This document shows, one piece after another, positions 1-64,000 of a DNA stretch of 64,000 nucleotides. This DNA is from Hysterangium stoloniferum. Taxonomy: Eukaryota; Basidiomycota; Agaricomycetes; Hysterangiales; Hysterangiaceae. Made by a program: the position numbers and the translations under genes. Numbering within the stretch: the first letter of the stretch is position 1; each line of letters opens with the position of its first letter. The notes under the pieces were generated by a model. That model was given only the letters and a program-made list of their open reading frames with translations, did not search any database and had not been told where the DNA came from. The DNA lies in the NCBI GenBank assembly GCA_015178975.1, contig WHVD01000076.1, forward strand, positions 248,001-312,000, written 5' to 3'.

Positions 1-2367
1 ACTTCATGACGAACACGTTCGTGAAGTCCTCCGAAGACTCCAAAAACATGGTCTTTTTGCAAATGGTAAAAAATGTTCTTTTGATGTCGACACAGTTGAA
101 TATTTAGGTTTTATGATGGGACCTGGTGGTCTCCGCATGGACGACTCTAAAATTCAAGTCATTCAATATTGGCTGGAACCCCGAAAGGTTAAGGACATTC
201 AGTCCTTTTTAGGCTTCACCAATTTTTATCATCGTTTCATTCACAACTACTCAAAAATTACCGTTCCACTCACTCGTCTTACTCGCAAAGACGCCCCATG
301 GATTTTCTCCGAAGAATGCCGATTGGCATTCCAAGAATTGAAAAGTGCGTTTACATCTGCCCCTATCTTGTTGCACTGGAAGCCCGACATTCAACTCATT
401 GTGGAAACTGATGCCTCAGATTATGCGCTTGCTGCAATATTGTCCATTCTGGACACCGATGGTGAAGTACACCCAGTAGATTTTCTGTCTCACACGTTTT
501 CAGCACCCAAACTCAACTATGATGTTTCACGATAAGGAACTACTTGCAATATTTGAAGCTTTCAAGACATGGCAACATTATTTGGAGGGAACGGCCCACC
601 CGATAGATGTTATTACTGACCACAAAAATTTGGTTTACTTTTCAACCACGAAACCTCTCACCCGTCGACACGCTCGATGGTCCGAATACCTCTCTGCTTT
701 CAACATGGTAATTCGCTTCCGTCCTGGCCGCCTTGGTGGAAAACCCGACGCTATGACTAGATGATGGGATGTCTATCCTAAAGAGGGGAGTAGCGACTAT
801 GCCACAGTTAATCTGCATAATTTCAAGCCTATGTTTTCATCAGAACAACTGTCTGCATCTATCCGAGCCACTTACCTCATTCATCCAGTCTTGTGAAGTG
901 TTATCCTTATGGATACCAAAAAGTTACTTCAAGATATACTATCGGCAATTCCATTAGACCCAGTCACCAAAGCACACCTCGATAACCTGTCCGACCCCGA
1001 TCAACCCCGATGGTCATTAGACTCACAAGGTTTCATTAGATTTGACAATCGCATTTATGTACTGGATTCCGACACCCTTCGGCTGTGAATCCTACAACAT
1101 AAGCACAACCACCCAATCTCAGGACATTTCGGCCTCAATAAGACCCTCTCACTCATTAGAAGAGAATATACATGGCCCGGCATCCGAGATTTTGTTAAGC
1201 ACTATTGTAAATCTTGTACTATGTGTCTACACTTTAAATCACAGTGACACAAACTATATGGCCTACTCAAACAATTACTGATACCGGAAAAACCTTGGAA
1301 CTCAATTTCTATGGATTTCATCGAGCACCTACTGGCATCTGAAGGTCACACAGCAATCCTAGTTGTTGTGGATCGGCTCACAAAACAAAGTATTTTCATT
1401 CCAACATATGACACAATAACATCTGTACAGTTAGCTGAATTATTCATCACCCATGTATTTTCCAAGCATGGTGTTCCATCGCAAGTCACATACAATCACG
1501 GATCCGAGTTTGTCTCTCACTTCTTTAGGTCACTCGGAAAAGCACTAGACATGAAGCTACATTTCACTTCGGGCTATCACCCGGAAGGCTCTGGCCAAAC
1601 CGAACACATGAATCAAACTTTGGAACAATACATCCGTGTCTAATCACTACTACTGCTAGCCGAATTCGCATATAACAATGCACCGAATGCCACTACTGGC
1701 ATTTCGCCTTTCTTCACAAATAAAGGCTACAACCCCAACATCACAATCCACCCGGAATGTGATCTCGCATCCACCCATGCTCAAGACTTTGTTATAAACC
1801 TTGACGAGCTACATCAAGAACTTCGTAAAACTATCGCAATGGCTCAAGAATGATACCAACGGTCTGCGGATAAGAATCGACTTCTGCCTCCTGATTTCAA
1901 GATCGGAGACCAGGTATTCGTTAAAGCCGAGTTTTTCCAAACTACTAGACCCTCTAAGAAGCTCTCTGAAAAATATTTAGGTCCTTTTGAAGTTATAGCA
2001 CAAGCCGGCACACTTTCATGGACACTTCGGCTCCCCGACAACATGCATGCAGTGCACCCGGTATTTCATGTATCTATGTTAGAAACCTTGTGTTGCTAAC
2101 AGTATACCAGATCGCATACAACCACCACCTCCACCCGTGATCATTGATGGAGAACCCAAATTCGAGATATCAGAGATCCTAGACTCAAAAATCGACAATC
2201 GCTGACGTTCATGCAAATTACTTTATTTGGTTAAATGGGCTGGCTATGAAGGTACAGATGAAGAAACTTCATGGACCCTAGCTACAGAGCTCGGTAATGC
2301 CTTGGAAATCATTTTAGGGTTTCACCAAGCCTATCCAAACAAACCCGGTCCTCTAAATTCTTTATAA
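1..2367 (+). pseudogene. Ty3/gypsy element 1 pol (RT end, RNase H, integrase, chromodomain), broken
   Basis: This is the 3' part of a chromovirus polyprotein; the rest lies left of the window. Seen in order: the end of RT with the connection to RNase H (from about 113), RNase H (to 764), an HHCC zinc-binding region with CKSCTMC (about 1100-1230), the integrase core (1311-1643), and a C-terminal region ending in a chromodomain with LLYLVKWAGYEGTDEE and a stop at 2365-2367. Breaks: one extra T near 523 shifts RNase H from frame 2 to frame 3; a stop at 1641-1643; another stop near 1850; and frame loss near 2090-2210. The second integrase aspartate, normally in SDRGSEF, reads N in TYNHGSEF, so the DDE triad is lost. 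The family normally mobilises through reverse transcription in the nucleocapsid, then chromodomain-guided integration. This copy cannot do that alone. It is followed by an antisense gene and its own 3' LTR. Confidence 0.93.
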
Positions 2368-2474
2368 GTCTATCACGCGGTATTCTGACCCTTTCCCGAC
2401 TATGCATTTATGATTTCACACTATGATTTGTTTGTTTTTAAACCGATATATTTTTACTCTCTAAGCTTCTTCCT

Positions 2475-3541
2475 CTACAACTTCTCCTTCCTCTCCGGCC
2501 TCCGAACCTCCCCCCTTACCCACACTGATACCACTCCACCGACCTTTTCCAATACACCAACCTCATGCCCAACCCTATCGCAACTCGAGACTTCTAAATA
2601 CTGCTCAAGTTGACCTCCAAGGGACTTGATAACACTGGTCTGCTTCTCCAGCCCAATGCCCAAAAGTTGCAACTGCTCGGTCATGAGCCCTTGTTGTTGC
2701 AGTGTCTCAAATCGGAACCTTGTCATCTCTGAGAAGTAAGTCTGCATAAGGCGGTTTTGCTCTTCCAGAGCATCGGCCTGTCGCTCCTGGAACAATCTGT
2801 CGGCCCCCGGGAAGACCCATCCAAGCTTCTGAGCAGCGCACTCTTGACAAGTGTGGTCCCAACCATTGGCCTGAGGATGGCAAGTTCCACCCCGTTTCAT
2901 GCACCAGTTGCACTTAGGGTCATTTTCCGGCCCCGCCTTGGGAGCCTGCTTTTGTTTCTATAGGAAAATTATTAGAAGGGTTTTTCTTTAGGAAACCAAA
3001 CCTACCTTGGGGCTCGATGGCCCCAGTGCATCCTCCTCGTCCTCCTCTTCCTCTTCATCATCCGACTCCGAAGGTGTCACAGCCTTGCGCTAAAAGATAT
3101 ATATATGTGTATTAGCAAGGTTTGTGAAAGATACGGGAGCCGACTTACCTTCCCCTCCCACTTCTTTTTTTCCACCTCCTCTCGTGCCCGATTGGCCTCC
3201 TGCTGCTTTTTCTTTGCAAGCACTGCATCCCAGTGCTTGTGCATGGCCTCTTCCACTGCCTGTTTCTTCTCCTCGGCCTTGATGGCCACCAGCTCCTCCT
3301 TCTCTTTCTGCTCCTCCTCTTCACGCGCCTTTCTCTTCTGCTCAAGTAATCGACAACGTTCCTGCACGTTAGGTGGCCTACTCGGCCCCAACATGGGAGC
3401 GACAGTCAATCTAACCAGGAATGGTTTCGACCCCGACCCTATGGTCATGGTGGTCAAGGGAAGAGAAGTGAAGAATCTAGCGCCGACACCCCTCGGATTT
3501 TTATATGTAAATTTTTGCCGAGTCACATGATGTTTTGACAC
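2475..3541 (-). CDS. Antisense accessory gene of gypsy element 1: coiled coil / Zn2Cys6-like protein, 3 exons, open
   Basis: Exons on the minus strand are 3541-3149, 3089-3006 and 2957-2475. The introns (3148-3090 and 3005-2958) both have GT-AG ends and phase 0, and the joined frame is 319 codons. Visible parts: a basic leader (residues 1-45); a long Glu/Lys coiled coil (about 60-130); an acidic stretch (135-155); a cysteine cluster with C175, C178, C185, C196 and C199; and a second helical, coiled-coil-like segment (about 210-275). Cys spacing is CX2CX6CX10CX2CX6, then W206 where a GAL4-type Zn2Cys6 cluster has its sixth Cys. The gene lies 107 bp past the pol stop, convergent with pol, and its 5' end is about 80 bp from the 3' LTR. 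Related copies occur at 5331, 23840 and 57630. The function is unknown; DNA binding is inferred from the Cys spacing only. The start could instead be one of the later Met codons (near codons 32 or 49). Confidence 0.72.
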
Positions 3542-3575
3542 ACCAAACCGTACCTGATGGGTTTTTTATGTACGG

Positions 3576-3623
3576 GATCTAGATTTTCGGCCTCCTTGGG
3601 ATTTCAGCCAAATGGGGAGATAC
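3576..3623 (+). other. Polypurine tract and conserved pre-LTR block, element 1
   Basis: The block CTCCTTGGGATTTCAGCC is followed by AAATGGGGAGATAC directly before the LTR start TGTTACG. The same arrangement precedes the 3' LTR of element 2 (about 6450-6495, ending AAAGGGAGGGTAC) and, on the minus strand, of element 4 (about 57480-57450, ending GGGGGGTAC). A purine-rich tract at this place is the plus-strand primer site of LTR elements. Its position shows that the antisense gene lies inside the element and not in host flank. Confidence 0.75.
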
Positions 3624-4349
3624 TGTTACGACCCTGTCACAGCCATTCGGCCCCGAGGTTATCACCACCTATCGACGATTCAAGTTATCGCTCAAGTTAC
3701 CACATCGGAAACCATCACCCCCCGATGCTGATGTATGCTTTCGCGGTGATCAAACTCCGTTTACGCCCACATCAAAATATACTCGTACTATCTGGTTAAA
3801 CCTTTGATACATCCCTTTTATTATGTTGATCCGTTCTATCCTATGTTTCACATATGTCAATGTATATTTGTAGTCCTCAAACTATTTCCTTTTACCGTAA
3901 CTCTGCTCTCAGTTATCATCAGCCTCTGAACTAATCATAAACTTCCCATTCCTAGTCAAGCTTATTGTTAATACCATTTTCCGCCTTTCTCCCCGTTAGT
4001 ATTTTCTAGACGCCTGTTACTTGTATATGAACCCGCCATAGTTGTAGTTACTAGGCAATCAGAATATCGACTCAGAATACCCTCCTACGCCTCTAGCAGT
4101 CTTGTACTAACAATCCCCTCTTCCGCCTTCGCATGTGCTCGCCCACTTCTGGCCCTGACCCCTTGGCCCGACACTCAACTTGTCCTTCAGTTCCGATCGG
4201 TATCTCACCGAAAGGAACCCTTGAGGATTAGTCTTTGCCCGTCCGAAATTTAAGGACACACTACAGATATTTGCGAGGGCACAGCACATAAGCTGAAGCC
4301 AAGTCCTTCTGATCGGCCACCGACATTAGTCAGTTTTCAGTTCTTAACA
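3624..4349 (+). repeat. 3' LTR of gypsy element 1 (family A, 726 bp)
   Basis: It starts TGTTACGACCCTG and ends TTCTTAACA, and is preceded by a polypurine tract. A second copy of the same LTR lies at 11197-11921. The shared motif GCACATAAGCTGAAGCCAAG sits about 60 bp before the end (4282-4305). Immediately to the right, element 2's integrase reading resumes at 4350, so element 1 is inserted in element 2. The right-hand target duplication would be CATTG (4350-4354); its partner is outside the window. Confidence 0.9.
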
Positions 4350-5124
4350 CATTGGAACAATACCTCTGTGTATATTGCAACTACCAACAGGACAATTGGA
4401 ATCCTTGTTACCACTTGCAGAGTTTGCTTACAACAATGCACCTTCAGCCACTACTGGCGTTTCCCCGTTCTTTGCAAATAAAGGATATAATCCAAATATT
4501 ACAGTACATCCAGAACGAAATCTCGCCTCTGCTCACGCTCAAGAGTTCATCACAGACCTCCACGGGCTCCACGAGGAACTCCGGACTGCAATAATGTCCG
4601 TGCAAGAGCAATATCAACATTCAGCGGACAAACACCAGATCCCGCCACCAAACTTCAAGATTGGCGATCGTGTTTTTGTCAAAGCTCAATTCTTCCAGAC
4701 TACCCGTCCATCAAAAAAGCTTGCTGAAAAATATTTAGCTCCTTTTGAAATTATCGCACAAGTAGGTCCAGTCTCTTGGACTCTACAGCTTCCGGATAGC
4801 ATGTGCATGGTACACCCGGTATTTCATGTTTCTATGTTAGAACCTTGTACTGCTAACACTATCCCGGATCGCATGCAATCTCCGCCTCCTCCAGTCATTA
4901 TTGATGGAGAACCCGAGTTTGAAATCTCACAAATTTTAGATTTGAAAATCGACAAGCGTCGACGCACTTGTAAACTGCTTTACTTGGTCAAGTGGGCAGG
5001 TTACGAGGGCACCGATGAAGAAACCTCATGGATTTTGGCCACAGAACTCAGTAATACCACGGAAATTGTTACTGACTTTCATACAGCTTACCCACTCAAA
5101 CCTGGACCACTATCTTCTCTCTGA
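4350..5124 (+). pseudogene. Ty3/gypsy element 2 integrase C-terminus and chromodomain (5' part displaced by element 1)
   Basis: Sequence resumes at an integrase position equivalent to 1619 of element 1 (LEQYL). It soon enters an uninterrupted 249-codon frame (4375-5124) that covers the integrase C-terminal region (SAHAQEFITDLHGLHEEL, then FKIGDRVFVKAQFF) and a complete chromodomain (LLYLVKWAGYEGTDEETSW), and it ends PLKPGPLSSL then stop. The amino acid sequence is close to element 1 but cleaner. The N-terminal side of this element must lie left of the window, beyond element 1. It is not functional as placed, because the integrase is cut. Confidence 0.92.
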
Positions 5125-5330
5125 CTGCACTCCATGGACCCCGTGTTACGTTTGGACTCATTTTCATTATTCCCTGTCACCCTATGTCTCTCTGTGCTTT
5201 TACAGGTTCTGACATGTTTCTTCAAGTCCTTAAGCAGTTTCTCCACAGACTTTGACTTTTATGTTTTTTCACGCTTTACTTTTATATTCAAAAAAATATT
5301 ATTATTCTATTCTACTTTTTCAGTCTACAT

Positions 5331-6190
5331 TTATGGGACTGTGTTTTTCCCCACTTCCTCAGCTATCTCCTCAGGGAGCTCCGCGACCTCCATGGCAACC
5401 CCGTCCTCATCCGACCTGGCATCCTCGGAACTCCCAACTTGCGGCTCTTCATACACATAGCTGCCATACTCCGCCAAAAACTTCCAAAACTCCTCATGGA
5501 GTCTGCACAGTTCCTTCACCACCACTATATGGACCTTGTTGCTCTTCCGGAACAACTCATTTTGGGCCTCTATGCCCTTGGCGATCCATCCCAGGACCTC
5601 ATCCAACCTGGAAAATCCATCCGACCCGCTGATGTCTCATGCCCCGGACCCCACGGCCTACTCGTGAACAGGTGAACACTTCGCCTTGAGGTGTGCACAT
5701 TGGTAGCAGCCCGGACCCTGGCTGGACTTTCAGTTGCATTCCGTGTTCTGGTCATTACAACCGGAACACTGTGGGTCATTCCGTGTGGGCAGGGGGACTG
5801 GCGCCGCCTTCCTTGCCTTCTGTTGATGTGGTTAGTTCCAAGGTATTTCCCACAGACCCAATGCTTACCTTTTGGGGGCTCTCTGGCTCCCCCTCGGACT
5901 CCGATTCGATTTCTGCCACTTTGCGCTGAAAATGACAAGTCAGTGAAAAAAAAAAAATGACAAGTCATTTTGGGACTTGCCTTTCCCACGACAATCGCGG
6001 CCCTGTCTGCAGCCGCCCGCGCTTTCTCCACAGCCACTCGTGCAGCCTCCTCCTCTTCCCTTTCCTTCTGCCTCGCAGCCTCATCCTCCACAGCCAATGC
6101 CGCTTGGTACTCCTTGTCCAGAGCCTCCTTGGCCTCCCTGGCCTCCCTCTCTGCTTCTTCACAAAGTCGGCACTGCTCTTATCACCGTGC
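5331..6190 (-). pseudogene. Antisense accessory gene of gypsy element 2 (copy 2), decayed
   Basis: This is the same layout as copy 1. The exon 1 coiled coil ends at 5981 (EEAEREAREAKEALDKEYQ and onward). Intron 1 is 5980-5926 with a GC donor (GCAAGT). Exon 2 is 5925-5869 (acidic, ESESEGEPESPQ). Intron 2 is 5868-5820, and exon 3 runs from 5819. The Cys cluster reads C-X2-C-X6-C-X9-C-X2-C-X6-C, so all six Cys are present, but a TGA follows the third Cys and a second stop follows KCSPVHE. The C-terminal helical part (5606-5331, NELFRKSNKVHIVVVKELCR) is still open. The N-terminus beyond 6190 is frameshifted. The gene converges with element 2 pol (stop at 5124) and its 5' end faces the 3' LTR at 6496. 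The stops look like CGA-to-TGA decay. Confidence 0.75.
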
Positions 6191-6495
6191 CAAAAGTTGG
6201 GCCACACTCCAAGGCGCCCGATACAGAGTGCCCATGGAGGGCCTGGCGGTTGGCATTGCTCATCTTGGCGTTGGTTTTGGTCCCATTTTTTCGAAGATGG
6301 GGGTAATAAAGAAGAAGAATTTCTATTTTTTCAAATTTATATATAGGCTCATCGTGTTTGAACCTTACCTTCCAGATCACATGACTCCTTGACACATACG
6401 TGTAACTGACATGACTCTTGACACATGCACATAGCCAACAAGAACCTTATTGAGGTCTAGAGCCTCTTTGGGACTTTGGCATAAAGGGAGGGTAC

Positions 6496-7303
6496 TGTTA
6501 CAACCGGAAATCCCACCAGACTCCGGGTACTAACTTATACACACCCGTGCCCTATACGCACCCATTATCAGTTTACCAGAATACCTGTTGGGCTCCGTAC
6601 ATGTCTACATTCGTCTTCGTTACATTGTGTTTCAGTCACCGGAAAACCCACCGGACTCCATCTCTGTCTATGTCCAACCTCATCCCGCATGTCAGTCACT
6701 GGACCCCACTCAGTAAAACCCGTCACCTCTCTAACAGAGCCCTGTTCCCGTTTTAGTCAAATGACCTGTCACGATTCGGACTCTGCTCCCGCTCCGTCTC
6801 CTGTTATGGTTTATGATTTGTCACTATTCGGACTCCGCTCCATTCCATCCCGTTCCTAACACCAATTTGGTGTTTACTACTCCCATTTTATGTTTTGCTC
6901 ATTTCATTTCATTATTACTGGATTCGGTATGACATTTACTCCATGGTCTATTTAAACTGGCAATGTTGTACATACAATCCAGTCAGAAAATTGGCTTAGA
7001 TTCCCCCCAGTAATCTAATACATTTTCCACTCTAAAACCCTACTTGAATCACACCACTCACACTAGTCGGAGCCCACGGGCTCTGGCGTATCTATCTCTC
7101 TCACGCCATCTTGGCTCATGACCCATGACCTCCGACCTACAACCTCTCGACCACGACCCCCACCTGGACTCCCTGGGATTCCCATCTGCCCGTCTGAAAT
7201 TGGATGACACGATCTAGTGAGGGTGCAGCCTATAAGCTGAAGCCAAGTCCTACCGGATATTCTGCGGGTTTCTCTGGAGACCCACCCTGTATGTATCCTA
7301 ACA
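6496..7303 (+). repeat. 3' LTR of gypsy element 2 (family C, 808 bp)
   Basis: It starts TGTTACAACCGG right after AAAGGGAGGGTAC and ends CCTAACA. A second, solo copy lies at 24959-25760. Internal landmarks are a TATA-like CTATTTAA near 6950, then ACATACAATCCAGTCAGAAA, then the shared motif CTATAAGCTGAAGCCAAGTC at 7229-7250. The next bases (AGGGG, 7304-7308) would be the right-hand target duplication inside the copia integrase. Confidence 0.9.
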
Positions 7304-10300
7304 AGGGGTCTTTCCCTGTAATGCCTTAAATGTAATTCGAACATGTAAGTATGCAGAGGTGCAGTAGAATTCATCCCAAAATTGAGGGGGCAAACCTGCA
7401 TAAATACACATACTCTGTGCCTTTCCCATTAGTGTGCGATGCATCCACCCAACTCAACATATATGAGCAGAGGTGTATGGTATGGTAAATTCCTGAGAAG
7501 ATCCTCATGATAACAACCAATCCCACATTTGGGCACTCCTCAACTCCCCATTATCTGTCTGATAAGTACCGACATAGATGCCAGTTGCAACCTCATGGGC
7601 TAGCTCCCAATCCTGCAAGGTGGAGAGGGAATCACTTTTGTGTTTCAATGGGTAACTCCATATATAATTTGAGAAGTCATCCACAATGTTCATTACATAC
7701 AGTGCTCCTGAACATGATGCCACATCATTGGGGTCCTGCCAGATCAACCCAAACCTTTCCAATCTTCCTGTCTGACTTATGCCTTCACCCAACATTCATG
7801 CTTTGGGGACTACTGACTGCATATGTTTACCCAGGATGGATACATGCATCACACTTTGGAATTGTGTGATAGGGATTGGCTGGTGTACCTTTTATGGTAC
7901 CAGCTTGGATCATGTTGACTATTGACTGATAGTTTGCATGACCAAGATAAGATGGTGGTGCCAAGTCATGAGGTCAGGTGAACCATGGGGAGGGAGGGTA
8001 ATGTCATTCATGGTGGAATGATCTGAATGGATGGAAAGGGAATATAAGTTTTTCCAGGAAGCAGTGTTCCTGTCATGACGGTATCACTCAATATATTGGT
8101 GAGCCAATATTTTGACTTGCCAAAGTCAGCTGTAATTCTTGATTCTTTCATGAGGCAGTGAGCAGAGATGAGGTGAACAGTAGCATCCAGGATGGGTAGT
8201 ACATTAAATAAGTCCAGGTAGGCCCCCCCTGTTGTATGAAGCCATATGGCCCTGATACCAGTTGCAGTGATGGAAAATCCCCCCAGTCCTTTTACAATCC
8301 AATTGGCAATTGGCTGAATGGATGTAAAGTCACTTGTGTGAGGGGAGATGTGGCTGCTAGTACCAGTGTCAAGCCAGAAAGGGTGTGTGTCTAGTATGTG
8401 GGTCATGGAGAGGTGAGATATGTTTGTTCATCTTCAGATGCCATCCACCCATTGTATTCAGTGGCATCCTGTGGGACAGAAGGCAGGGGGACAGCAATAC
8501 TGGAAAAGGCGGGGTCCAATGGTGGTGGTTTATCCATAAACATATACATGACCATATCTGCCCCTTTTATATTGACTGTGTATTTTTTGTTGTCTGGTGA
8601 GGTCTCTCACTTCTTCCTTCTAGCATCATTGTCCCTCTTCCTAGCTGATTGTGACTCCTCTAGTAAATTCCCAGCATCACCCCCTTCTCCGATATGCCAG
8701 GGCAGAGTGACCTGGTTTCTTGAAATTGGAACACATTGGGAAGCATCTGGACTGTGAGGCCACGAGTGCTACAGCATTGCTGGAAACAACATGCTTGGAG
8801 TCCACTTCAAGGATTCGTTGCTCACTGTTGAGGAGGGATAGGATGCAGGCATAAGAGTAAGGCATGGATTTGGTGGATTCAGAGAGATCACGAGTGATAA
8901 AGGAGTGGAGATGTGGAAATGCAGTAAGGAAGTTGAGGGTTGCAATACAGGTGAACAGATCCTGGGTGAGGTCCCCCATCTTGAAAGCTTGATGGATTGC
9001 AGCCCAAATCTTGGCTGCAGTGATGGGTAAGGGAGTGTCATTTGTACACTCCATACTGAGGGCATCCTGGATAAGTTGGACTTGCTGTATGGGACCCTCA
9101 TTGCAGTGTCAGGACAGAAGTGCATCCCAGCAGGCTTGTGCCCCTTTGATGGGTTCAGCAAAATCCCACTCATCTTTGGATAATGTGGACAGGATAATGG
9201 TATGTGAAAGAGCATCATTGGAGGCCCAGTTGTCCAACACAATGACCTCCAAGGGGTCAGGTTTCCTGGCAGTGCCCAGAGCATAGGCAATGAGGCCAGT
9301 AATGGTAAGGTGATGTTTAGCATGACAATACCACTATTTGTAATTACTGAGATTCTTGTCTAGCTTGGCCTTGGTATATATCAATGATGACCAGAGAAGT
9401 GGGACAGATGGTGTGGATGTCATGAAGGGGAAACTCCCTGTTAAGTTCTGAACAAAGGTATAAACTCCGAGGAAGTCCCACGGAGTGTTTCCAGTAGTTA
9501 TTCCAAACACATGGTTTCTTCCAGGAAATGTCCCACAGGAGTCCCTGGGTAATAAGTCTGGGGAAAGTTCCAGGGATTAGTAATACAAGACAGTGTATCA
9601 GAATAATTACCAGAAAGGTATGGTATGGCTGAGATGGACTTGGCTTCAGCTTATAGGCTGTGCCCTTGTACACTCATTCGGGTGTCCATATTTCGAGCTG
9701 ACAGAATGCATACAGGAAGATGTAGATTCCAGAATTCCTGTGGGAGTTCTGGGAATCGAGCGTGTAGACAGACAAGAGGACTAGAGACTGGATCAGGGGT
9801 GTAACTTGTTTGAGGGTCAAACTTGTTCGAGATTGAAACTGGATTCTAAGTACATGAATATAGGAGGCTTATATAGACTGTGAAATGTAATAATACCAAA
9901 TCCAGTATTAATGAGGGGCAGAACTATTAAACATAAAATGAAACAAGTAAATACTAAACTGGGAATTAGGGATGGAACGGAATGGGAGCGGAGAACGAAT
10001 AATGACAGGTCATTAGACCATAACGGGAATGGGGCTCTGTTAGAGGGGTTTTGGGGAGTCTGGTCAGTGGCTGGTCCATGAGATACAGAGTGTCGGGTGT
10101 ATATAGGGTGGAGTTTGGAGTCCGGTGGAGTTTGGAGTCTGGTGGAGTCTGACGACTGGTACATGAGACACATGACAGACCATTTGGCCATAACAGGAGC
10201 AGGGTTCTATGCTCTGTTAGAGGGGTTCCAGGAGTCCGGTCGGAGTCCGGTGACTGGTCCGTGAGATACAGAGAGTCGGGTGTATATAGGGAAGAGTCCG

Positions 10301-10538
10301 TGTCCCAGCAGGTTGTCCGGTAGTGGGTATAGAGAGTTGGGTACAGATAGGGTGGGATGCATACAGAGAGTTGGGCATAAACAAGTTGACATGTGGGCTC
10401 CAGTGGGAACTCCGGTTGTAACTATATAATATAGAGGGTCAGGAGCATGTAGGATGGGGTCTGGGGGCCCGGACGGCGGGTTTTCCAGTTCCTGACACTC
10501 CCACCCTCTGATGCTTTGTCTGTGGGAATAGTCGCCAT
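7304..10538 (-). mobile_element. Ty1/copia element 1: gag, protease and integrase remnant, cut by gypsy element 2 and solo LTR E
   Basis: Reads leftward. Gag starts at the ATG at 10538-10536, is split by a solo LTR at 10497-9439, and resumes at 9438. Gag then runs to a zinc-knuckle relic near 8680 in which two Cys of the usual CCHC are replaced (CSNFKKPGHSALAY). The protease region (8406-8008) has the active site WLDTGTSSHIS. Integrase (7795-7304) has VMNIVDDFSNYIWSYPL, and its C-terminal side ends at GKTP where element 2 is inserted. RT and RNase H are absent, presumably left of the window beyond element 2. Several stops are present, for example TAG at 9336-9334. A copia-type polyprotein with integrase before RT is inferred from the domain order. 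Confidence 0.9.
9439..10497 (-). repeat. Solo LTR E (1059 bp) inside copia gag, duplication CTCCC
   Basis: On the minus strand it starts TGTCAGGAACTGG and ends GAACTTAACA. CTCCC occurs on both sides (9434-9438 and 10498-10502), and gag is continuous once the LTR and one duplicate are removed. The 5' half resembles family C LTRs (GTCTATATAAGCC TATA region near 9880). The 3' half, with CGCTCGATTCCCAGAA and the shared ATAAGCTGAAGCCAAGTCC motif (9637-9665), resembles 63095-63377. Solo LTRs form by LTR-LTR recombination. Confidence 0.9.
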
Positions 10539-10615
10539 GGATCAAAGGAAAAACAATGCAGTTAAAATAGAGATTTCCTAAAGAAAATTGGTGTTTAGTA
10601 AGTAGAGACATCAAA

Positions 10616-10634
10616 ATAGGCCCATAACCTGTTG
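10616..10634 (-). other. Copia element 1 primer-binding site and LTR end
   Basis: On the minus strand an LTR-like end CAACA is followed by GGTTATGGGCC. The TR-GAG element at 19761 has the matching layout (CTTACA then GGCTATGGGCCCTGCC). The sequence resembles the complement of the anticodon arm of initiator tRNA-Met, which is the half-tRNA primer known for Ty5 and Drosophila copia. The 5' end of this LTR could not be fixed. Confidence 0.5.
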
Positions 10635-10805
10635 AATAAGGAATCTAATAGCATTGTAACTGTCTCATATACAGAATTATGGACTAGTTATCACTATATG
10701 ATAGTAGGCTCATTTATATACATTTACTTGATTACTTAGGTGCTGGGGGTGTCAGGGAGCTACATATGCCCAAGAACACAGGCTAGAGGAACCTTTATGC
10801 CTCAG

Positions 10806-12079
10806 TGTTAAGTGCCATGTCAGGAACTTATTCCGGAACTATCGGAAAGTCACCAGAAAGTCGGAAACTCGTGGATAGGGTCAGGACGTCGGCTTCAGCT
10901 TATGTGCTGCACCTCTACGCAAACGCTCAATGTCCTTAATTTTAGAAGTAAAGCTTACGACAGAAGATATGGATATTCAGAGTTCCGAAGAGTTCCGAAT
11001 ATCGAGCGTACAGAAAGACGAGAGGAGGAATAAGAAACTAAGTCGATATCAGATCTAAGGTAAAGTACAAATTCGCGGAAACTAATATAAGTCTACTCGT
11101 TATTGTACTACAAACTAAGACCATAATAAGACGGAAACGGAAGTGTTCTTAAAATGGAAATACAATAAGACATATTAGGGAGACAATATTCCGAAATGTT
11201 ATGACCATGTCGCAACCCTATCGGTCCCGAGGTTATCACCATTTTATCAACATTTCAAGTCACCATCTCGGAAACCATCGGCCCCAAAGCTGACGAATGT
11301 TTTCGCGAAGATCAAACTCCGTTTACGCCCACGTCAAAATAACTTGTATTGTCTGGTCAAACTTTGATACATCCCCTTTTATTATGTTGATCCGTTCAAT
11401 CTTATGTTTTACATATGTCTATCTATATTTGTAGTCCTTGAACCATTTCCTTTTATCGTAATCCCGCTCTCGGTTATCATCAGCCTCCGAACTAATCATA
11501 AACTTCCTGTTCCTAGTCACGCTTATTGTTAATACCGTTTTCCACCCTTCTCCCCATTAGTATTTTCTAGACGCCTGTTACTTGTATATGAACCCGCTGT
11601 AGTTGTAGTTACTAGGCAATCAGAATATCGACTCAGAATACCCTCATACGTCCGTAACAGTCTCATACTAAGAATACCCCCATCTGCCTTCACGTGCGCT
11701 CGCCCACTCCCGGCCCCGACCCCTTGGCCCGATGCTCGACTTGTCCTTCAGTTCCGATCGGTATCTCGCCAAAAGGAGCTCTTTAGGATTAGTCTTCACC
11801 CGCCCAAAATCTAAGGACACCCTACGGATATTTGCGAGGGCGTAGCACATAAGCTGAAGCTAAGTCCTTCCGATTGGTCCCTGTCGGCCACCAACATTTA
11901 GTCAGTTTTCAGTTCTTAACACGAAACGGGAATACAACAAACAAACGAGTGAGTACTTGTCAACGGACAAATGACCAAATATGGAACAAGGGAGGAATGC
12001 AGATGATACGGTAACTATGATGTTCCGTAGTCGGAGATCAGAAGTCGGATATTGAAACATCCGGGAACGGGTCGTAACA
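10806..12079 (-). repeat. Solo LTR B1 (544 bp net), split by solo LTR A2, duplication CTCAG
   Basis: Proper orientation is minus, as shown by element 4, where LTR B3 follows a minus-strand polypurine tract. Plus-strand ends are TGTTAAGTGCC and GGGTCGTAACA. CTCAG lies at 10801-10805 and 12080-12084. Removing the inserted LTR A2 and one CGAAA leaves 544 bp, exactly the length of LTR B2 at 13801. It carries the shared motif in reverse at 10885-10915. Confidence 0.93.
11197..11921 (+). repeat. Solo LTR A2 (725 bp) nested in LTR B1, duplication CGAAA
   Basis: This is nearly the full-length twin of the element 1 LTR (3624-4349), starting TGTTATGACCATG and ending TTCTTAACA. CGAAA occurs at 11192-11196 and 11922-11926. 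The shared motif lies at 11841-11868. Confidence 0.93.
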
Positions 12080-12084
12080 CTCAG

Positions 12085-13800
12085 GTCATATTACCCCTGA
12101 TCGGGAAAAGCAGCAACAGTGTTTTCCTCACTTTCCAACAACTGTGACTCAGCACCTGCAAGTATTGTGAGCATTGGATTTTCCACAGCAAATTCAAACC
12201 CCACTCATCCTCTGCCACACTGTCAGGCCACTCAGTCACCTGTTCCATCCCACCTCACCCTCTCTACACATGCTGTCTAACCTGTGCCTCCCTAGGACAC
12301 TCAAGGCCTTTATAATCAACACTTTCCCTCAATCATTTAATTGGCTCTCTTGGCTGTGAGGTATCTTGACTTAATTTCACTTGTTCAATGTTTTTTTAAT
12401 ACATTTCTTCTCTTTTTGTAGCCTTTCTGTCCCATTTCAGGGTTTTAAACATCTTCACAATATCCAGGACATTTCTAAGTGAGTTATACACCATTTTGAT
12501 CATGTCTTTTGGTATTTTTAATGTTATTTCCTTTAGATTTCACTTTTTCATGTTTTTTAAATCCACTTCTGTCTCTTTTTGTAGTCTTTCTGTCCCAGTT
12601 CAAGGCTTTAAACATCTTCATTGAACCAGCTCCTGAGGAGATATTACCTGACTTGCCAGAGGTGGTGATTCCTCAACCTGTCAACCTGAAATAGTTCCCC
12701 AAGTTGCACCTGAGCAAATAGATATACCAGTTGATGATGCTATGCCACCTCCTGACCCAGCTATGGAGCAGGATGAGGTTCAGAGAATTACTGGAGAGCT
12801 TGAACTTGTTAGGATTCTCACCTTTTTTGACCCCTGCTACTTGTTCTCACTCTGGCAACCCTCTACCATCCTGACATTGGTACTCCCAACTATGGTATCA
12901 CCACCTCCAGCACCCTGATACTTGGTTTACTATGTATATATTATCCTTTTAGTCATCCTGTTCCACTCCCATCCTGGCACTCTCCCATCATCTCCTCTAT
13001 GTGTACACATCATTTGCCACCTCAAACCCTCTTAGTATTCATCTACTATTTTGCATTTAGTTCTTTTTGTCCCCCATTCTGTCACCTATATCACCTACTT
13101 CCTTTCATCCATTTATCTTCTTACCTCTATAATCAACCTCCCAATCACCCATCTTGCTTTAATATAAAACTCTCATCTTGTATGCTACAGGTCCTTAGTT
13201 CAAATGTTGACTTAAGTTCCCCTACTCTTTACTTAATCCTCTTCAAGACATCATTGGCCAGTCAAGATTCTTATCACTCTGAATGTGCCAAAAATTGGAG
13301 ACACTCTGCTGGATCTTAATAAAACAAGATTTGAGGTTCATTAGGAGCTTCAGGGAGTATGATTTATTTAGAGTGCCATTTTGGTGCCTGTAGCAAAGAT
13401 TTATCAACCAAATGCCAGATCTGATCTGCATTCTTAAATGATAAAGGCAGTCTGTATGACTGACCAAAGCATCAAGGCCAGCAAATTTAATGGCACTCAG
13501 TATTTCGGGCACTATGAAGAGTACATGTACGGACTGAAAGTTTTTAAGGAGGAGAATCCTGTCAACTGTGCCAAAGTGCAAAAGGAGCTTTTGGATTAAT
13601 GACAGGTATGTATTTGATTTTTTTTCCTGTTAACTAAATAATTATCATGTATCTTTAGGGAACATGCAAAAATTCCTAACACCCTAGAGAGTGGACTTGC
13701 AGCAATAGCTGAGAAAGAGAGGCCATACTACATCAGGGATTTGGGAATGTCTACACCCATTATGTAGACTCCCTAGATCAATAGTAAGCTTCTATACTGA
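12085..13800. other. Low-CpG stretch with short unrecognised coding relics
   Basis: No complete gene is visible. A near-duplicate block (TTTTTGTAGTCTTTCTGTCCC-like) occurs near 12412-12470 and 12570-12625. The piece at 12600-12820 has short open stretches rich in Pro and Glu (FIEPAPEEILPDLPEVVIP). A plus-strand relic near 13440-13598 reads TDQSIKASKFNGTQYFGHYE and ends in a stop. These look like decayed transposon or host exons, but I do not recognise the family. 13731-13791 is repeated in inverse orientation near 30023-30100. Confidence 0.4.
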
Positions 13801-14344
13801 TGTTAAGTGCCGTGTCGGGAACTTATTCCGGAACTATTGGAAAGTCACCGGAAAGTCGGGAACTATCAGATAGGGTCAGGATGTCGGCTTCAGCTTATGT
13901 GCTATGCCTCTACGCAAACACTCAAAGTCCTTAATTTCAGAAGTAAGGCTTACGATGGAAGATATGGATATTCAGAGTTCCGAAGAGTTCCGAATATCGA
14001 GCGTACAGAAAGATGGGAGGAGGAATAAGAAACTAAGTCGATATCAGATCTAAGGTAAAGTACAAATTCGCGGAAACTAATATAAGTCTTCTCGTTATTG
14101 TACTACAAACTGAGACCATAATAAGACGGAAATGGAAGTATTCTTAAAACAGAAATACAATAAGACATATCGGGGAGACAATATTCCAAAACGGGAATAT
14201 AATAGACAAACGAGTGAATACTTGTCAACGGACAAATTACCAAATGCAGAACAAGGGAAGAATGTGGAAGATACGGTAACTATGATGTTCCGTAGTCGGA
14301 GACCGGAAGTCGGATATTGAAACATCCGGGAACGGGTCATAACA
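13801..14344 (-). repeat. Solo LTR B2 (544 bp), duplication ACTGA
   Basis: Plus-strand ends are TGTTAAGTGCCGTG and GGGTCATAACA, flanked by ACTGA at 13796-13800 and 14345-14349. It has the same family, length and orientation as LTR B1. The shared motif lies in reverse at 13876-13910. Confidence 0.93.
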
Positions 14345-14349
14345 ACTGA

Positions 14350-15890
14350 CAAGTAAATAGGGATATTGTGAATGTAGTGTGCCTAGCCGAGTCTAGCTCT
14401 CCTAGATGGCATACTTACTGACCTTCCCACTTTCCTGATGCAGATCCCCATGATGCTATGTCTGCCCCAGCCTAGGCAGCCTCCTTTTCTCTTGCATTGC
14501 CATCTTTGTTTCCCATGCTGTTGTTCCCACATATGTCCCACATTCATTCAATTCTTCCAACTCGCCCTCTCATTGCACTGCATGGCCATTCTTTTAATTC
14601 ACTCATTTCACACCATTCTGCTAAAGTTAATTACCCTTCATTTTGCGATATTTTGAATATATTTTCTGCCATTCCTACCCATGTGTGATACTGTGTGAAA
14701 AATATAAGTAATAGTTAATGATTAATGATTAATAATGGGAATAAATGCATTAAAGCATGCATAGAGAAGCTAGTCAAGGAATTTTAATGTTAGCTAATAA
14801 TAAACATCTGAGATACCATGCATACTTCCACTTGACCTTTCCTTTCTATTGTCTGTATTGATCCTAGAACACCCAGCCTCAAATAACAATAGCTAGTGGG
14901 CGCCCAAGACGGCTAGCATAACTAACCCCCCCCCCCCACCGAGAGGTTAGTATAACTAGTAGGGCCCTGAGATGGCTAGTATAGACCAACTCATCAAAAA
15001 GAAAAATCCACTAAGGTATATATACTAACTAGGCATATTACACGAGCTACCTCGGGAAGCTGACCATTTCCCATTTCTCTGATGTATCAATGCATGCTAG
15101 AATATGCCAAGAAATCAGATAACAGCTTGACGTGGTAGAAGCGGTGTTGAAAAAACAATCGAATGATATGAAATATCATTCATAATTTGACATCTGTGGC
15201 AAAAGTCTGATCGGTGGTTCATCAACAAGAAGATCCTTCAATTTGCAAAATCAGCCGGTGCATCAGGGATTTGGAAAAAATCTATAGCGAGTAGGTCGGC
15301 TATATAGATTACCTAGACCATATAGTTACAATCAGTCTAGGATAGTCGAAGCGCGCTGGTGAACTAGTTAATCTAGTATTGTTAGATGAAGTAGCTGGGC
15401 CAGTTATCTCGCCTAGAGATGCTAGCAGGTTGGATTTCCATTTTCTAATGGTCACACTCAACAGTATCTGGCTAGCGTTATTTTTAATCCGCTTCCTGAA
15501 AGATTTTAGTCATGTAGGAGCAGGTCGATAAACCAAGGAAAGTGATGGGGACTCCATGGCTTGACTTTGGGGTTGTCGCCATAAGTCTAGATCGCATTTC
15601 TGCCTTACTGATATTGAAGTATGAAGTTGGTATCAACACACCTTTTTAAACAAATATTTTCCCAATGAGAGAGCCATTTAAAAGGAGTGTGCTAGTGATT
15701 GTGTCCATATGTACCTGTATAATAAGTAGAATAACGTCATGCTTCCCGAGCTACATGAATTGTGCTCCATACTACGCACAGAGCCAAAAAGTGTCCTGTA
15801 AAACATCACGCTGTTAATTAATGTGAGGAGCAGAAATGGTCACATTTTTACGTTTCACATTGGTATTATTCTTTCACAGACTCACTGTAT
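14350..15890. other. Non-coding stretch, short repeats only
   Basis: No coding region could be supported. There is a run of 13 C near 14927-14940, and loosely repeated GGCTAGTATAACTAG-type words between 14885 and 14985. From about 15000 the sequence regains CpG and looks like ordinary intergenic DNA. Confidence 0.4.
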
Positions 15891-15892
15891 GT

Positions 15893-16060
15893 ACTCACTT
15901 TGAATCTTCAAGGGCCACAGGTGCAGACATTACTGAAACTATCAGCGGGTTTTATGGGGCACAGGCCTAGCAGGCCTATGAACAATACCTAGAGGATTTA
16001 CATGTCTTTCAGGAGTGGGACCTGGTTCATCGTCGTCCCGTTGCGAGACACAATGTAAAA
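15893..16060. repeat. Dispersed repeat shared with 46324-46480
   Basis: Both places carry CTTTGAATCTTC, then GACATTACTGAAACTATCAGCGGGTTTTAT or its variant, then TACCTAGAGGATTTACAT and a CTTTCAGGAGxGGGxCC block. One frame reads like protein (ISGFYGAQ, then YLEDLHVFQEWDLV), so this may be a duplicated relic of a gene with an intron. The family is not recognised. Confidence 0.45.
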
Positions 16061-17043
16061 TTTGTTGAGATGAGATGGACTTCGACCTCACCCGAGTATA
16101 GCAGGGACCCTCGAAAACGCGCGGGGAGCTCTATTCACACATAGCTACATATATAAACAATAGGAACAATGGAATCCTAATGAGGAAAACAACAAGGATG
16201 TGAGACAAGAGGACAATGGGGAAAAGGAACAAAAGAATATGAGCTTGTATGATGCTCGAAATCCAACAAAATTCGACACAGTACAGTTTGTGCCAAATCT
16301 CCTGTCGATCTATGATATACTGTCAATGAACCATAAAGACAGAGGGATACAAAACACGCAACAAGCTGTTCCATTCGACCCTACTACTTACCAAAAGACT
16401 CCGAGCGCAATTATACTTAATAATAAAGTCCTATTAAGGAAATTCACGTTTCATTGTAGCCGAATTAGTTTTAGTAAATGAAATGTCAGCGGGGACAACA
16501 GGTGTAAACCGGAAATCTATCCGTTACAAACACGATGAAAAGTTATGAAACACCTTTATTTGATTCCCAGTACATGTGCAAGTCTCACCATCGTCATGAA
16601 AAATAGAACGATTAGATCAAGCATCCTATTGGGAATAGTAAAGCACCGGTCAACACTCTAAATAGATGTGAAAATGGAGGAGCCTGAGTGCTGAGTTGCC
16701 CACACTAGCTGTTCATAGACACACAGGTCAAATTTAATTTGAACAGAAACGATATATTAGTATCCGCACTCTTGGGTAAGACAGCAACGTGGCAGGGAAG
16801 AAGAGTGACAAGACAGACGAATATGGATGATAAGTGTTAGAATCTTAAACATACTTGTGGTTTGACACACATTGGGGCATAAGTATTATTTCTAATCCAG
16901 CGAACAGTATTACAGCGAGGTCTAGAAACATCCACCAATTCAAGGACAGGTCCTGCGACAGCTGCCAATATTTATGATCACCGTTGTGATAAAACAACGA
17001 TGTGAGTTTCAAGATTTTGGGGATTTACTTGTGGACTCGGTAA
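16061..17043. other. Intergenic, nothing recognised
   Basis: No coding signal with a plausible start, length and family was found. The open frame near 16200-16481 has no recognisable motif. Confidence 0.35.
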
Positions 17044-18379
17044 ATGAAACGCTGGTTTTGTCACGATTGCTGTCTGTCACGCACATCAAGGCAACATACT
17101 CCTTTACTTCCACCAGCATCTCAATTTCTTGAACGTCATCATCCTTCAAGTCTGCCGTCATGGCAGCGAGCGGTGCTTCGTCTATCACGACCCTCCAATG
17201 ACCAAGCGAATGAAGAAAGCACTCCTGAAACGGGACAAGTTCCCTCAGGCCCATCTGATACACGGAGCCGCGGCCGAACAGAATCCAACGGGGACAAATT
17301 TGGAATAAAAGTGCTTGCTGAGGGTGATTCGCCAACTGTTGAGTGAGCAAATACACACGTTATTTTTGGTCCATGTATATTTACACCCTCTCTAGTATTG
17401 TGGCGGTGCATGGGTTGGACGGAGACCGAGAGAAGTCATGGACCGCTGACAATGGGAAATGCTGGCTGTGTGATTTTTTGCCGAACCATGTTTCACAAGC
17501 CAGAATATTGACCTACGGATATGATGCGTGCACACGGGGCCGGGATCAATTATCGGAGCAATTTTTGCAAGATGTCGGTGGAAATCTGATTGAGCAGCTC
17601 GCTGCGTTTAGAGCCATATCACGCACGACGGCATGTTGCAGTAGTTATTTTGGTTTACTATGCATGATAATTCAACGTTGCCTTTCTCTAGGAGCGGCCT
17701 ATTATTTTTATTGCACATAGTTTGGGGGGGATAGTTTTAAAATCTGTAAGTGTTGACTATATAACAAATAAAGGTTCAGACAGTGATCAATAGTAAATGG
17801 TAGGCTCTTACGGATGCTAGTCGTAAGCGCCGCAGCAATTCGTACCATCATAAAGAGATCCATTTATCCACATACGGCATCGTATTCCTCGGTACACCTC
17901 ACCAAGGCATTGACATCGCGCCACGAGCTGCTCAAATACTTGGTATTGCATCACGTACCAATATCAGGAAATCCAACACGAAGCTGTTGAAACATTTAAA
18001 ACCCCACAGCGAGAGATTACAAGTGCTGCAATCCCACTTTAACGACATCGCCAATGATTTCGTTATCAAATCGGTTTATGAGGTTTATGAAACGCCTCTC
18101 ATTGGCAGGGTGGGTTCGGTGGTCAGTATTGATTATACTATTCACACCCGGCCCAGATTTTAATGAGTTATATCTTTTCAGCTTGTTCCACGTGAATCCG
18201 CCGTGATGCAAGGTGCTACCAATGCTGAAGTATTTGGGATAAACGCAAATCATATAGAAATCGCCAAGTTCCCTTCTGAGGATGCAGATGGTTGCTGGGA
18301 TATCTGTCAATTTTTGAAGAACATGGTGATCGAGGCACCAGCGGTGATACAGGCTCGGTTTCCGTGCCCAGATGAATAA
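17044..18379 (+). CDS. Alpha/beta-hydrolase, SesB/DUF676-like serine esterase, 5 exons
   Basis: Predicted exons are 17044-17342, 17396-17630, 17692-17745, 17804-18109 and 18182-18379, about 363 residues, with no break. All junctions keep frame. Three introns are GT-AG and the one at 17631 has a GC donor. Conserved features are VDIVAVHGLDGDREKSWT near residue 100, ILTYGYDA, the nucleophile elbow AHSLGG (family usually GHSLGG) formed across exon 3, GIVFLGTPHQG, and a C-terminal NANHIEIAKF that would supply the catalytic His. In fungi this domain is often the N-terminal part of NACHT or NB-ARC receptor-like proteins; here it ends on its own. The substrate is unknown and the location is probably cytosolic. 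The 5' end is uncertain, since the first exon is less typical and the true start may be farther upstream. Confidence 0.82.
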
Positions 18380-19500
18380 TTGACGGACAAAGAATGCCTA
18401 TGGAAGACGGAACATTGCAGATTTAGAATGATCCCACCATTGAGTATGTGTTCGTGAGCAGGTTATAGCCTCTTCCATAATAACATGGATGACCGGAGGA
18501 AATGATTGTAGCCATGTGGCAGAAGGGGTTGTGAGTACGTCAAAGGTGGAGTCTTGGTTCTCTTGGCCGGTGTTTACGTCAAGGTGGGCCACTGTCTAAC
18601 GCGATCCGCACCAAATACCCGTCTGTTCATGCTCCAGAGTATCCTCTGAGCTGATATGTCTTGCTCGTCCCGTGGCCACAGCCACTCCTTTCCTTTCTTT
18701 CCGTCTCTTTCTCCATTTCTTCGCCTAAGCTTCCCCTTAGGCACACAATGCCTTCTTCCACTCCTTTCAGATGTTACCTGACCTACCTTGAAGAAAAGAC
18801 CAGCATCTGAACGATGCAGGCAATCAATAATTACTCCTGGCTAAAACCGATATTTTGCCGGGTGGGGAGCTAATGATTTTTAATGGATTTTATTATTGTT
18901 ATTATTTGAAGATAATAATAACTGATCGGTTTGCATTTGGTGTCCGAGAGATCGCTTTCCCTTCAGTGGTATCTCCGCGCTAATGCTTGCGTTAATCAGC
19001 AGATTAAGCTTATGAGCCCGCTACAGGTTGTATATCGGATGTGATGATACAAAGGTTGCCCACGTTACGGTAACATGCTTTCGACCATGTCTATTTAACT
19101 GAACGCATGCCGACGATGAATCAGCTCATAAGTGTTATATTGAAAATACAAGTTACATAATGGGAAGATCTTCATAGTGTACAGGAACCATTTGACAGAA
19201 TTGAACGGTCGTGGGTACTCATCCTGGTGGGTATCGCCTTCTTGGTGGCGTTTGAAACGCCCCATACGGATTTGGGGGCGAACCATATGAATTTTCAAGC
19301 ACTTCATGCGAGTTTCGGTGCGCTTCATCCAAATTTGGGGGCATAGCGGCACTACATACACCAATGGAGGATCAATGCCATATAGGTCCATGTGGTGGTT
19401 GTATAGCACAGGGGAAATTCGACACTACTGGACCAATTACAATGAATCCCCATGATGCCGCCTGCCCCCGCTGTGTGGTTCGTATAAATTTCTCGCCCAG
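18380..19500. other. Intergenic, nothing recognised
   Basis: No gene could be supported. Two similar short blocks (ATACGGATTTGGGGGC near 19264 and CATCCAAATTTGGGGGC near 19326) are the only visible repeat. Confidence 0.35.
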
Positions 19501-19527
19501 TATCCTCCTCCTTGCCCAATATTCCCC

Positions 19528-19615
19528 CCTTCCCGCCCTATGTTCTCCCATTCCCGCCCTATGTTCTCCCATTTCCCGCCTTATGTTCTCCCATTTCTAT
19601 GTTCTCCCATTCCTG
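19528..19615. repeat. Short tandem repeat, unit about 20 bp
   Basis: There are four imperfect units around CCTATGTTCTCCCATTCCCG. The surrounding 19500-19760 is pyrimidine-rich on the plus strand. Confidence 0.75.
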
Positions 19616-19760
19616 TTGTATATTCCTCCTTTCATGTCCAACCTCCCCCCCCCTTGCCCTGTGTTTGTCCTTCCTCGGTTGCTCGGTTGTACCTTACTCT
19701 TTCCGTACCATCACATCTATCGCCATCTCGGTTGTTGTCCTCGGTTGTTGTCCCTCTCTT

Positions 19761-19875
19761 TGTTAGAACTAATAGTCGTTGATTTGTCTCAATGCTCAGC
19801 TAAGATGTACTTTACAGTAGCTTATTCATACATACAAACTTTGTCTGTTTTTCTATAAACTGTCAACATCTTACA
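19761..19875 (+). repeat. 5' LTR of the TR-GAG element (115 bp)
   Basis: It starts TGTTAGAACTAATAG and ends AACATCTTACA, and is preceded by CTCTT. It is short for an LTR and has no obvious TATA box. It differs from the 3' LTR by point changes and an indel near the start. Confidence 0.85.
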
Positions 19876-19892
19876 GGCTATGGGCCCTGCCC
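19876..19892 (+). other. Primer-binding site, half-tRNA type
   Basis: GGCTATGGGCCCTGCC follows the LTR end directly. It resembles the reverse complement of the anticodon arm of fungal initiator tRNA-Met (CAGGGTTATGAGCCCTGC in yeast) with a few differences. Confidence 0.5.
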
Positions 19893-19933
19893 TGTTGCAT
19901 TAAAAAGGAACATTAATACTATCTCATTATCTT

Positions 19934-20779
19934 ATGTCCAACATCAATGCCTTACTAGTGAGCATTCCAAACCTCTTGGGTGATAACTACCACAAATGGA
20001 AGTTTTCACTGTCAATGGTTCTGTGGCATGCTGGATTGTGGGGTGTTGTGAGTGGTGGAGCAAAGGCACCTAAGGATGAGAGTAGCAAGGAGGATTTCAA
20101 ATGGGAAAAGTATTTGGAGGATGGTTACACAGCAATTGCACTCACAATTGTGCCAAGCCAACAATCATATATTCAGGATTGTACCACTGGGCCTGAGGCA
20201 TGGCAAGTACTTGTGAAAATCTATCAGGCAAATAACCAGGCCAATCAGATTTCATTGAAATGCCAGCTCTATGCATACCAGCATGATGTCAAAAAGCTGG
20301 TGATTGAATATGTCCATGGCATTTTGACTCTTGCTTCACAGCTTCAAGTGATTGGAGTTGAGTTATGTGAAGAGGATGTCCTGGATGTCCTCATCTATTG
20401 TTTAGCTCCAGACTTTAGTGCAGTTGTGACTGCTCTTATGCAGCATGTGGGATCACTTACTGTCAAGGATATTTCTGCAGTGCTGGTAGAAGAAGAAAGC
20501 CATCTGAAAGGCCAGAAGGACACTGAAAGTCAAATTGTGCTGAAAACAAAAACAGACTCACCAAATGCAAAACAGCCAAGAAATTGCTATAGGTGCAATG
20601 GTGAAGGTCACATCATGCATTTTTGTCCCCCACCAAAGCCAGTTGGTTCATCATTAAGTGGGTTGCCCACTGAAAACCTGGAGGCTCTCACACTGGAGGC
20701 ACTCCAAGGTTTTTGGAGTTGGAGAACCTTCCAAAAATCCTACTATTTGGCCAAATTTTCTAGGAATTCTTTGAACTGA
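19934..20779 (+). CDS. Copia-type Gag protein with CCHC zinc knuckle
   Basis: An uninterrupted frame of 281 codons. The N-terminus has the copia Gag signature LLGDNYHKWKFSLSMVLW (about residues 14-31), and the middle region is helical (about 60-170). Near residue 220 is a complete knuckle CYRCNGEGHIMHFC (CX2CX4HX4C). Gag forms the particle that packages element RNA. The last 30 or so codons are read through the left arm of an inserted foldback element that starts at 20691, so the original C-terminus is lost. No CG dinucleotide occurs in the 846 bp, yet the frame is intact, which argues that the CpG-poor state is old or selected and not recent decay. Confidence 0.88.
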   Translation: MSNINALLVSIPNLLGDNYHKWKFSLSMVLWHAGLWGVVSGGAKAPKDESSKEDFKWEKYLEDGYTAIALTIVPSQQSYIQDCTTGPEAWQVLVKIYQANNQANQISLKCQLYAYQHDVKKLVIEYVHGILTLASQLQVIGVELCEEDVLDVLIYCLAPDFSAVVTALMQHVGSLTVKDISAVLVEEESHLKGQKDTESQIVLKTKTDSPNAKQPRNCYRCNGEGHIMHFCPPPKPVGSSLSGLPTENLEALTLEALQGFWSWRTFQKSYYLAKFSRNSLN

Positions 20780-21065
20780 TAAATGTTTTGAAAATTTCAA
20801 GTTTTAATAGGATTTTCCAAAGTGGAAAACCATATCTGAAAACTTTAAATATTTGTATCAAAAAACTCTGACTAATGATGTTTCCTCAGATTTCCTGATA
20901 CAAATATTTAAAGTTTTCAGATATGATTTTCCACTTTGGAAAATTATACTGAAACTTAAAAATTTCAAACAATTTATCAGTTCAAAGAATTCTGAGAAAA
21001 TTTGGCCAAATATTAGGATTTTTGAAAGGTTTTCAAACTCCAAAAACCTTGGGATGCCTCCAGTG
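20691..21065. mobile_element. 375-bp foldback element with CACTG ends, duplication TCA
   Basis: Left arm 20691-20863 and right arm about 20892-21065 are near-perfect inverted copies; both begin CACTGGAGGC when read inward, separated by about 30 bp. TCA occurs at 20688-20690 and 21066-21068. CACTG ends with a 3-bp duplication fit a non-autonomous CACTA (CMC) element. It has no coding capacity and is inserted at the 3' end of the TR-GAG gag. Confidence 0.8.
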
Positions 21066-21378
21066 TCACTGCTAGCACAGGGGAGAGTATGTGTATATTG
21101 CATACCTAATATCATCACATAGAATAGGAGTTCCAAGGTCTGGCCTTTGTGGTCTGGGAGGTTGGGGGAATGAGTTCTAGGAGCAAGGAATGCTCTGAGG
21201 TTTGATTAAACACCAAAAATACCAGATGAATCTTGCATCTAGTGGACACAGTGGGTGTGTTTTCAATTTTTGGATGGATTTCCAGACAGATTTTCTGATG
21301 GATTTTGCATCAAGTGAGTGCATTTTCTTTTGTGTTAAAAAAGGTGTTTAATTTTCTCAATGACATGCAAAGTGGGCT

Positions 21379-21502
21379 TGTTAGAACTCATAGTGTTGCA
21401 TATCATTGATTTGTCTCAATGCTCAGCTAAGATATACTTTACAGTAGCTTAGTCATACATAGAAACTTTGTCCATTTTTCTATAAACTGTCAACATCTTA
21501 CA
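21379..21502 (+). repeat. 3' LTR of the TR-GAG element (124 bp)
   Basis: It starts TGTTAGAACTCATAG and ends AACATCTTACA, preceded by AAAGTGGGCT and followed by CTCTT. Most of its length matches the 5' LTR. Confidence 0.85.
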
Positions 21503-21507
21503 CTCTT

Positions 21508-23790
21508 GTCTCCCAGTGGCCCTTGTCCTGTGCCTCCCTGGGTGGTCCAATATAACCTCCTTGCCTTGTGTTGATATCCTTCTCCCTGTATCATATCATT
21601 CTTTGTGGCTATCTCTCCACATTTTTACACTGGCTAGATCTATTGTCTTTCCAGTTGGATCCATTGTCACTCTCTTCTTTCCAATTTGCACTGCTTGTTC
21701 CCCCTATGCTTCACTTCCACCACCTCTGCCTGATCCACCCCCACCATGCTCTTCCACCCCCACTTTCCTTCCCTTCTTCCCTTTGCCACTCCCTTTTCTC
21801 CCATCCCACAGTTCATTTGTCAATATTCGTTTGCATATCATCAGTGTTAGGAGGAGGGTGGGTGCACTTCCCTTTAAACAAAGTGGTAGTCACTCTGGCT
21901 GCACACACAAGGTACTTCCAGCACTTACCGAAGAGTCTTTAATTCTTCCCTCTTCACCCTATTCCAGGCACATATACTCATTAAATATATTAATGTACTG
22001 CACTGTTCACTTTGAATAAAATCTCCAACATTTTTTACCCAGAGGAGAGAGCAGGTTTCAGGTCTAAACATTAATTAGGTCTTCTGCAATCCACTGAGTA
22101 GTGGAATTGAAATTTGATGTCTCATGAGGTGATTGGTCAGGACAGGGATGTTTGAATTGAAAAATTTTACAGGCTTCCACCAACAGTAATCTTCCTGTAA
22201 TGTGCTCAGTCTCTCCATCTATAACAGCACAAAAAGATGACTAATCTTTGGGCTCATTCCATATTTCCTGTTGTATTATCCCACTGTGTACTATACAATG
22301 GAGCAATTCTTATACTATTCTTCATGTTTAGAATATCCAAACAGGGTCATGCCTTCCTAGCATTATGTTTGAATGTTTTTGAAACAGGATGTGAACATTT
22401 ATCTACCAATTTTAAGCATATTTGTTCAAATAGGCTCTAGCACTCTAAGTCTAGGTCAAGCTTACACAGCCATACCAAGCTGTATCATAGCTTAAATATG
22501 TGTACCATTATCTCACCCTCATATTGGCCATAACCTATTTAACACTACTGTAATTGCAGCTCCATACTTCAGTCAAACCACTTACTTGTATCAATTGAGG
22601 TATGTTACCACCATTATATTTCCAGTTATGTTAGTTCACTAAATGTACCACAGTGTATTTGTTACAATATTCTTTTCCTGGCTTCACACCAAAAATCTCA
22701 GTGACAATTCACAGCACTACTTCACACTTGACTCCAAATTTAACTGGAAGAGTCAGCTTCTCTGTGTCGAATTGCTGCTGAATTCTGGAGACTCAACTCT
22801 TTATCTGCATACATCTCTGTATATCCCCAATGACTCTGACAAGCTAAATCCCCCCCAACTACATAGGTCATCACTTAGATGAGGAAAGCTTCCTTTTTCT
22901 CAAGAGATAATGAGGGCCTATATCAATCATTATTATAGAAAAAATAATGGCCACTACTGGAACAGTTTTGGTGAATCTTCAATAGAATAGATTGATGCAC
23001 CCTCTGCCTGCATGTTCAACATGAGATCCTAGATGAGACCAGAATCATTGAGAAGGAAGAGGTTAGATCACTAACAGAGAGGCCTTCAATATTCAAAGAG
23101 ATGGCAATATTTCAGCAGTATGTTACCTATAGATATAAAGTACACTTTCCTTCAGCTGATTTGTTTGAGGTTGTGTGCTGTTTATTCTTGGGCTGGGGTA
23201 ATGTGATCATGCAGGCCTCCAATGACTGCAAGATAGATATACTTTAATATTGTTGCCAGGTGTTACCTCATGCCTGTATAGTATTATTTAGAAAATGGCT
23301 TTCCTCAAACCTCACCTATGCTTCCAACATCCATGTACACTGGAATGTACCCTACACTCAATGATGATGTCAAAAAAAAAAATTGATTTTACACTCAATG
23401 GTAATCCCCCAAATGGTGACCCGTGTATTTCCAAAGATGATAATGATGTGGCACCTTTCAATTGGGATGAGGGATCTGATGATGTCTTGGAGAGAATGTT
23501 CCATCTAACTGAGAGGCAGTCTCAGCATCTGACATCAAGGTTATTGCCTCTGATTTTCTGGGGACACTTCTTGTAAGGAAATCTATTGTTGTAGAAGTGA
23601 GGGGGACTGGATAATATTTAGGATCATTGGTCATCCTTAGAAAGGGGGTTGCACATGCTCATACCTGAAGATGTGACAAATGATATCCTTTTGGCACATT
23701 ACATTGAATGTGAATCACTTTGGTATTTAGCCAGCAAAGTTGCTTCATACAATGATATTCTTTTGAATGTATTGACAGACATAAATCCAT
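21508..23790. other. CpG-poor stretch with unrecognised coding relics
   Basis: 21508-22000 is pyrimidine-rich and similar in style to 19500-19760. 22900-23770 holds short open stretches in changing frames (for example EMAIFQQYVTYRYKVHFPSAD near 23100 and IPEDVTNDILLAHYIECESL near 23660), suggesting a decayed transposon or host gene. No family is recognised. Confidence 0.35.
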
Positions 23791-23839
23791 CTTGGAATTA
23801 ATGCTGATGATGAAAATCAGCTTTTATCCTGATGCCCTG

Positions 23840-24486
23840 TGGGTAATAAAACCCTTGCATCATTACAATTATATGGTTGTTGGACTCCTGCTTCCCCTAC
23901 AGAACACAGAACACCTACTCTCTTCCCAAATTTCTGCCGGAGCTTCTGGTAGAACTTCACACCTTTATACCTCTTTGTAGGAGGGTATTTGGGGTATCTA
24001 TGCCCACCACTATCCACACCAGGGCTTCCTCTAATGCCCCTGATCTCTCCATGGCCTCCTGAATGAGTGGACATTTGGCCTTGAGATACACACAAGGCCA
24101 GCATCCCAGGCCCTAACCATATTTTCAGAAACACTTGATGTCCCAGTAATGACAACTGGAGCACCATGGGTCATGCTTCAACTCTAGAACTCTAGGTGAG
24201 TTGGCAGCCCTCTGTTGACTGACTATTTCTTTCCATGAGTATTGGGAAACTCTGCAGAAACTGCACTCACCCTTTGGTTGGAAGGCCCAGGCTCTCCCTC
24301 AGACTCTGTTTCCATCTCCTTGCACTACTTGTCCAAAAGAAATAAATGGCTACCTTTCCATATTTTCTCTGCTGCAATCCAAGTGGCCTTCACTTTCTTC
24401 TCCTCCTCCTTCCTCTGCTCTTCTTCCTTCTCTGCAGCCAATGCTGCCTGGTACTCTTTTTATAACTCCTCATTGGCTTCAGTAGA
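23840..24486 (-). pseudogene. Antisense accessory gene, copy 3 (no adjoining pol), decayed
   Basis: It reads leftward from 24486. A coiled coil like copies 1 and 2 (KEYQAALAAEKEEEQRKEEE) is followed by a short intron-like gap with GTAGCC and AAGTAG ends, an acidic exon (ETESEGEPGPSNQ), and a Cys cluster near 24170-24080 with CSSCHYWDIKC and then CWPCVYLKAKC. All six Cys are present, but stops fall between the third and fourth Cys. One stop is at the same place as the TGA of copy 2. The N-terminal side ends where an inverted-repeat segment begins at 24487. No chromodomain was found to its left, so it may be a displaced fragment of another gypsy element. Confidence 0.65.
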
Positions 24487-26325
24487 TATCAGAAAGTCGA
24501 TCATGTCAGGATATTAATTTACCATTCTATCCTGCTCTCGAGGTAAGCAATCCACAGTGTGTGGCTCCCGTTGTAACACGGCTATCCAGCCAAATATCGG
24601 GGCTGGGAGTCACAGTTCTGCCACAACAATCTAAGGCTAGAAAAAATGGGCACCTTGTGATGCTCTTGGTGAAGAGGCAGAAAAATCCCTAAAGGTGATC
24701 TACAGACTTAGTTATGCAATTCTGGAAGGTGACACCATGTCTCGTTTGAGCACGAGATGTGTAGTCATAAAATCAGTTAATAACCCTTCAGGACATAGGG
24801 CAGGAAGATAAAAAGAGATGCAAATATAAATATAAACAAAGAAAAGCAACGTTGATGCAGTTTGTTAGCCTGAGCATGACAGAACTCAGTATTTACCTGG
24901 AATAGCAGTAGCATGAAACTGATTCTGCATTCCGAGTTTGCATTAGGATACACCATACTGTTACGACCGGTATTCCCGCTGGACTCCAGGAACTAACTTA
25001 TACACACCCGTGCCCTATATGCACCAATTGTCAGTTTACCGGAATTCCCGCTGGACCCCGTACGTCAGACTTGTCTACATTCAACTTCATTACATTGTGT
25101 TTCAGTCACTGGAATACCCACCAGACTCCATCTTTGTCTATGTCCGACCTCACCCACGCATCAGTCACCGGACCCCACTCGGAAAACCCGTCATCCCTCT
25201 AACAGAGCCCTGTTCCCATTTTAGTCAAATGACCTGTCACAATTCAGACTCCACTCCCGCTCCATTATGGTTTATGATTTGTCATGTTTCGGACTCCACT
25301 CCATTCCATCCCATTCCTAATACCAATTTTGGTGTTTACTATTCCCATTTCATGTTTTGCTAGTTTCGTTTCATTATTACTGGATTTGGTATGGTCTATA
25401 TAGTCTGGCAGATGTTGTACATACAATCCAGTCAGAAAATCAGCTTAGATTCCCCCCAGTAATCTGACACATTTTCCGCTCTAAACTCCTACTTGAATTA
25501 CACCGCTCACACTAGTCGGAGCCCATGGGCTCCGGCACATCTATCTCTCCTATTTATCTCAACTCCCGACCTCTCGACCCACAACCTCTGACCTACAACC
25601 CCCCGAGCCACGAACCCTGCCCAGATTCCCCGGGACTCCCGTCCACCTGTCTGAAATTGGACAACACAATCTCATGAGGGTGCAGCCTATAAGCTGAAGC
25701 CAAGTCCTACCAGATATCCCACGGGTTTCTCCGGAAACCCACCGTGTACATACCCTAACACATACCATCTTCATCTGAAATGTCAGAATAGAGCACCCCA
25801 GGATGGTCAGAACAATATCATTTCCCCACCTATCAGCTATATGTTTGGGTTTCAATCAGGGATTCATACGTGATTTCACTTTACACTTCATATTCCAGAC
25901 CATCTGGAGTCCACAATGTCAACCATCATCTCGAATAGTTCCATGTTTATGTCTAGCAGGGAGACACCCAGTTACTTCAGTTAAAATGTTACTTAGAATC
26001 TAATGGACGTATCAATAGCATAGTGCTGTGGCATTTTATCCTTAAATTATTTCTACCAAAATTGAGCTATGACATGCCATGTGAACTGGACAGGAAATGA
26101 GTAATGGTGGGCCAGAATCACATCACTATGTCTGTAGATCTTCTGATTTTTCTACTTCTAAGAGTTGCCGTCCTTCATAGCCTTAGATTGTATCACAGAA
26201 CTGCCACGACATCACGGGCCCCAATATTCAGCTGAACAGCCGTGAGCCACATGCTGTGGATTGCTTACATTGAGAGTGGGATAGAATGGTAAATTAATAT
26301 CCTGACATGATCGACTTTCTGATAT
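24487..26325. repeat. Inverted-repeat segment 1, upstream of hydrophobin relic 1
   Basis: The left arm starts TAGATATCAGAAAGTCGATC at 24487. The right arm, read backward from 26325, starts with the same bases. Similarity continues for roughly 230 bp with gaps (GTGTGGCTCC against CATGTGGCTC, ACAATCTAAGGCTA, GATCTACAGACTTAGT). The interior from 24660 to 24958 matches 31740-32340. A TA at each edge could be a target duplication. It is interrupted by solo LTR C2. No transposase is visible, so it may be a non-autonomous DNA transposon or a rearranged duplication. Confidence 0.6.
24959..25760 (+). repeat. Solo LTR C2 (802 bp), duplication CATAC
   Basis: It starts TGTTACGACCGG and ends ACCCTAACA, with CATAC at 24954-24958 and 25761-25765. 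TATA-like GTCTATATAG lies near 25392 and the shared motif at 25685-25708. It is in the same family as the 3' LTR of gypsy element 2. Confidence 0.93.
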
Positions 26326-26393
26326 CTACTTTGTGAATAATGATTGCATATGCAGTTTTGGAAAATAAAAGAAAATTTAGGTGTCTTTTCGAG

Positions 26394-26475
26394 TATAAAG
26401 GCCTGCGAGTGAACTCATTTCCCCACTCCAACAACATACTTGAGCATTATCTCATCTCCTCTGAAATAAATTACA
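26394..26475 (+). promoter_or_regulatory. TATA box and leader of hydrophobin relic 1
   Basis: TATAAAGGCCTGCGAGTGAAC starts 82 bp before the ATG. The block through CATTTCCCCA matches the equivalent region upstream of relic 2 on the minus strand (TATA near 31403-31396), so the two genes share a promoter by descent. Confidence 0.6.
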
Positions 26476-26725
26476 ATGAAATTCATTCTTGCCGTCCCTG
26501 CTGTCTTTGGTCTCCTCGCTGCTGCTGCTGCATCCACTCCTCTTTCTCAATGCAACACAGGTAGTTCCACTCCACTCCTCTAGCAATCCACTTTACTGAG
26601 AGGCCCTGCTATCTTAGGATCTCAAAAATGTTGCAAGAACGTTGGAGCTGCAGGCAGTGACCCTATTAGTGCGCTCCTGAAGCCGCTCAACATTGTCCTT
26701 GACAATCCCACTGTTATTGTTGGAA
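26476..26725 (+). pseudogene. Hydrophobin relic 1, truncated after the third cysteine
   Basis: Exon 1 (26476-26560) encodes a signal peptide of the type MKFILAVPAVFGLLAAAAAS followed by LSQCNTG. A GT-AG intron (26561-26617) follows, then exon 2 with SQKCCKNVGAAG and LLKPLNIVLDNPTVIVG. This is the C1 and C2-C3 part of a class I hydrophobin, a small secreted coat protein of aerial hyphae. After IVG the sequence no longer matches: Cys 4 to 8 are missing and unrelated DNA follows. The start fits because the signal peptide begins at the first ATG after a TATA box. The open part is undamaged. Confidence 0.75.
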
Positions 26726-27197
26726 ATTTAGAGCATCCACATTTTCTCGCAGCCCATATGTCGTCGACTCCTACACCACAGATTCCCGAATTCATACATT
26801 CATACAATGAAAGTAGGACTTCTGTGACATGAGATCTGTGTCACCATCAATGGCTATAGTTTTCGAGGACATTAATGGTGGGAGATGTTGGAAATGTTGG
26901 TGAAACACCCTTCTCCTAGGGGTGGTTCACCTATTCCCTCAACTTTTTATATGAAAATGCTAATTGTAGACCGTGTTTTTGAAGGCTAATGCATGATTTT
27001 ACTTGTGTACTACATCTAAACTCACACCAAACCTATCATGTCAGAAGGTGATTCACTAACTGACACATTGATTGAGACACACATACTTTTATTACAAGTC
27101 TATTAAACCCTTGTAGATTGTGTATCCAATAAGTTAACTCATACTATTTTGAATAGGAGATATGTGAGATTGTGTATTGCTAGCACTGTTACCCAGT

Positions 27198-27269
27198 GGC
27201 CAGGTGGTGTAATTGACAATAGCCTTTCTATATATGTAGCAGCCCTTGGTTCAATGCCCAGTCTGGCCA
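27198..27269 (+). tRNA. tRNA-like sequence, probably a relic or SINE head
   Basis: 72 nt with a possible 7-bp acceptor stem (GGCCAGG with TCTGGCC, one G-T pair), an A-box-like GGCCAGGTGG, and a B box GGTTCAATGCC inside a T-arm with one mismatch. The D and anticodon arms fold poorly and an anticodon cannot be assigned, so a working tRNA is unlikely. It lies in a CpG-poor, gene-free stretch. Confidence 0.3.
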
Positions 27270-27822
27270 TTCATTTTCTACACTTTTAACAAGATATTTT
27301 CCCCAGATACCCAGATATATAAAGCTGTTGAACATCCCTAAACAGGACTGTCATGGGGTCTATAGGAAAGTGTTGCAGCATGTTTTTCTTTCCAAAATAA
27401 GTAGTTACCTCATTAATTTTTCATTGGAAAATTGTCAAAATATATTTGACTTTAGGACCTCAGAACACAAGAAATACTACATATAGTATGCATTTTCCTC
27501 CTAAAACATACCTTGTGTACCACTTTAATTGATATATCACTAGTTTTAGCCCATAATTGAGTAATATACATACCCAAATAAAGTTATTAGAGTGTTAAAT
27601 AACAAAATATGACATCCAAAATACATGGGTTCTGTCACAGCCATTGCAAGAGCAGTCCTGACAATTTTCCTGACAGCCTTTCAACTCTTCAACTCAACTA
27701 TCATTCAACTTTTTCAACTTAACCATCAACTTGTCTCAGATTGACATCATTCATTATTTCATCCATGATCTCATTCTTAAGTCATATAATGGTCATTGAC
27801 TGATATTGAAAGGCATAAAAGG

Positions 27823-28334
27823 TGTTACAATCTCTTCCCAGATATTTCAATATTCTGATGAAATTCCCACCTCCAGAACATTATCAATTCCCAGACATTT
27901 CAAACCTTGCCCTTGTTTCATATTTGGTAACTTGTCTGTTGAAGTATTCATTTGTTTGCTTATTATGCCCCCAATTTGAAATCCCTATCTTAATCCATCT
28001 TATTGTGATCTCAGTTTGTAGTACAATTACAAGAAAGCTATATTAGTTCCATGCATTTGTACATATTGTACACCTCAGACCTGATATCAACTTAGTTACT
28101 GTAGCTTGTTCCTCTTCTCTTTCTATATGCTTGATATTCAGAACTCCTTGGAACTATGAATATACATATGCTCTCCAGCATAAACAGACCCTCTGAAATT
28201 AAGGACACCTGAGAATTTGCATAGGGGCACAGCAGATAAGCTGAAGCCAAGTCCTGATCCCTACCTGGAAGTATCCAAAATCCCAGTTCTTTCCTGATGG
28301 TTTCCAGAAGAGGTTTCTGACATGGCACTTAACA
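27823..28334 (+). repeat. 5' LTR of gypsy element 5 (family B4, 512 bp)
   Basis: It starts TGTTACAATCTCTTCCCAG and ends ATGGCACTTAACA. The ending matches LTR B1 read on its own strand. Landmarks CTTGATATTCAGAACTCC and the shared motif (28226-28255) are present. The flanks (AAAGG left, GTATA right) do not match, and gag follows on the same strand, so this is a 5' LTR and not a solo LTR. GTATATCAGAGCTC just after it may be a decayed tRNA-Met primer site. Confidence 0.8.
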
Positions 28335-29260
28335 GTATATCAGAGCTCACACTTATGACTTGCTCATTATGGGTCCCAAATGTAAAGCTACTGAATGACC
28401 ATCTCAACTTCAATCCCCTTTGCAACTCTATACCAACCAGCTTGATACTCCAGCTCAGCCTATTGTATCAGGTTCTCAAAGTCATTTCATTGAGGTTTCC
28501 AATGTTCCTGAGGATCCCAAAGATGATGAGGAAAACCCAGATTCTCCCATCAAACCCCCAGGACATCCTACCAAAGATCCAACTACACTACTCTTTAAGT
28601 CCCTCAGAAACTTCCCAGACTATTTGAAAGTGGCCAATGCAATGCTGTTTTAGTTTCCATGGCAGACCTTCTGCATTCAAAACTGACAGTTGAAAAGTCA
28701 AATTTGCACTCTCTTATCTCAATGATGCCATGCAGGATTGGTTTCAACCCAGACTTTCCAGATTATCCAATGAGACACCTGCTTGGCTCAATAGTTGGGA
28801 TGCATTTGTTGAAGAACTGGAAACTAACTTTGGACCTTAGATCAATCTGGTGATGCCAAAAATGAACTTATGACACTTTAAGGTGAAGGACAATCAATGA
28901 GTCTCCAATTATCCCATTAAGTTCAACACCCTCACTGTGCACTGTGGTTGGGATGATTCTGTGCTCAGACACCATTTTTAGATGGGTCTTCCATCCCACC
29001 TGAAAGATGACATCTGCAAAGAAGGAAAGCCCAAAACTCTCCAACTCATGTGGATGAAAGCTCAGAAAGCTGATAGCCACTATTGGGAATGCCATATGAA
29101 AACTTTCCAAGAAAATCTGACAGAATGTGTTCAAAACAACAAGGCATTGAATAGCAAGTCTTCTGGCAACAACTCTGGATCAGTAAGTCAGAGGTCAATC
29201 ACTGAAATAGTGGGATTGGCATCTGCACACTCCTGTCTTCTCACATGTACAGCTTGATGT
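28335..29260 (+). pseudogene. Gypsy element 5 gag, decayed and truncated
   Basis: Open pieces in order: EVSNVPEDPKDDEENPDSP then LFKSLRNFPDYLKVANAM (28420-28653), a broken middle, then YGLPSHLKDDICKEGKPKTL-type sequence with LMWMKAQKADSHYWE (28982-29110). The last part is the typical end of the Retrotrans_gag domain. Several stops and frame changes are present, and no zinc knuckle, protease or RT follows. CpG is very scarce. It is truncated before 29300. Confidence 0.72.
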
Positions 29261-29299
29261 TGATTGCTTCAAGAGGAACAAATTAGGGAAGAATGAAAA

Positions 29300-30790
29300 T
29301 ATTATTCCAAGAGAGATATGACTGCTAATGTAGTGTTTAAAGATATTATTATTGACCCATTAGTAAGTAGCCAGGCCCAGTTGCAAAGAGAGTGACTTAT
29401 GTACATACATACATATGGTAAGTATAGAATTATAAAAAAAATTAGATAGGTTTCTGAGTTAGATCACATGCTCTTATAAATACTTAGAATTGTTGACACA
29501 GAGGAAGGTTGTGGGATATGTGGGGGGCTTCCCCTCCCACAGGTTCACCCCTTGTTTATTCCAAAAGGATGCTCTACAGATGATTGTTTGACTAACCTTT
29601 ATGTGATGCAGGATATATGTACATATATTCATATTTCCTCCTGTAGAGTATTGCCTGATGGAGTGGATCTGATGAAATATTAATTTTATGTCAAGCAAGG
29701 TAAATATACATAAATGTACATATACTTGATTGAGTAAATACTTTTAAGTTTTTGGTTATCCTCTTCAGCATACCCACAATTATTTTAGAACCCCTAGTAA
29801 ACCTAATCCTTAACAACTCTCAACAGATGTCTACTGTGAACATTATTCCATTGTCAATGGTTGTACACTATCTATGGTTATGAACCTTCACTTGTCATCC
29901 ATCCACTGCCAAAGGTCATCCATTGTCCACAGTTATTCAATGTCACATTTCACAGTTATTGTCTGCTGGTGGCCATTGACTTTACACTGTCATTGTGTTA
30001 CAACCATGTCTAGTCGGTACAAAAGCTTACTATAGATCTAGGGAGTCTAGAAGGCTTGGGAGTCTACATAGTGGGTGTAGACATTCCCAAATCCCTGATG
30101 AAAGTAACTCAATTCTGGTTATGCTGAAATCGGAGGACACGGGTCCTCCTTGCCGTTTGTTAAGTTTTGGTTGGGAGTAGAAGGCTTCAAGGAGTGGAAA
30201 CCTGACTCACTTTAAATACAGCCTCAATAGAGTATTCTCAAATAAAATATATGAAAAAAAAAAATACAAAATAAAGAAGTTGGCTCGTTTGTCTGCTTTC
30301 GCTCTTGTGCAAGAACACTTTTGAAGTGGAAAATTTGCTTTGAGAATGAAGCAAATCAGAGTCAAGCGACAACAGGCTCTTGTTCCATTGTTGAAGGAGT
30401 CTCGAAGGTCCCCAGCATCATCTCTATTTGTTTCACTGTGTGCATTAGCTGCACGAGGGTATCCAGTTGGAATTTGCAGACAGAATAGTAGAATCGGAAG
30501 AACCAAGGCAGAGTCTATGAACACCTGGCGAATTTCGTTCAAATGGTCGTGGGAGTGATCAGTAATCAGGTACGTCAAGATACGGAGTTTGCCATCCTCT
30601 GCCGGGTAAACTAAATTTTGACTTATTTTTCAGCCAAAACGGAACATTGTCTATTGAAGCGTCACTTTGTCATTCATTATAATTTTAAGGCAGAGCAGTT
30701 TAAGACTACGAATGTAACCAGTATACGAGAAACACACCAAGGAGTGTGCAATGGACAGATCCTCCATTTTGTATAAATTATACAGCATCT
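29300..30790. other. Stretch without a supported gene
   Basis: 29300-30000 is AT-rich with no coding signal. 30023-30100 is an inverted copy of 13731-13791 (CTAGGGAGTCTA and GGGTGTAGACATTCCCAAAT words). The open frames near 30200-30580 show no known motif. Confidence 0.35.
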
Positions 30791-30802
30791 TTCCGAAATA
30801 GA

Positions 30803-31320
30803 TTAGAGGGATATGGGAGTGCAACCGACGTTGACCTACATGCCCAATTAGTGGGATTTCTCTTTGTACGAATTTAGTACTTACAACATCGTTGAACTTA
30901 ACATCCTTGCAGCATACAGGGTTTTCGGTGCACTGTGCACCTTTTTCGTCTCCACTGTCAAAGATATCTCAGAGAATTACGAGGAGGATGCTACACTAAA
31001 ACCTACGCCAGAATGAGGGGTGTACACTCCAACCCAACAATAGCACTAGGATCGTCGAGGACAATGTTGAGCGGCTTCAGGAGCCCGTTCATGGTGGCGC
31101 TGCCTGCTGGCTCCAACGTTCTTGCAACATTTGGGAGATCTTAAGGTGGCAAGGCTCATCAGTAAAGTGAATTACTGGAGGAATGGAGTATAACTACCTT
31201 TGTTGCATTGAGAAGGAGGAGGGGGGACTTGGTGATGCAGCAGAAGGAGGAGGGGGATTTGGTGGTGCAGCAGCGGCAGCAAGGAGACCGAAGACAGCAG
31301 GACAACAAGAACGATTTCAT
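30803..31320 (-). pseudogene. Hydrophobin relic 2, full eight-cysteine layout but frameshifted
   Basis: The ATG is at 31320-31318. Exons read leftward: signal peptide and first Cys; KCCKNVGA with the second and third Cys then GLECTPLIL (to 31007); GDEKGAQCTENPVCCKDVKF (30954-30885); and VNVGCTPISL then stop (30835-30803). Cys order C-CC-C-C-CC-C fits a class I hydrophobin. Damage: a one-base loss in the signal peptide compared with relic 1, an inserted Pro/Ser-rich stretch, an acceptor that reads TTAA where relic 1 has TTAG, and an extra base after KNVGA. CpG is largely kept, so the damage is not mainly CpG decay. It lies opposite in orientation to relic 1. Confidence 0.75.
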
Positions 31321-31407
31321 TTTGATTGACTGAAGAGGAAGCGATAAAATGTTCAACTGTGTTGTTTTTCTGGGGAAATGTGTTCACTCGCTGGCCTTTT
31401 ATACTCA

Positions 31408-33873
31408 AAAAGATGGCTGAATGTTTTGTTTTTTTAATTTCCCAAGCTCCATATTCGAGCATTATTCGACAAAATAATATAAATGAAAAATATCTCGTCA
31501 AGACGACCAACATGAATACCCATTATCGGGAACGTTGAACTATGAGGGATTTAATTGAGAAAGGTCACTATATCAGAAAAGACGGCGAAGATATTCATTT
31601 GCCATTCGATCTCGTGCTGGAAACGACGTTCCGCGGCGTGTGGTTCCCATTATAACACGGCTTTTCGGCTAAACATAGGCGCCCGGGACGAGATCGCAGT
31701 GCTGCGAACACACTAAGAGAAAAAAGGGTCACTCAGTGATGCTTTGACTGAAAACGTAGAAAAAACCTAAAGGTAATCTATAGACTTAGTCACGTGACAT
31801 CAAGCCCCGAAACACCACAAGAGGTGTAGTAACATAACCAATTCAGAATCCTTTAGCACATAGGACAGTGGGATGACAAGTGATGGTGTAAGGCTGTCAG
31901 TATTAGCCTCAGTCAACACGGACAGGACTAAGTTTTCTTTATTTTTAAATATCAGTAGGATACAAGGTGAATGTGAGATTCCCTAGGGAAGAGTGGGGAA
32001 AGGATTAATGGTCGAAGAGAAGATTGATTCAATCACTATAAGATATGGGTTTTTTTTAAATAGTCAAGGTGAATGTGGTGGGAGAACAAAGAACTGCATG
32101 ATCAGGCACAAGGGCACTACTTAACAATCAAGTGGCGGAACAATGAGTGGTTGATGGGAGAGGTTGGTGATGACGTATGTGGTAAGGTGGCCAGGCTTAC
32201 AGATGGATAGATAAACCTCACCGAAGCAATCTAGACGTTGACACAGTGTGTTGCCCCAGCATCACAGAACTCAGTAGTAGACCCGGAATGGCGACCGGAT
32301 ATACTGGTTCTCGACTCGGAGTTTCCATTGGCAAATGCCGCACTGCCGCTATCGGCCATATCAAAAAAAATACCATGATTGTCGGAGGAAGCGCAGTCAC
32401 CTTGCCACTTGGGGGTTCCTTAGCGTTCTCAAGTCTGAAGCTGTGTGTTCTCTATGAAACAAATGAAATTATTGAAACGAAGCAAAGTCACTGAGGCGAA
32501 AACAAATTCACTTCGTGTACATTGGAACGTTCAACTAATTAGTGTACGGTACAAACGGAAATTGCATTTTTACTACCTCTTGCAACAGGAAATTACCAGA
32601 CATGACCATTTCCTTAGTAAGCCATGTTTTGGTTGCTATTAATAAATAGTATGACTTGGCTTAATGTAAATGCACAAACTAAAAGGGTTGAATAAACATG
32701 TAGTGAAGTACTTTGTAAGCCTGTGGCTTATTGTAAGGGTTCCGCTATGAAGAAGTAGCGTAATCCCTCAGAGAGCTCTTACAAAAGGGAACAAAATGAG
32801 TAGGACTAGGTTCCTATTTGAAAGAGACTATCATAACCATACAAGGGATCTACCTATTTATGATAATAGTAGTAGAGCCCCTTGCAACAAGTCAAAACCC
32901 CATGGAACAAACACACTAGTAGTCTAAGACACCACCAGTCAGGCAGGCCCAGCGGCTGATGCCAAGTCCACCTTAACCCAAGTCCACTACTGTTACACTT
33001 ATGACATACCGATTACAGTATTACAGGTGTGCATAGTATGATTTCAGATAGATCATTTTACTTAGCATCATCATTGTATATCATACTTGCCATTCTCAAG
33101 GAATACAGTTTGGTCCTATCAACATCTGGACCAATGCCAATGGAAGGCTGCATTAGACAGCAGCCTTTCATACTTGTACAATCAATGTGTCAGTCAGTGA
33201 CTCACCTTCTGACATGATATGTTTGGTGATAGTTAAGATGTATATAGGTTAAATCATGCATCAGCCTCATTAAGCATGGTCCACAATATGTATTTTCAAG
33301 TATTCGGTAGAAGGAGAAGGGTGAACTGCCCCTAGAGAGGTGGGTGTTTCATCACCATTTCCAACAGTTATTGCCATGTCGAATGTTGACCTTGACATAT
33401 TCTCCATTGTTTTTGACAATCATGGCACTTCTTCTGATAAGGTAGATGATGACAGGATGGCATTTACCAATGGGAACTCTGAGTCGAGAACCAGTATACC
33501 CGGTTGCCATTCTGGGTCTACTACTGAAGTTCTCAGTCCGAGGATTACCAAATGCCCCGTTGTTCTCTTAGAGTGTATTCGCAGCACTGCAATTTCATCC
33601 TGGGCCCAAGATTTAGCCAAAAGCCCATGTTACAATGGGAACCACACACTGTGGAATGTCATCTCCAGTATGAGATTGAATGGTAAATGAATATCTTTGC
33701 TGTCTCTCTGATATTGCTTTTCTCAATTAAATTGCTCATAGTTCAATGTTCCTGATAATGGGTAGTCAAGTTGGTCATCTTGATGAGATATTTTTCATTT
33801 ATATTATTTTCTCGAATAATGCTCGAATATTGAGCTTGGGAAATAAAACAAAACAAAACATTCAGAAACCATT
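31408..33873. repeat. Inverted-repeat segment 2, upstream of hydrophobin relic 2
   Basis: The left arm, beginning GGCTGAATGTTTTG at about 31415, and the right arm, read backward from about 33873, match for over 300 bp (CCCAAGCTC, ATTCGAGCATTATTCG, ATAAATGAAAAATATCTC and so on). A further block around ACTGGTTCTCGACTCGGAGT at 32300 matches 33480-33500 inverted. The right arm has lost internal parts. The interior from 31740 matches the segment upstream of relic 1. One frame of the repeated block reads SSRPGMATGYTGSRLGVSIG in both arms, which hints at a former coding region of unknown family. Confidence 0.6.
32732..32997 (+). repeat. Solo LTR F (266 bp), duplication CTTAT
   Basis: It starts TGTAAGGGTTCCGC and ends CCACTACTGTTACA, flanked by CTTAT at 32727-32731 and 32998-33002. 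It contains GGCTGATGCCAAGTCCACC, a weak version of the motif shared by the gypsy LTRs. Strand is assigned from TG...CA and that motif; no internal region helps. It is inserted in the spacer of inverted-repeat segment 2. Confidence 0.75.
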
Positions 33874-33883
33874 CCATGGTTCT

Positions 33884-34711
33884 TCACCTGGCATTTTCAT
33901 TGGTTGCCCATCCCTTCTCCTGGAGCTTTTGGCACCATAGATGGATGCTTTCTTTCTTGTTTGGAGATAAAAATGAATCCCATTGTATTTTTCTTTGAAC
34001 AGCATTGAAAATATCTTGACTGCTCAACTTGATGGATAATCTGGGAAATTTTAAAAACAGAACAAAGAAAAAAGATACCTTAGACAACTGTTCACTTGTC
34101 ATACATAGCATTGCCTTGATGGAGTTTTCATCAAAGCCTTCATCCACCCTTGTGTCCAGCCAACCACGAACAGCATCAGGATTTTGTGATTCCTTCATGT
34201 GTTGAATTGTTGAAGGATCTTAATTAAATTTGTAAAAACAAATGGACACTAAGCAAAACACTAGTAAAGACTCTAAGAGATGCACCATATCCATTGTGTT
34301 TCCAGTGATGCTCAATGATTACTTTCTTACAGCCAACTACCTGATAAATGTCAATCTTCACATTACAGCCCACTTTAATACTTTTGGCAGATTTCCTTCT
34401 TTTGATGGGCTAAGGTTTGGATCTGTTTGATTGCATGGCTGGCCAGCATGGTCACATTTCTAATGAATCTTCCATTCATATATGTGCTTTCGGTCACTGT
34501 CTAAGAAAGAAAGCTATCTCAGATATATACTTTTAGAATGAAATAAAAAATACATACTTGTAGCTGGGAGCTCAGACTTGTACTGCCAATTAACATAAAC
34601 AGCTTTCTCTGAGTCTAACCAATATTTCCAATCATCATCATCTTCAAATTCAAAAATACAAGGATTAGTAGGATATTCCTGAGGGATGAGAATATGCTCT
34701 ATATTGAGCAA
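33884..34711 (-). pseudogene. MULE-like transposase N-terminal region, broken and truncated
   Basis: It reads leftward. EDDDDWKYWLDSEKAVYVNW (34650-34590) is followed by a possible intron. Next is a FAR1-like zinc-binding region (HIYEWKIH, KCDHAGQP, TDPNLSPSK, then in a shifted frame KSIKVGC and HHWKHNGY), then a second possible intron, then NPDAVRGWLDTRVDEGFDEN and a final block (NAVQRKIQWDSF, LWCQKLQEKGWAT). This order matches the N-terminal half of basidiomycete MULE-domain proteins. The catalytic DDE domain is absent, because the sequence meets inverted-repeat segment 2 at about 33873. There are stops and at least one frameshift. Confidence 0.6.
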
Positions 34712-34779
34712 AAACCATTACAATACAAAAACCATTACAATACAAAATGCAAAACTGGTTAAATTCATAATGTATTTTC

Positions 34780-36600
34780 TCTGACTACGAGGCTGATAAA
34801 AACTTAAGAGTTATTGATGCGGAGCAAAGTTGTGGGGCGGGGCTTGTGCACCGACAAGTCGGAGCGCGCAGCAAAGCGATGGACTTGCTTGTTCCTCGTC
34901 CCCGCCCGCAGCAGAGCAACGGTTCTTAAGCTTTTTGTTGAGATAAAGGAATTAAGATATAATCAAGAAATAATTAATAGTTGTACTGATAAGGTTGTTT
35001 GTACTTAAGATGCTCCGCCCCCGACTCAGTTGATCGGATCTGCGCAGACAAATTAATAGTTTGGGGAACGGTATCGCACGCTCCAATAATTTGTACAGGA
35101 TCATCAAGTGGTTGTGAAGTTTCGGCAACTCCCGTAAATGCTTTTCCTTCTCAATCATGCACGTGCCGACAATCTTTACGCGCAATGCTCCGATCACGGT
35201 TCTTTCGTCAAGTAACACACCCGAATGTTTCATGATGCTATATTTGGTTTCTGTATTGCACGCGCTAAAACGCCTACCCAAGTTCCCGATGCTTCAAAAA
35301 GGACCCTCAGCTTAGCTTATCGACGGAAGGGACGTTTGTTATAAGAAAGTGCAACAAAATGAAACAGGGCTCTCCACAACATCACCGAGGGAAGTATCGT
35401 GGGCACGCCATATTAAGACATGACGTACTGATCGAAGATCTGACGAAGAAATAATGCCTCTTGTCGACGCCCGAGTTTGCCTTATTGCGGCGTATTTAAC
35501 CCTGCCCCGCCAAAAGCAGCAATGCATGACGGAGAAATCTCTTCAGTCCGTGTATATGTTCTTACCACCTACCGAAATGCGCAAACCTTGAAGTCATTCT
35601 GGAAGATTTTTAATTCCCGCTATGATTAGTGCCAAGTACGTTCCGACCTTTCTTTGGAAACAATCCTTAATACATTAATTTGGCCGTTTTCCCGTTGATC
35701 GACAAAGTAACTCGGTCTCTCTCCACTCGAAGATCGATAATGCTTGCCCGATCGAATAAGGTCGTACAGGTTCATCCATTCAATACGCGTTATCGGGAGA
35801 TTTGTTGCTCCATTGACACGCGACGCGAGGTTCTTTTAGTTCTTTAGTGATTCAAATCCACTCTTTCCAGGTCGGATCATTCCTCGCTTGAACGCCTATG
35901 ATGATTACTACCAGCTTAATCGCTCGGAGCTGACGTTAATATTCCTCGCTGAATAATTGCCACAGCTGTGCAGCTGGAATTGAGTCTTCATTTTTTGTCT
36001 AAATTGTAAGGAACACACTTTTTTTTGGAATATTTATATATCTAATTATCCCTGTTAATCTGCCTGTATTTTGATTTAAGGTCCTGTGACGGTGCTCCGC
36101 TCAGACGCACGCTTCCCCAGTGGGACTATGCTCAGGGTCTTACGATACCTACTCTTAGTCTCATTACCTAGTAATTACTCTTGATGGAGCCCTTCCAAGG
36201 CTATATATAGATATTACAGGTAGTGAGAACCTCCGGGTGTTTCCCTGTCTCATTAGTGGCCGGTTCGGGCACGGTTATGCCTACCGGCATAAGCAAAACC
36301 CTGAACCCCCTTTTATACCTACATCTCTGTGCATCAAGGGCATGGCACTGCATTCCCTTCGTGGTGACGGAGCGCCACAATAACACCTTCCAAATCTTCC
36401 CTTTGTCGCCTTTACAAATTTCATTAGGATTGAAAGTCCAGCCGAAATTTGATGGCCGTAAAAATGTTATTTTCTCTTGTGGAATGATATAACGTTCAGT
36501 CAGACGTGAATTGGCTGCCTTGCCCCTTGCCTTTACCCAGCGCCCCTCACTTGTGATCCTCCACAGATACTTAGGCGCACTGTCAGTGATATCTCCCAGA
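34780..36600. other. Intergenic, CpG-normal, nothing recognised
   Basis: Composition changes at about 34800 to CpG-normal DNA. No RNA gene or coding region could be supported. A small direct repeat of GCAGCAAAGCGATGG / GCAGCAGAGCAACGG type occurs at 34868-34922. Upstream exons of the next gene may lie here. Confidence 0.35.
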
Positions 36601-36630
36601 CGTGCTATGTTTTGTCTAACCTGTATCCAG

Positions 36631-38448
36631 GATGCTATCCGTTGACCGTGTCTTCCTCTCTGTATTTTCTTCCAATGATAACCACGGGATGCTATGGGCG
36701 GATTTACTACCAGCCTTAAAGCATCACAGTGATCAAATTCTCAACGGATCTCACGACGGAGCATTCGAAACCGTGGTTTTGGATCTGGGAAAGATCCTTG
36801 TCCTCCTCCTTTGTAGCATGAGGCCACATTCCTCACTTCCCTATCATCATGTGTCAATTTTGAGGCAAACGATCTATAGATTTATACCTCACTTCTCAAA
36901 CACGACAACACGTTCCTGGACAGATACTGATCAGCGATGCTTGTCGTTGCTGGCATTGATTCTGTGGATGATCTCTCCCATAGGTGAGTTTTACCAAGAT
37001 GCTGAATTCTTATCGTTACCCTCAACTGTTACACAACCCGTCCCGGTTAGACGTATTGTTCGAAGAACCGGATGAACATCGAGATATGGTCTTGGACATA
37101 TTTGAACGACTGACGTTTCCCATCCGATCGGTACGCTTGACCCCTCTTCGGCGAAGCGCCAGCACGATTCTGAATACTCATGTATGTCACCTAGCCAGTT
37201 GCTAGTCCATTTTTAAGCTCAGAATCGACGACGGCTTTCAATCTTCGTATTTATTCTAATATTCAAGATGCATCAACTGACCTCGCAATACTCCCGCCAT
37301 CAATACACGAGGTTGCACAATTGTGCACAGCAATCCGTTACAAAACAAAAAAGCTCGTCCGTGCTTATAGAGAAATGGGCATTGCAGTAGATAATTATGT
37401 ACAGTTCCCTTCGAAGGACGTTGCTCGAAATTTCGAAACGGATCGTGATCGTTACATATCCTCGCACTTCTTGGCCACTCCAAGTCACAGAATACGTCTC
37501 AGGCCTCAGCACAGCCCATTTTATACACTTGGCATGCTAGAAGGTCAATGGGATGGTGCCTTTTTCGTGAGTGGTAACATCGACATCCATGACAATCTCG
37601 TTGAAGTCACTCACTTTCAGACACCTTGTGTTGTCACTCAGGATTCTCCTCCATCTGGTGCGCTCGAAATATGTGTATATGAGACGAGCATGAGGCACTG
37701 CATCCGGGAATACTATGCTTTCGAAGGAGACACTGTCGTCACACAACAAAGCCCCGATGGGTCCGAACAGACTATTTTTTTTTCCGAAGAAGTACAGTGG
37801 TGTGAGACCCCAGTAAGTGCACTACGAACACCTGTAAGAAACGTTTTCAGAATCTGACTATGTGTATTTATAGACCGGATTGTTGGTCTTCGATTCGAAG
37901 ACGGGTATGTCACAACGCTATTACAACCTATGTTCAGGAAAAGGTTCGCTCGAGTACGTCACCCCGATACTGCAATTACTTGATATCTATTTTTACTTCA
38001 GAGTTGCTCTATCACGGAAAACGTATTGTAGATACCGTTATAGCCACAGAGGTACCCCTTCCTCGAGTTTTTTTCTACATGACTATTAATTTCTCTACAG
38101 GATGTCGAGCGTGACACTGAAGGCGAGCGTGAAGTGTATAAATTCCTCGGTCGTGTTCACAACGATGGTCTTGTCGCATTCGTAAGGCAACCCGTTAAGT
38201 CCAGAACGTTTATACTTAAAGAGTATACTAACGTTCTTCGTCAGGCATCCGATCAATATGGTTACCTCGGATTTTGGAATTTTCAAGGTCGTATTTACGG
38301 CGGGAATGAGCTTGTTGGAGACTGGCGGACTGTGGCAGAACTTATAACGTATGGCCCAGGCCAGCAAGGTTGGTTCTCGCTGACAAAGGTTGACCTTTTA
38401 AACCCACAAACCCGTGAGGTTTCACCCATGGCTCCGATAGCAATATAA
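36631..38448 (+). CDS. F-box-like family protein, paralogue 1 (5' end unsure)
   Basis: At least six exons can be placed: from 36631 (just after CTGTATCCAG) to about 36982, 37051-37182, about 37269-37812, 37874 onward, a short exon around ELLYHGKRIVDTVIATE (about 38000-38050), and 38101-38448, ending MAPIAI then stop. Clear stretches are VLFEEPDEHRDMVLDIFERL, SPFYTLGMLEGQWDGAFFV, and a C-terminus with KFLGRVHNDGLVAFVRQP then GDWRTVAELITYGPGQQGW. The end matches paralogue 2 at 51896 (YHGRVRQRDGKVALVRKP, GDWRVTSTAQYAPGRQGW). No F-box is visible here; it would lie upstream of 36631 if kept. The family is a basidiomycete F-box-like group of unknown target; ubiquitin-ligase substrate recognition is inferred from paralogue 2. 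Confidence 0.65.
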
Positions 38449-38592
38449 ATGTAATGTACAGGGATCATTCCCGTTAGATAATATATGGTAAATAACACTG
38501 CTTCCATCCCCGCGTTTCGCCGCGCCCGCCCTGTTCCCTATGTTCCGAAAGGTCGGCCATATGCCGAGAGCGAAAGGTGCGGAAAAGGAGCG

Positions 38593-39606
38593 TCAAGAAT
38601 CCCCCAAGATACCTGCCATACGTTCCATCCACTTAACCGCCTCACCCACCTTCCGCACGGCAGGCACACTATACGCGAGCCTGAGGTCAGGCCGGAATCT
38701 ACGATCATCTTCGGAATACGGCAATGTCCGATAGCAAATCTGAGCCTGAGACTTTTGGTGGGGTGATGCCGTAATGTGTAAAGCAATATCATTATCTCGC
38801 GTTGTAGCTTTAAGAGTTCCTGGCAATAGTACATCTGCGAAGAGAGACTTTAATTAATGGATGCTAGCAAAATAGTCACTCACTCTCAAATAGGACAATA
38901 TCTCCGCGTTTTAGTGCTGGCTCCTTCTGAATTCCACCCCAAAGTTCAGCCGTGTCGCTCCAAGCAGTCATCTTACAAACAGCGCCTGATTCATCACCTA
39001 CAACAAGTTTCAAAAGCGCCACTTCGGAGTCTCCCCGAGCTCCACTCTTCGATTTGACGTAGCTTGGTCCGTCCACTTCCAATACACCGAGCAATAAATT
39101 AACTTTGAGAGATGAAGCGCCAGAACTGGCTCTATCTCCACGAGAAAGAGTGGAAAGAGCCATTAGCATATTCAAGTTGAAACTGAAAGTTGGGAAACGA
39201 CCAATCGAGCTGGCATCTGAAAGCATAGTCGCTCCGTCTCCGCTCTGGTCCGTGAAAAAAGTTTCTTGAAATGCAGACGAACAGTCGATCGAATCATTCC
39301 CTGAAACGGTAGACACATCCTTAAGATGGCTTTTTGTGATTTCATTGTCTGCTAAACCATATTAACATTCTTAGCCATCGCCTAAAATAAATATCTCACC
39401 AAAGCGACTGTGCGAGACCTCATCATCGCCTTCCGATTGATAATCACTATCGTTGGCAAAAATAATGTTCTGGTAAATCAGAGATATGCGATGTTCAGCT
39501 TGTTCTAAAGTTGCGGCTGGAAATGGCAAAGTACTTCCGGAGCTAAATGATTGCCATATCAGCTCCCTAGGTCCACGGGACACCATATTAGTGGCAGGCG
39601 GTGCAC
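38593..39606 (-). CDS. Protein with an OB-fold-like domain (5' exon not found)
   Basis: Exons on the minus strand are 39606-39400, 39351-38884 and 38834-38593, with introns 39399-39352 and 38883-38835 (both GT-AG, frame kept). It starts after an acceptor (TTTTTACAG), so at least one upstream exon is missing from the model. The first exon has APPATNMVSRGPRELIWQSF and an acidic end. The middle exon carries VALLKLVVGDESGAVCKMTA then LKRGDIVLFE, which has the strand pattern of an OB-fold. The end reads HQKSQAQICYRTLPYSEDDRRF and a C-terminal helix (KVGEAVKWMERM). OB-folds of this kind occur in single-strand-DNA proteins, including shieldin subunit 2; that comparison is a weak inference. No damage was seen in these exons. 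Confidence 0.6.
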
Positions 39607-40019
39607 CTGTAAAAACACGATATGATCTTTTCATTTATGTCTTCAAAGATCAGAGGTTGGGTCAGAAGGTGACTGACGGACATCCTCGTCACACGTCACG
39701 CCCATTCTGAAGTCGGTCCATATGCGAAACTAGATACCAGCGACAAAGGTGGCTCGCCGGCAGAGATAGAGCTTCTGTTTCCTAATGCTCATCCTTTACC
39801 AACCACCTCGTAGTTTAACATTGGAGCCGTTCTTACACAACTTGGAAGGCATCAAATCCTATTAGCGACAGGAATTTTGCTCTGATTTTGGAAAACTACA
39901 CAAGCATTTGTAATGAAAATCTTAATAACCATTGTGTATAGTTTATATTACCAGTATTATTACATTGAGTCGGGTTTGGACTGCATCAGGACTGAAAAGC
40001 AGCAGCAAGAATGTCGGGA

Positions 40020-40480
40020 AATTCATGTGGAGGACCTACATGACTCTTAGACTAGGAACGTGGTGCTAAAAATCCAGGATAGGGCTGAAGTCCCAGAATG
40101 CTTATGCACAGAGTCTATGAATCATTTTTTAAACTGTAGGGCATCAGGGCAAGAAGAAATCTGGAGAATTGCCGAGCAAGTCTGGAAAAGAACAGGTGAA
40201 CCTATGCCAGGGGGTGACAATTGGCGCAATTTTAGTAGGTTGGCAGACTATAGAGCTAAAGAGGGAAAGCCGTATAATGGAAAGAAAGGCTGGATTATGC
40301 AAATACCACTTCATCAGCACTCCATGCCGCCCTTATATAGTTAGAATGCATCAAAGCGACAGAAAAATACATATTTTCCTCAATTTTGAAAAAACCATAC
40401 AATCCTTTTGGAACGAAAATATTGCTAGCGACCTTTGTATAGCTGTTTTTACCCCTATTATAACACTGGATCAGTGCTCC
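40020..40480 (+). pseudogene. LINE relic, C-terminal end of a non-LTR reverse transcriptase polyprotein
   Basis: Open pieces read CLCTESMNHFLNCRASGQEE then IWRIAEQVWKRTGEPMPG and, in a shifted frame, VTIGAILVGWQTIELK. This resembles the zinc-binding tail of fungal LINEs (C...CxxxEtmeHil..C). RT and endonuclease are absent. It overlaps nothing else and stops just before the 3' end of the glycosyltransferase gene. Confidence 0.55.
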
Positions 40481-40486
40481 TTTGAA

Positions 40487-42613
40487 TTAGATATCAATAT
40501 GTTCGAACAACATCCTCTTCAAATCTCCCACCGCATCTCCCTTACATTCCCAAGCACCCTGCAATTTCATCTTGAGAGCATTCGCATTCCGACGTTTAAT
40601 TTGTCCCTCATGCCCATACGCACGATTCAAAACAGCACGTGCCTCAGCCTCGACGGCCTGAATCGACCCTACAGGCGTCACGCCACGGTAAAGCGGTCGT
40701 AATCCATGTCCGGCTCGCACTTCGATCAGCTCGAATGCAACATCGAGAGTGAGAGTGAGGTGAATGGCATTGGCCGGTTGATCTGCACTAAGAGGCCATG
40801 TTATCCTGTGGAGGAAAAGGTGTTGTTATGGTGTTAGATACAACGGATAGTACTTTCGGAAAAGAAATTACATTGGCACACCTCCCATTAGAGCCTCCAT
40901 GATGCTGTTTTGTCCACAGTGAGTCACAAACCATCCAGTTGCCTGTGCCGATTCCGTTTCAAAATAATAATGTAGAACACATCCAATTGAAGCACACCTG
41001 GTGCTCTAGAATCATTTGTTGTGGTGTCCAAGCAGAAATTAGTCCAAGACCGGTTTCTCGTATTTTATCCGCGGTTTCGGGTGGAATCCCCGATACTGAG
41101 GAACCCTTGACTAGGATCTAAGCTCTATATATTAGTTGAGATATAAATAGCATCGATATTTCCTACAAACGGAGTTTGACGTTCGATGAGAACATCTATC
41201 AATTTCCAGAGATATTCTGGTTTTGGCCAACAGACGCTGCCGAACGAGATCTGTACCCAACCACCAGAGTAAGTTAAACATCTAACGCGTAGTCAGAACA
41301 TACATAAACAATCGAATGCTTTCCATGACGCTCGAGTGATTGTTCAAGGAATATACTGATTTCCTCGCCGTTTTGAACTGACTTTAGCTCCTTTTGGTTT
41401 ACTGCTTCGGAGGCAGGGGTACCATTCTGCAGAGATGGCAACAACGGCCCGACAACATAGACAGGCCTCTCTGTTGCTGAAAACCATCCTTTTAATGCAG
41501 CGAGGCTCTCAGCTTCGTAAGATATATGACTTGTTGCAATAATGCCGTCACATTCTTGCATGAATCTGCCCTATTTATGTCATAGGTTCTTTATATGAAA
41601 GACGTGCTACGAACTTAAACGTTTTTTTATAGATAATATTCTGGAACGCATTCATTGTTGACTGTTAATAAATTCGAATCAGATGGATCCCAAACTTGGA
41701 GGATATGTCTCACTTCTTGCGGAAAGAATTCGTAATCATACATAGGTGGTAAACCAGGAACGTGTACCAAGCCTCCGTGAGTTGGTCGGAACATCTAACA
41801 AGTGAGGCGGTAGAATCACTTGAATTAAGGTCAAATATAGATACATACCTGAGGTTCAATGTCATCAATCGAAACCCCTGTCTTTTCTGATACTTTGAGG
41901 GCTTTGGTAGCCACATCGCCAAGACCCCCCAGTCTCTCAGGTCCAAAATACCTCAACACAGCACATGTATTGGATGTATGCCAGCCCAGAATTGGGACAT
42001 GATTGACCGAGTTCCTTTTTATCACCTCGACGGCGTCGTATAAGAAAAACTGAGAAAGTGAATAATAATGAGTCAACGGACTCTAATTGTGCGGTACGAC
42101 ATGAATAGGACTCACATCGACAATAGCAAGGTTTGGCTTCGTCACAGACTTGTATAGTTTCCCAGAAGCACATTTCAAAGGCTCTGAGCTAGCTAACCTT
42201 TGATAACATGATTCGAAATTCTTAAGGAGAACGGGAAATAAGTCCACGATGTTGGATCCCTGGCCGCCAAGGCTAATAATCCTACATGTCAATAATTAAT
42301 GTGAGCGCCTTTGTAAACATACGTGTATACGCAAACTACCTAATTCTGGCCATGATATTATGTTCCTTTCCCATAAAGAATCGATCAACCTCTTCCGCAA
42401 CTCGGCTAACATACGCGCCGACGACGAGGAGAGATATAACCACATGCGACCTTTCTTGGACTATCTTACTGGCAAGGGCTGCTAATGGTCGAAGATGTCC
42501 TATGATGCCACATCAGCCCCACTCAAATACCCCCGAAAACAAGTGTAATAAGCACCCCATCCAGGTGCACAAACCATGAGAATGTGGCCTCCGTCGGTGT
42601 TTTGGTTCGTCAT
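40487..42613 (-). CDS. UDP-glycosyltransferase family 1, multi-exon
   Basis: The ATG at 42613 begins MTNQNTDGGHILMVCAPGWG. A short intron follows, then HLRPLAALASKIVQE. About eight exons with GT-AG junctions run to the stop at 40489-40487. Middle parts: IISLGGQGSNIVDLFPVLL, YDAVEVIKRNSVNHVPILGW, TNNECVPEY-like sequence, CDGIIATSHISYEAESLAAL and VYVVGPLLPSL. The donor-binding signature is split across exons: GWVQISFGS, LISAWTPQQMILEHQ (about 41000), GWFVTHCGQNSIMEALMGGV (about 40900), then WPLSADQPANA. These are the usual UGT landmarks including the HCG/S pair. It transfers sugar from a UDP-sugar to an unknown small molecule, probably in the cytosol. No break was seen, though one or two splice sites are unsure (near 41600-41700). 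Confidence 0.85.
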
Positions 42614-42619
42614 ACTGTC

Positions 42620-44342
42620 GATTCACTTTACTGAAATTGAGTAGGTGAGGTGTGAAGTACGAAGACACGGCGGAACTTCGAGGTCGGCTTTGAAATGTCG
42701 TTTCGGCTGGGTATTTTAAACACCATAAGGTACCCTTTATGGCAACCCCTCACGTCATATGATAGCGTTGTAATATCCGTCTAGATACCAAATAATAAAG
42801 ATTCATCAGCTTTTGGGAGGGTCTACCGTTTCATGTGTGCCGGAAACGACGCCAAGTCTGTTCGTGTGAGTCCAATCGCGAAGAGGCTGCTTAGGGTCAA
42901 CTACAGGCTTATCGTATCGCCTGGGAATTCTTATTTTTTGCCGGTAGTGTAGACTAGCAACCTTCAGGGAACAGCGTAAGGTCCTCTTGTTGACGATATT
43001 TTCCTTTAATACCCGGCACCATAAAATTATGCTCCAGGGCGGCAATTCTGCCACAACGGAAATCATACGTTCGCGATTGGCGGTTCAAACGGCTTCGATG
43101 CTCAGACAAGGGACTCCTCGCTAATTAACCTTTACTCTAAACCTAGGCGGCGACAATCATATCAACCTTAACGAGTACCATCACCCAGCACCAGACGTTG
43201 AGAAAAAATTCATATGCATGGCCATTTTTTTCGCAGCAGATTGTCAACGACAATACCAATAATGACCGCTACGTTGAAACTTTAATTCCAGTGAAATGGT
43301 TTTAAATGATTCTATCACACTGTTAAGGAAGGTTGGATGCTGGCAATCCGCAGCCCGCCCATCGCGTTGCAGTGTACCCCTGTTGCTCTGATAAACTTAG
43401 AGTGATCTCCGATCAGGTCTAGGGCCATAGATATGGAAAGGCTCTTCGATTCTCTTTCCGCCATTTCCGAGCCTTGTGTGAGCAAATAAAGAAGCACCAT
43501 AATGACGTTCACCATAAATGATCTTCTTGCTTAGGTTCTGCCACAAAACATGTCTATAAGATTCTCAATCATGTATAAGATGGGTCAGGTGATCGGCTTT
43601 TATCGGAAAGCACGCTCTTATCATGCATCCTTCAGTGTTTCGATGAGAAGCCTCGCTTAACCAAACACGTCGGCTGGGTGAGACTCTTCTCGTGAGAGTC
43701 TTGGCGACGGGACTAAACAGATATACACATCTCTCCAGGTTCAACTAAGATATTAGAGTCTCTCCTTCATTTTATTATGATGGTTATTTGCTTCATAAAT
43801 ATCCATGTGGAGACACTGGCCTGTATGTAGCAACTAATTTCCATAATTTTCTTCCGACTTCACACTATGCTATTGTTCGTATGCGCTCCTAGACAGATAG
43901 TGTATTAACTCAGATTCCGTGACGTCCATTTTTTTGCTTGATGATTCAAATAGTAAATGTGACACCCTCTGTTCCCACAGCTTACATATCCAACAGTTAC
44001 TGTGATACCCAAGACCTAGCCTATCGCGTCCAGAGTCCCCTTGAATTTAGGCATCATGAGCTACATATTACAGTAATCGCACCAGGAGCTTTCCAATGGT
44101 TGTTACTAATTTATTTAGTAGATGTTCATGGGATAGTCTAAGATTCGAAGCTGCAGCAGCTCTGAATGGAGATGTAAGGGTACATCCAATCGTCTTGTAC
44201 GTAATATCCATTTTCTGATCTTCTGTTCTCAGCAGCTCACGTCTGGTTGTTTTCAAAACGTGCTCGTCTTTCACGGCCCGATCCGACGGACCGGTGTAAC
44301 TTATGCTAACAGACGCCCTGAAGGCCACCTCATTGATCTACT
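42620..44342. other. Intergenic, nothing recognised
   Basis: CpG-normal DNA. Open frames at 42806-43066, 43315-43515 and 43938-44141 have no motifs and no consistent intron structure. The last one ends before the aminotransferase start and does not join to it. Confidence 0.35.
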
Positions 44343-46045
44343 ATGGCATCTACTCTTGACGTCCAGTATGCTCGCTCGCAATTTCCCAATCTCGAGTCAG
44401 GCTATGTGTTTGCTGACAGCGCAGGGGGTTCGCAGGCACGTATAGAATTTCTCACAGTAGCGCCATTGAACTTAACATCTTCCAGGCCTTGAAGTCAGTC
44501 GCAGACGCAACGAAAGATTATCTCCTATATAGTAACGCCCAATTGGGGGCTTCTTACCCTACCTCCCAACGCGCAACCAGGCGTGTCGATCATGGTGCGG
44601 ACGCGGCAGCAGTGTTGTTTAATGCGGATTCTGCAGATGAAATTGCATTTGGATCCAGCACAACCCAATTATTGGCAAACCTGTCTGTCGCCATGGCTCC
44701 GGCATTGAGAGATGATGATGAAATTATCATAACCGGAGAGCATGAAGGTCTGTTGTTATCGCTTAGAATTATTTAAGGATAGGCCAATTTGTATTTGATA
44801 TTCTATCTTTATCAATTTCCATATCGCTACCAGCTTACATTGGTCTTTATCCGTGTCATTGATGGTTCTAATCATTACATTGTATAGCAAACGTTGGCCC
44901 CTGGAAAAGGGTGGCTGCGTCTAGGAATCTCAAGATTAACACATGGTTTCCATCGAGCTCGAACTCTAAAAACCCCTATGCAGTCTCCTATAACGACTCC
45001 GTGCCTGCATTGCTAGCGCTTGTCACGTCTCACACCCGGATTGTTGCGTTATCTGGCTGTTCGAACATTCTTGGAGAAATTCTCGACTTTGTTCCAGTAG
45101 TTAGAGCGCTTAGGGCAAAGAAAGAAGAAGTATCCAATGGCGGGGAAGGCTTGTGGATTGTGGTTGATCTTGTAGCGTTTGCGCCGCACAGGCATATCGA
45201 TGTGAAGAAATGGGATATTGATTTTGCTGTGTTCTCCTTCTATAAGGTTCGTCACTTCTGGTATACTACGATTTAGAAAGCTAAGCTGACAGTCTTCGCT
45301 GGTGTTCCACCCTTTCAGGTTTACGGGCCACACACAGCCGCAATGTACACTAGAAGCAGCGAACTCGCCAAAATCGGTTCCGTCGCTCACCATTTCCATT
45401 CCCCTCACTACGATAACCTCCCCTTCAAGCTCCAGCCAGGTGGTGCGGGATATGAATTAACGTACTCCTCGTCGGCCGTCCTCCCTTACCTCTATCGCCT
45501 CTCTCGTTCATCCGGCGATCTCATCGACTCCGAAGACCTTCTTCGAAAGACTCCTAGGGCAGAGCTTCGCAGCGCTCTGGAACATACTTCTGCCTTGGTG
45601 CAGGTTCACGAAGACGAGCTTGTTAAGACACTTTTGGATTATTTGACTAGCAGTCGCATGTACGAACGTGGTGTACGAGTTGCTGGGCCTGAATCACCCA
45701 CTCTGCGTGCCCCTACAATTTCATTCTTAGTGATTGATACTGAGGGGAAGAAAGGCCTGAAGAGCAGGGACATCGTCGAATACGTTGATACCAAGGGAAC
45801 TGTGAGCCTTGAGCACTTTTTCCCCCATCATCATTTATCGTGTGTTGCAGATCGGCATTCGGTGGGGTCATTTCTATGCGTACAGCATCCTTGCTAGCTT
45901 GCCCGGTTTTGTCAAGAAGCCGTTTCCGGGCACTAACGAGAGAAGCATAGACGATGGTATTGTACGTGTCAGCCTTGTGCACTACCACACTGTCGCCGAA
46001 GTTCAGAAAATTATTGAGGCTCTGGATGAAATCTTGACGAAGTAA
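44343..46045 (+). CDS. PLP-dependent class-V aminotransferase / cysteine-desulfurase-like protein, 5 exons
   Basis: Exons are 44343-44435, 44486-44747, 44888-45246, 45319-45801 and 45851-46045, about 463 residues, all in frame and without damage. Motifs in order: FPNLESGYVFADSAGGSQ (residues 14-31), FGSSTTQLLANLSVAMAP, EHEANVGPW (split by intron 2), LWIVVDLVAFAPHRHIDVKK with the Asp that contacts PLP, and FSFYK at the end of exon 3, whose Lys should hold PLP, followed by VYGPHTAAMY. The C-terminal domain ends HYHTVAEVQKIIEALDEIL. This pattern fits the VC1184 subfamily of NifS-like proteins. The substrate is not known; it need not be cysteine, because no active-site Cys loop was recognised. 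Intron 1 has a GC donor (CAG then GCACGT). A GT donor 8 bases earlier would remove the conserved GSQ. Confidence 0.87.
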
Positions 46046-46323
46046 AGCAGTTGTACCGTAAGAACTGAGTGATCTATTTACCTATGCGATATACGTATAT
46101 CTAGGAATACGATAAACGTATATTATTCACCTCAGTATTTGCTCAAGTCATCGTAGTGTTCTGGGAACTTGGAGTTTGTGACAGTCTGAGATACGACACA
46201 TGCCAAGGCGTATCCGGCCTTCGCTGCGCAATATCCCGAAGCATTTGCCATTCCCAGCATTTTCTTTAGCCTGCACTGTTGAAGTCCTATATTTCATATT
46301 TCCATTTTCTCACATCGATAATA

Positions 46324-46480
46324 TTCTTTCGCAGGCGCACTACGTACTTACTTTGAATCTTCGTGGGGCTACAGTGTCTATGGTGTAGACACTGCTAAAG
46401 TAATCAACGGATTTTATGTAGCCCAGTACAGTACGAGGAATACTTAGAGGCTTTATACATCTTTCAGGAGCGGGGCCCTA
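46324..46480. repeat. Dispersed repeat shared with 15893-16060
   Basis: TACTTACTTTGAATCTTCGT, ATCAACGGATTTTATGTAGC and TACATCTTTCAGGAGCGGGG match the earlier copy in the same order. A possible gene relic; no family is recognised. Confidence 0.45.
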
Positions 46481-46710
46481 TTCACTGCGGGAAGATTCAA
46501 ATTGGACATCAGGGTAGAGCAAAGGTAAGTTTTATTTCAGGTTTCGCTAAAGTACTATGCTAACCTTGTAAAGAGTGCACAAACATGTCAGTTCAGAATC
46601 CTCGTTGTATTTACAACTGGCATGTCCCCTACTAGGATAGAGGCTGAGCTGCTGATGAAGCCGCCGCAGCGTCGACGACCGCGGCCTTCACTGTGGGCCA
46701 ACTACCGTAG

Positions 46711-47474
46711 CTAATCGCCAAGCGAGTTCCTGGTAGGAGGAACAGGTGGTATGTTGTTTATCCTGTATCTCAGAGCAAGAAAGAAATGGATCACGTTGAG
46801 CATCCATCGGGTGTACCATTTCTCAGTCCTTTCAGCCAACCGGGATCTCAGACGCGAGGGTGTAATTGCATAATACGTGGCATTGAAACGTTCCACCACT
46901 TCATGAATCGTAGGCCATCCACAAGGATCATCCTGCGTCATGTCACAGACTAACGATTGCATAAATGACAAGCCTTCATAGCGCTGTGCAAAAAGAATTG
47001 AAAAAATGTGATCCCCGATAAATAAAATAGCCAATCCGGATAAATTCTCCCCGTATCATGCTACCCAGATAATAAACATCCACTGCGAAGGAATCACAGA
47101 TGTCGTTGTATCGTTCGCCTCGAAACTCTGGGATTGTCTTACGTCATTGACACCAATTTGCTGAGAGTCTCGTGCCCTCTCTGTATCAGGGTCGTATTCG
47201 TATTTGCATGATAATCCAAAGTCAATAATATAGTATCTGGGCCTTTTCAGTGCGCGTATGATGCTTCGCCAAACCACGGTAGTCTTTCGCACGGTCTATG
47301 CGAACTGGACGATATCCATTGGTATAAATCAGTCGCATCCATCATGATGTTACTTTCGTTGCAATCCTTTGGATTTTCATTTTCCAATGAAGCTTGGAAC
47401 AGAATGATACCTATGAGCCGTTTTATGTTCATGTATGAATTGATAGCACCGTCAAATATCCTAATGGCATTCAT
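46711..47474 (-). pseudogene. Protein kinase-like gene relic
   Basis: It reads leftward. DCNESNIMMDATDLY corresponds to the catalytic loop HRDC..N of fungal kinases, but HR is replaced by PK. Next come a Leu-rich DFG-side piece (YYIIDFGLSCKYEYDP, 47220-47160, with DFG intact) and, near the end, SFMQSLVCDMTQDDPCGWPT with IHEVVERFNATYYAI, typical of the C-lobe. The pieces are in different frames and several stops intervene. It has no N-lobe. A small basidiomycete-specific kinase family is the likely source. Confidence 0.65.
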
Positions 47475-47479
47475 GACTA

Positions 47480-50400
47480 GGCAAATGGTGTGTTAAATGT
47501 CACCTTAGCCGATCTGGTCTTTTCATAACATGGCAAAGCAGCTCTACTTGGGTTATAGTTGAATGGGCACACATTTTTGGAGGACCCTAGCTACAGGTTA
47601 TAGAGCTTAAGGCACCATGAAACAGTATTCTCCTACAGTTTAAACTTACCCCACAAGTATGTCGTCAGTAGTAACTTTTATATTCACGTAGGACGTAGGT
47701 GTATTCATAATTTTCCGTAAAAACATTGCGGAAAGACTCTAAAGTGATGTTCAGGATATACCGACATTGCTGGGTAAAAGGAGCCTTATAACCTAGTAAC
47801 TTTATTTTTACATGTGTCGTAGGATGTTATCCAGGAATATACTGTCCCTTTGTTTAACTCGTTCCACGTCGTCAGTCTGTCACTCTCGATGAGCGCTGCG
47901 TGTTATCATAGATCTAGATGGCTTGCCATAATTTAAATCATGAGATTGTATAAAGCGCATAAATTGTCCTCCCATCAGGGAGAGGGAAATCTGTTTGATC
48001 CAATTTGTGAACTTGCTAGTAAAACGAGTAAAGCAATATTCCTTAGTTACAAGTACTTAACGGTTTGGTATATCCGACATAAACTTAAAGGAGAAGCTCT
48101 CATAATCGACACAATTAAACACATTGTGAGATTAGTTACAGCTTGAACAACCGGGAAAGTGTTATATTAGAAGAGTCAATATGAAGTGACCCAATATGCA
48201 AATATGTCGGGGCATGGGCCTCGTGTCCGATGTACGTGTTTGAAACGAGACTACAAGTTCCGCACTCGTGTTAGATAATCGATTACCTTCCTTATTTATG
48301 TCATCCGAGAGGAACGGTGCGAGATTGCACCGCGCTGGCAAGTAGCCGCAAGAAGACAAGGAAATCGGCGAAGCCCCCTAATTGGGAATATAGAAGGAAG
48401 AAGTCACCCGGAAAACAAAAGAGAAGAGAGTTGGTTTGAATTCTCTAACAGGCAATAGGAAGGCGAGGTTGTCAGCGGTCATGATGCACGTTGCCTTCCA
48501 GGGCGGGTTTCCTGTTGTGCATGGTTACAGTAAAGCAAGTGCAGCTAGAGTCGTTATCAGGCATTATAACAGAATCGTGTCAGAAGTCAATTTACTAGAA
48601 AACAATAATTTCACCCTTTTTGTCAGGTGGGCTAAACATCCGTTAAGCTGCATGTTGAGTCCCGTCGACGACAAGAAAAGAAAAGAAGCTCTGCATATTT
48701 TGCCGATTGCAAATACTCGATAATATATGGTAAGCTCATTAAAATCTGAAAAATCCAGAATCCAGTCACGTCACGGTGAATACGATCGACAGAAAGAATC
48801 CTCGCGATCTATTGAAGGTATGGAGCACTGTAGGTGAAAACATCAAACTAGGATGGATCATCGACGTCCCGTCGGCGAAAGAACCAAAATGTGCTTACAG
48901 GTACGGCTTTCACGTGCTTCCTACGTCTTCCTAATTGTTTGTTTGAATGATTCGTATTAGATCGCGATCTACCAGTCGGAAAAATTGACCCCACCACGCA
49001 GCTGAAGAGCATATTGGTCTCATAAATCATATATCGGAGTAGTGAATAAGACACGAGGAGACTGATAAGCTATGCTAAAAAATGTGGTGAATGTGATGCG
49101 CATGGATGAAATGCACATCAGTCGTAGTTTGAATCTTTTGTATTGCTGGAAAGGACCCTGAACCAAGATCCGGGCTCCGGTGGCTTGTGAGAGAATAGAA
49201 TTGTCATTGTTCAACGTCACAAATACACGCACCGCTTTCGATTACAATGCATAGTACTTACCCCCTCAACGGTTTACATTATGCCTGTAGCGAAAGAGAA
49301 TATATGGCCGTGTTCCACGCTTCCGCTGGTGAAAAATCTCGAAGAACTGGTACCTAAAGAATTATGCAAAATGTCTTAGCGACTTCGTGCAAATTCCAGA
49401 GTACTTGGTCCTTGATCTTTCCACGTGGCCCGTCATATAAAGAAGCGCTTGAAAATATAGCTGAGAAATATCAGATTAATGAAGATTCGATTCGACATCT
49501 CGGGTTCACGATAACGAAGGATGGCACGTCAACAATGGATGCCCCAGACCTAAATTTCTCTTCGATTACCGGATAATAACTATAGTCCTTCCCTCCCAGT
49601 TCCTAAAAGTATTTCACGAGCCATAAAAGATATATATACTGAACACAAAATCATATGGTCCGTCCATTGACGTACACAGTACTTCGTCCTGTCTAATGTA
49701 CATACGCCTTCCATAAGTCGTCTTTGCTGGTCCTTGAAAAGGTCGGATCCTCTAGATGGTTGGTGCGCAAAACTGTTTTGCTCTTGTACACTACAGCATT
49801 TATTTTTAATCCATATGTACTGTACAAAATTATGGAGCAGGTCCTTCATACAACCTTCATACCTTCAGTAATATTTCTCTTAGCGTCTTCCTTATTAATC
49901 GGTGAATATTCTGTAGAGTATATATCCTCACCAGTAATTTACTGGTGATTAAACTGAGTTATATATTCCAACACCTGCTGGAGTCTGCCCAATTTCCCAA
50001 TACTCGAATTTAAACGCCGCATCACACTTCAACCTCCGAGAACCATCAATCCCCACACAATCCCCGCAGCTTCTTATTTTGTGTCACGAAAGAGGCCCTT
50101 TCTAACCTCTAGACGGCATACCGTAGTAAGAGGCTCACTCGCATATTGATATACCACGTAGTCCCTAGCATTGTTCTAAGAGACCTGGACGAAATTTACT
50201 CACACATGTTGATTTTCCTAGGAAATTCGGCCATATCTCGATAGTTACTTAGCCTTTGTCTTTGGCCACACCAGAGGGGATTGCTCCGGAGATTAAGTCC
50301 AAGAGTGAAGTGTACTTTTAAATACCCCGTTGATTCGACCATGTGTCTGTCGAGGGTTACGTTCTTGATAGATAATCAATGAGGTAATCAAGCTGTTACC

Positions 50401-51880
50401 AATAGGTGAACCAAATTTCTGGAGGAAGCAGACGAATCCTTGAACGCTCATTTAGGATGTCAACCACCACTTGCCCCTGAAAGTCATCGCTTTGTTTCTG
50501 CGATTATTATATGATCAAAGCATGCTTATCTTTCTCTTAGTCTCTCTTTTTCCAATTGTAATGCACCCAGTGTGGAGAGGACCAGTCAGTCATCAACCCC
50601 ACGTAAAACGATGCACATTGGGTCACTGAAAAGATTGGTTCACCCGATCGAGTCTCCACCTACGTTCGAGAAAATATATTAAAGGCCATCATAGTTGGGT
50701 TGATTATCCTCTAATCTGGGGATATCCGGGCCTTCAGGAGACTTTCCCAGCAGAGGAAAGGATACCGCTCCTATCGGTTTCTAATTAGGGAGTGCAATTT
50801 ATTTATTCGCCCTCAATAAATTAAAAATTGCTCAGTTATCATCCTTGATCCAGAAGTAGGACAGAACACCATTACATGATATTTAGAGGGTATTCCTGGG
50901 TAAAGAGACTGCCAATTGGGACGCAAATCCGTTACTGGTGAGTACTCTGCACATCTTCAACGCCTTTGTTGTGTACCACGATCCTGAAACGAACGCCCTA
51001 TATGTTTACATGTTCAGCTTCAGGTACTTGACCATACTTATCATTGCTATGCGGCCGCTGCCAGTGGTTTATCGCAATCGGACCTTGCCATTGCTACTGA
51101 CGCCCCAAGTAGGATTAGTTCTCTTTCACAAGTGTACAAGACTGACGGGATTTAAATTTCATCAAGGATAAACCTTTTAGTCATTCAATCATAGCTACGG
51201 TGATGTAGCACCCCTGGTATGATTCCCAGCGCTCTGATCCTGCACGCTTTTGGAGGCAGCAAGGTTAACACGCCGTCGATCATCGTCAGTACTCGCCGTC
51301 TTCCATTGCGAGTGTAATCTCACATGAGAATGTAGAATAAGTTGGGCGCCAAACCCTAAATTACGTCCCCATAATGTGTGTTTAATGCCCCCCGATGGCC
51401 ACTTGGAATCACTGCCGTGTCGCAGGCACCATCGTACGCAGGAGGCACGAGTACTTCCAAAGTCCCCATGGGGATATTGTTTATTACCTGTTGAACTCGT
51501 GTGGTGACTACAGAATGGCACCGCCCGCAGTCTCCCCAACGTTTATCAGCGTCAAGTAACATATTTCCGTGCAACATCAATGTGACGACTCAAAGTCCGT
51601 GTTTCTCTATCAAAACATCAATCTATGTGTTTTGAAACGGGTCAGATATATACCATTTTCTGGTCTTAAACGCTACGCACTCTTCTACCCACGTCACGGA
51701 GCGCTTTCTTCCCCACCTTATCTGGCACATTGAGACACGGATTAGACGGATTGAGACACGCCTTTAACCTTTCGTAGACACTAATCCTATTGCTTCATAT
51801 TTAGGTGAAATGGTATCTAATGATTCCTGTGACTGATGGCTAGGATATGTATATAATATCATGGTAAACCAGGCATATTG
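47480..51880. other. Long stretch with scattered unrecognised open segments
   Basis: Possible exons on the plus strand: 48436-48723 (HVAFQGGFPVVHGYSKASAA, LFVRWAKHPLSCML); about 48765-49018 (DRKNPRDLLKVWSTVGENIK, then after a GT-AG gap DRDLPVGKIDPTTQLKS and a stop); and 49364-49576 (SLIFPRGPSYKEALENIAEK, HLGFTITKDGTSTM). They could be exons of one gene or separate relics; I recognise no family. 49580-51880 shows nothing beyond chance open frames. Confidence 0.35.
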
Positions 51881-51895
51881 TGAATGTTTTGCAGC

Positions 51896-53900
51896 ATGAC
51901 AGCTTTCGACATCTCCCACCTCTTGCCTTCGTTGGACGGCCTTCCCAGTAATATTATTAGCCAGATTGCATCAGAGACATTCCTCCTAGCCTCGACTCGA
52001 CCTTCTCACAGAGGTTTTGCCTCTGTCGTGTCCCTCTGTCTTACATGTCGATCTGTTTATTCCGCAATTTCAATCAATGATAATCCTGGGATGTATGCGT
52101 TCATTTTCCGGCATTTGTTCGATACTGCTGCAATACGGCGGCGCCTAGGCGACGCTGCCATGTATTCTCGGACTGCTGCGAATGGCCTTAAGCATAGAAC
52201 TATCCTGTTGAAGCGAATCGAATCAGCACTTACATACCAAGGAACAAAAACTAACACCGAATATAGCATATCCTACACCTCTGTGGAGGAACTCCAGACC
52301 TATGTAGAAATACTACGTGACTCTCTACTTCTATTGATCGAGAACGACACGAAAAACCTCGACCAGCTTAACAGTGTTGGTGTCCGTGACTTTGTCTACC
52401 ACGTTTTTAGGCGTGTTGCGGATGCCATTTATCCACCTATGGGTACAGTTGGCGCAACTGTGTTATCGCTGAGCCTTGCAGTGATGCAAATGTTGGATTC
52501 ACAAGGTATTTGGCTTCCTTCCTACAACCTTGATTGCTTATGCACTTTTTTTTATAGAAAATATATCCCATGAGATTAACGTTCAGCGTACAGAAATTCT
52601 AGATTTTCTCCTGAAATTCGTCCACTGGCCAAGCTGGGTAGTATACGTTCATATTGGTTGTGAAAAAACTAATTTCACCATTATCGCTTCAATATTAGAA
52701 ATGGAAAGAAGTATCTGCTGAGAGATTTAATCCGACAGCGGCATTGCCTCCCCTGCTATTTGAGTATTTTGGATTCAGATTGAGTTTGACTTTGCCTCCC
52801 ATCAGTATGTTCGCCAGGTTATGTACAATGCACAGATATACTGCGCTCCAAGAAAAGTAATTTATTTTGTCAAGTTATAACCACTATTCAGCTAATACCA
52901 CCTTTCCAGTCGTGAGGTTTCAGGTTGCTTTGGTACCCAACACACAGCCAGTATCTTCTGTGACGAATTTTGGTCTCGACAAATCAATTTTATTGCGAAT
53001 TCATCTAACCAGGTCCCATGCGTCATTGTCAATAAGGGAGTTGGATGCTTGCTTAAAGCCTTTGAGAGTCGTTTTCATGGTAATTTCTTCGTGAGAGAGG
53101 GTTACCTTAGAATCTACTATTAAATTAACACAAAATGACACGTTTAGATCCCCTATCCCATGGATACACCGCCATACATTTTAACATGCTCCCAATTGAT
53201 GTCATTTACATTGCGGGAATATCACTGTTACTCAACGGATCCAATTCCTTTCATGGATAACAATGAAGACTCACTGGCCAGAGCATGGTTTCCCGAAGGA
53301 ATGTCTATTCAAGAGACTCAAGTAAGATATGCAAAGACATTCTATAAGTTAAAAAGTAACCTGGGCAATTAACTTTCTCCAGTCGTCGTTGCAAATTTAT
53401 GATCCAATCGGTCGCCGATGCGTTACCTACTGGCACTGCAAAGGACACGAGCAGACAGGTAAATTTTGTCCTCTTTCAACCTATTAATCACTTAGGTGTG
53501 TAATGATCAAGAACTTACCGCCATCCAAGATACCGTTGTGATCGGAAAGTTAAATCATTTTCCTATTCCATATATCTCACCTCCGATCTGATATTCCGTT
53601 TTAAGACGGATCCATTATTCGGCGACTCTTTCGGAGGGTTCAAATATCACGGACGTGTGCGTCAAAGGGATGGGAAAGTTGCACTGGTAAGAAAACCTGT
53701 GGGTAGCTTGCTTCAAACTTTAAATGCTCCACACCATGACGAGTATCTATCAAGATCGATCCCCAAAGAGACGATCTAGGCACTTGGATCTTCTATGGGC
53801 GAATCCATCAAGGATTACGTTTCGTTGGCGATTGGCGAGTCACGTCCACGGCTCAGTATGCACCTGGGAGACAAGGCTGGATGCATTTGTCAAAGATATG
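51896..53900 (+). CDS. F-box-like family protein, paralogue 2, multi-exon
   Basis: Exon 1 (51896 to about 52505) starts MTAFDISHLLPSLDGLPSNI. It contains an F-box-like pattern (SLDGLPSNIISQIASETFLL, then SLCLTCRSVYSAI) followed by a helical region. Intron 52506-52556 is GT-AG and the next exon starts ENISHEINVQRTEILDFLLK. Later exons are short: REVSGCFGTQ, SLQIYDPIGRRCVTYWHCKG (about 53390-53460), KYHGRVRQRDGKVALVRKP (about 53640-53700), and GTWIFYGRIHQGLRFVGDWR then QYAPGRQGWMHLSKI near 53880. The last blocks match paralogue 1. F-box proteins bind SKP1 and select substrates for ubiquitination; that role is inferred. Exact splice sites past 52700 are unsure and a break cannot be excluded. Confidence 0.62.
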
Positions 53901-54239
53901 ATTAAATCTATTTGTTTTTTGAATAATTGGTGATAACGGTATGTCTCGCGCCTCGTACTACAGGATCATTTACCAGTCGGATACATTTGTTTACCTCGTC
54001 GTTTTTAGCACCATGACATCGGTTATATTCGATGTTGATCTTTTATCTGTCTTTTCTCAGTGTTATCCTTATGTATTTGGAGAGTCGAGGTGGGCTGTAG
54101 GAGGTGAGATGAAGGGGAGCAACACAGAGGCAGCCCTATTATGCCGTGTTGACGTCATTCGAACCGGTCACAAACACATGATGCTATGCAGCAAACAGAG
54201 ATGTACGCCTTCTGCACGGATAACTGGATAGATTTAGGC

Positions 54240-55200
54240 ACAATGCAGTTCAACATGTCAGTCTATGTTATGACTTCAGTTGTTTTGGTCACATGTGTAT
54301 GCCTATTGAAGACATGCTTTATATACACTCCTACACGAGTTTAGGTAACTCGTGACACGGATGGCATGCGGGGGTACAGCGGCTGACTTACATCGTCTCT
54401 TCTGAGGTTTAACTCGGTGAAAATTGATCTATTTGTACTTTACACTGTTGTGAACTAATATGAGTGACCAGGTGTTTAATGAATAAATACATACAAATAT
54501 TCTTGGGGCTTCACTATACTGAATATATAAAATAATTACTCGGCACATGAACTGTGCCCGATAGTTTTTTGGGGGCTCTTATCCTGCTTCGAGTGTCACT
54601 ACATGGTCACCCATAGTATTCGACAAACAGATCCCTTGCATTACCGTGTCCCAAGGCCTTCAACTCTGTCACTAGAGGTCTCCTCCCGTCCTTCTGCGGA
54701 ATGGACGAGGAAGCCCCTCACGATGTGCCCCCGAAATTAAAGCTACTATATATACTTTGCATCTCCCACGTCCACAATCAAAGAATCTTCAATATTGCGT
54801 ATTGCTCCTCGGAAGGTGGTGACCACAAGATTGTTCATCGCACATCAGTAAAATGAGCATGTGCTCTGGAGCCTCGGGGCGGCTCCAGCGGTATCGGAGT
54901 ATTCAGAGAACATCGCCCGGTTTCAAATGGCGAGCGCCCACAACATCTCTTGCAAATATCTTTCTCTCACTACTCTCACTACTCGCATTACTTTAGTTGC
55001 TCCATCTGTATATATAATATATATAATATATATTTATTTAGAAAAATAAATTTGAAAAATATAAATGCAATTGTGATTTAAAAAGTGATTAATTGATGAT
55101 TAGTACCAGTAGTGTACTAATGCTACATTACGAAATATTTTTATGCTCGCCAATCATCAAAAACCATCAAGTCACCACATCCAATTCCACCCCCACTGCC
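54240..55200. other. Intergenic with AT-rich tract
   Basis: No gene could be supported. 55005-55045 is a TATATAATATATA-type tract. CpG content falls sharply to the right of about 55050, marking the return to transposon-type sequence. Confidence 0.4.
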
Positions 55201-55220
55201 ACCCCCTCAAATTAAAGCCT

Positions 55221-56890
55221 CTAATCCGAAGCCGCATCCATCTCAATTTCCTCAGATGTGTAGTTATCCTCAAGATTAGACTCTCCTCCATTGGTGAATT
55301 TGGCCCTGCCACCAAACATTAGCAGTAAAAATAGAAATCTGATAATTTGCTTACATGCCAGTTCTTCCTGAAGGCCTACCAGGACATGAGGAACCTTCTT
55401 GGACATTCTATCAAGGACACCAAGAATTGTTTGGTAAGTTTTTGTATATTCTTGTTTATTCATATTGATGTTTACATGCTGGCCAGATGTCCTAAGTTTG
55501 GACAGTGAATTGAACATTTAGAAAGGGATGGTTAGTCAGGGCAACAAATAAACAATAAATAAAATAAAATAAAATAAAAAGTGTATTGCCAAGATGCAAT
55601 TGCATTCATCTCCAATGGAAGAGGGGAAAGTGCACTGGTAGCAAGCCTTGCAGGGCTATCCTTGGCAGCAACCCCCACTTGGTGGATGAGGGCAGTTATA
55701 TAGGGATGATGGAAAGCTTTCAGATGTTTGACCTGTAAGTAGTAGATAACACAATAACAAAAAACAATAGAGATGTAAGAATAAATGACATACTTCATAC
55801 TTCCCCTGTGTATGCATCAACTCAAAGTTTTCCATAGATATAGTAATGGTGATTACATTTTGTGCCAACCCTATTATCTTGTAGCTTTTGTGAATATGAG
55901 CATGTGAATATGTTTTCCAGTGGCTGCAAGCATTTGGGAAATGATTTTGAACCTAAAAATGTATTAGCTAGAATATACAAATTTAGATGTACCTACCAAC
56001 AGCTCATTATCAGGTGTATCAGGGAAAGCAATGTGTCTTGACATGATCAGGAAATGTGTCTTGGGTTGCAATAAACAAGTTAATATAGTGCTTTGATTGT
56101 GTAAACACCTTTTGATGTCTTGGTGTGTAAGACCACAGTTTGTTTGGTGGTGCATTAGGCTTCAAGCCTGTTGGAGGGGGGTACTGGACAGAAATACAGG
56201 GATGGTTGCAGCAATGCTACTATCACTAGATGCCTGATAAACTGATTTAATACTAGAGGGAATATGATGAGTGGGGTTGACAATAGATAGTTAGAGATGG
56301 CAGTGGTGTTAAGCCCTGGAGAATGAGATGACACAGAACTTGCCATGCACATGTTGCTCCTGTGCTGACAGTTATTTGTATACACAGAAATAAAATTAAA
56401 CATACTTTTTAATATGCCCCTTCTAATACAGACAAGTCAATATCTAGTATCTTGTTGGCACTGCCAATAAACTCATGCTCTGGTGCATCAAATACCAGCT
56501 TTTCAAGAATGGGTTTGGCTACACTGATTGTGTTCAATACCTGGAACAGAGTCATGAAAACAAGTCATTGAGAATAAGAGGAGACAGACAAACCTCTAGT
56601 GTCCAAAATACCTCATTTATGCTATTTGTTTTGTGTTTCTCTCCAACATCAAATATTGAGAGATGACTCTCAATGATAAAAGCTGTAAGTGACAATAAAA
56701 AAAAGAAAATTCAACCTAACCTTTAACTTATTATCTGGCTTAAACTGGTCAACCCCAGCAGCTTGAGTTGCCTTCAGCTGCTGGGAAAGATGGGCAATCA
56801 TGGCTTTTGCTTTGGCAACCTTGTCAATCTCATCTCCATCTGCCAGCTCCAGACCATCTATCCTACCCTCCTCTTCACCTTCATACTCAC
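55221..56890 (-). pseudogene. Unrecognised multi-exon coding relic
   Basis: On the minus strand, coding-like pieces separated by plausible short introns: ELADGDEIDKVAKAKAMIAH with LSQQLKATQAAGVDQF (56840-56740), AFIIESHLSIFDVGEKHKTN (about 56690), TISVAKPILEKLVFDAPEHE (about 56540), AQNVITITISMENFELMHTQ (55868-55805), VKHLKAFHHPYITALIHQVG (55730-55670), YTKTYQTILGVLDRMSKKVP then HVLVGLQEELACK (55450-55355), and an acidic end GESNLEDNYTSEEIEMDAAS (55285-55225). Spacing suggests one gene of perhaps ten exons, damaged in the middle (55980-56400). I do not recognise the family. It is CpG-poor like the neighbouring elements, so it may be transposon-borne. Confidence 0.4.
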
Positions 56891-56896
56891 TTATAC

Positions 56897-57449
56897 TGTT
56901 AAGTGTCAGGAACTTATTCTGGAACTATCAGGAAATGTCTGGGAACTTGGAAACTTCAGGATAGGTTCAGGACATTGGCTTCAGCTTATGTGCTGCACCT
57001 CTATGCAAACACTTGGAATGTCCTTAATTTCAAAGACAGGATTTATGCTGGAAGAATATGGATATTCAGAGTTCCAAAGAGTTCCAAATATCAAGTGTAC
57101 AGAAAGAAGGAAGGAATAAGAAACTAAGTTGATAGCAGATCTAAGGTAAAGTACAAATTCACAAAAACTAATATAAGTTCTTTTGTTATTGTATTACAAA
57201 CTAGGATCATAATAAGACAGATTTAGGTAAGTATTCTGAAATGGGAATACAACAAGCAAATGAGTGAATACTTGTTGACTGACAAGTTGCCAAATGTAGA
57301 ACAAGGGTGAGGTCTGGAAGTATGGAAACTGTAAGTCTTCTGTAGTTGGAAGTTGGGTTGGATATCAAGTCAGGAAGTTGGATCAGAGACTCAGGGCAGA
57401 AAGTCAGATAATCATGGAGGATTAAAGTATCCAAAAATGGGTCATAACA
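56897..57449 (-). repeat. 3' LTR of gypsy element 4 (family B3, 553 bp)
   Basis: On the minus strand it starts TGTTATGACCC right after the purine tract GGGGGGTAC and ends ACACTTAACA. TATAC (56892-56896) is the outer flank. Compared with B1 and B2, many CG positions read TG or CA here. The shared motif lies in reverse at 56970-57000. Confidence 0.9.
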
Positions 57450-57629
57450 GTACCCCCCTGTTAGGCTGAAATCCCATAGAGGTGATTAGGTACTTGTTGA
57501 ACCATTGGTTATGCATTATGTGTTGTGAAATAATGCATGTTTGGAAGTGGAGAGTTTTGGCTGCTGATCTGAGTATAAAAACTTCCAAATATTCAAAATA
57601 GCAATTTTCTTTCTTTAACCAAGACTTGC

Positions 57630-58795
57630 ATGTGCATATGTCATCCTTTGTTTATCACCACTCTGGAAAATTCAGAAGCTGAAATTGCTGAGGTTGAAAT
57701 GTCAAAAGTAGAAGAACTTCAACAAAAACAACAGAGGATGGAGGAGGTGAAAGAGTTAATGTGGGAGTTGAGGGAGGTGGAAGAGGCAGAAAAACAGGAG
57801 TTAGAGTGGATTGAGGAGGAGAAGAAAATGGAGGATCAGAAGGAATGGCTTCAGAAAATAGTGGTGGATCAGACGTTGTGGGATGAGGTGGAGAAGAGAT
57901 GGCAGAAGAAAAAGGGCTAAAAGAGAAACAGGATGGAAAAGTGAGTGAACCGGTAATGTTCCATGTGTCTCCAATAATGGTAAACAACAGCAGAAAGCTG
58001 ATGAGGAGGATGAGGAGGGAGAGGCTTGGCCTTCAAGTCCAAAGGTAAGTATTTTTTGTAAAAGTTCCAGAATATGGCTAATATCTGAAACAGAAAAAAA
58101 AGACCAGGGCTCTGGAACAAATGGAGACTGCTCATGAAATTCCATGTCAGTGATGTGTGAGCTGGGGCATTACTTGTTGGAGGCAGAAGGTAAAATGGGG
58201 TGGAACTTATTTCCCTTGTGTGGTGAACAACATTCTGTGCACTCTTGCCATCAAATGAACTCAAAAGGCAAAAAGGCTCAAATGGTTGAAAAGGTGAAAA
58301 AAACAGAGGGGGTGGAAAAAACAGCAATTGCAGAAACCTCAGAAATGACTAAGCCTATGGAAATTGCAGTGCTGAGCATGGATGATGATACCAGTGTTGG
58401 ACTCCTCAGGGATACTGTCAATGTGATGGTATTCATTGGGATGGAGTTGATGAAGGTTTGGGAAATGTTAGAGCATCATAACAACATCCAAGAAAAAGGA
58501 TTCTGGGCATTAAATTGAAACTTCTGGAAACAAAATGAGTTCTTGGAAAAGGTAATGGTCAGCATCAGTATTATTGTGGTTTCTGAAAGGTACACTGATA
58601 AAGAAAAGGATGAGCTGAATGATCCATTGGTGGATATGGTTGAGAAAAGGTGGGTGTTGGGAGAAAGACTAAAAAGTGAATATGGGGAGGTGCAAGAAAT
58701 GGTGGAGAGTGCAGAACTTGGGATGGAAGTTGCCAATGGGATGGGAGTTGAAGTGGAGGAGGGATTTGGAGTACTGGAAATGCTACAATAATTGT
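57630..58795 (+). pseudogene. Antisense accessory gene of gypsy element 4 (copy 4), decayed
   Basis: It is on the strand opposite to element 4 pol, between its chromodomain and its 3' LTR. The exon 1 coiled coil (57650-57917) is rich in Glu and Lys (EELQQKQQRMEEVKELMWEL). An acidic piece ADEEDEEGEAWPSSPK follows (about 57997-58044), then a GT-AG intron (about 58045-58090). The Cys cluster (58140-58235) reads C-X2-C-X6-C-X10, then Y-X2-C-X6-C, with a TGA inside the first pair; one Cys is changed to Tyr. The C-terminal part (58350-58795) still shows helical stretches (DTVNVMVFIGMELMKVWEML) in more than one frame. Acidic exon end and splice position match copies 1 and 2. Confidence 0.68.
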
Positions 58796-61035
58796 ATCTT
58801 TATTTTTTAACTTGCATAAAATGTTTTGATGTGACTTGAAATCTTGTGTGAAAGAGTGTAGTATCAGAAGTCTCAGCAAACAGAACAGGAAAAACAGAGG
58901 AAATCAGAGTGACAATAAAGGTCCAGGTTTACTAGAATAAGTGGTGTGGAAGTCAGTTACAATTTCCATAGCATGTCCAAGTTCTGTGGCCAATATCCAT
59001 GAAGTTTCTTTATTGGTAACTTTGTAGCCTGCCCATTTGACTAAATAGAGCAATTTACAAGCACACTGGTGATTGTCGATTTTAGAATCTAAAATCTTGG
59101 AAACTTCAAATTCAGGTTCTCTGTCAATGATGACTGGAGGAGGTGGAGGTTGATTACATTCTGGGATATTGTTAGGAACACAAGGTTCTAACATGGAAAT
59201 GTGGAAAATGGGGTGAACTGCTCACATGCTATTGGGAAGTCAGAGAGTCCAGGAAAGTGAGCTGGCTTGTGCTATAATATTGAAAGGACCTAAGAATTTC
59301 TTGGGAAGTTTTTTGGCAGGTTGGGTAGTTCTGAAAAATTGAGCTTTTACAAAAATCTGATCTCCAATTTTGAAGTTAGGAGGTGGGATTCTGTTTTTAT
59401 CTGCGGAACTTTGATAATGTTCCTGAGTGGAAAAATAGCTTTCTGAAGTTCCTGATGTAACTCATCAAGATCGGTAATAAATTCTTGAGCATGAGCAGAT
59501 GCCAGATCTCATCAAGACAGATGAAACCTTGAGAGTCTTGGGACCACTGGGGTTGATCGGGATCTTTGGGAACTTCTAGGTGTGGCTTGAGAGCCAGGTT
59601 GGAAGTAAGTGCGGAAAGGATATCTGGATGTAATTGTTCAATGTCCATAATCATAACACTATCCATAATTGGATGGTAGAGAGAAGTCACTCAGATAGAT
59701 GTGGAAAGTTGCTGTGTTGTAAAAACTGGTTTCATGTTATGTGGATTAACAACAGCATAGTTACTTTCCCCCTCTTTAGGATAGATATCCCATCGTCAAG
59801 TTATGGCATCTGGTTTTCCACCAAGATGTCCAGGTCAGAAATGGATAATCATATTGAAAGTGGAAAGAAATTCAGACCAGCAGGCTTGCTGTTGGGTCAA
59901 AAGTTTAGTAGTTGAAAAATATTCCAGATTTTTGTGATTGATAATGACATCAATGGGAGTTGTGGAACCTTTGAGGTAGTGCTGCCAATGTTGGAAAAGC
60001 CTTGAAGATTGCTAAAAGTTCCTTATCATGAATGTCATAATTGAGTTTGGAAATTGAAAGTGTCCAAGAAAGAAATACGACCAGGTGAATTTCACCATTG
60101 GAATCTTGAATGGAAAGAATTTGGCTATTGCATAATCAGAAGCATCAGTTTCCACAATAATCAGAACATCAGGTTTCCAATGAGAAAGAATTGGAGTGGA
60201 AGTAAAGGCATTTTTCAAAGTCTGAAAGGCAGCATCACATTTTTCATCAAAAACCCATTGTTGTGATTTATGGGGTAAGTCGAGTGAGTGGTATTGTAAT
60301 ATCTGAATAGTTCCAAATAAATTGTTGGTAGAAATTTGCAAAACATAAAAATGACTGGATGTCCTTAACTTTCCATTGCTCAGGCCAGTTGCAGACAACT
60401 TGAACTTTGGTTTCATCTATACAGAGACCATTGGGCCAAATAATGAAACCTAAATATTCAATAGAATTCCTGTCAAAGTAGCATTTTTTACCATTAGCAA
60501 AAAGACTGTTTTTTGGAGTCTTTGGAAAACCTTGTGGACCTGTTCATCATGAAGTGTGGGATCTTTGAAAAATACCAAAATGTCATCCAAGTAGACTATA
60601 ACACACACATCAAGCACATCAGAAAATATATCATTAACAAAACATTGAAAAATGGAGGGAGCATTGGTAAGGCTGAATGGCATAACCAACCATTCAAAAG
60701 ATCCATAGTGGGTGTGGAAAGCAGTCTTCCATTTATCACCTTTGGCAATTTGGACCAAATGATAGGTGTGTTTAAGGTCTATTTTGGTGTAAATATGAGC
60801 TTTCTATGGGGCATTGAGTAAATTGGTAACAAGTGAGAGTGGGTAAATATCTTTCCATGTTATGGAATTTAAGCCTTGGAAATCAACAAAGAGGTGGAGG
60901 GAACTGTCCTTCTTCTTGACAAAAAGGATGGGTGCTCCATATGGAGACTTTGAGGCATGGATAAAACCTATGGACAGATGTTCATCCAAGAACTCCCAAA
61001 TTGATGAAAGTTCCAATTGGGACAATGGGTAAATA

Positions 61036-62627
61036 CAGTGACCCAAAAAAGTGTCCAGATGTTTGGTGAAATTGGAAAGATGGGTTTGCAGCTCCAGAAA
61101 TAAAATAGATAAAATTCTGAATAAATCAGAGGTAAGAGGTATACATCTAACCTACATGATGACATAAGCATGGCATCATAGCTTTCCTTATCAGGGAAGT
61201 AGGAAATGAACAATGGACATGGTGCATCCGGACATTTTTTTTGCTCTGTCAACTGATACATGAAACTCAACTAAGGTTCATATAACTGTGGGAATTTCTG
61301 GTTAGGTTCAACAATGTCATGTGACCACATGTTTAAATAACACATTTACATGAACCTTTGCCTCAATTCACCCCCCCACCACATGATGAAGAAGCACTCT
61401 ACTGAAACAAGGCTCTCTGTCATTTCTCTTCTCCAGGAGGGTCACTCCTGCAGAACAATTGCTTCTAAACTTCATATTGGGCACTCTAAAGTATCATAAA
61501 TTCGCTCCCAACTCCCTGGTCCACTTCCAACACCTTCCAGAGGTTGTCCTCCCAAACTCTCCCCCAGGGATCATCACCACCTGGCTCGTTCTATCACCTC
61601 TGGACAGGTTGATAATGCCTCCCAAGCCAGGTCCCACCTCTCCCTCAATGTCTGCACACAGACAATTATAAATGCATTGAAGAAAGAGAATTTGAAGGCT
61701 GTGGTGAAGGCCAAAAGACCTCTTCTTGCCTGTCGACACATCAAGGCTCGATATGAGTTTGCTATCAAGTACCAGCATTGGACTGAGGAGGACTGGTTTA
61801 GGGTTATCTTCTCAGATGAGACCAAAATCAATCGTTTGGGCTCTGATGGGAGGTTGTGTGTATGGAAAAGACCAGGTTCTGCACTCACTCAGCATATCAA
61901 TGGAACTATCAAATTTGGAGGGGGGAGTCTAATGATTTGGGGATGTATGACAGCACATGGTGTGGGGTACACGAGCAAGATAGATGGGAGGATGGATGGG
62001 GAGATGTACAAGGACATATTGGAGGACTATATCTTCAAAACAGTGGAGTATTATGGGATGGACAGGGAAAGGTTTGTCTTCCAGCAGGACAATGACCCTA
62101 AACACACTTGCAAGTTGGCCAAGGATTGGTTCAAGGACCATCAGGTGGAGGTTTTAGACTGGCCTGCACAGTCTCCAGACCTGAATCCAATAGAACACTT
62201 ATGGTGGGAGGTGAAGAGAAGGTTTGGAACATACCCTGAGGCACCCAAGAGCATATTGGAGCTCTGGGAGAGAGTGGAGGTGGAATGGAAGGGTATTCCA
62301 AGGGAGAAATGCCTTGAATTGATCAAGAGCATGCCTAGAAGGGTTGCTGCAGTACTAAAGGCCAAGGGGGGGTACACTAAATACTGAAACTGGTAAAAAC
62401 TAGTAATTAATTACAAGAGCAAAAAAAGTGTCCGGATGCACCATGTCCGTTATTAATTTCCTACCTTCCTGATAAGGAAAGCTATGATGTCATGCTTATG
62501 TCATCATGTAGGTCAGATGTATACCTCTTACCTCTGATTTATTCAGAATTTTATCTAATTTACTTCTGGAGCTGTAAACCCATCTTTCCAATTTCACCAA
62601 ACATCCAGACACTTTTTTGGGTCACTG
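61036..62627 (+). mobile_element. Tc1/mariner element, 1592 bp, TA target
   Basis: It starts CAGTGACCCAAAAAAGTGTC and ends with the complement, with TA on each side (61034-61035, 62628-62629). The terminal inverted repeats are about 210 bp (61036-61247 and 62417-62627). It is inserted in the RT of gypsy element 4, and RT reads through once the element and one TA are removed. The transposase occupies 61383-62387. Confidence 0.95.
61383..62387 (+). pseudogene. Tc1 transposase, DD34E, one internal stop
   Basis: One frame of 335 codons from the ATG at 61383 to the stop at 62385-62387, broken only by TAA at 61497-61499 (codon 39). N-terminal helix-turn-helix: LLQEGHSCRTIASKLHIGHS. The catalytic residues are all present: FSDETKI, QQDNDPKHT and NPIEHLWW, with 34 residues between the second Asp and the Glu. 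C-terminus LKAKGGYTKY. The enzyme cuts and rejoins the element at TA sites in the nucleus. The stop lies in the DNA-binding domain, so this copy should be inactive unless the stop is bypassed or translation starts later. The frame from 61677 onward (236 codons) is clean. Confidence 0.92.
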
Positions 62628-63094
62628 TAGGTCCTAATGGTGGGTTTGAACTGGGTTCAATATTTATTTTTAAATTGTAAGGCCTATGTGGTGCAAGCTG
62701 GTCAGCTTTCTGCTTACTGAAAATCTCTGCAAAATCATGATATTTTTTGAGAACTCCTTCCAGGTCAGCTTTTAGCTCAGATAATTCTGGAGTTGCAAAA
62801 CATCCAGATGCTTCATCAGCCTTTAAGCTGATTGAAAAGCACTGTGATCTGTCCAGTTTACTCGCCCTAACAAATGCCGCAGCATTGATAAGAGAGATTT
62901 TCAGAGGTTTGGAGGTTTCATTAGAAGCCAGAATTGCCATTGAGACCAAAGAGGCTCTGGCCAGATTAGATGCTGCAGGAGGAATGGAAGTGTCAGGAAT
63001 CCAGAAATTAATACTGCCCAATACCCAGTCAATCAACAGATTATATCAGGTGAGCCAGTTGTATCCAAGAATGACTGAACAGCTAGAGTCCAAC

Positions 63095-63889
63095 TGTAAT
63101 GCTCGATATCCTGGAACCCACCAGGCTCTGGATAACTGGAACTTTCTGGAAATCTGGATATCCATGGGCTCTCTGGTATATGTACATCTGCCCTCCAAAA
63201 TATGGACACCCCAGTGAGTGCATGAGGGCGCAGCACATAAGCTGAAGCCAAGTCCAATTTGTACTCTGGTAATATTCCAATACTCCCTGAACTAATCCTT
63301 GGGAACTCCATGGACATATATCCAGGAAGTGTCCAGAATATCCACCTGGAAATCCACCTGAAATCTGGAACTTAACACCCTGAACCTGGTTGACATCTGG
63401 TTTATTACTGTATTTACCAATGCATGTTCCTGTTTTGTCCCAGCCTTTGTCCCAAGTATGGTCACCTCTGCCTTGTTTCTTATTTGCCCTTTTTGTCTCT
63501 TTGTTTTGCCAGATTTGTAGTGAAATAATCTTTTATTCTATATAGTCTAGCCTATGCATGTATGTACATACAATCTGATCAGAAAATCAACTTAGCATTC
63601 ACTTAGTATTCTACCTGTCTTGATACCTCTTACTCTAGGAACTCAGTACCAGCATATTCCTGGAGCCTGTGGGCATTCTGACTTGACATAGCATATTCTC
63701 AGAACCCCTAGGTCTCCCACCCCCAATATTGTGTATTCCCAGACCTCCCAGGTTTCCCATTTTCCCTGTCTGAAGTTGGACACAACAACTCTGTGGGGGC
63801 ACAACATATAAGCTGAAGCCAAGTCCTACCTGCTACCTAGATTATCTGTGGGTTCCCCAGAAACCCACCTGTAAGCCTCAAGCTTAACA
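63095..63889 (+). repeat. LTR-like segment with two copies of the shared motif (family C/E related)
   Basis: The gypsy 4 protease is cut at 63095, where TGTAATGCTCGATATCC begins. LTR-type ends CTTAACA occur at 63371-63377 and 63883-63889. The first part (63095-63377) resembles the 3' half of LTR E; the second (63400-63889) resembles family C with CTATATAGTC, ACATACAATC and AGAAAATC landmarks. The shared motif lies at 63230-63256 and 63797-63827. No matching duplication was found (CCAAC left, AAAGG right), and the sequence after 63889 is not gypsy 4 protease. It is probably the 5' LTR of a further element continuing right. Confidence 0.55.
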
Positions 63890-64000
63890 AAGGTTGCTTT
63901 TCTACAGCCTCATGGATGTGACATTGCACTAGGTGCTTATATAAGTGCCAGACTCCTGGGAGGTTATACTTGCCTAACTAAGTAGCTCACTAATGGGAAG

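Follow-up and report, generated by a model that had tools for sequence, protein, structure and literature searches.

A putative spliced, protein-coding antisense gene with Zn2Cys6-like cysteine spacing in one clade of Ty3/gypsy chromoviruses of Hysterangium stoloniferum

Antisense genes lying between pol and the 3' LTR are already known from plant Grande and Retand elements and from Boty of Botrytis, going by excerpts of the literature. The Boty gene, brtn, was reportedly described by Zhao et al. in 2011. Excerpts of three papers present brtn as an extra gene, antisense and located between pol and the 3' LTR, in Boty-like Ty3/gypsy elements of Botrytis cinerea and Sclerotinia sclerotiorum (PMC7264820, PMC4227169, PMC8365987). 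Excerpted accounts of Retand likewise place aORF-3R in antisense orientation between pol and the 3' LTR, where almost every young Retand cluster retains it, and assign it TRP28 (PF04195), a predicted DNA-binding domain (PMC11963269, PMC7264820); the same partial sources credit gene23 of maize Grande with its own promoter and a nuclear protein (PMC11963269, PMC7264820). HBZ of HTLV-1 is, in the excerpted text, another antisense retroelement gene with a nuclear product (PMC11963269), and the HTLV antisense promoter is placed within the 3' LTR (PMC7264820).

In a 64-kb stretch of the Hysterangium stoloniferum genome, hereafter the window, a gene with a similar placement lies on the opposite strand of Ty3/gypsy chromoviruses, in the interval from the chromodomain stop to the 3' LTR. 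The chromodomain sits at the integrase C-terminus and scored 30.3 and 29.8 bits against PF00385 (cut-off 25.1), which identifies the elements as chromoviruses. In element 1, the C-terminal part of the integrase plus the chromodomain occupies 1644-2364 on the plus strand, split over two frames, and the 3' LTR spans 3624-4330 on the same strand, its start set by TGTTACG and its end approximate. The antisense gene between them (copy 1, locus L009) has three exons on the minus strand. Exon 1 (3149-3448) holds the start codon and a charged helix-like region and ends in ..WEGK before GTAAGT; exon 2 (3006-3089) encodes an acidic, serine-rich piece (RKAVTPSESDDEEEEEDEED..SPK); exon 3 (2475-2957) encodes a cluster with Zn2Cys6 spacing, followed by a helix-like C-terminus and a stop codon at 2477-2475. 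Both introns are GT..AG and in phase 0, and the spliced product is a stop-free 288 aa. Basic stretches KKARK and KRKA lie beside the zinc cluster. The sixth cysteine is a tryptophan in copy 1; of the 28 distinct type 1 copies, the other 27 retain it. A TATA-like box lies at 3499-3505 on the minus strand, 57 nt upstream of the antisense ATG. The initial annotation had called the exon 1 product a coiled coil; a long charged helix-like stretch is indeed present, but its heptad signal is weak, leaving that label unproven.

Three further copies lie in the window. Element 2 encodes its integrase C-terminal part and chromodomain at 4348-5121 on the plus strand, with PF24626 and PF00385 both over cut-off, and its 3' LTR at 6496-7303 on the same strand. 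Copy 2, on the minus strand between them, is the same kind of gene as copy 1 but broken: exon 1 (5981-6286) is frame-shifted with one stop and, by eye, a GC donor, exon 2 lies at 5869-5925, and exon 3 (5331-5819) has all six cysteines and three in-frame stops. The initial annotation had placed it at 5331-6190, and its start is instead at about 6286. Copy 3, a degraded antisense gene on the minus strand at 23942-24480 (pieces 24480-24367, 24318-24280 and 24196-23942), corresponds to a fourth copy previously proposed at 23840-24486. Its relationship holds for the exon 2-3 part (tblastn E 4e-13) and, by profile, for exon 3 (E 2.4e-7) and the zinc cluster (E 1.5e-4), but matches to exon 1 (E 0.088) and exon 2 (E 1) are weak. 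An LTR of the element-2 type adjoins it at 24959-25760 on the plus strand, and a search beside it for an integrase-chromodomain found none. Copy 4, degraded and of a third type, lies on the plus strand at 57630-58795, with exon 2 ending near 58044 and the cluster at about 58136-58246. Its place, order and strand are as expected beside the integrase C-terminal part and chromodomain of element 4 (59508-58919, minus strand), whose RT/RNase H pieces lie at 60031-60554 on the same strand. Read by eye, the acidic piece of copy 4 closes with ..SPK ahead of GTAAG, and a stop falls within the cluster. Sequence matches for copy 4 are nevertheless weak (exon 2 E 0.13, exon 3 E 0.69, exon 1 none).

Across the genome, the gene accompanies one group of elements. 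Exon 3 of copy 1 returned 369 candidates and exon 3 of an uninterrupted relative 1341, with 150 matches scored in each search. Among the 150 scored matches of the latter, 19 (the query counted) showed 100% identity across 166 aa, suggesting that they spread recently. Loci fetched with exon 3, window copy 1 included, had an integrase-chromodomain on the opposite strand in 30/30 cases, and loci fetched with the integrase-chromodomain, window element 2 included and some cut at contig ends, had the antisense gene in 29/30. The initial annotation had reasoned that an accessory gene should not be missing from most family members, nor be found equally often away from gypsy elements. The first concern is answered by the 29/30; as to the second, all 30 loci fetched with exon 3 fall within gypsy elements, but among the matches listed for the uninterrupted relative 48 of 150 exon-3 places had no listed chromodomain nearby. 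Also among the matches listed, an exon 3 lay on the opposite strand no more than 2.5 kb away for 103 of 147 integrase-chromodomain places; 102 of these listed places were at the expected offset, and the window's element 2 was paired with its neighbour's gene. Of the 110 exon-3 places typed as type 1, only 2 had a chromodomain among the matches listed, where the chromodomains were mostly from other subfamilies or lineages, and those two pairings were the chimera L090 and a neighbour's chromodomain.

In the tree, carriers were confined to one side of a branch (98/97). In four other chromovirus lineages, represented by 28 loci, the antisense gene was not found within 1.5-2 kb of the chromodomain. 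A relaxed motif scan of the non-carrier loci gave a few low-complexity matches (L070, L071, L072, L074 and L075), and some of these loci have antisense ORFs of at least 90 aa, for example 135 aa (L083, L084) and 155 aa (L069). Several non-carrier antisense translations were read and showed no relation to the carrier gene; judged by sequence, these loci may hold a very diverged one. We also observed one chimera in which the gene with its LTR side is joined to another lineage's 3' end. Protein searches outside H. stoloniferum found no homologue, a weak negative because the search needs shared exact words and transposon genes are expected to be under-annotated.

We next consider coding status. 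In the two subfamilies the antisense frame gave dN/dS of 0.235 (28 copies) and 0.208 (22 copies), the copies being mutually related, so that neither these pairwise values nor the TATA-like box counts below represent independent events. The two shifted frames on the antisense strand gave 0.96-1.53, and the integrase-chromodomain control gave 0.23 and 0.14. The antisense-frame values are contrary to the neutral evolution that the initial annotation had set against its own proposal. One sense frame shares its third codon positions with the antisense frame and for that reason showed mirror ratios of 0.34 and 0.24, yet it was interrupted by 5.3 and 3.1 stops per copy, compared with 1.9 and 1.3 in the antisense frame, terminal stop counted. 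Another type 2 sense frame over the gene was nearly open (0.32 stops per copy), with a ratio of 1.29. Constraint imposed by an overlapping sense ORF was therefore rejected, and a chance ORF was rejected because the gene recurs in so many genome copies under constraint specific to its frame.

Splice signals were likewise kept: GT and AG were present in 22/22 type 2 copies and, in 28 type 1 copies, at all but two gapped sites. Intron lengths were variable, with multiples of 3 in 16/100. All six cysteines were present in 22/22 type 2 copies; in type 1, five were present in 28/28 and the sixth in 27/28. A TATA-like box was found in 29/29 type 1 loci and 24/24 of the other type, at -56 to -61 from the ATG, counts made without a chance control; it lies within the element, between the LTR start and the antisense ATG and outside the LTR. 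Where the pol frame was at least 1250 aa, 7 of 10 assessable loci had an uninterrupted antisense ORF. Type 1 is mostly broken, with 2 of 29 uninterrupted, the window's own being one, and many copies of the family show Arg-to-Trp/Gln changes and TGA stops. Frame-specific dN/dS and the retention of splice signals, TATA-like box and six cysteines indicate that the antisense gene is almost certainly a protein-coding accessory gene of one gypsy chromovirus clade. The central proposal of the initial annotation, a conserved antisense gene of three exons with Zn2Cys6 spacing, is thus borne out by its presence at 29/30 integrase-chromodomain loci and by dN/dS of 0.24 and 0.21.

Zn2Cys6 proteins bind CGG triplets, and the family spacing is C-X2-C-X6-C-X5-12-C-X2-C-X6-8-C. 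The cluster described here has C-X2-C-X6-C-X9-C-X2-C-X6-C, within that pattern. In contrast to this agreement in spacing, PF00172 (Zn_clus) scored 14.2 and 12.7 bits on isolated cluster regions, below the 21-bit cut-off, and LAC9 (1cld) was listed at E 7.2. The domain named in the initial annotation is thus recognisable by its six cysteines but not by profile score, and membership in the family, as read from sequence, would rest on spacing with a sub-threshold match. The first half-cluster aligned to positions 16-31 of the 39 in PF00172, a hint that the two halves may be in swapped order; half-cluster queries against Pfam gave no match. A further difference from fungal Zn2Cys6 transcription factors, which the protein resembles in spacing, is the long charged helix-like region that precedes the cluster here.

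We suppose that RNA polymerase II would transcribe the gene from the TATA-like box promoter, giving a spliced antisense mRNA and a protein of about 290 aa. Nuclear entry and DNA contact would depend on the zinc cluster and the adjoining basic stretches, dimerisation on the helical regions, and contact with chromatin or the transcription machinery on the acidic piece encoded by exon 2. We give an even chance to the reading that it is a nuclear, dimeric, DNA-binding regulator of its element. By analogy with HBZ and with the proposal made for Retand TRP28, such a regulator could tune LTR transcription or silencing; that it acts on the element's own LTR is possible, though we lean against it. A more specific version, which we regard as rather doubtful, is that a spliced antisense gene, driven by a promoter of its own, supplies the clade with a sequence-specific Zn2Cys6-type factor, possibly with swapped half-clusters, which would bind CCGGAC / CGG-N3-CCG repeats in U3 and set the timing of element transcription, an HBZ-like circuit of independent fungal origin. 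One U3 contained 36 CGG/CCG triplets against 25 in shuffles, and enrichment over shuffles in the type 1 LTR was not significant (P 0.09). The enrichment recurs in pol, in the antisense gene and, among 11 non-carrier regions, in one (L069); we therefore set it aside as evidence of self-binding.

Other functions were weighed against an element regulator. The protein could be a cofactor of replication or integration, working alongside the chromodomain integrase to guide pre-integration complexes by binding to cDNA or chromatin. In favour of this can be cited a selective constraint about equal to that on the integrase-chromodomain, the element's chromodomain, and a cluster and basic stretches suited to any nucleic-acid binder. 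We think this unlikely, given that a separate antisense transcription unit places the product outside Gag-Pol and nothing points specifically to integrase contact. Other retroelement accessory or restriction proteins act against silencing or limit copy number, and the product might likewise counter host silencing, by binding silencing factors, or limit its own copy number, by repressing its own element. The family's high copy number agrees with this, the Arg-to-Trp/Gln changes and TGA stops would fit C-to-T decay at CpG sites and an element under attack by its host, and the antisense overlap could in principle yield double-stranded RNA; but the Pfam scan showed no known silencing-suppressor feature and dN/dS shows that the protein, not RNA alone, is kept, and we judge this reading improbable too. 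Zn2Cys6-like genes are common in fungi, which makes an ancient host origin plausible, and the chimera shows the gene attached to another lineage's 3' end; a captured host gene or separate mobile element present by happenstance is nonetheless very unlikely, since all 30 exon-3 loci have it at the same place in such elements, carriers fall on one side of a branch, and word-matching protein searches found no free-standing homologue. A functional antisense transcript rather than protein, for which its expected overlap with the 3' end of the sense genomic RNA speaks, is largely refuted by frame-specific dN/dS of 0.21-0.24, conserved cysteines and a spliced coding structure, all of which need a protein.

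Among the described systems, HBZ has a spliced form, a bZIP and an acidic domain. The domain here is instead a Cys6 cluster, with no bZIP family among the Pfam matches of the carrier protein, and the TATA-like box sits between the LTR and the gene, unlike the HTLV promoter in the 3' LTR as given in the excerpted source. As with aORF-3R, the gene is antisense between pol and the 3' LTR, present in most family copies and conserved like pol; in contrast, Retand is, in the partial sources, a non-chromovirus plant element, and the carrier protein had no Pfam match to TRP28. Of the sources on plant antisense ORFs, PMC7264820 nowhere uses the word zinc and PMC11963269 nowhere uses the word intron. 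Boty, on its partial description, likewise belongs to the gypsy elements of fungi, its gag-pol ends in CHROMO, and an antisense gene precedes its 3' LTR; its host is an ascomycete whereas the Hysterangium carrier is a basidiomycete, and brtn is compared by description only. The initial annotation knew of no fungal account of the combination; brtn is already an antisense gene so placed in a chromodomain-bearing fungal element, but in the literature as excerpted the zinc cluster, the introns and the basidiomycete clade appear to be new.

What looks like a spliced gene is thus kept inside an element with an RNA intermediate, and its introns would survive that intermediate because they are read from the other strand. 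Since its antisense gene combines a recognisable Cys6 pattern with near-identical, uninterrupted copies and integrase-like selection, this clade makes the role of antisense accessory genes directly testable.

As the initial annotation proposed, elements 1 and 2, two Ty3/gypsy chromoviruses of the window, carry a gene on the strand opposite to gag-pol, between the chromodomain stop and the LTR, and mapping of its exons revealed the same layout in both. In element 1, reverse transcriptase and RNase H (from the window start), integrase and chromodomain (to 2364) and the LTR (from 3624) lie on the plus strand, while copy 1 of the antisense gene occupies the minus strand with exons 1, 2 and 3 at 3448-3149, 3089-3006 and 2957-2475. 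Its introns (59 and 48 nt) are both GT..AG and in phase 0, with a CTAAT stretch preceding the acceptor, and the spliced product is a stop-free 288 aa. Element 2 follows this arrangement (integrase-chromodomain, or IN-chromo, at 4348-5121; antisense gene from ~6286 to 5331; LTR at 6496-7303), its gene copy being broken. The 2 further copies proposed are indeed related to the antisense gene, albeit in reduced form: copy 3 is only a remnant adjoining an LTR, while copy 4 is a strongly decayed relative adjoining element 4, recognized mainly by its place, order and strand.

Beside copy 3, a 90-nt inverted repeat (92%; 24481-24570 and 26241-26330) flanks a stretch holding the LTR at 24959-25760, which seems to be nested in another element with inverted ends. 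The window also contains a Tc1/mariner-type DNA transposon with 214-nt inverted repeats (61034-61247 and 62416-62629, 94% complementary), whose plus-strand ORF at 61500-62387 is a 295-aa frame with DDE_3 and HTH_Tnp_Tc3_2, and a Copia-type gag at 19904-20779 on the plus strand (PF14223, E 6.6e-26), near a 100-nt direct repeat (19776 and 21403) and a hairpin (20690-21066).

We searched the 111 Mb genome assembly with copy 1 exon 3, which returned 150 scored matches of 369 candidates. All 30 loci fetched (L009-L038, the first being window copy 1) bore an IN-chromo opposite the antisense gene, close to its stop. The element 2 IN-chromo returned 147 scored matches of 3906 candidates; antisense-gene DNA was present in 29 of the 30 loci fetched (L039-L068, the first being window element 2) and absent from L055. 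The full Cys pattern was found in 26 of these 30; the gene was partial in L061 and L065, and present with an altered motif in L049. Exon 3 lay ≤2.5 kb from an IN-chromo at at least 103 of the 147 places, always on the opposite strand, and of the 103 pairs among the matches listed, 102 were at the expected offset and one was matched to a neighbour's gene. In the reverse direction, a listed chromodomain stood beside at least 102 of the 150 exon-3 places scored in a second search, made with the exon 3 of an uninterrupted relative. These counts agree with the proposal of an accessory gene kept by this gypsy lineage, and argue against most family members lacking it.

Neither a motif scan nor comparison to the 2 gene templates found the antisense gene within ~1.5-2 kb downstream of the chromodomain in 28 loci that represent four further lineages of chromoviruses in this genome (L001-L008, the top of a search with 150 scored matches, and L069-L088, 20 chosen across the score range of those 150). 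In a tree of 25 IN-chromo pieces, the 11 carriers of the antisense gene, one of them element 4 with its weak copy, all fell to the same side of a branch supported at 98/97; since four of them were fetched via the antisense gene, and given the program's long-branch warning, this tree speaks to clade restriction rather than frequency. The antisense gene is a regular part of one chromovirus clade. Protein searches with the antisense protein returned as relatives only predicted genes of Hysterangium stoloniferum, a species listed as ectomycorrhizal (PMC7550596).

Two subfamilies of carriers were compared, type 1 (the copy 1 kind) and type 2 (the element 2 kind). One locus, L090 (C553:69950-71750), is a chimera with a junction near base 540, at which a type 1 antisense gene and its upstream side are fused to the 3' end of an element from a different chromovirus lineage (chromodomain with YEVEAIVGHRKQRNR); the join sits ~30 nt past the antisense stop. 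Two origins are conceivable: an insertion that is nested or broken, or recombination that moved the antisense gene and 3' end into another lineage.

We measured dN/dS in the antisense frame, which was 0.235 among 28 distinct type 1 copies (omitting L037, a split match, and one duplicate) and 0.208 among 22 distinct type 2 copies (omitting L050, L055, L061, L065 and L067, with short or absent matches, and 2 duplicates). Shifted frames of the antisense strand gave 1.12 and 0.96 (type 1) and 1.53 and 1.52 (type 2), and the IN-chromo control from the same locus sets gave 0.23 (type 1) and 0.14 (type 2). Neutral evolution of the gene is therefore not what we observed. Introns diverged by 0.188 vs 0.175 for third codon positions in type 1, and by 0.090 vs 0.077 in type 2, with splice sites conserved. 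Judged by these substitution patterns, the antisense gene codes for a protein. Of 24 type 2 loci, 17 had an uninterrupted spliced ORF, as against 2 of 29 in type 1. At least 19 places, several of them near contig ends, share one 166-aa exon 3 without a difference; this identity suggests recent movement of the type 2 family. Among the 28 type 1 copies (L009-L038), Arg was replaced by Trp or Gln in 13 at cluster codon 146 and in 14 at cluster codon 161, and premature stops among the matches listed were mostly TGA, a pattern that C-to-T decay at CpG would produce.

The gene product had been described as a coiled coil with a Zn2Cys6-like cluster. The Cys spacing, C-X2-C-X6-C-X9-C-X2-C-X6-C, is kept: all six Cys are invariant in 22 of 22 type 2 copies, and likewise in 28 type 1 copies save for Trp at the sixth position in window copy 1. 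In contrast, exon 1 encodes an extended charged stretch without Pro or Gly, of 82 residues in L057 and 74 in L032, whose heptad signal was weak (P 0.02 and 0.30), and the Pfam scan matched Zn_clus (PF00172, fungal Zn2Cys6 clusters) only below cut-off. The heptad signal was better in a helix-like C-terminal stretch (P 0.006 and 0.07). Exon 2 is acidic and Ser-rich, and basic stretches flank the Cys cluster. Since the first half-cluster aligns with positions 16-31 of the 39 in the Zn_clus model, there is a hint that the 2 half-clusters may stand in swapped order. A Pfam scan of the isolated half-clusters returned no match, and a profile search against solved structures turned up nothing beyond weak matches, including LAC9 (E 7.2) and XIAP (E 0.6).

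All 29 type 1 and all 24 type 2 loci assessed have a TATA-like box 56-61 nt before the antisense ATG. In L089, which supplied the sole LTR fetched from a young copy, the LTR starts ~210 nt from this ATG, so that the box falls between LTR and gene, internal to the element; a sense TATATAA occurs at ~position 463 of the same LTR. Comparison of one upstream stretch per diverged type revealed that TGTGTCAAA and then TCATGTGA precede the box in each, and we regard both as candidate sites at which the antisense promoter would be activated. Of 27 type 2 loci, 26 have an AATAAA ≤200 nt past the antisense stop; none of 25 type 1 loci does.

As in these chromoviruses, antisense genes are known from Grande, Retand and the fungal Boty. 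A review describes the Grande protein as nuclear and its gene as having its own promoter (PMC7264820); a 2025 study of Retand reports antisense ORFs for TRP28, a predicted DNA binder, in 97% of clusters and likens them to retroviral antisense genes (PMC11963269); and Boty elements are described with CHROMO and brtn (PMC4227169). Antisense accessory genes are thus a known kind, fungi included, and the suggestion that the gene was undescribed in fungi holds only in narrower form: among the matches listed from the open-licence literature, we found no description of a basidiomycete chromovirus whose antisense gene is spliced or has a Cys6 zinc cluster. These features, in what is here well supported as a gene, are apparently new.

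One prediction of the protein being a DNA-binding regulator, an abundance of CGG/CCG triplets in U3, was tested. A 462-nt U3 contained 36 vs 25 expected; its CGG-N3-CCG sites numbered four vs 0.3 expected, the CCGGAC motif occurred in it six times, and 2 window LTRs of the same type were also enriched in triplets (27 vs 18 and 29 vs 17); enrichment in the type 1 LTR failed to reach significance (P 0.09). Since pol and the antisense gene were likewise enriched, with four and five CGG-N3-CCG sites, respectively, the U3 excess is not specific to the LTR. We infer that the antisense gene would be transcribed from its own promoter, and that its protein may enter the nucleus, bind zinc and DNA, dimerise and regulate the element that carries it.
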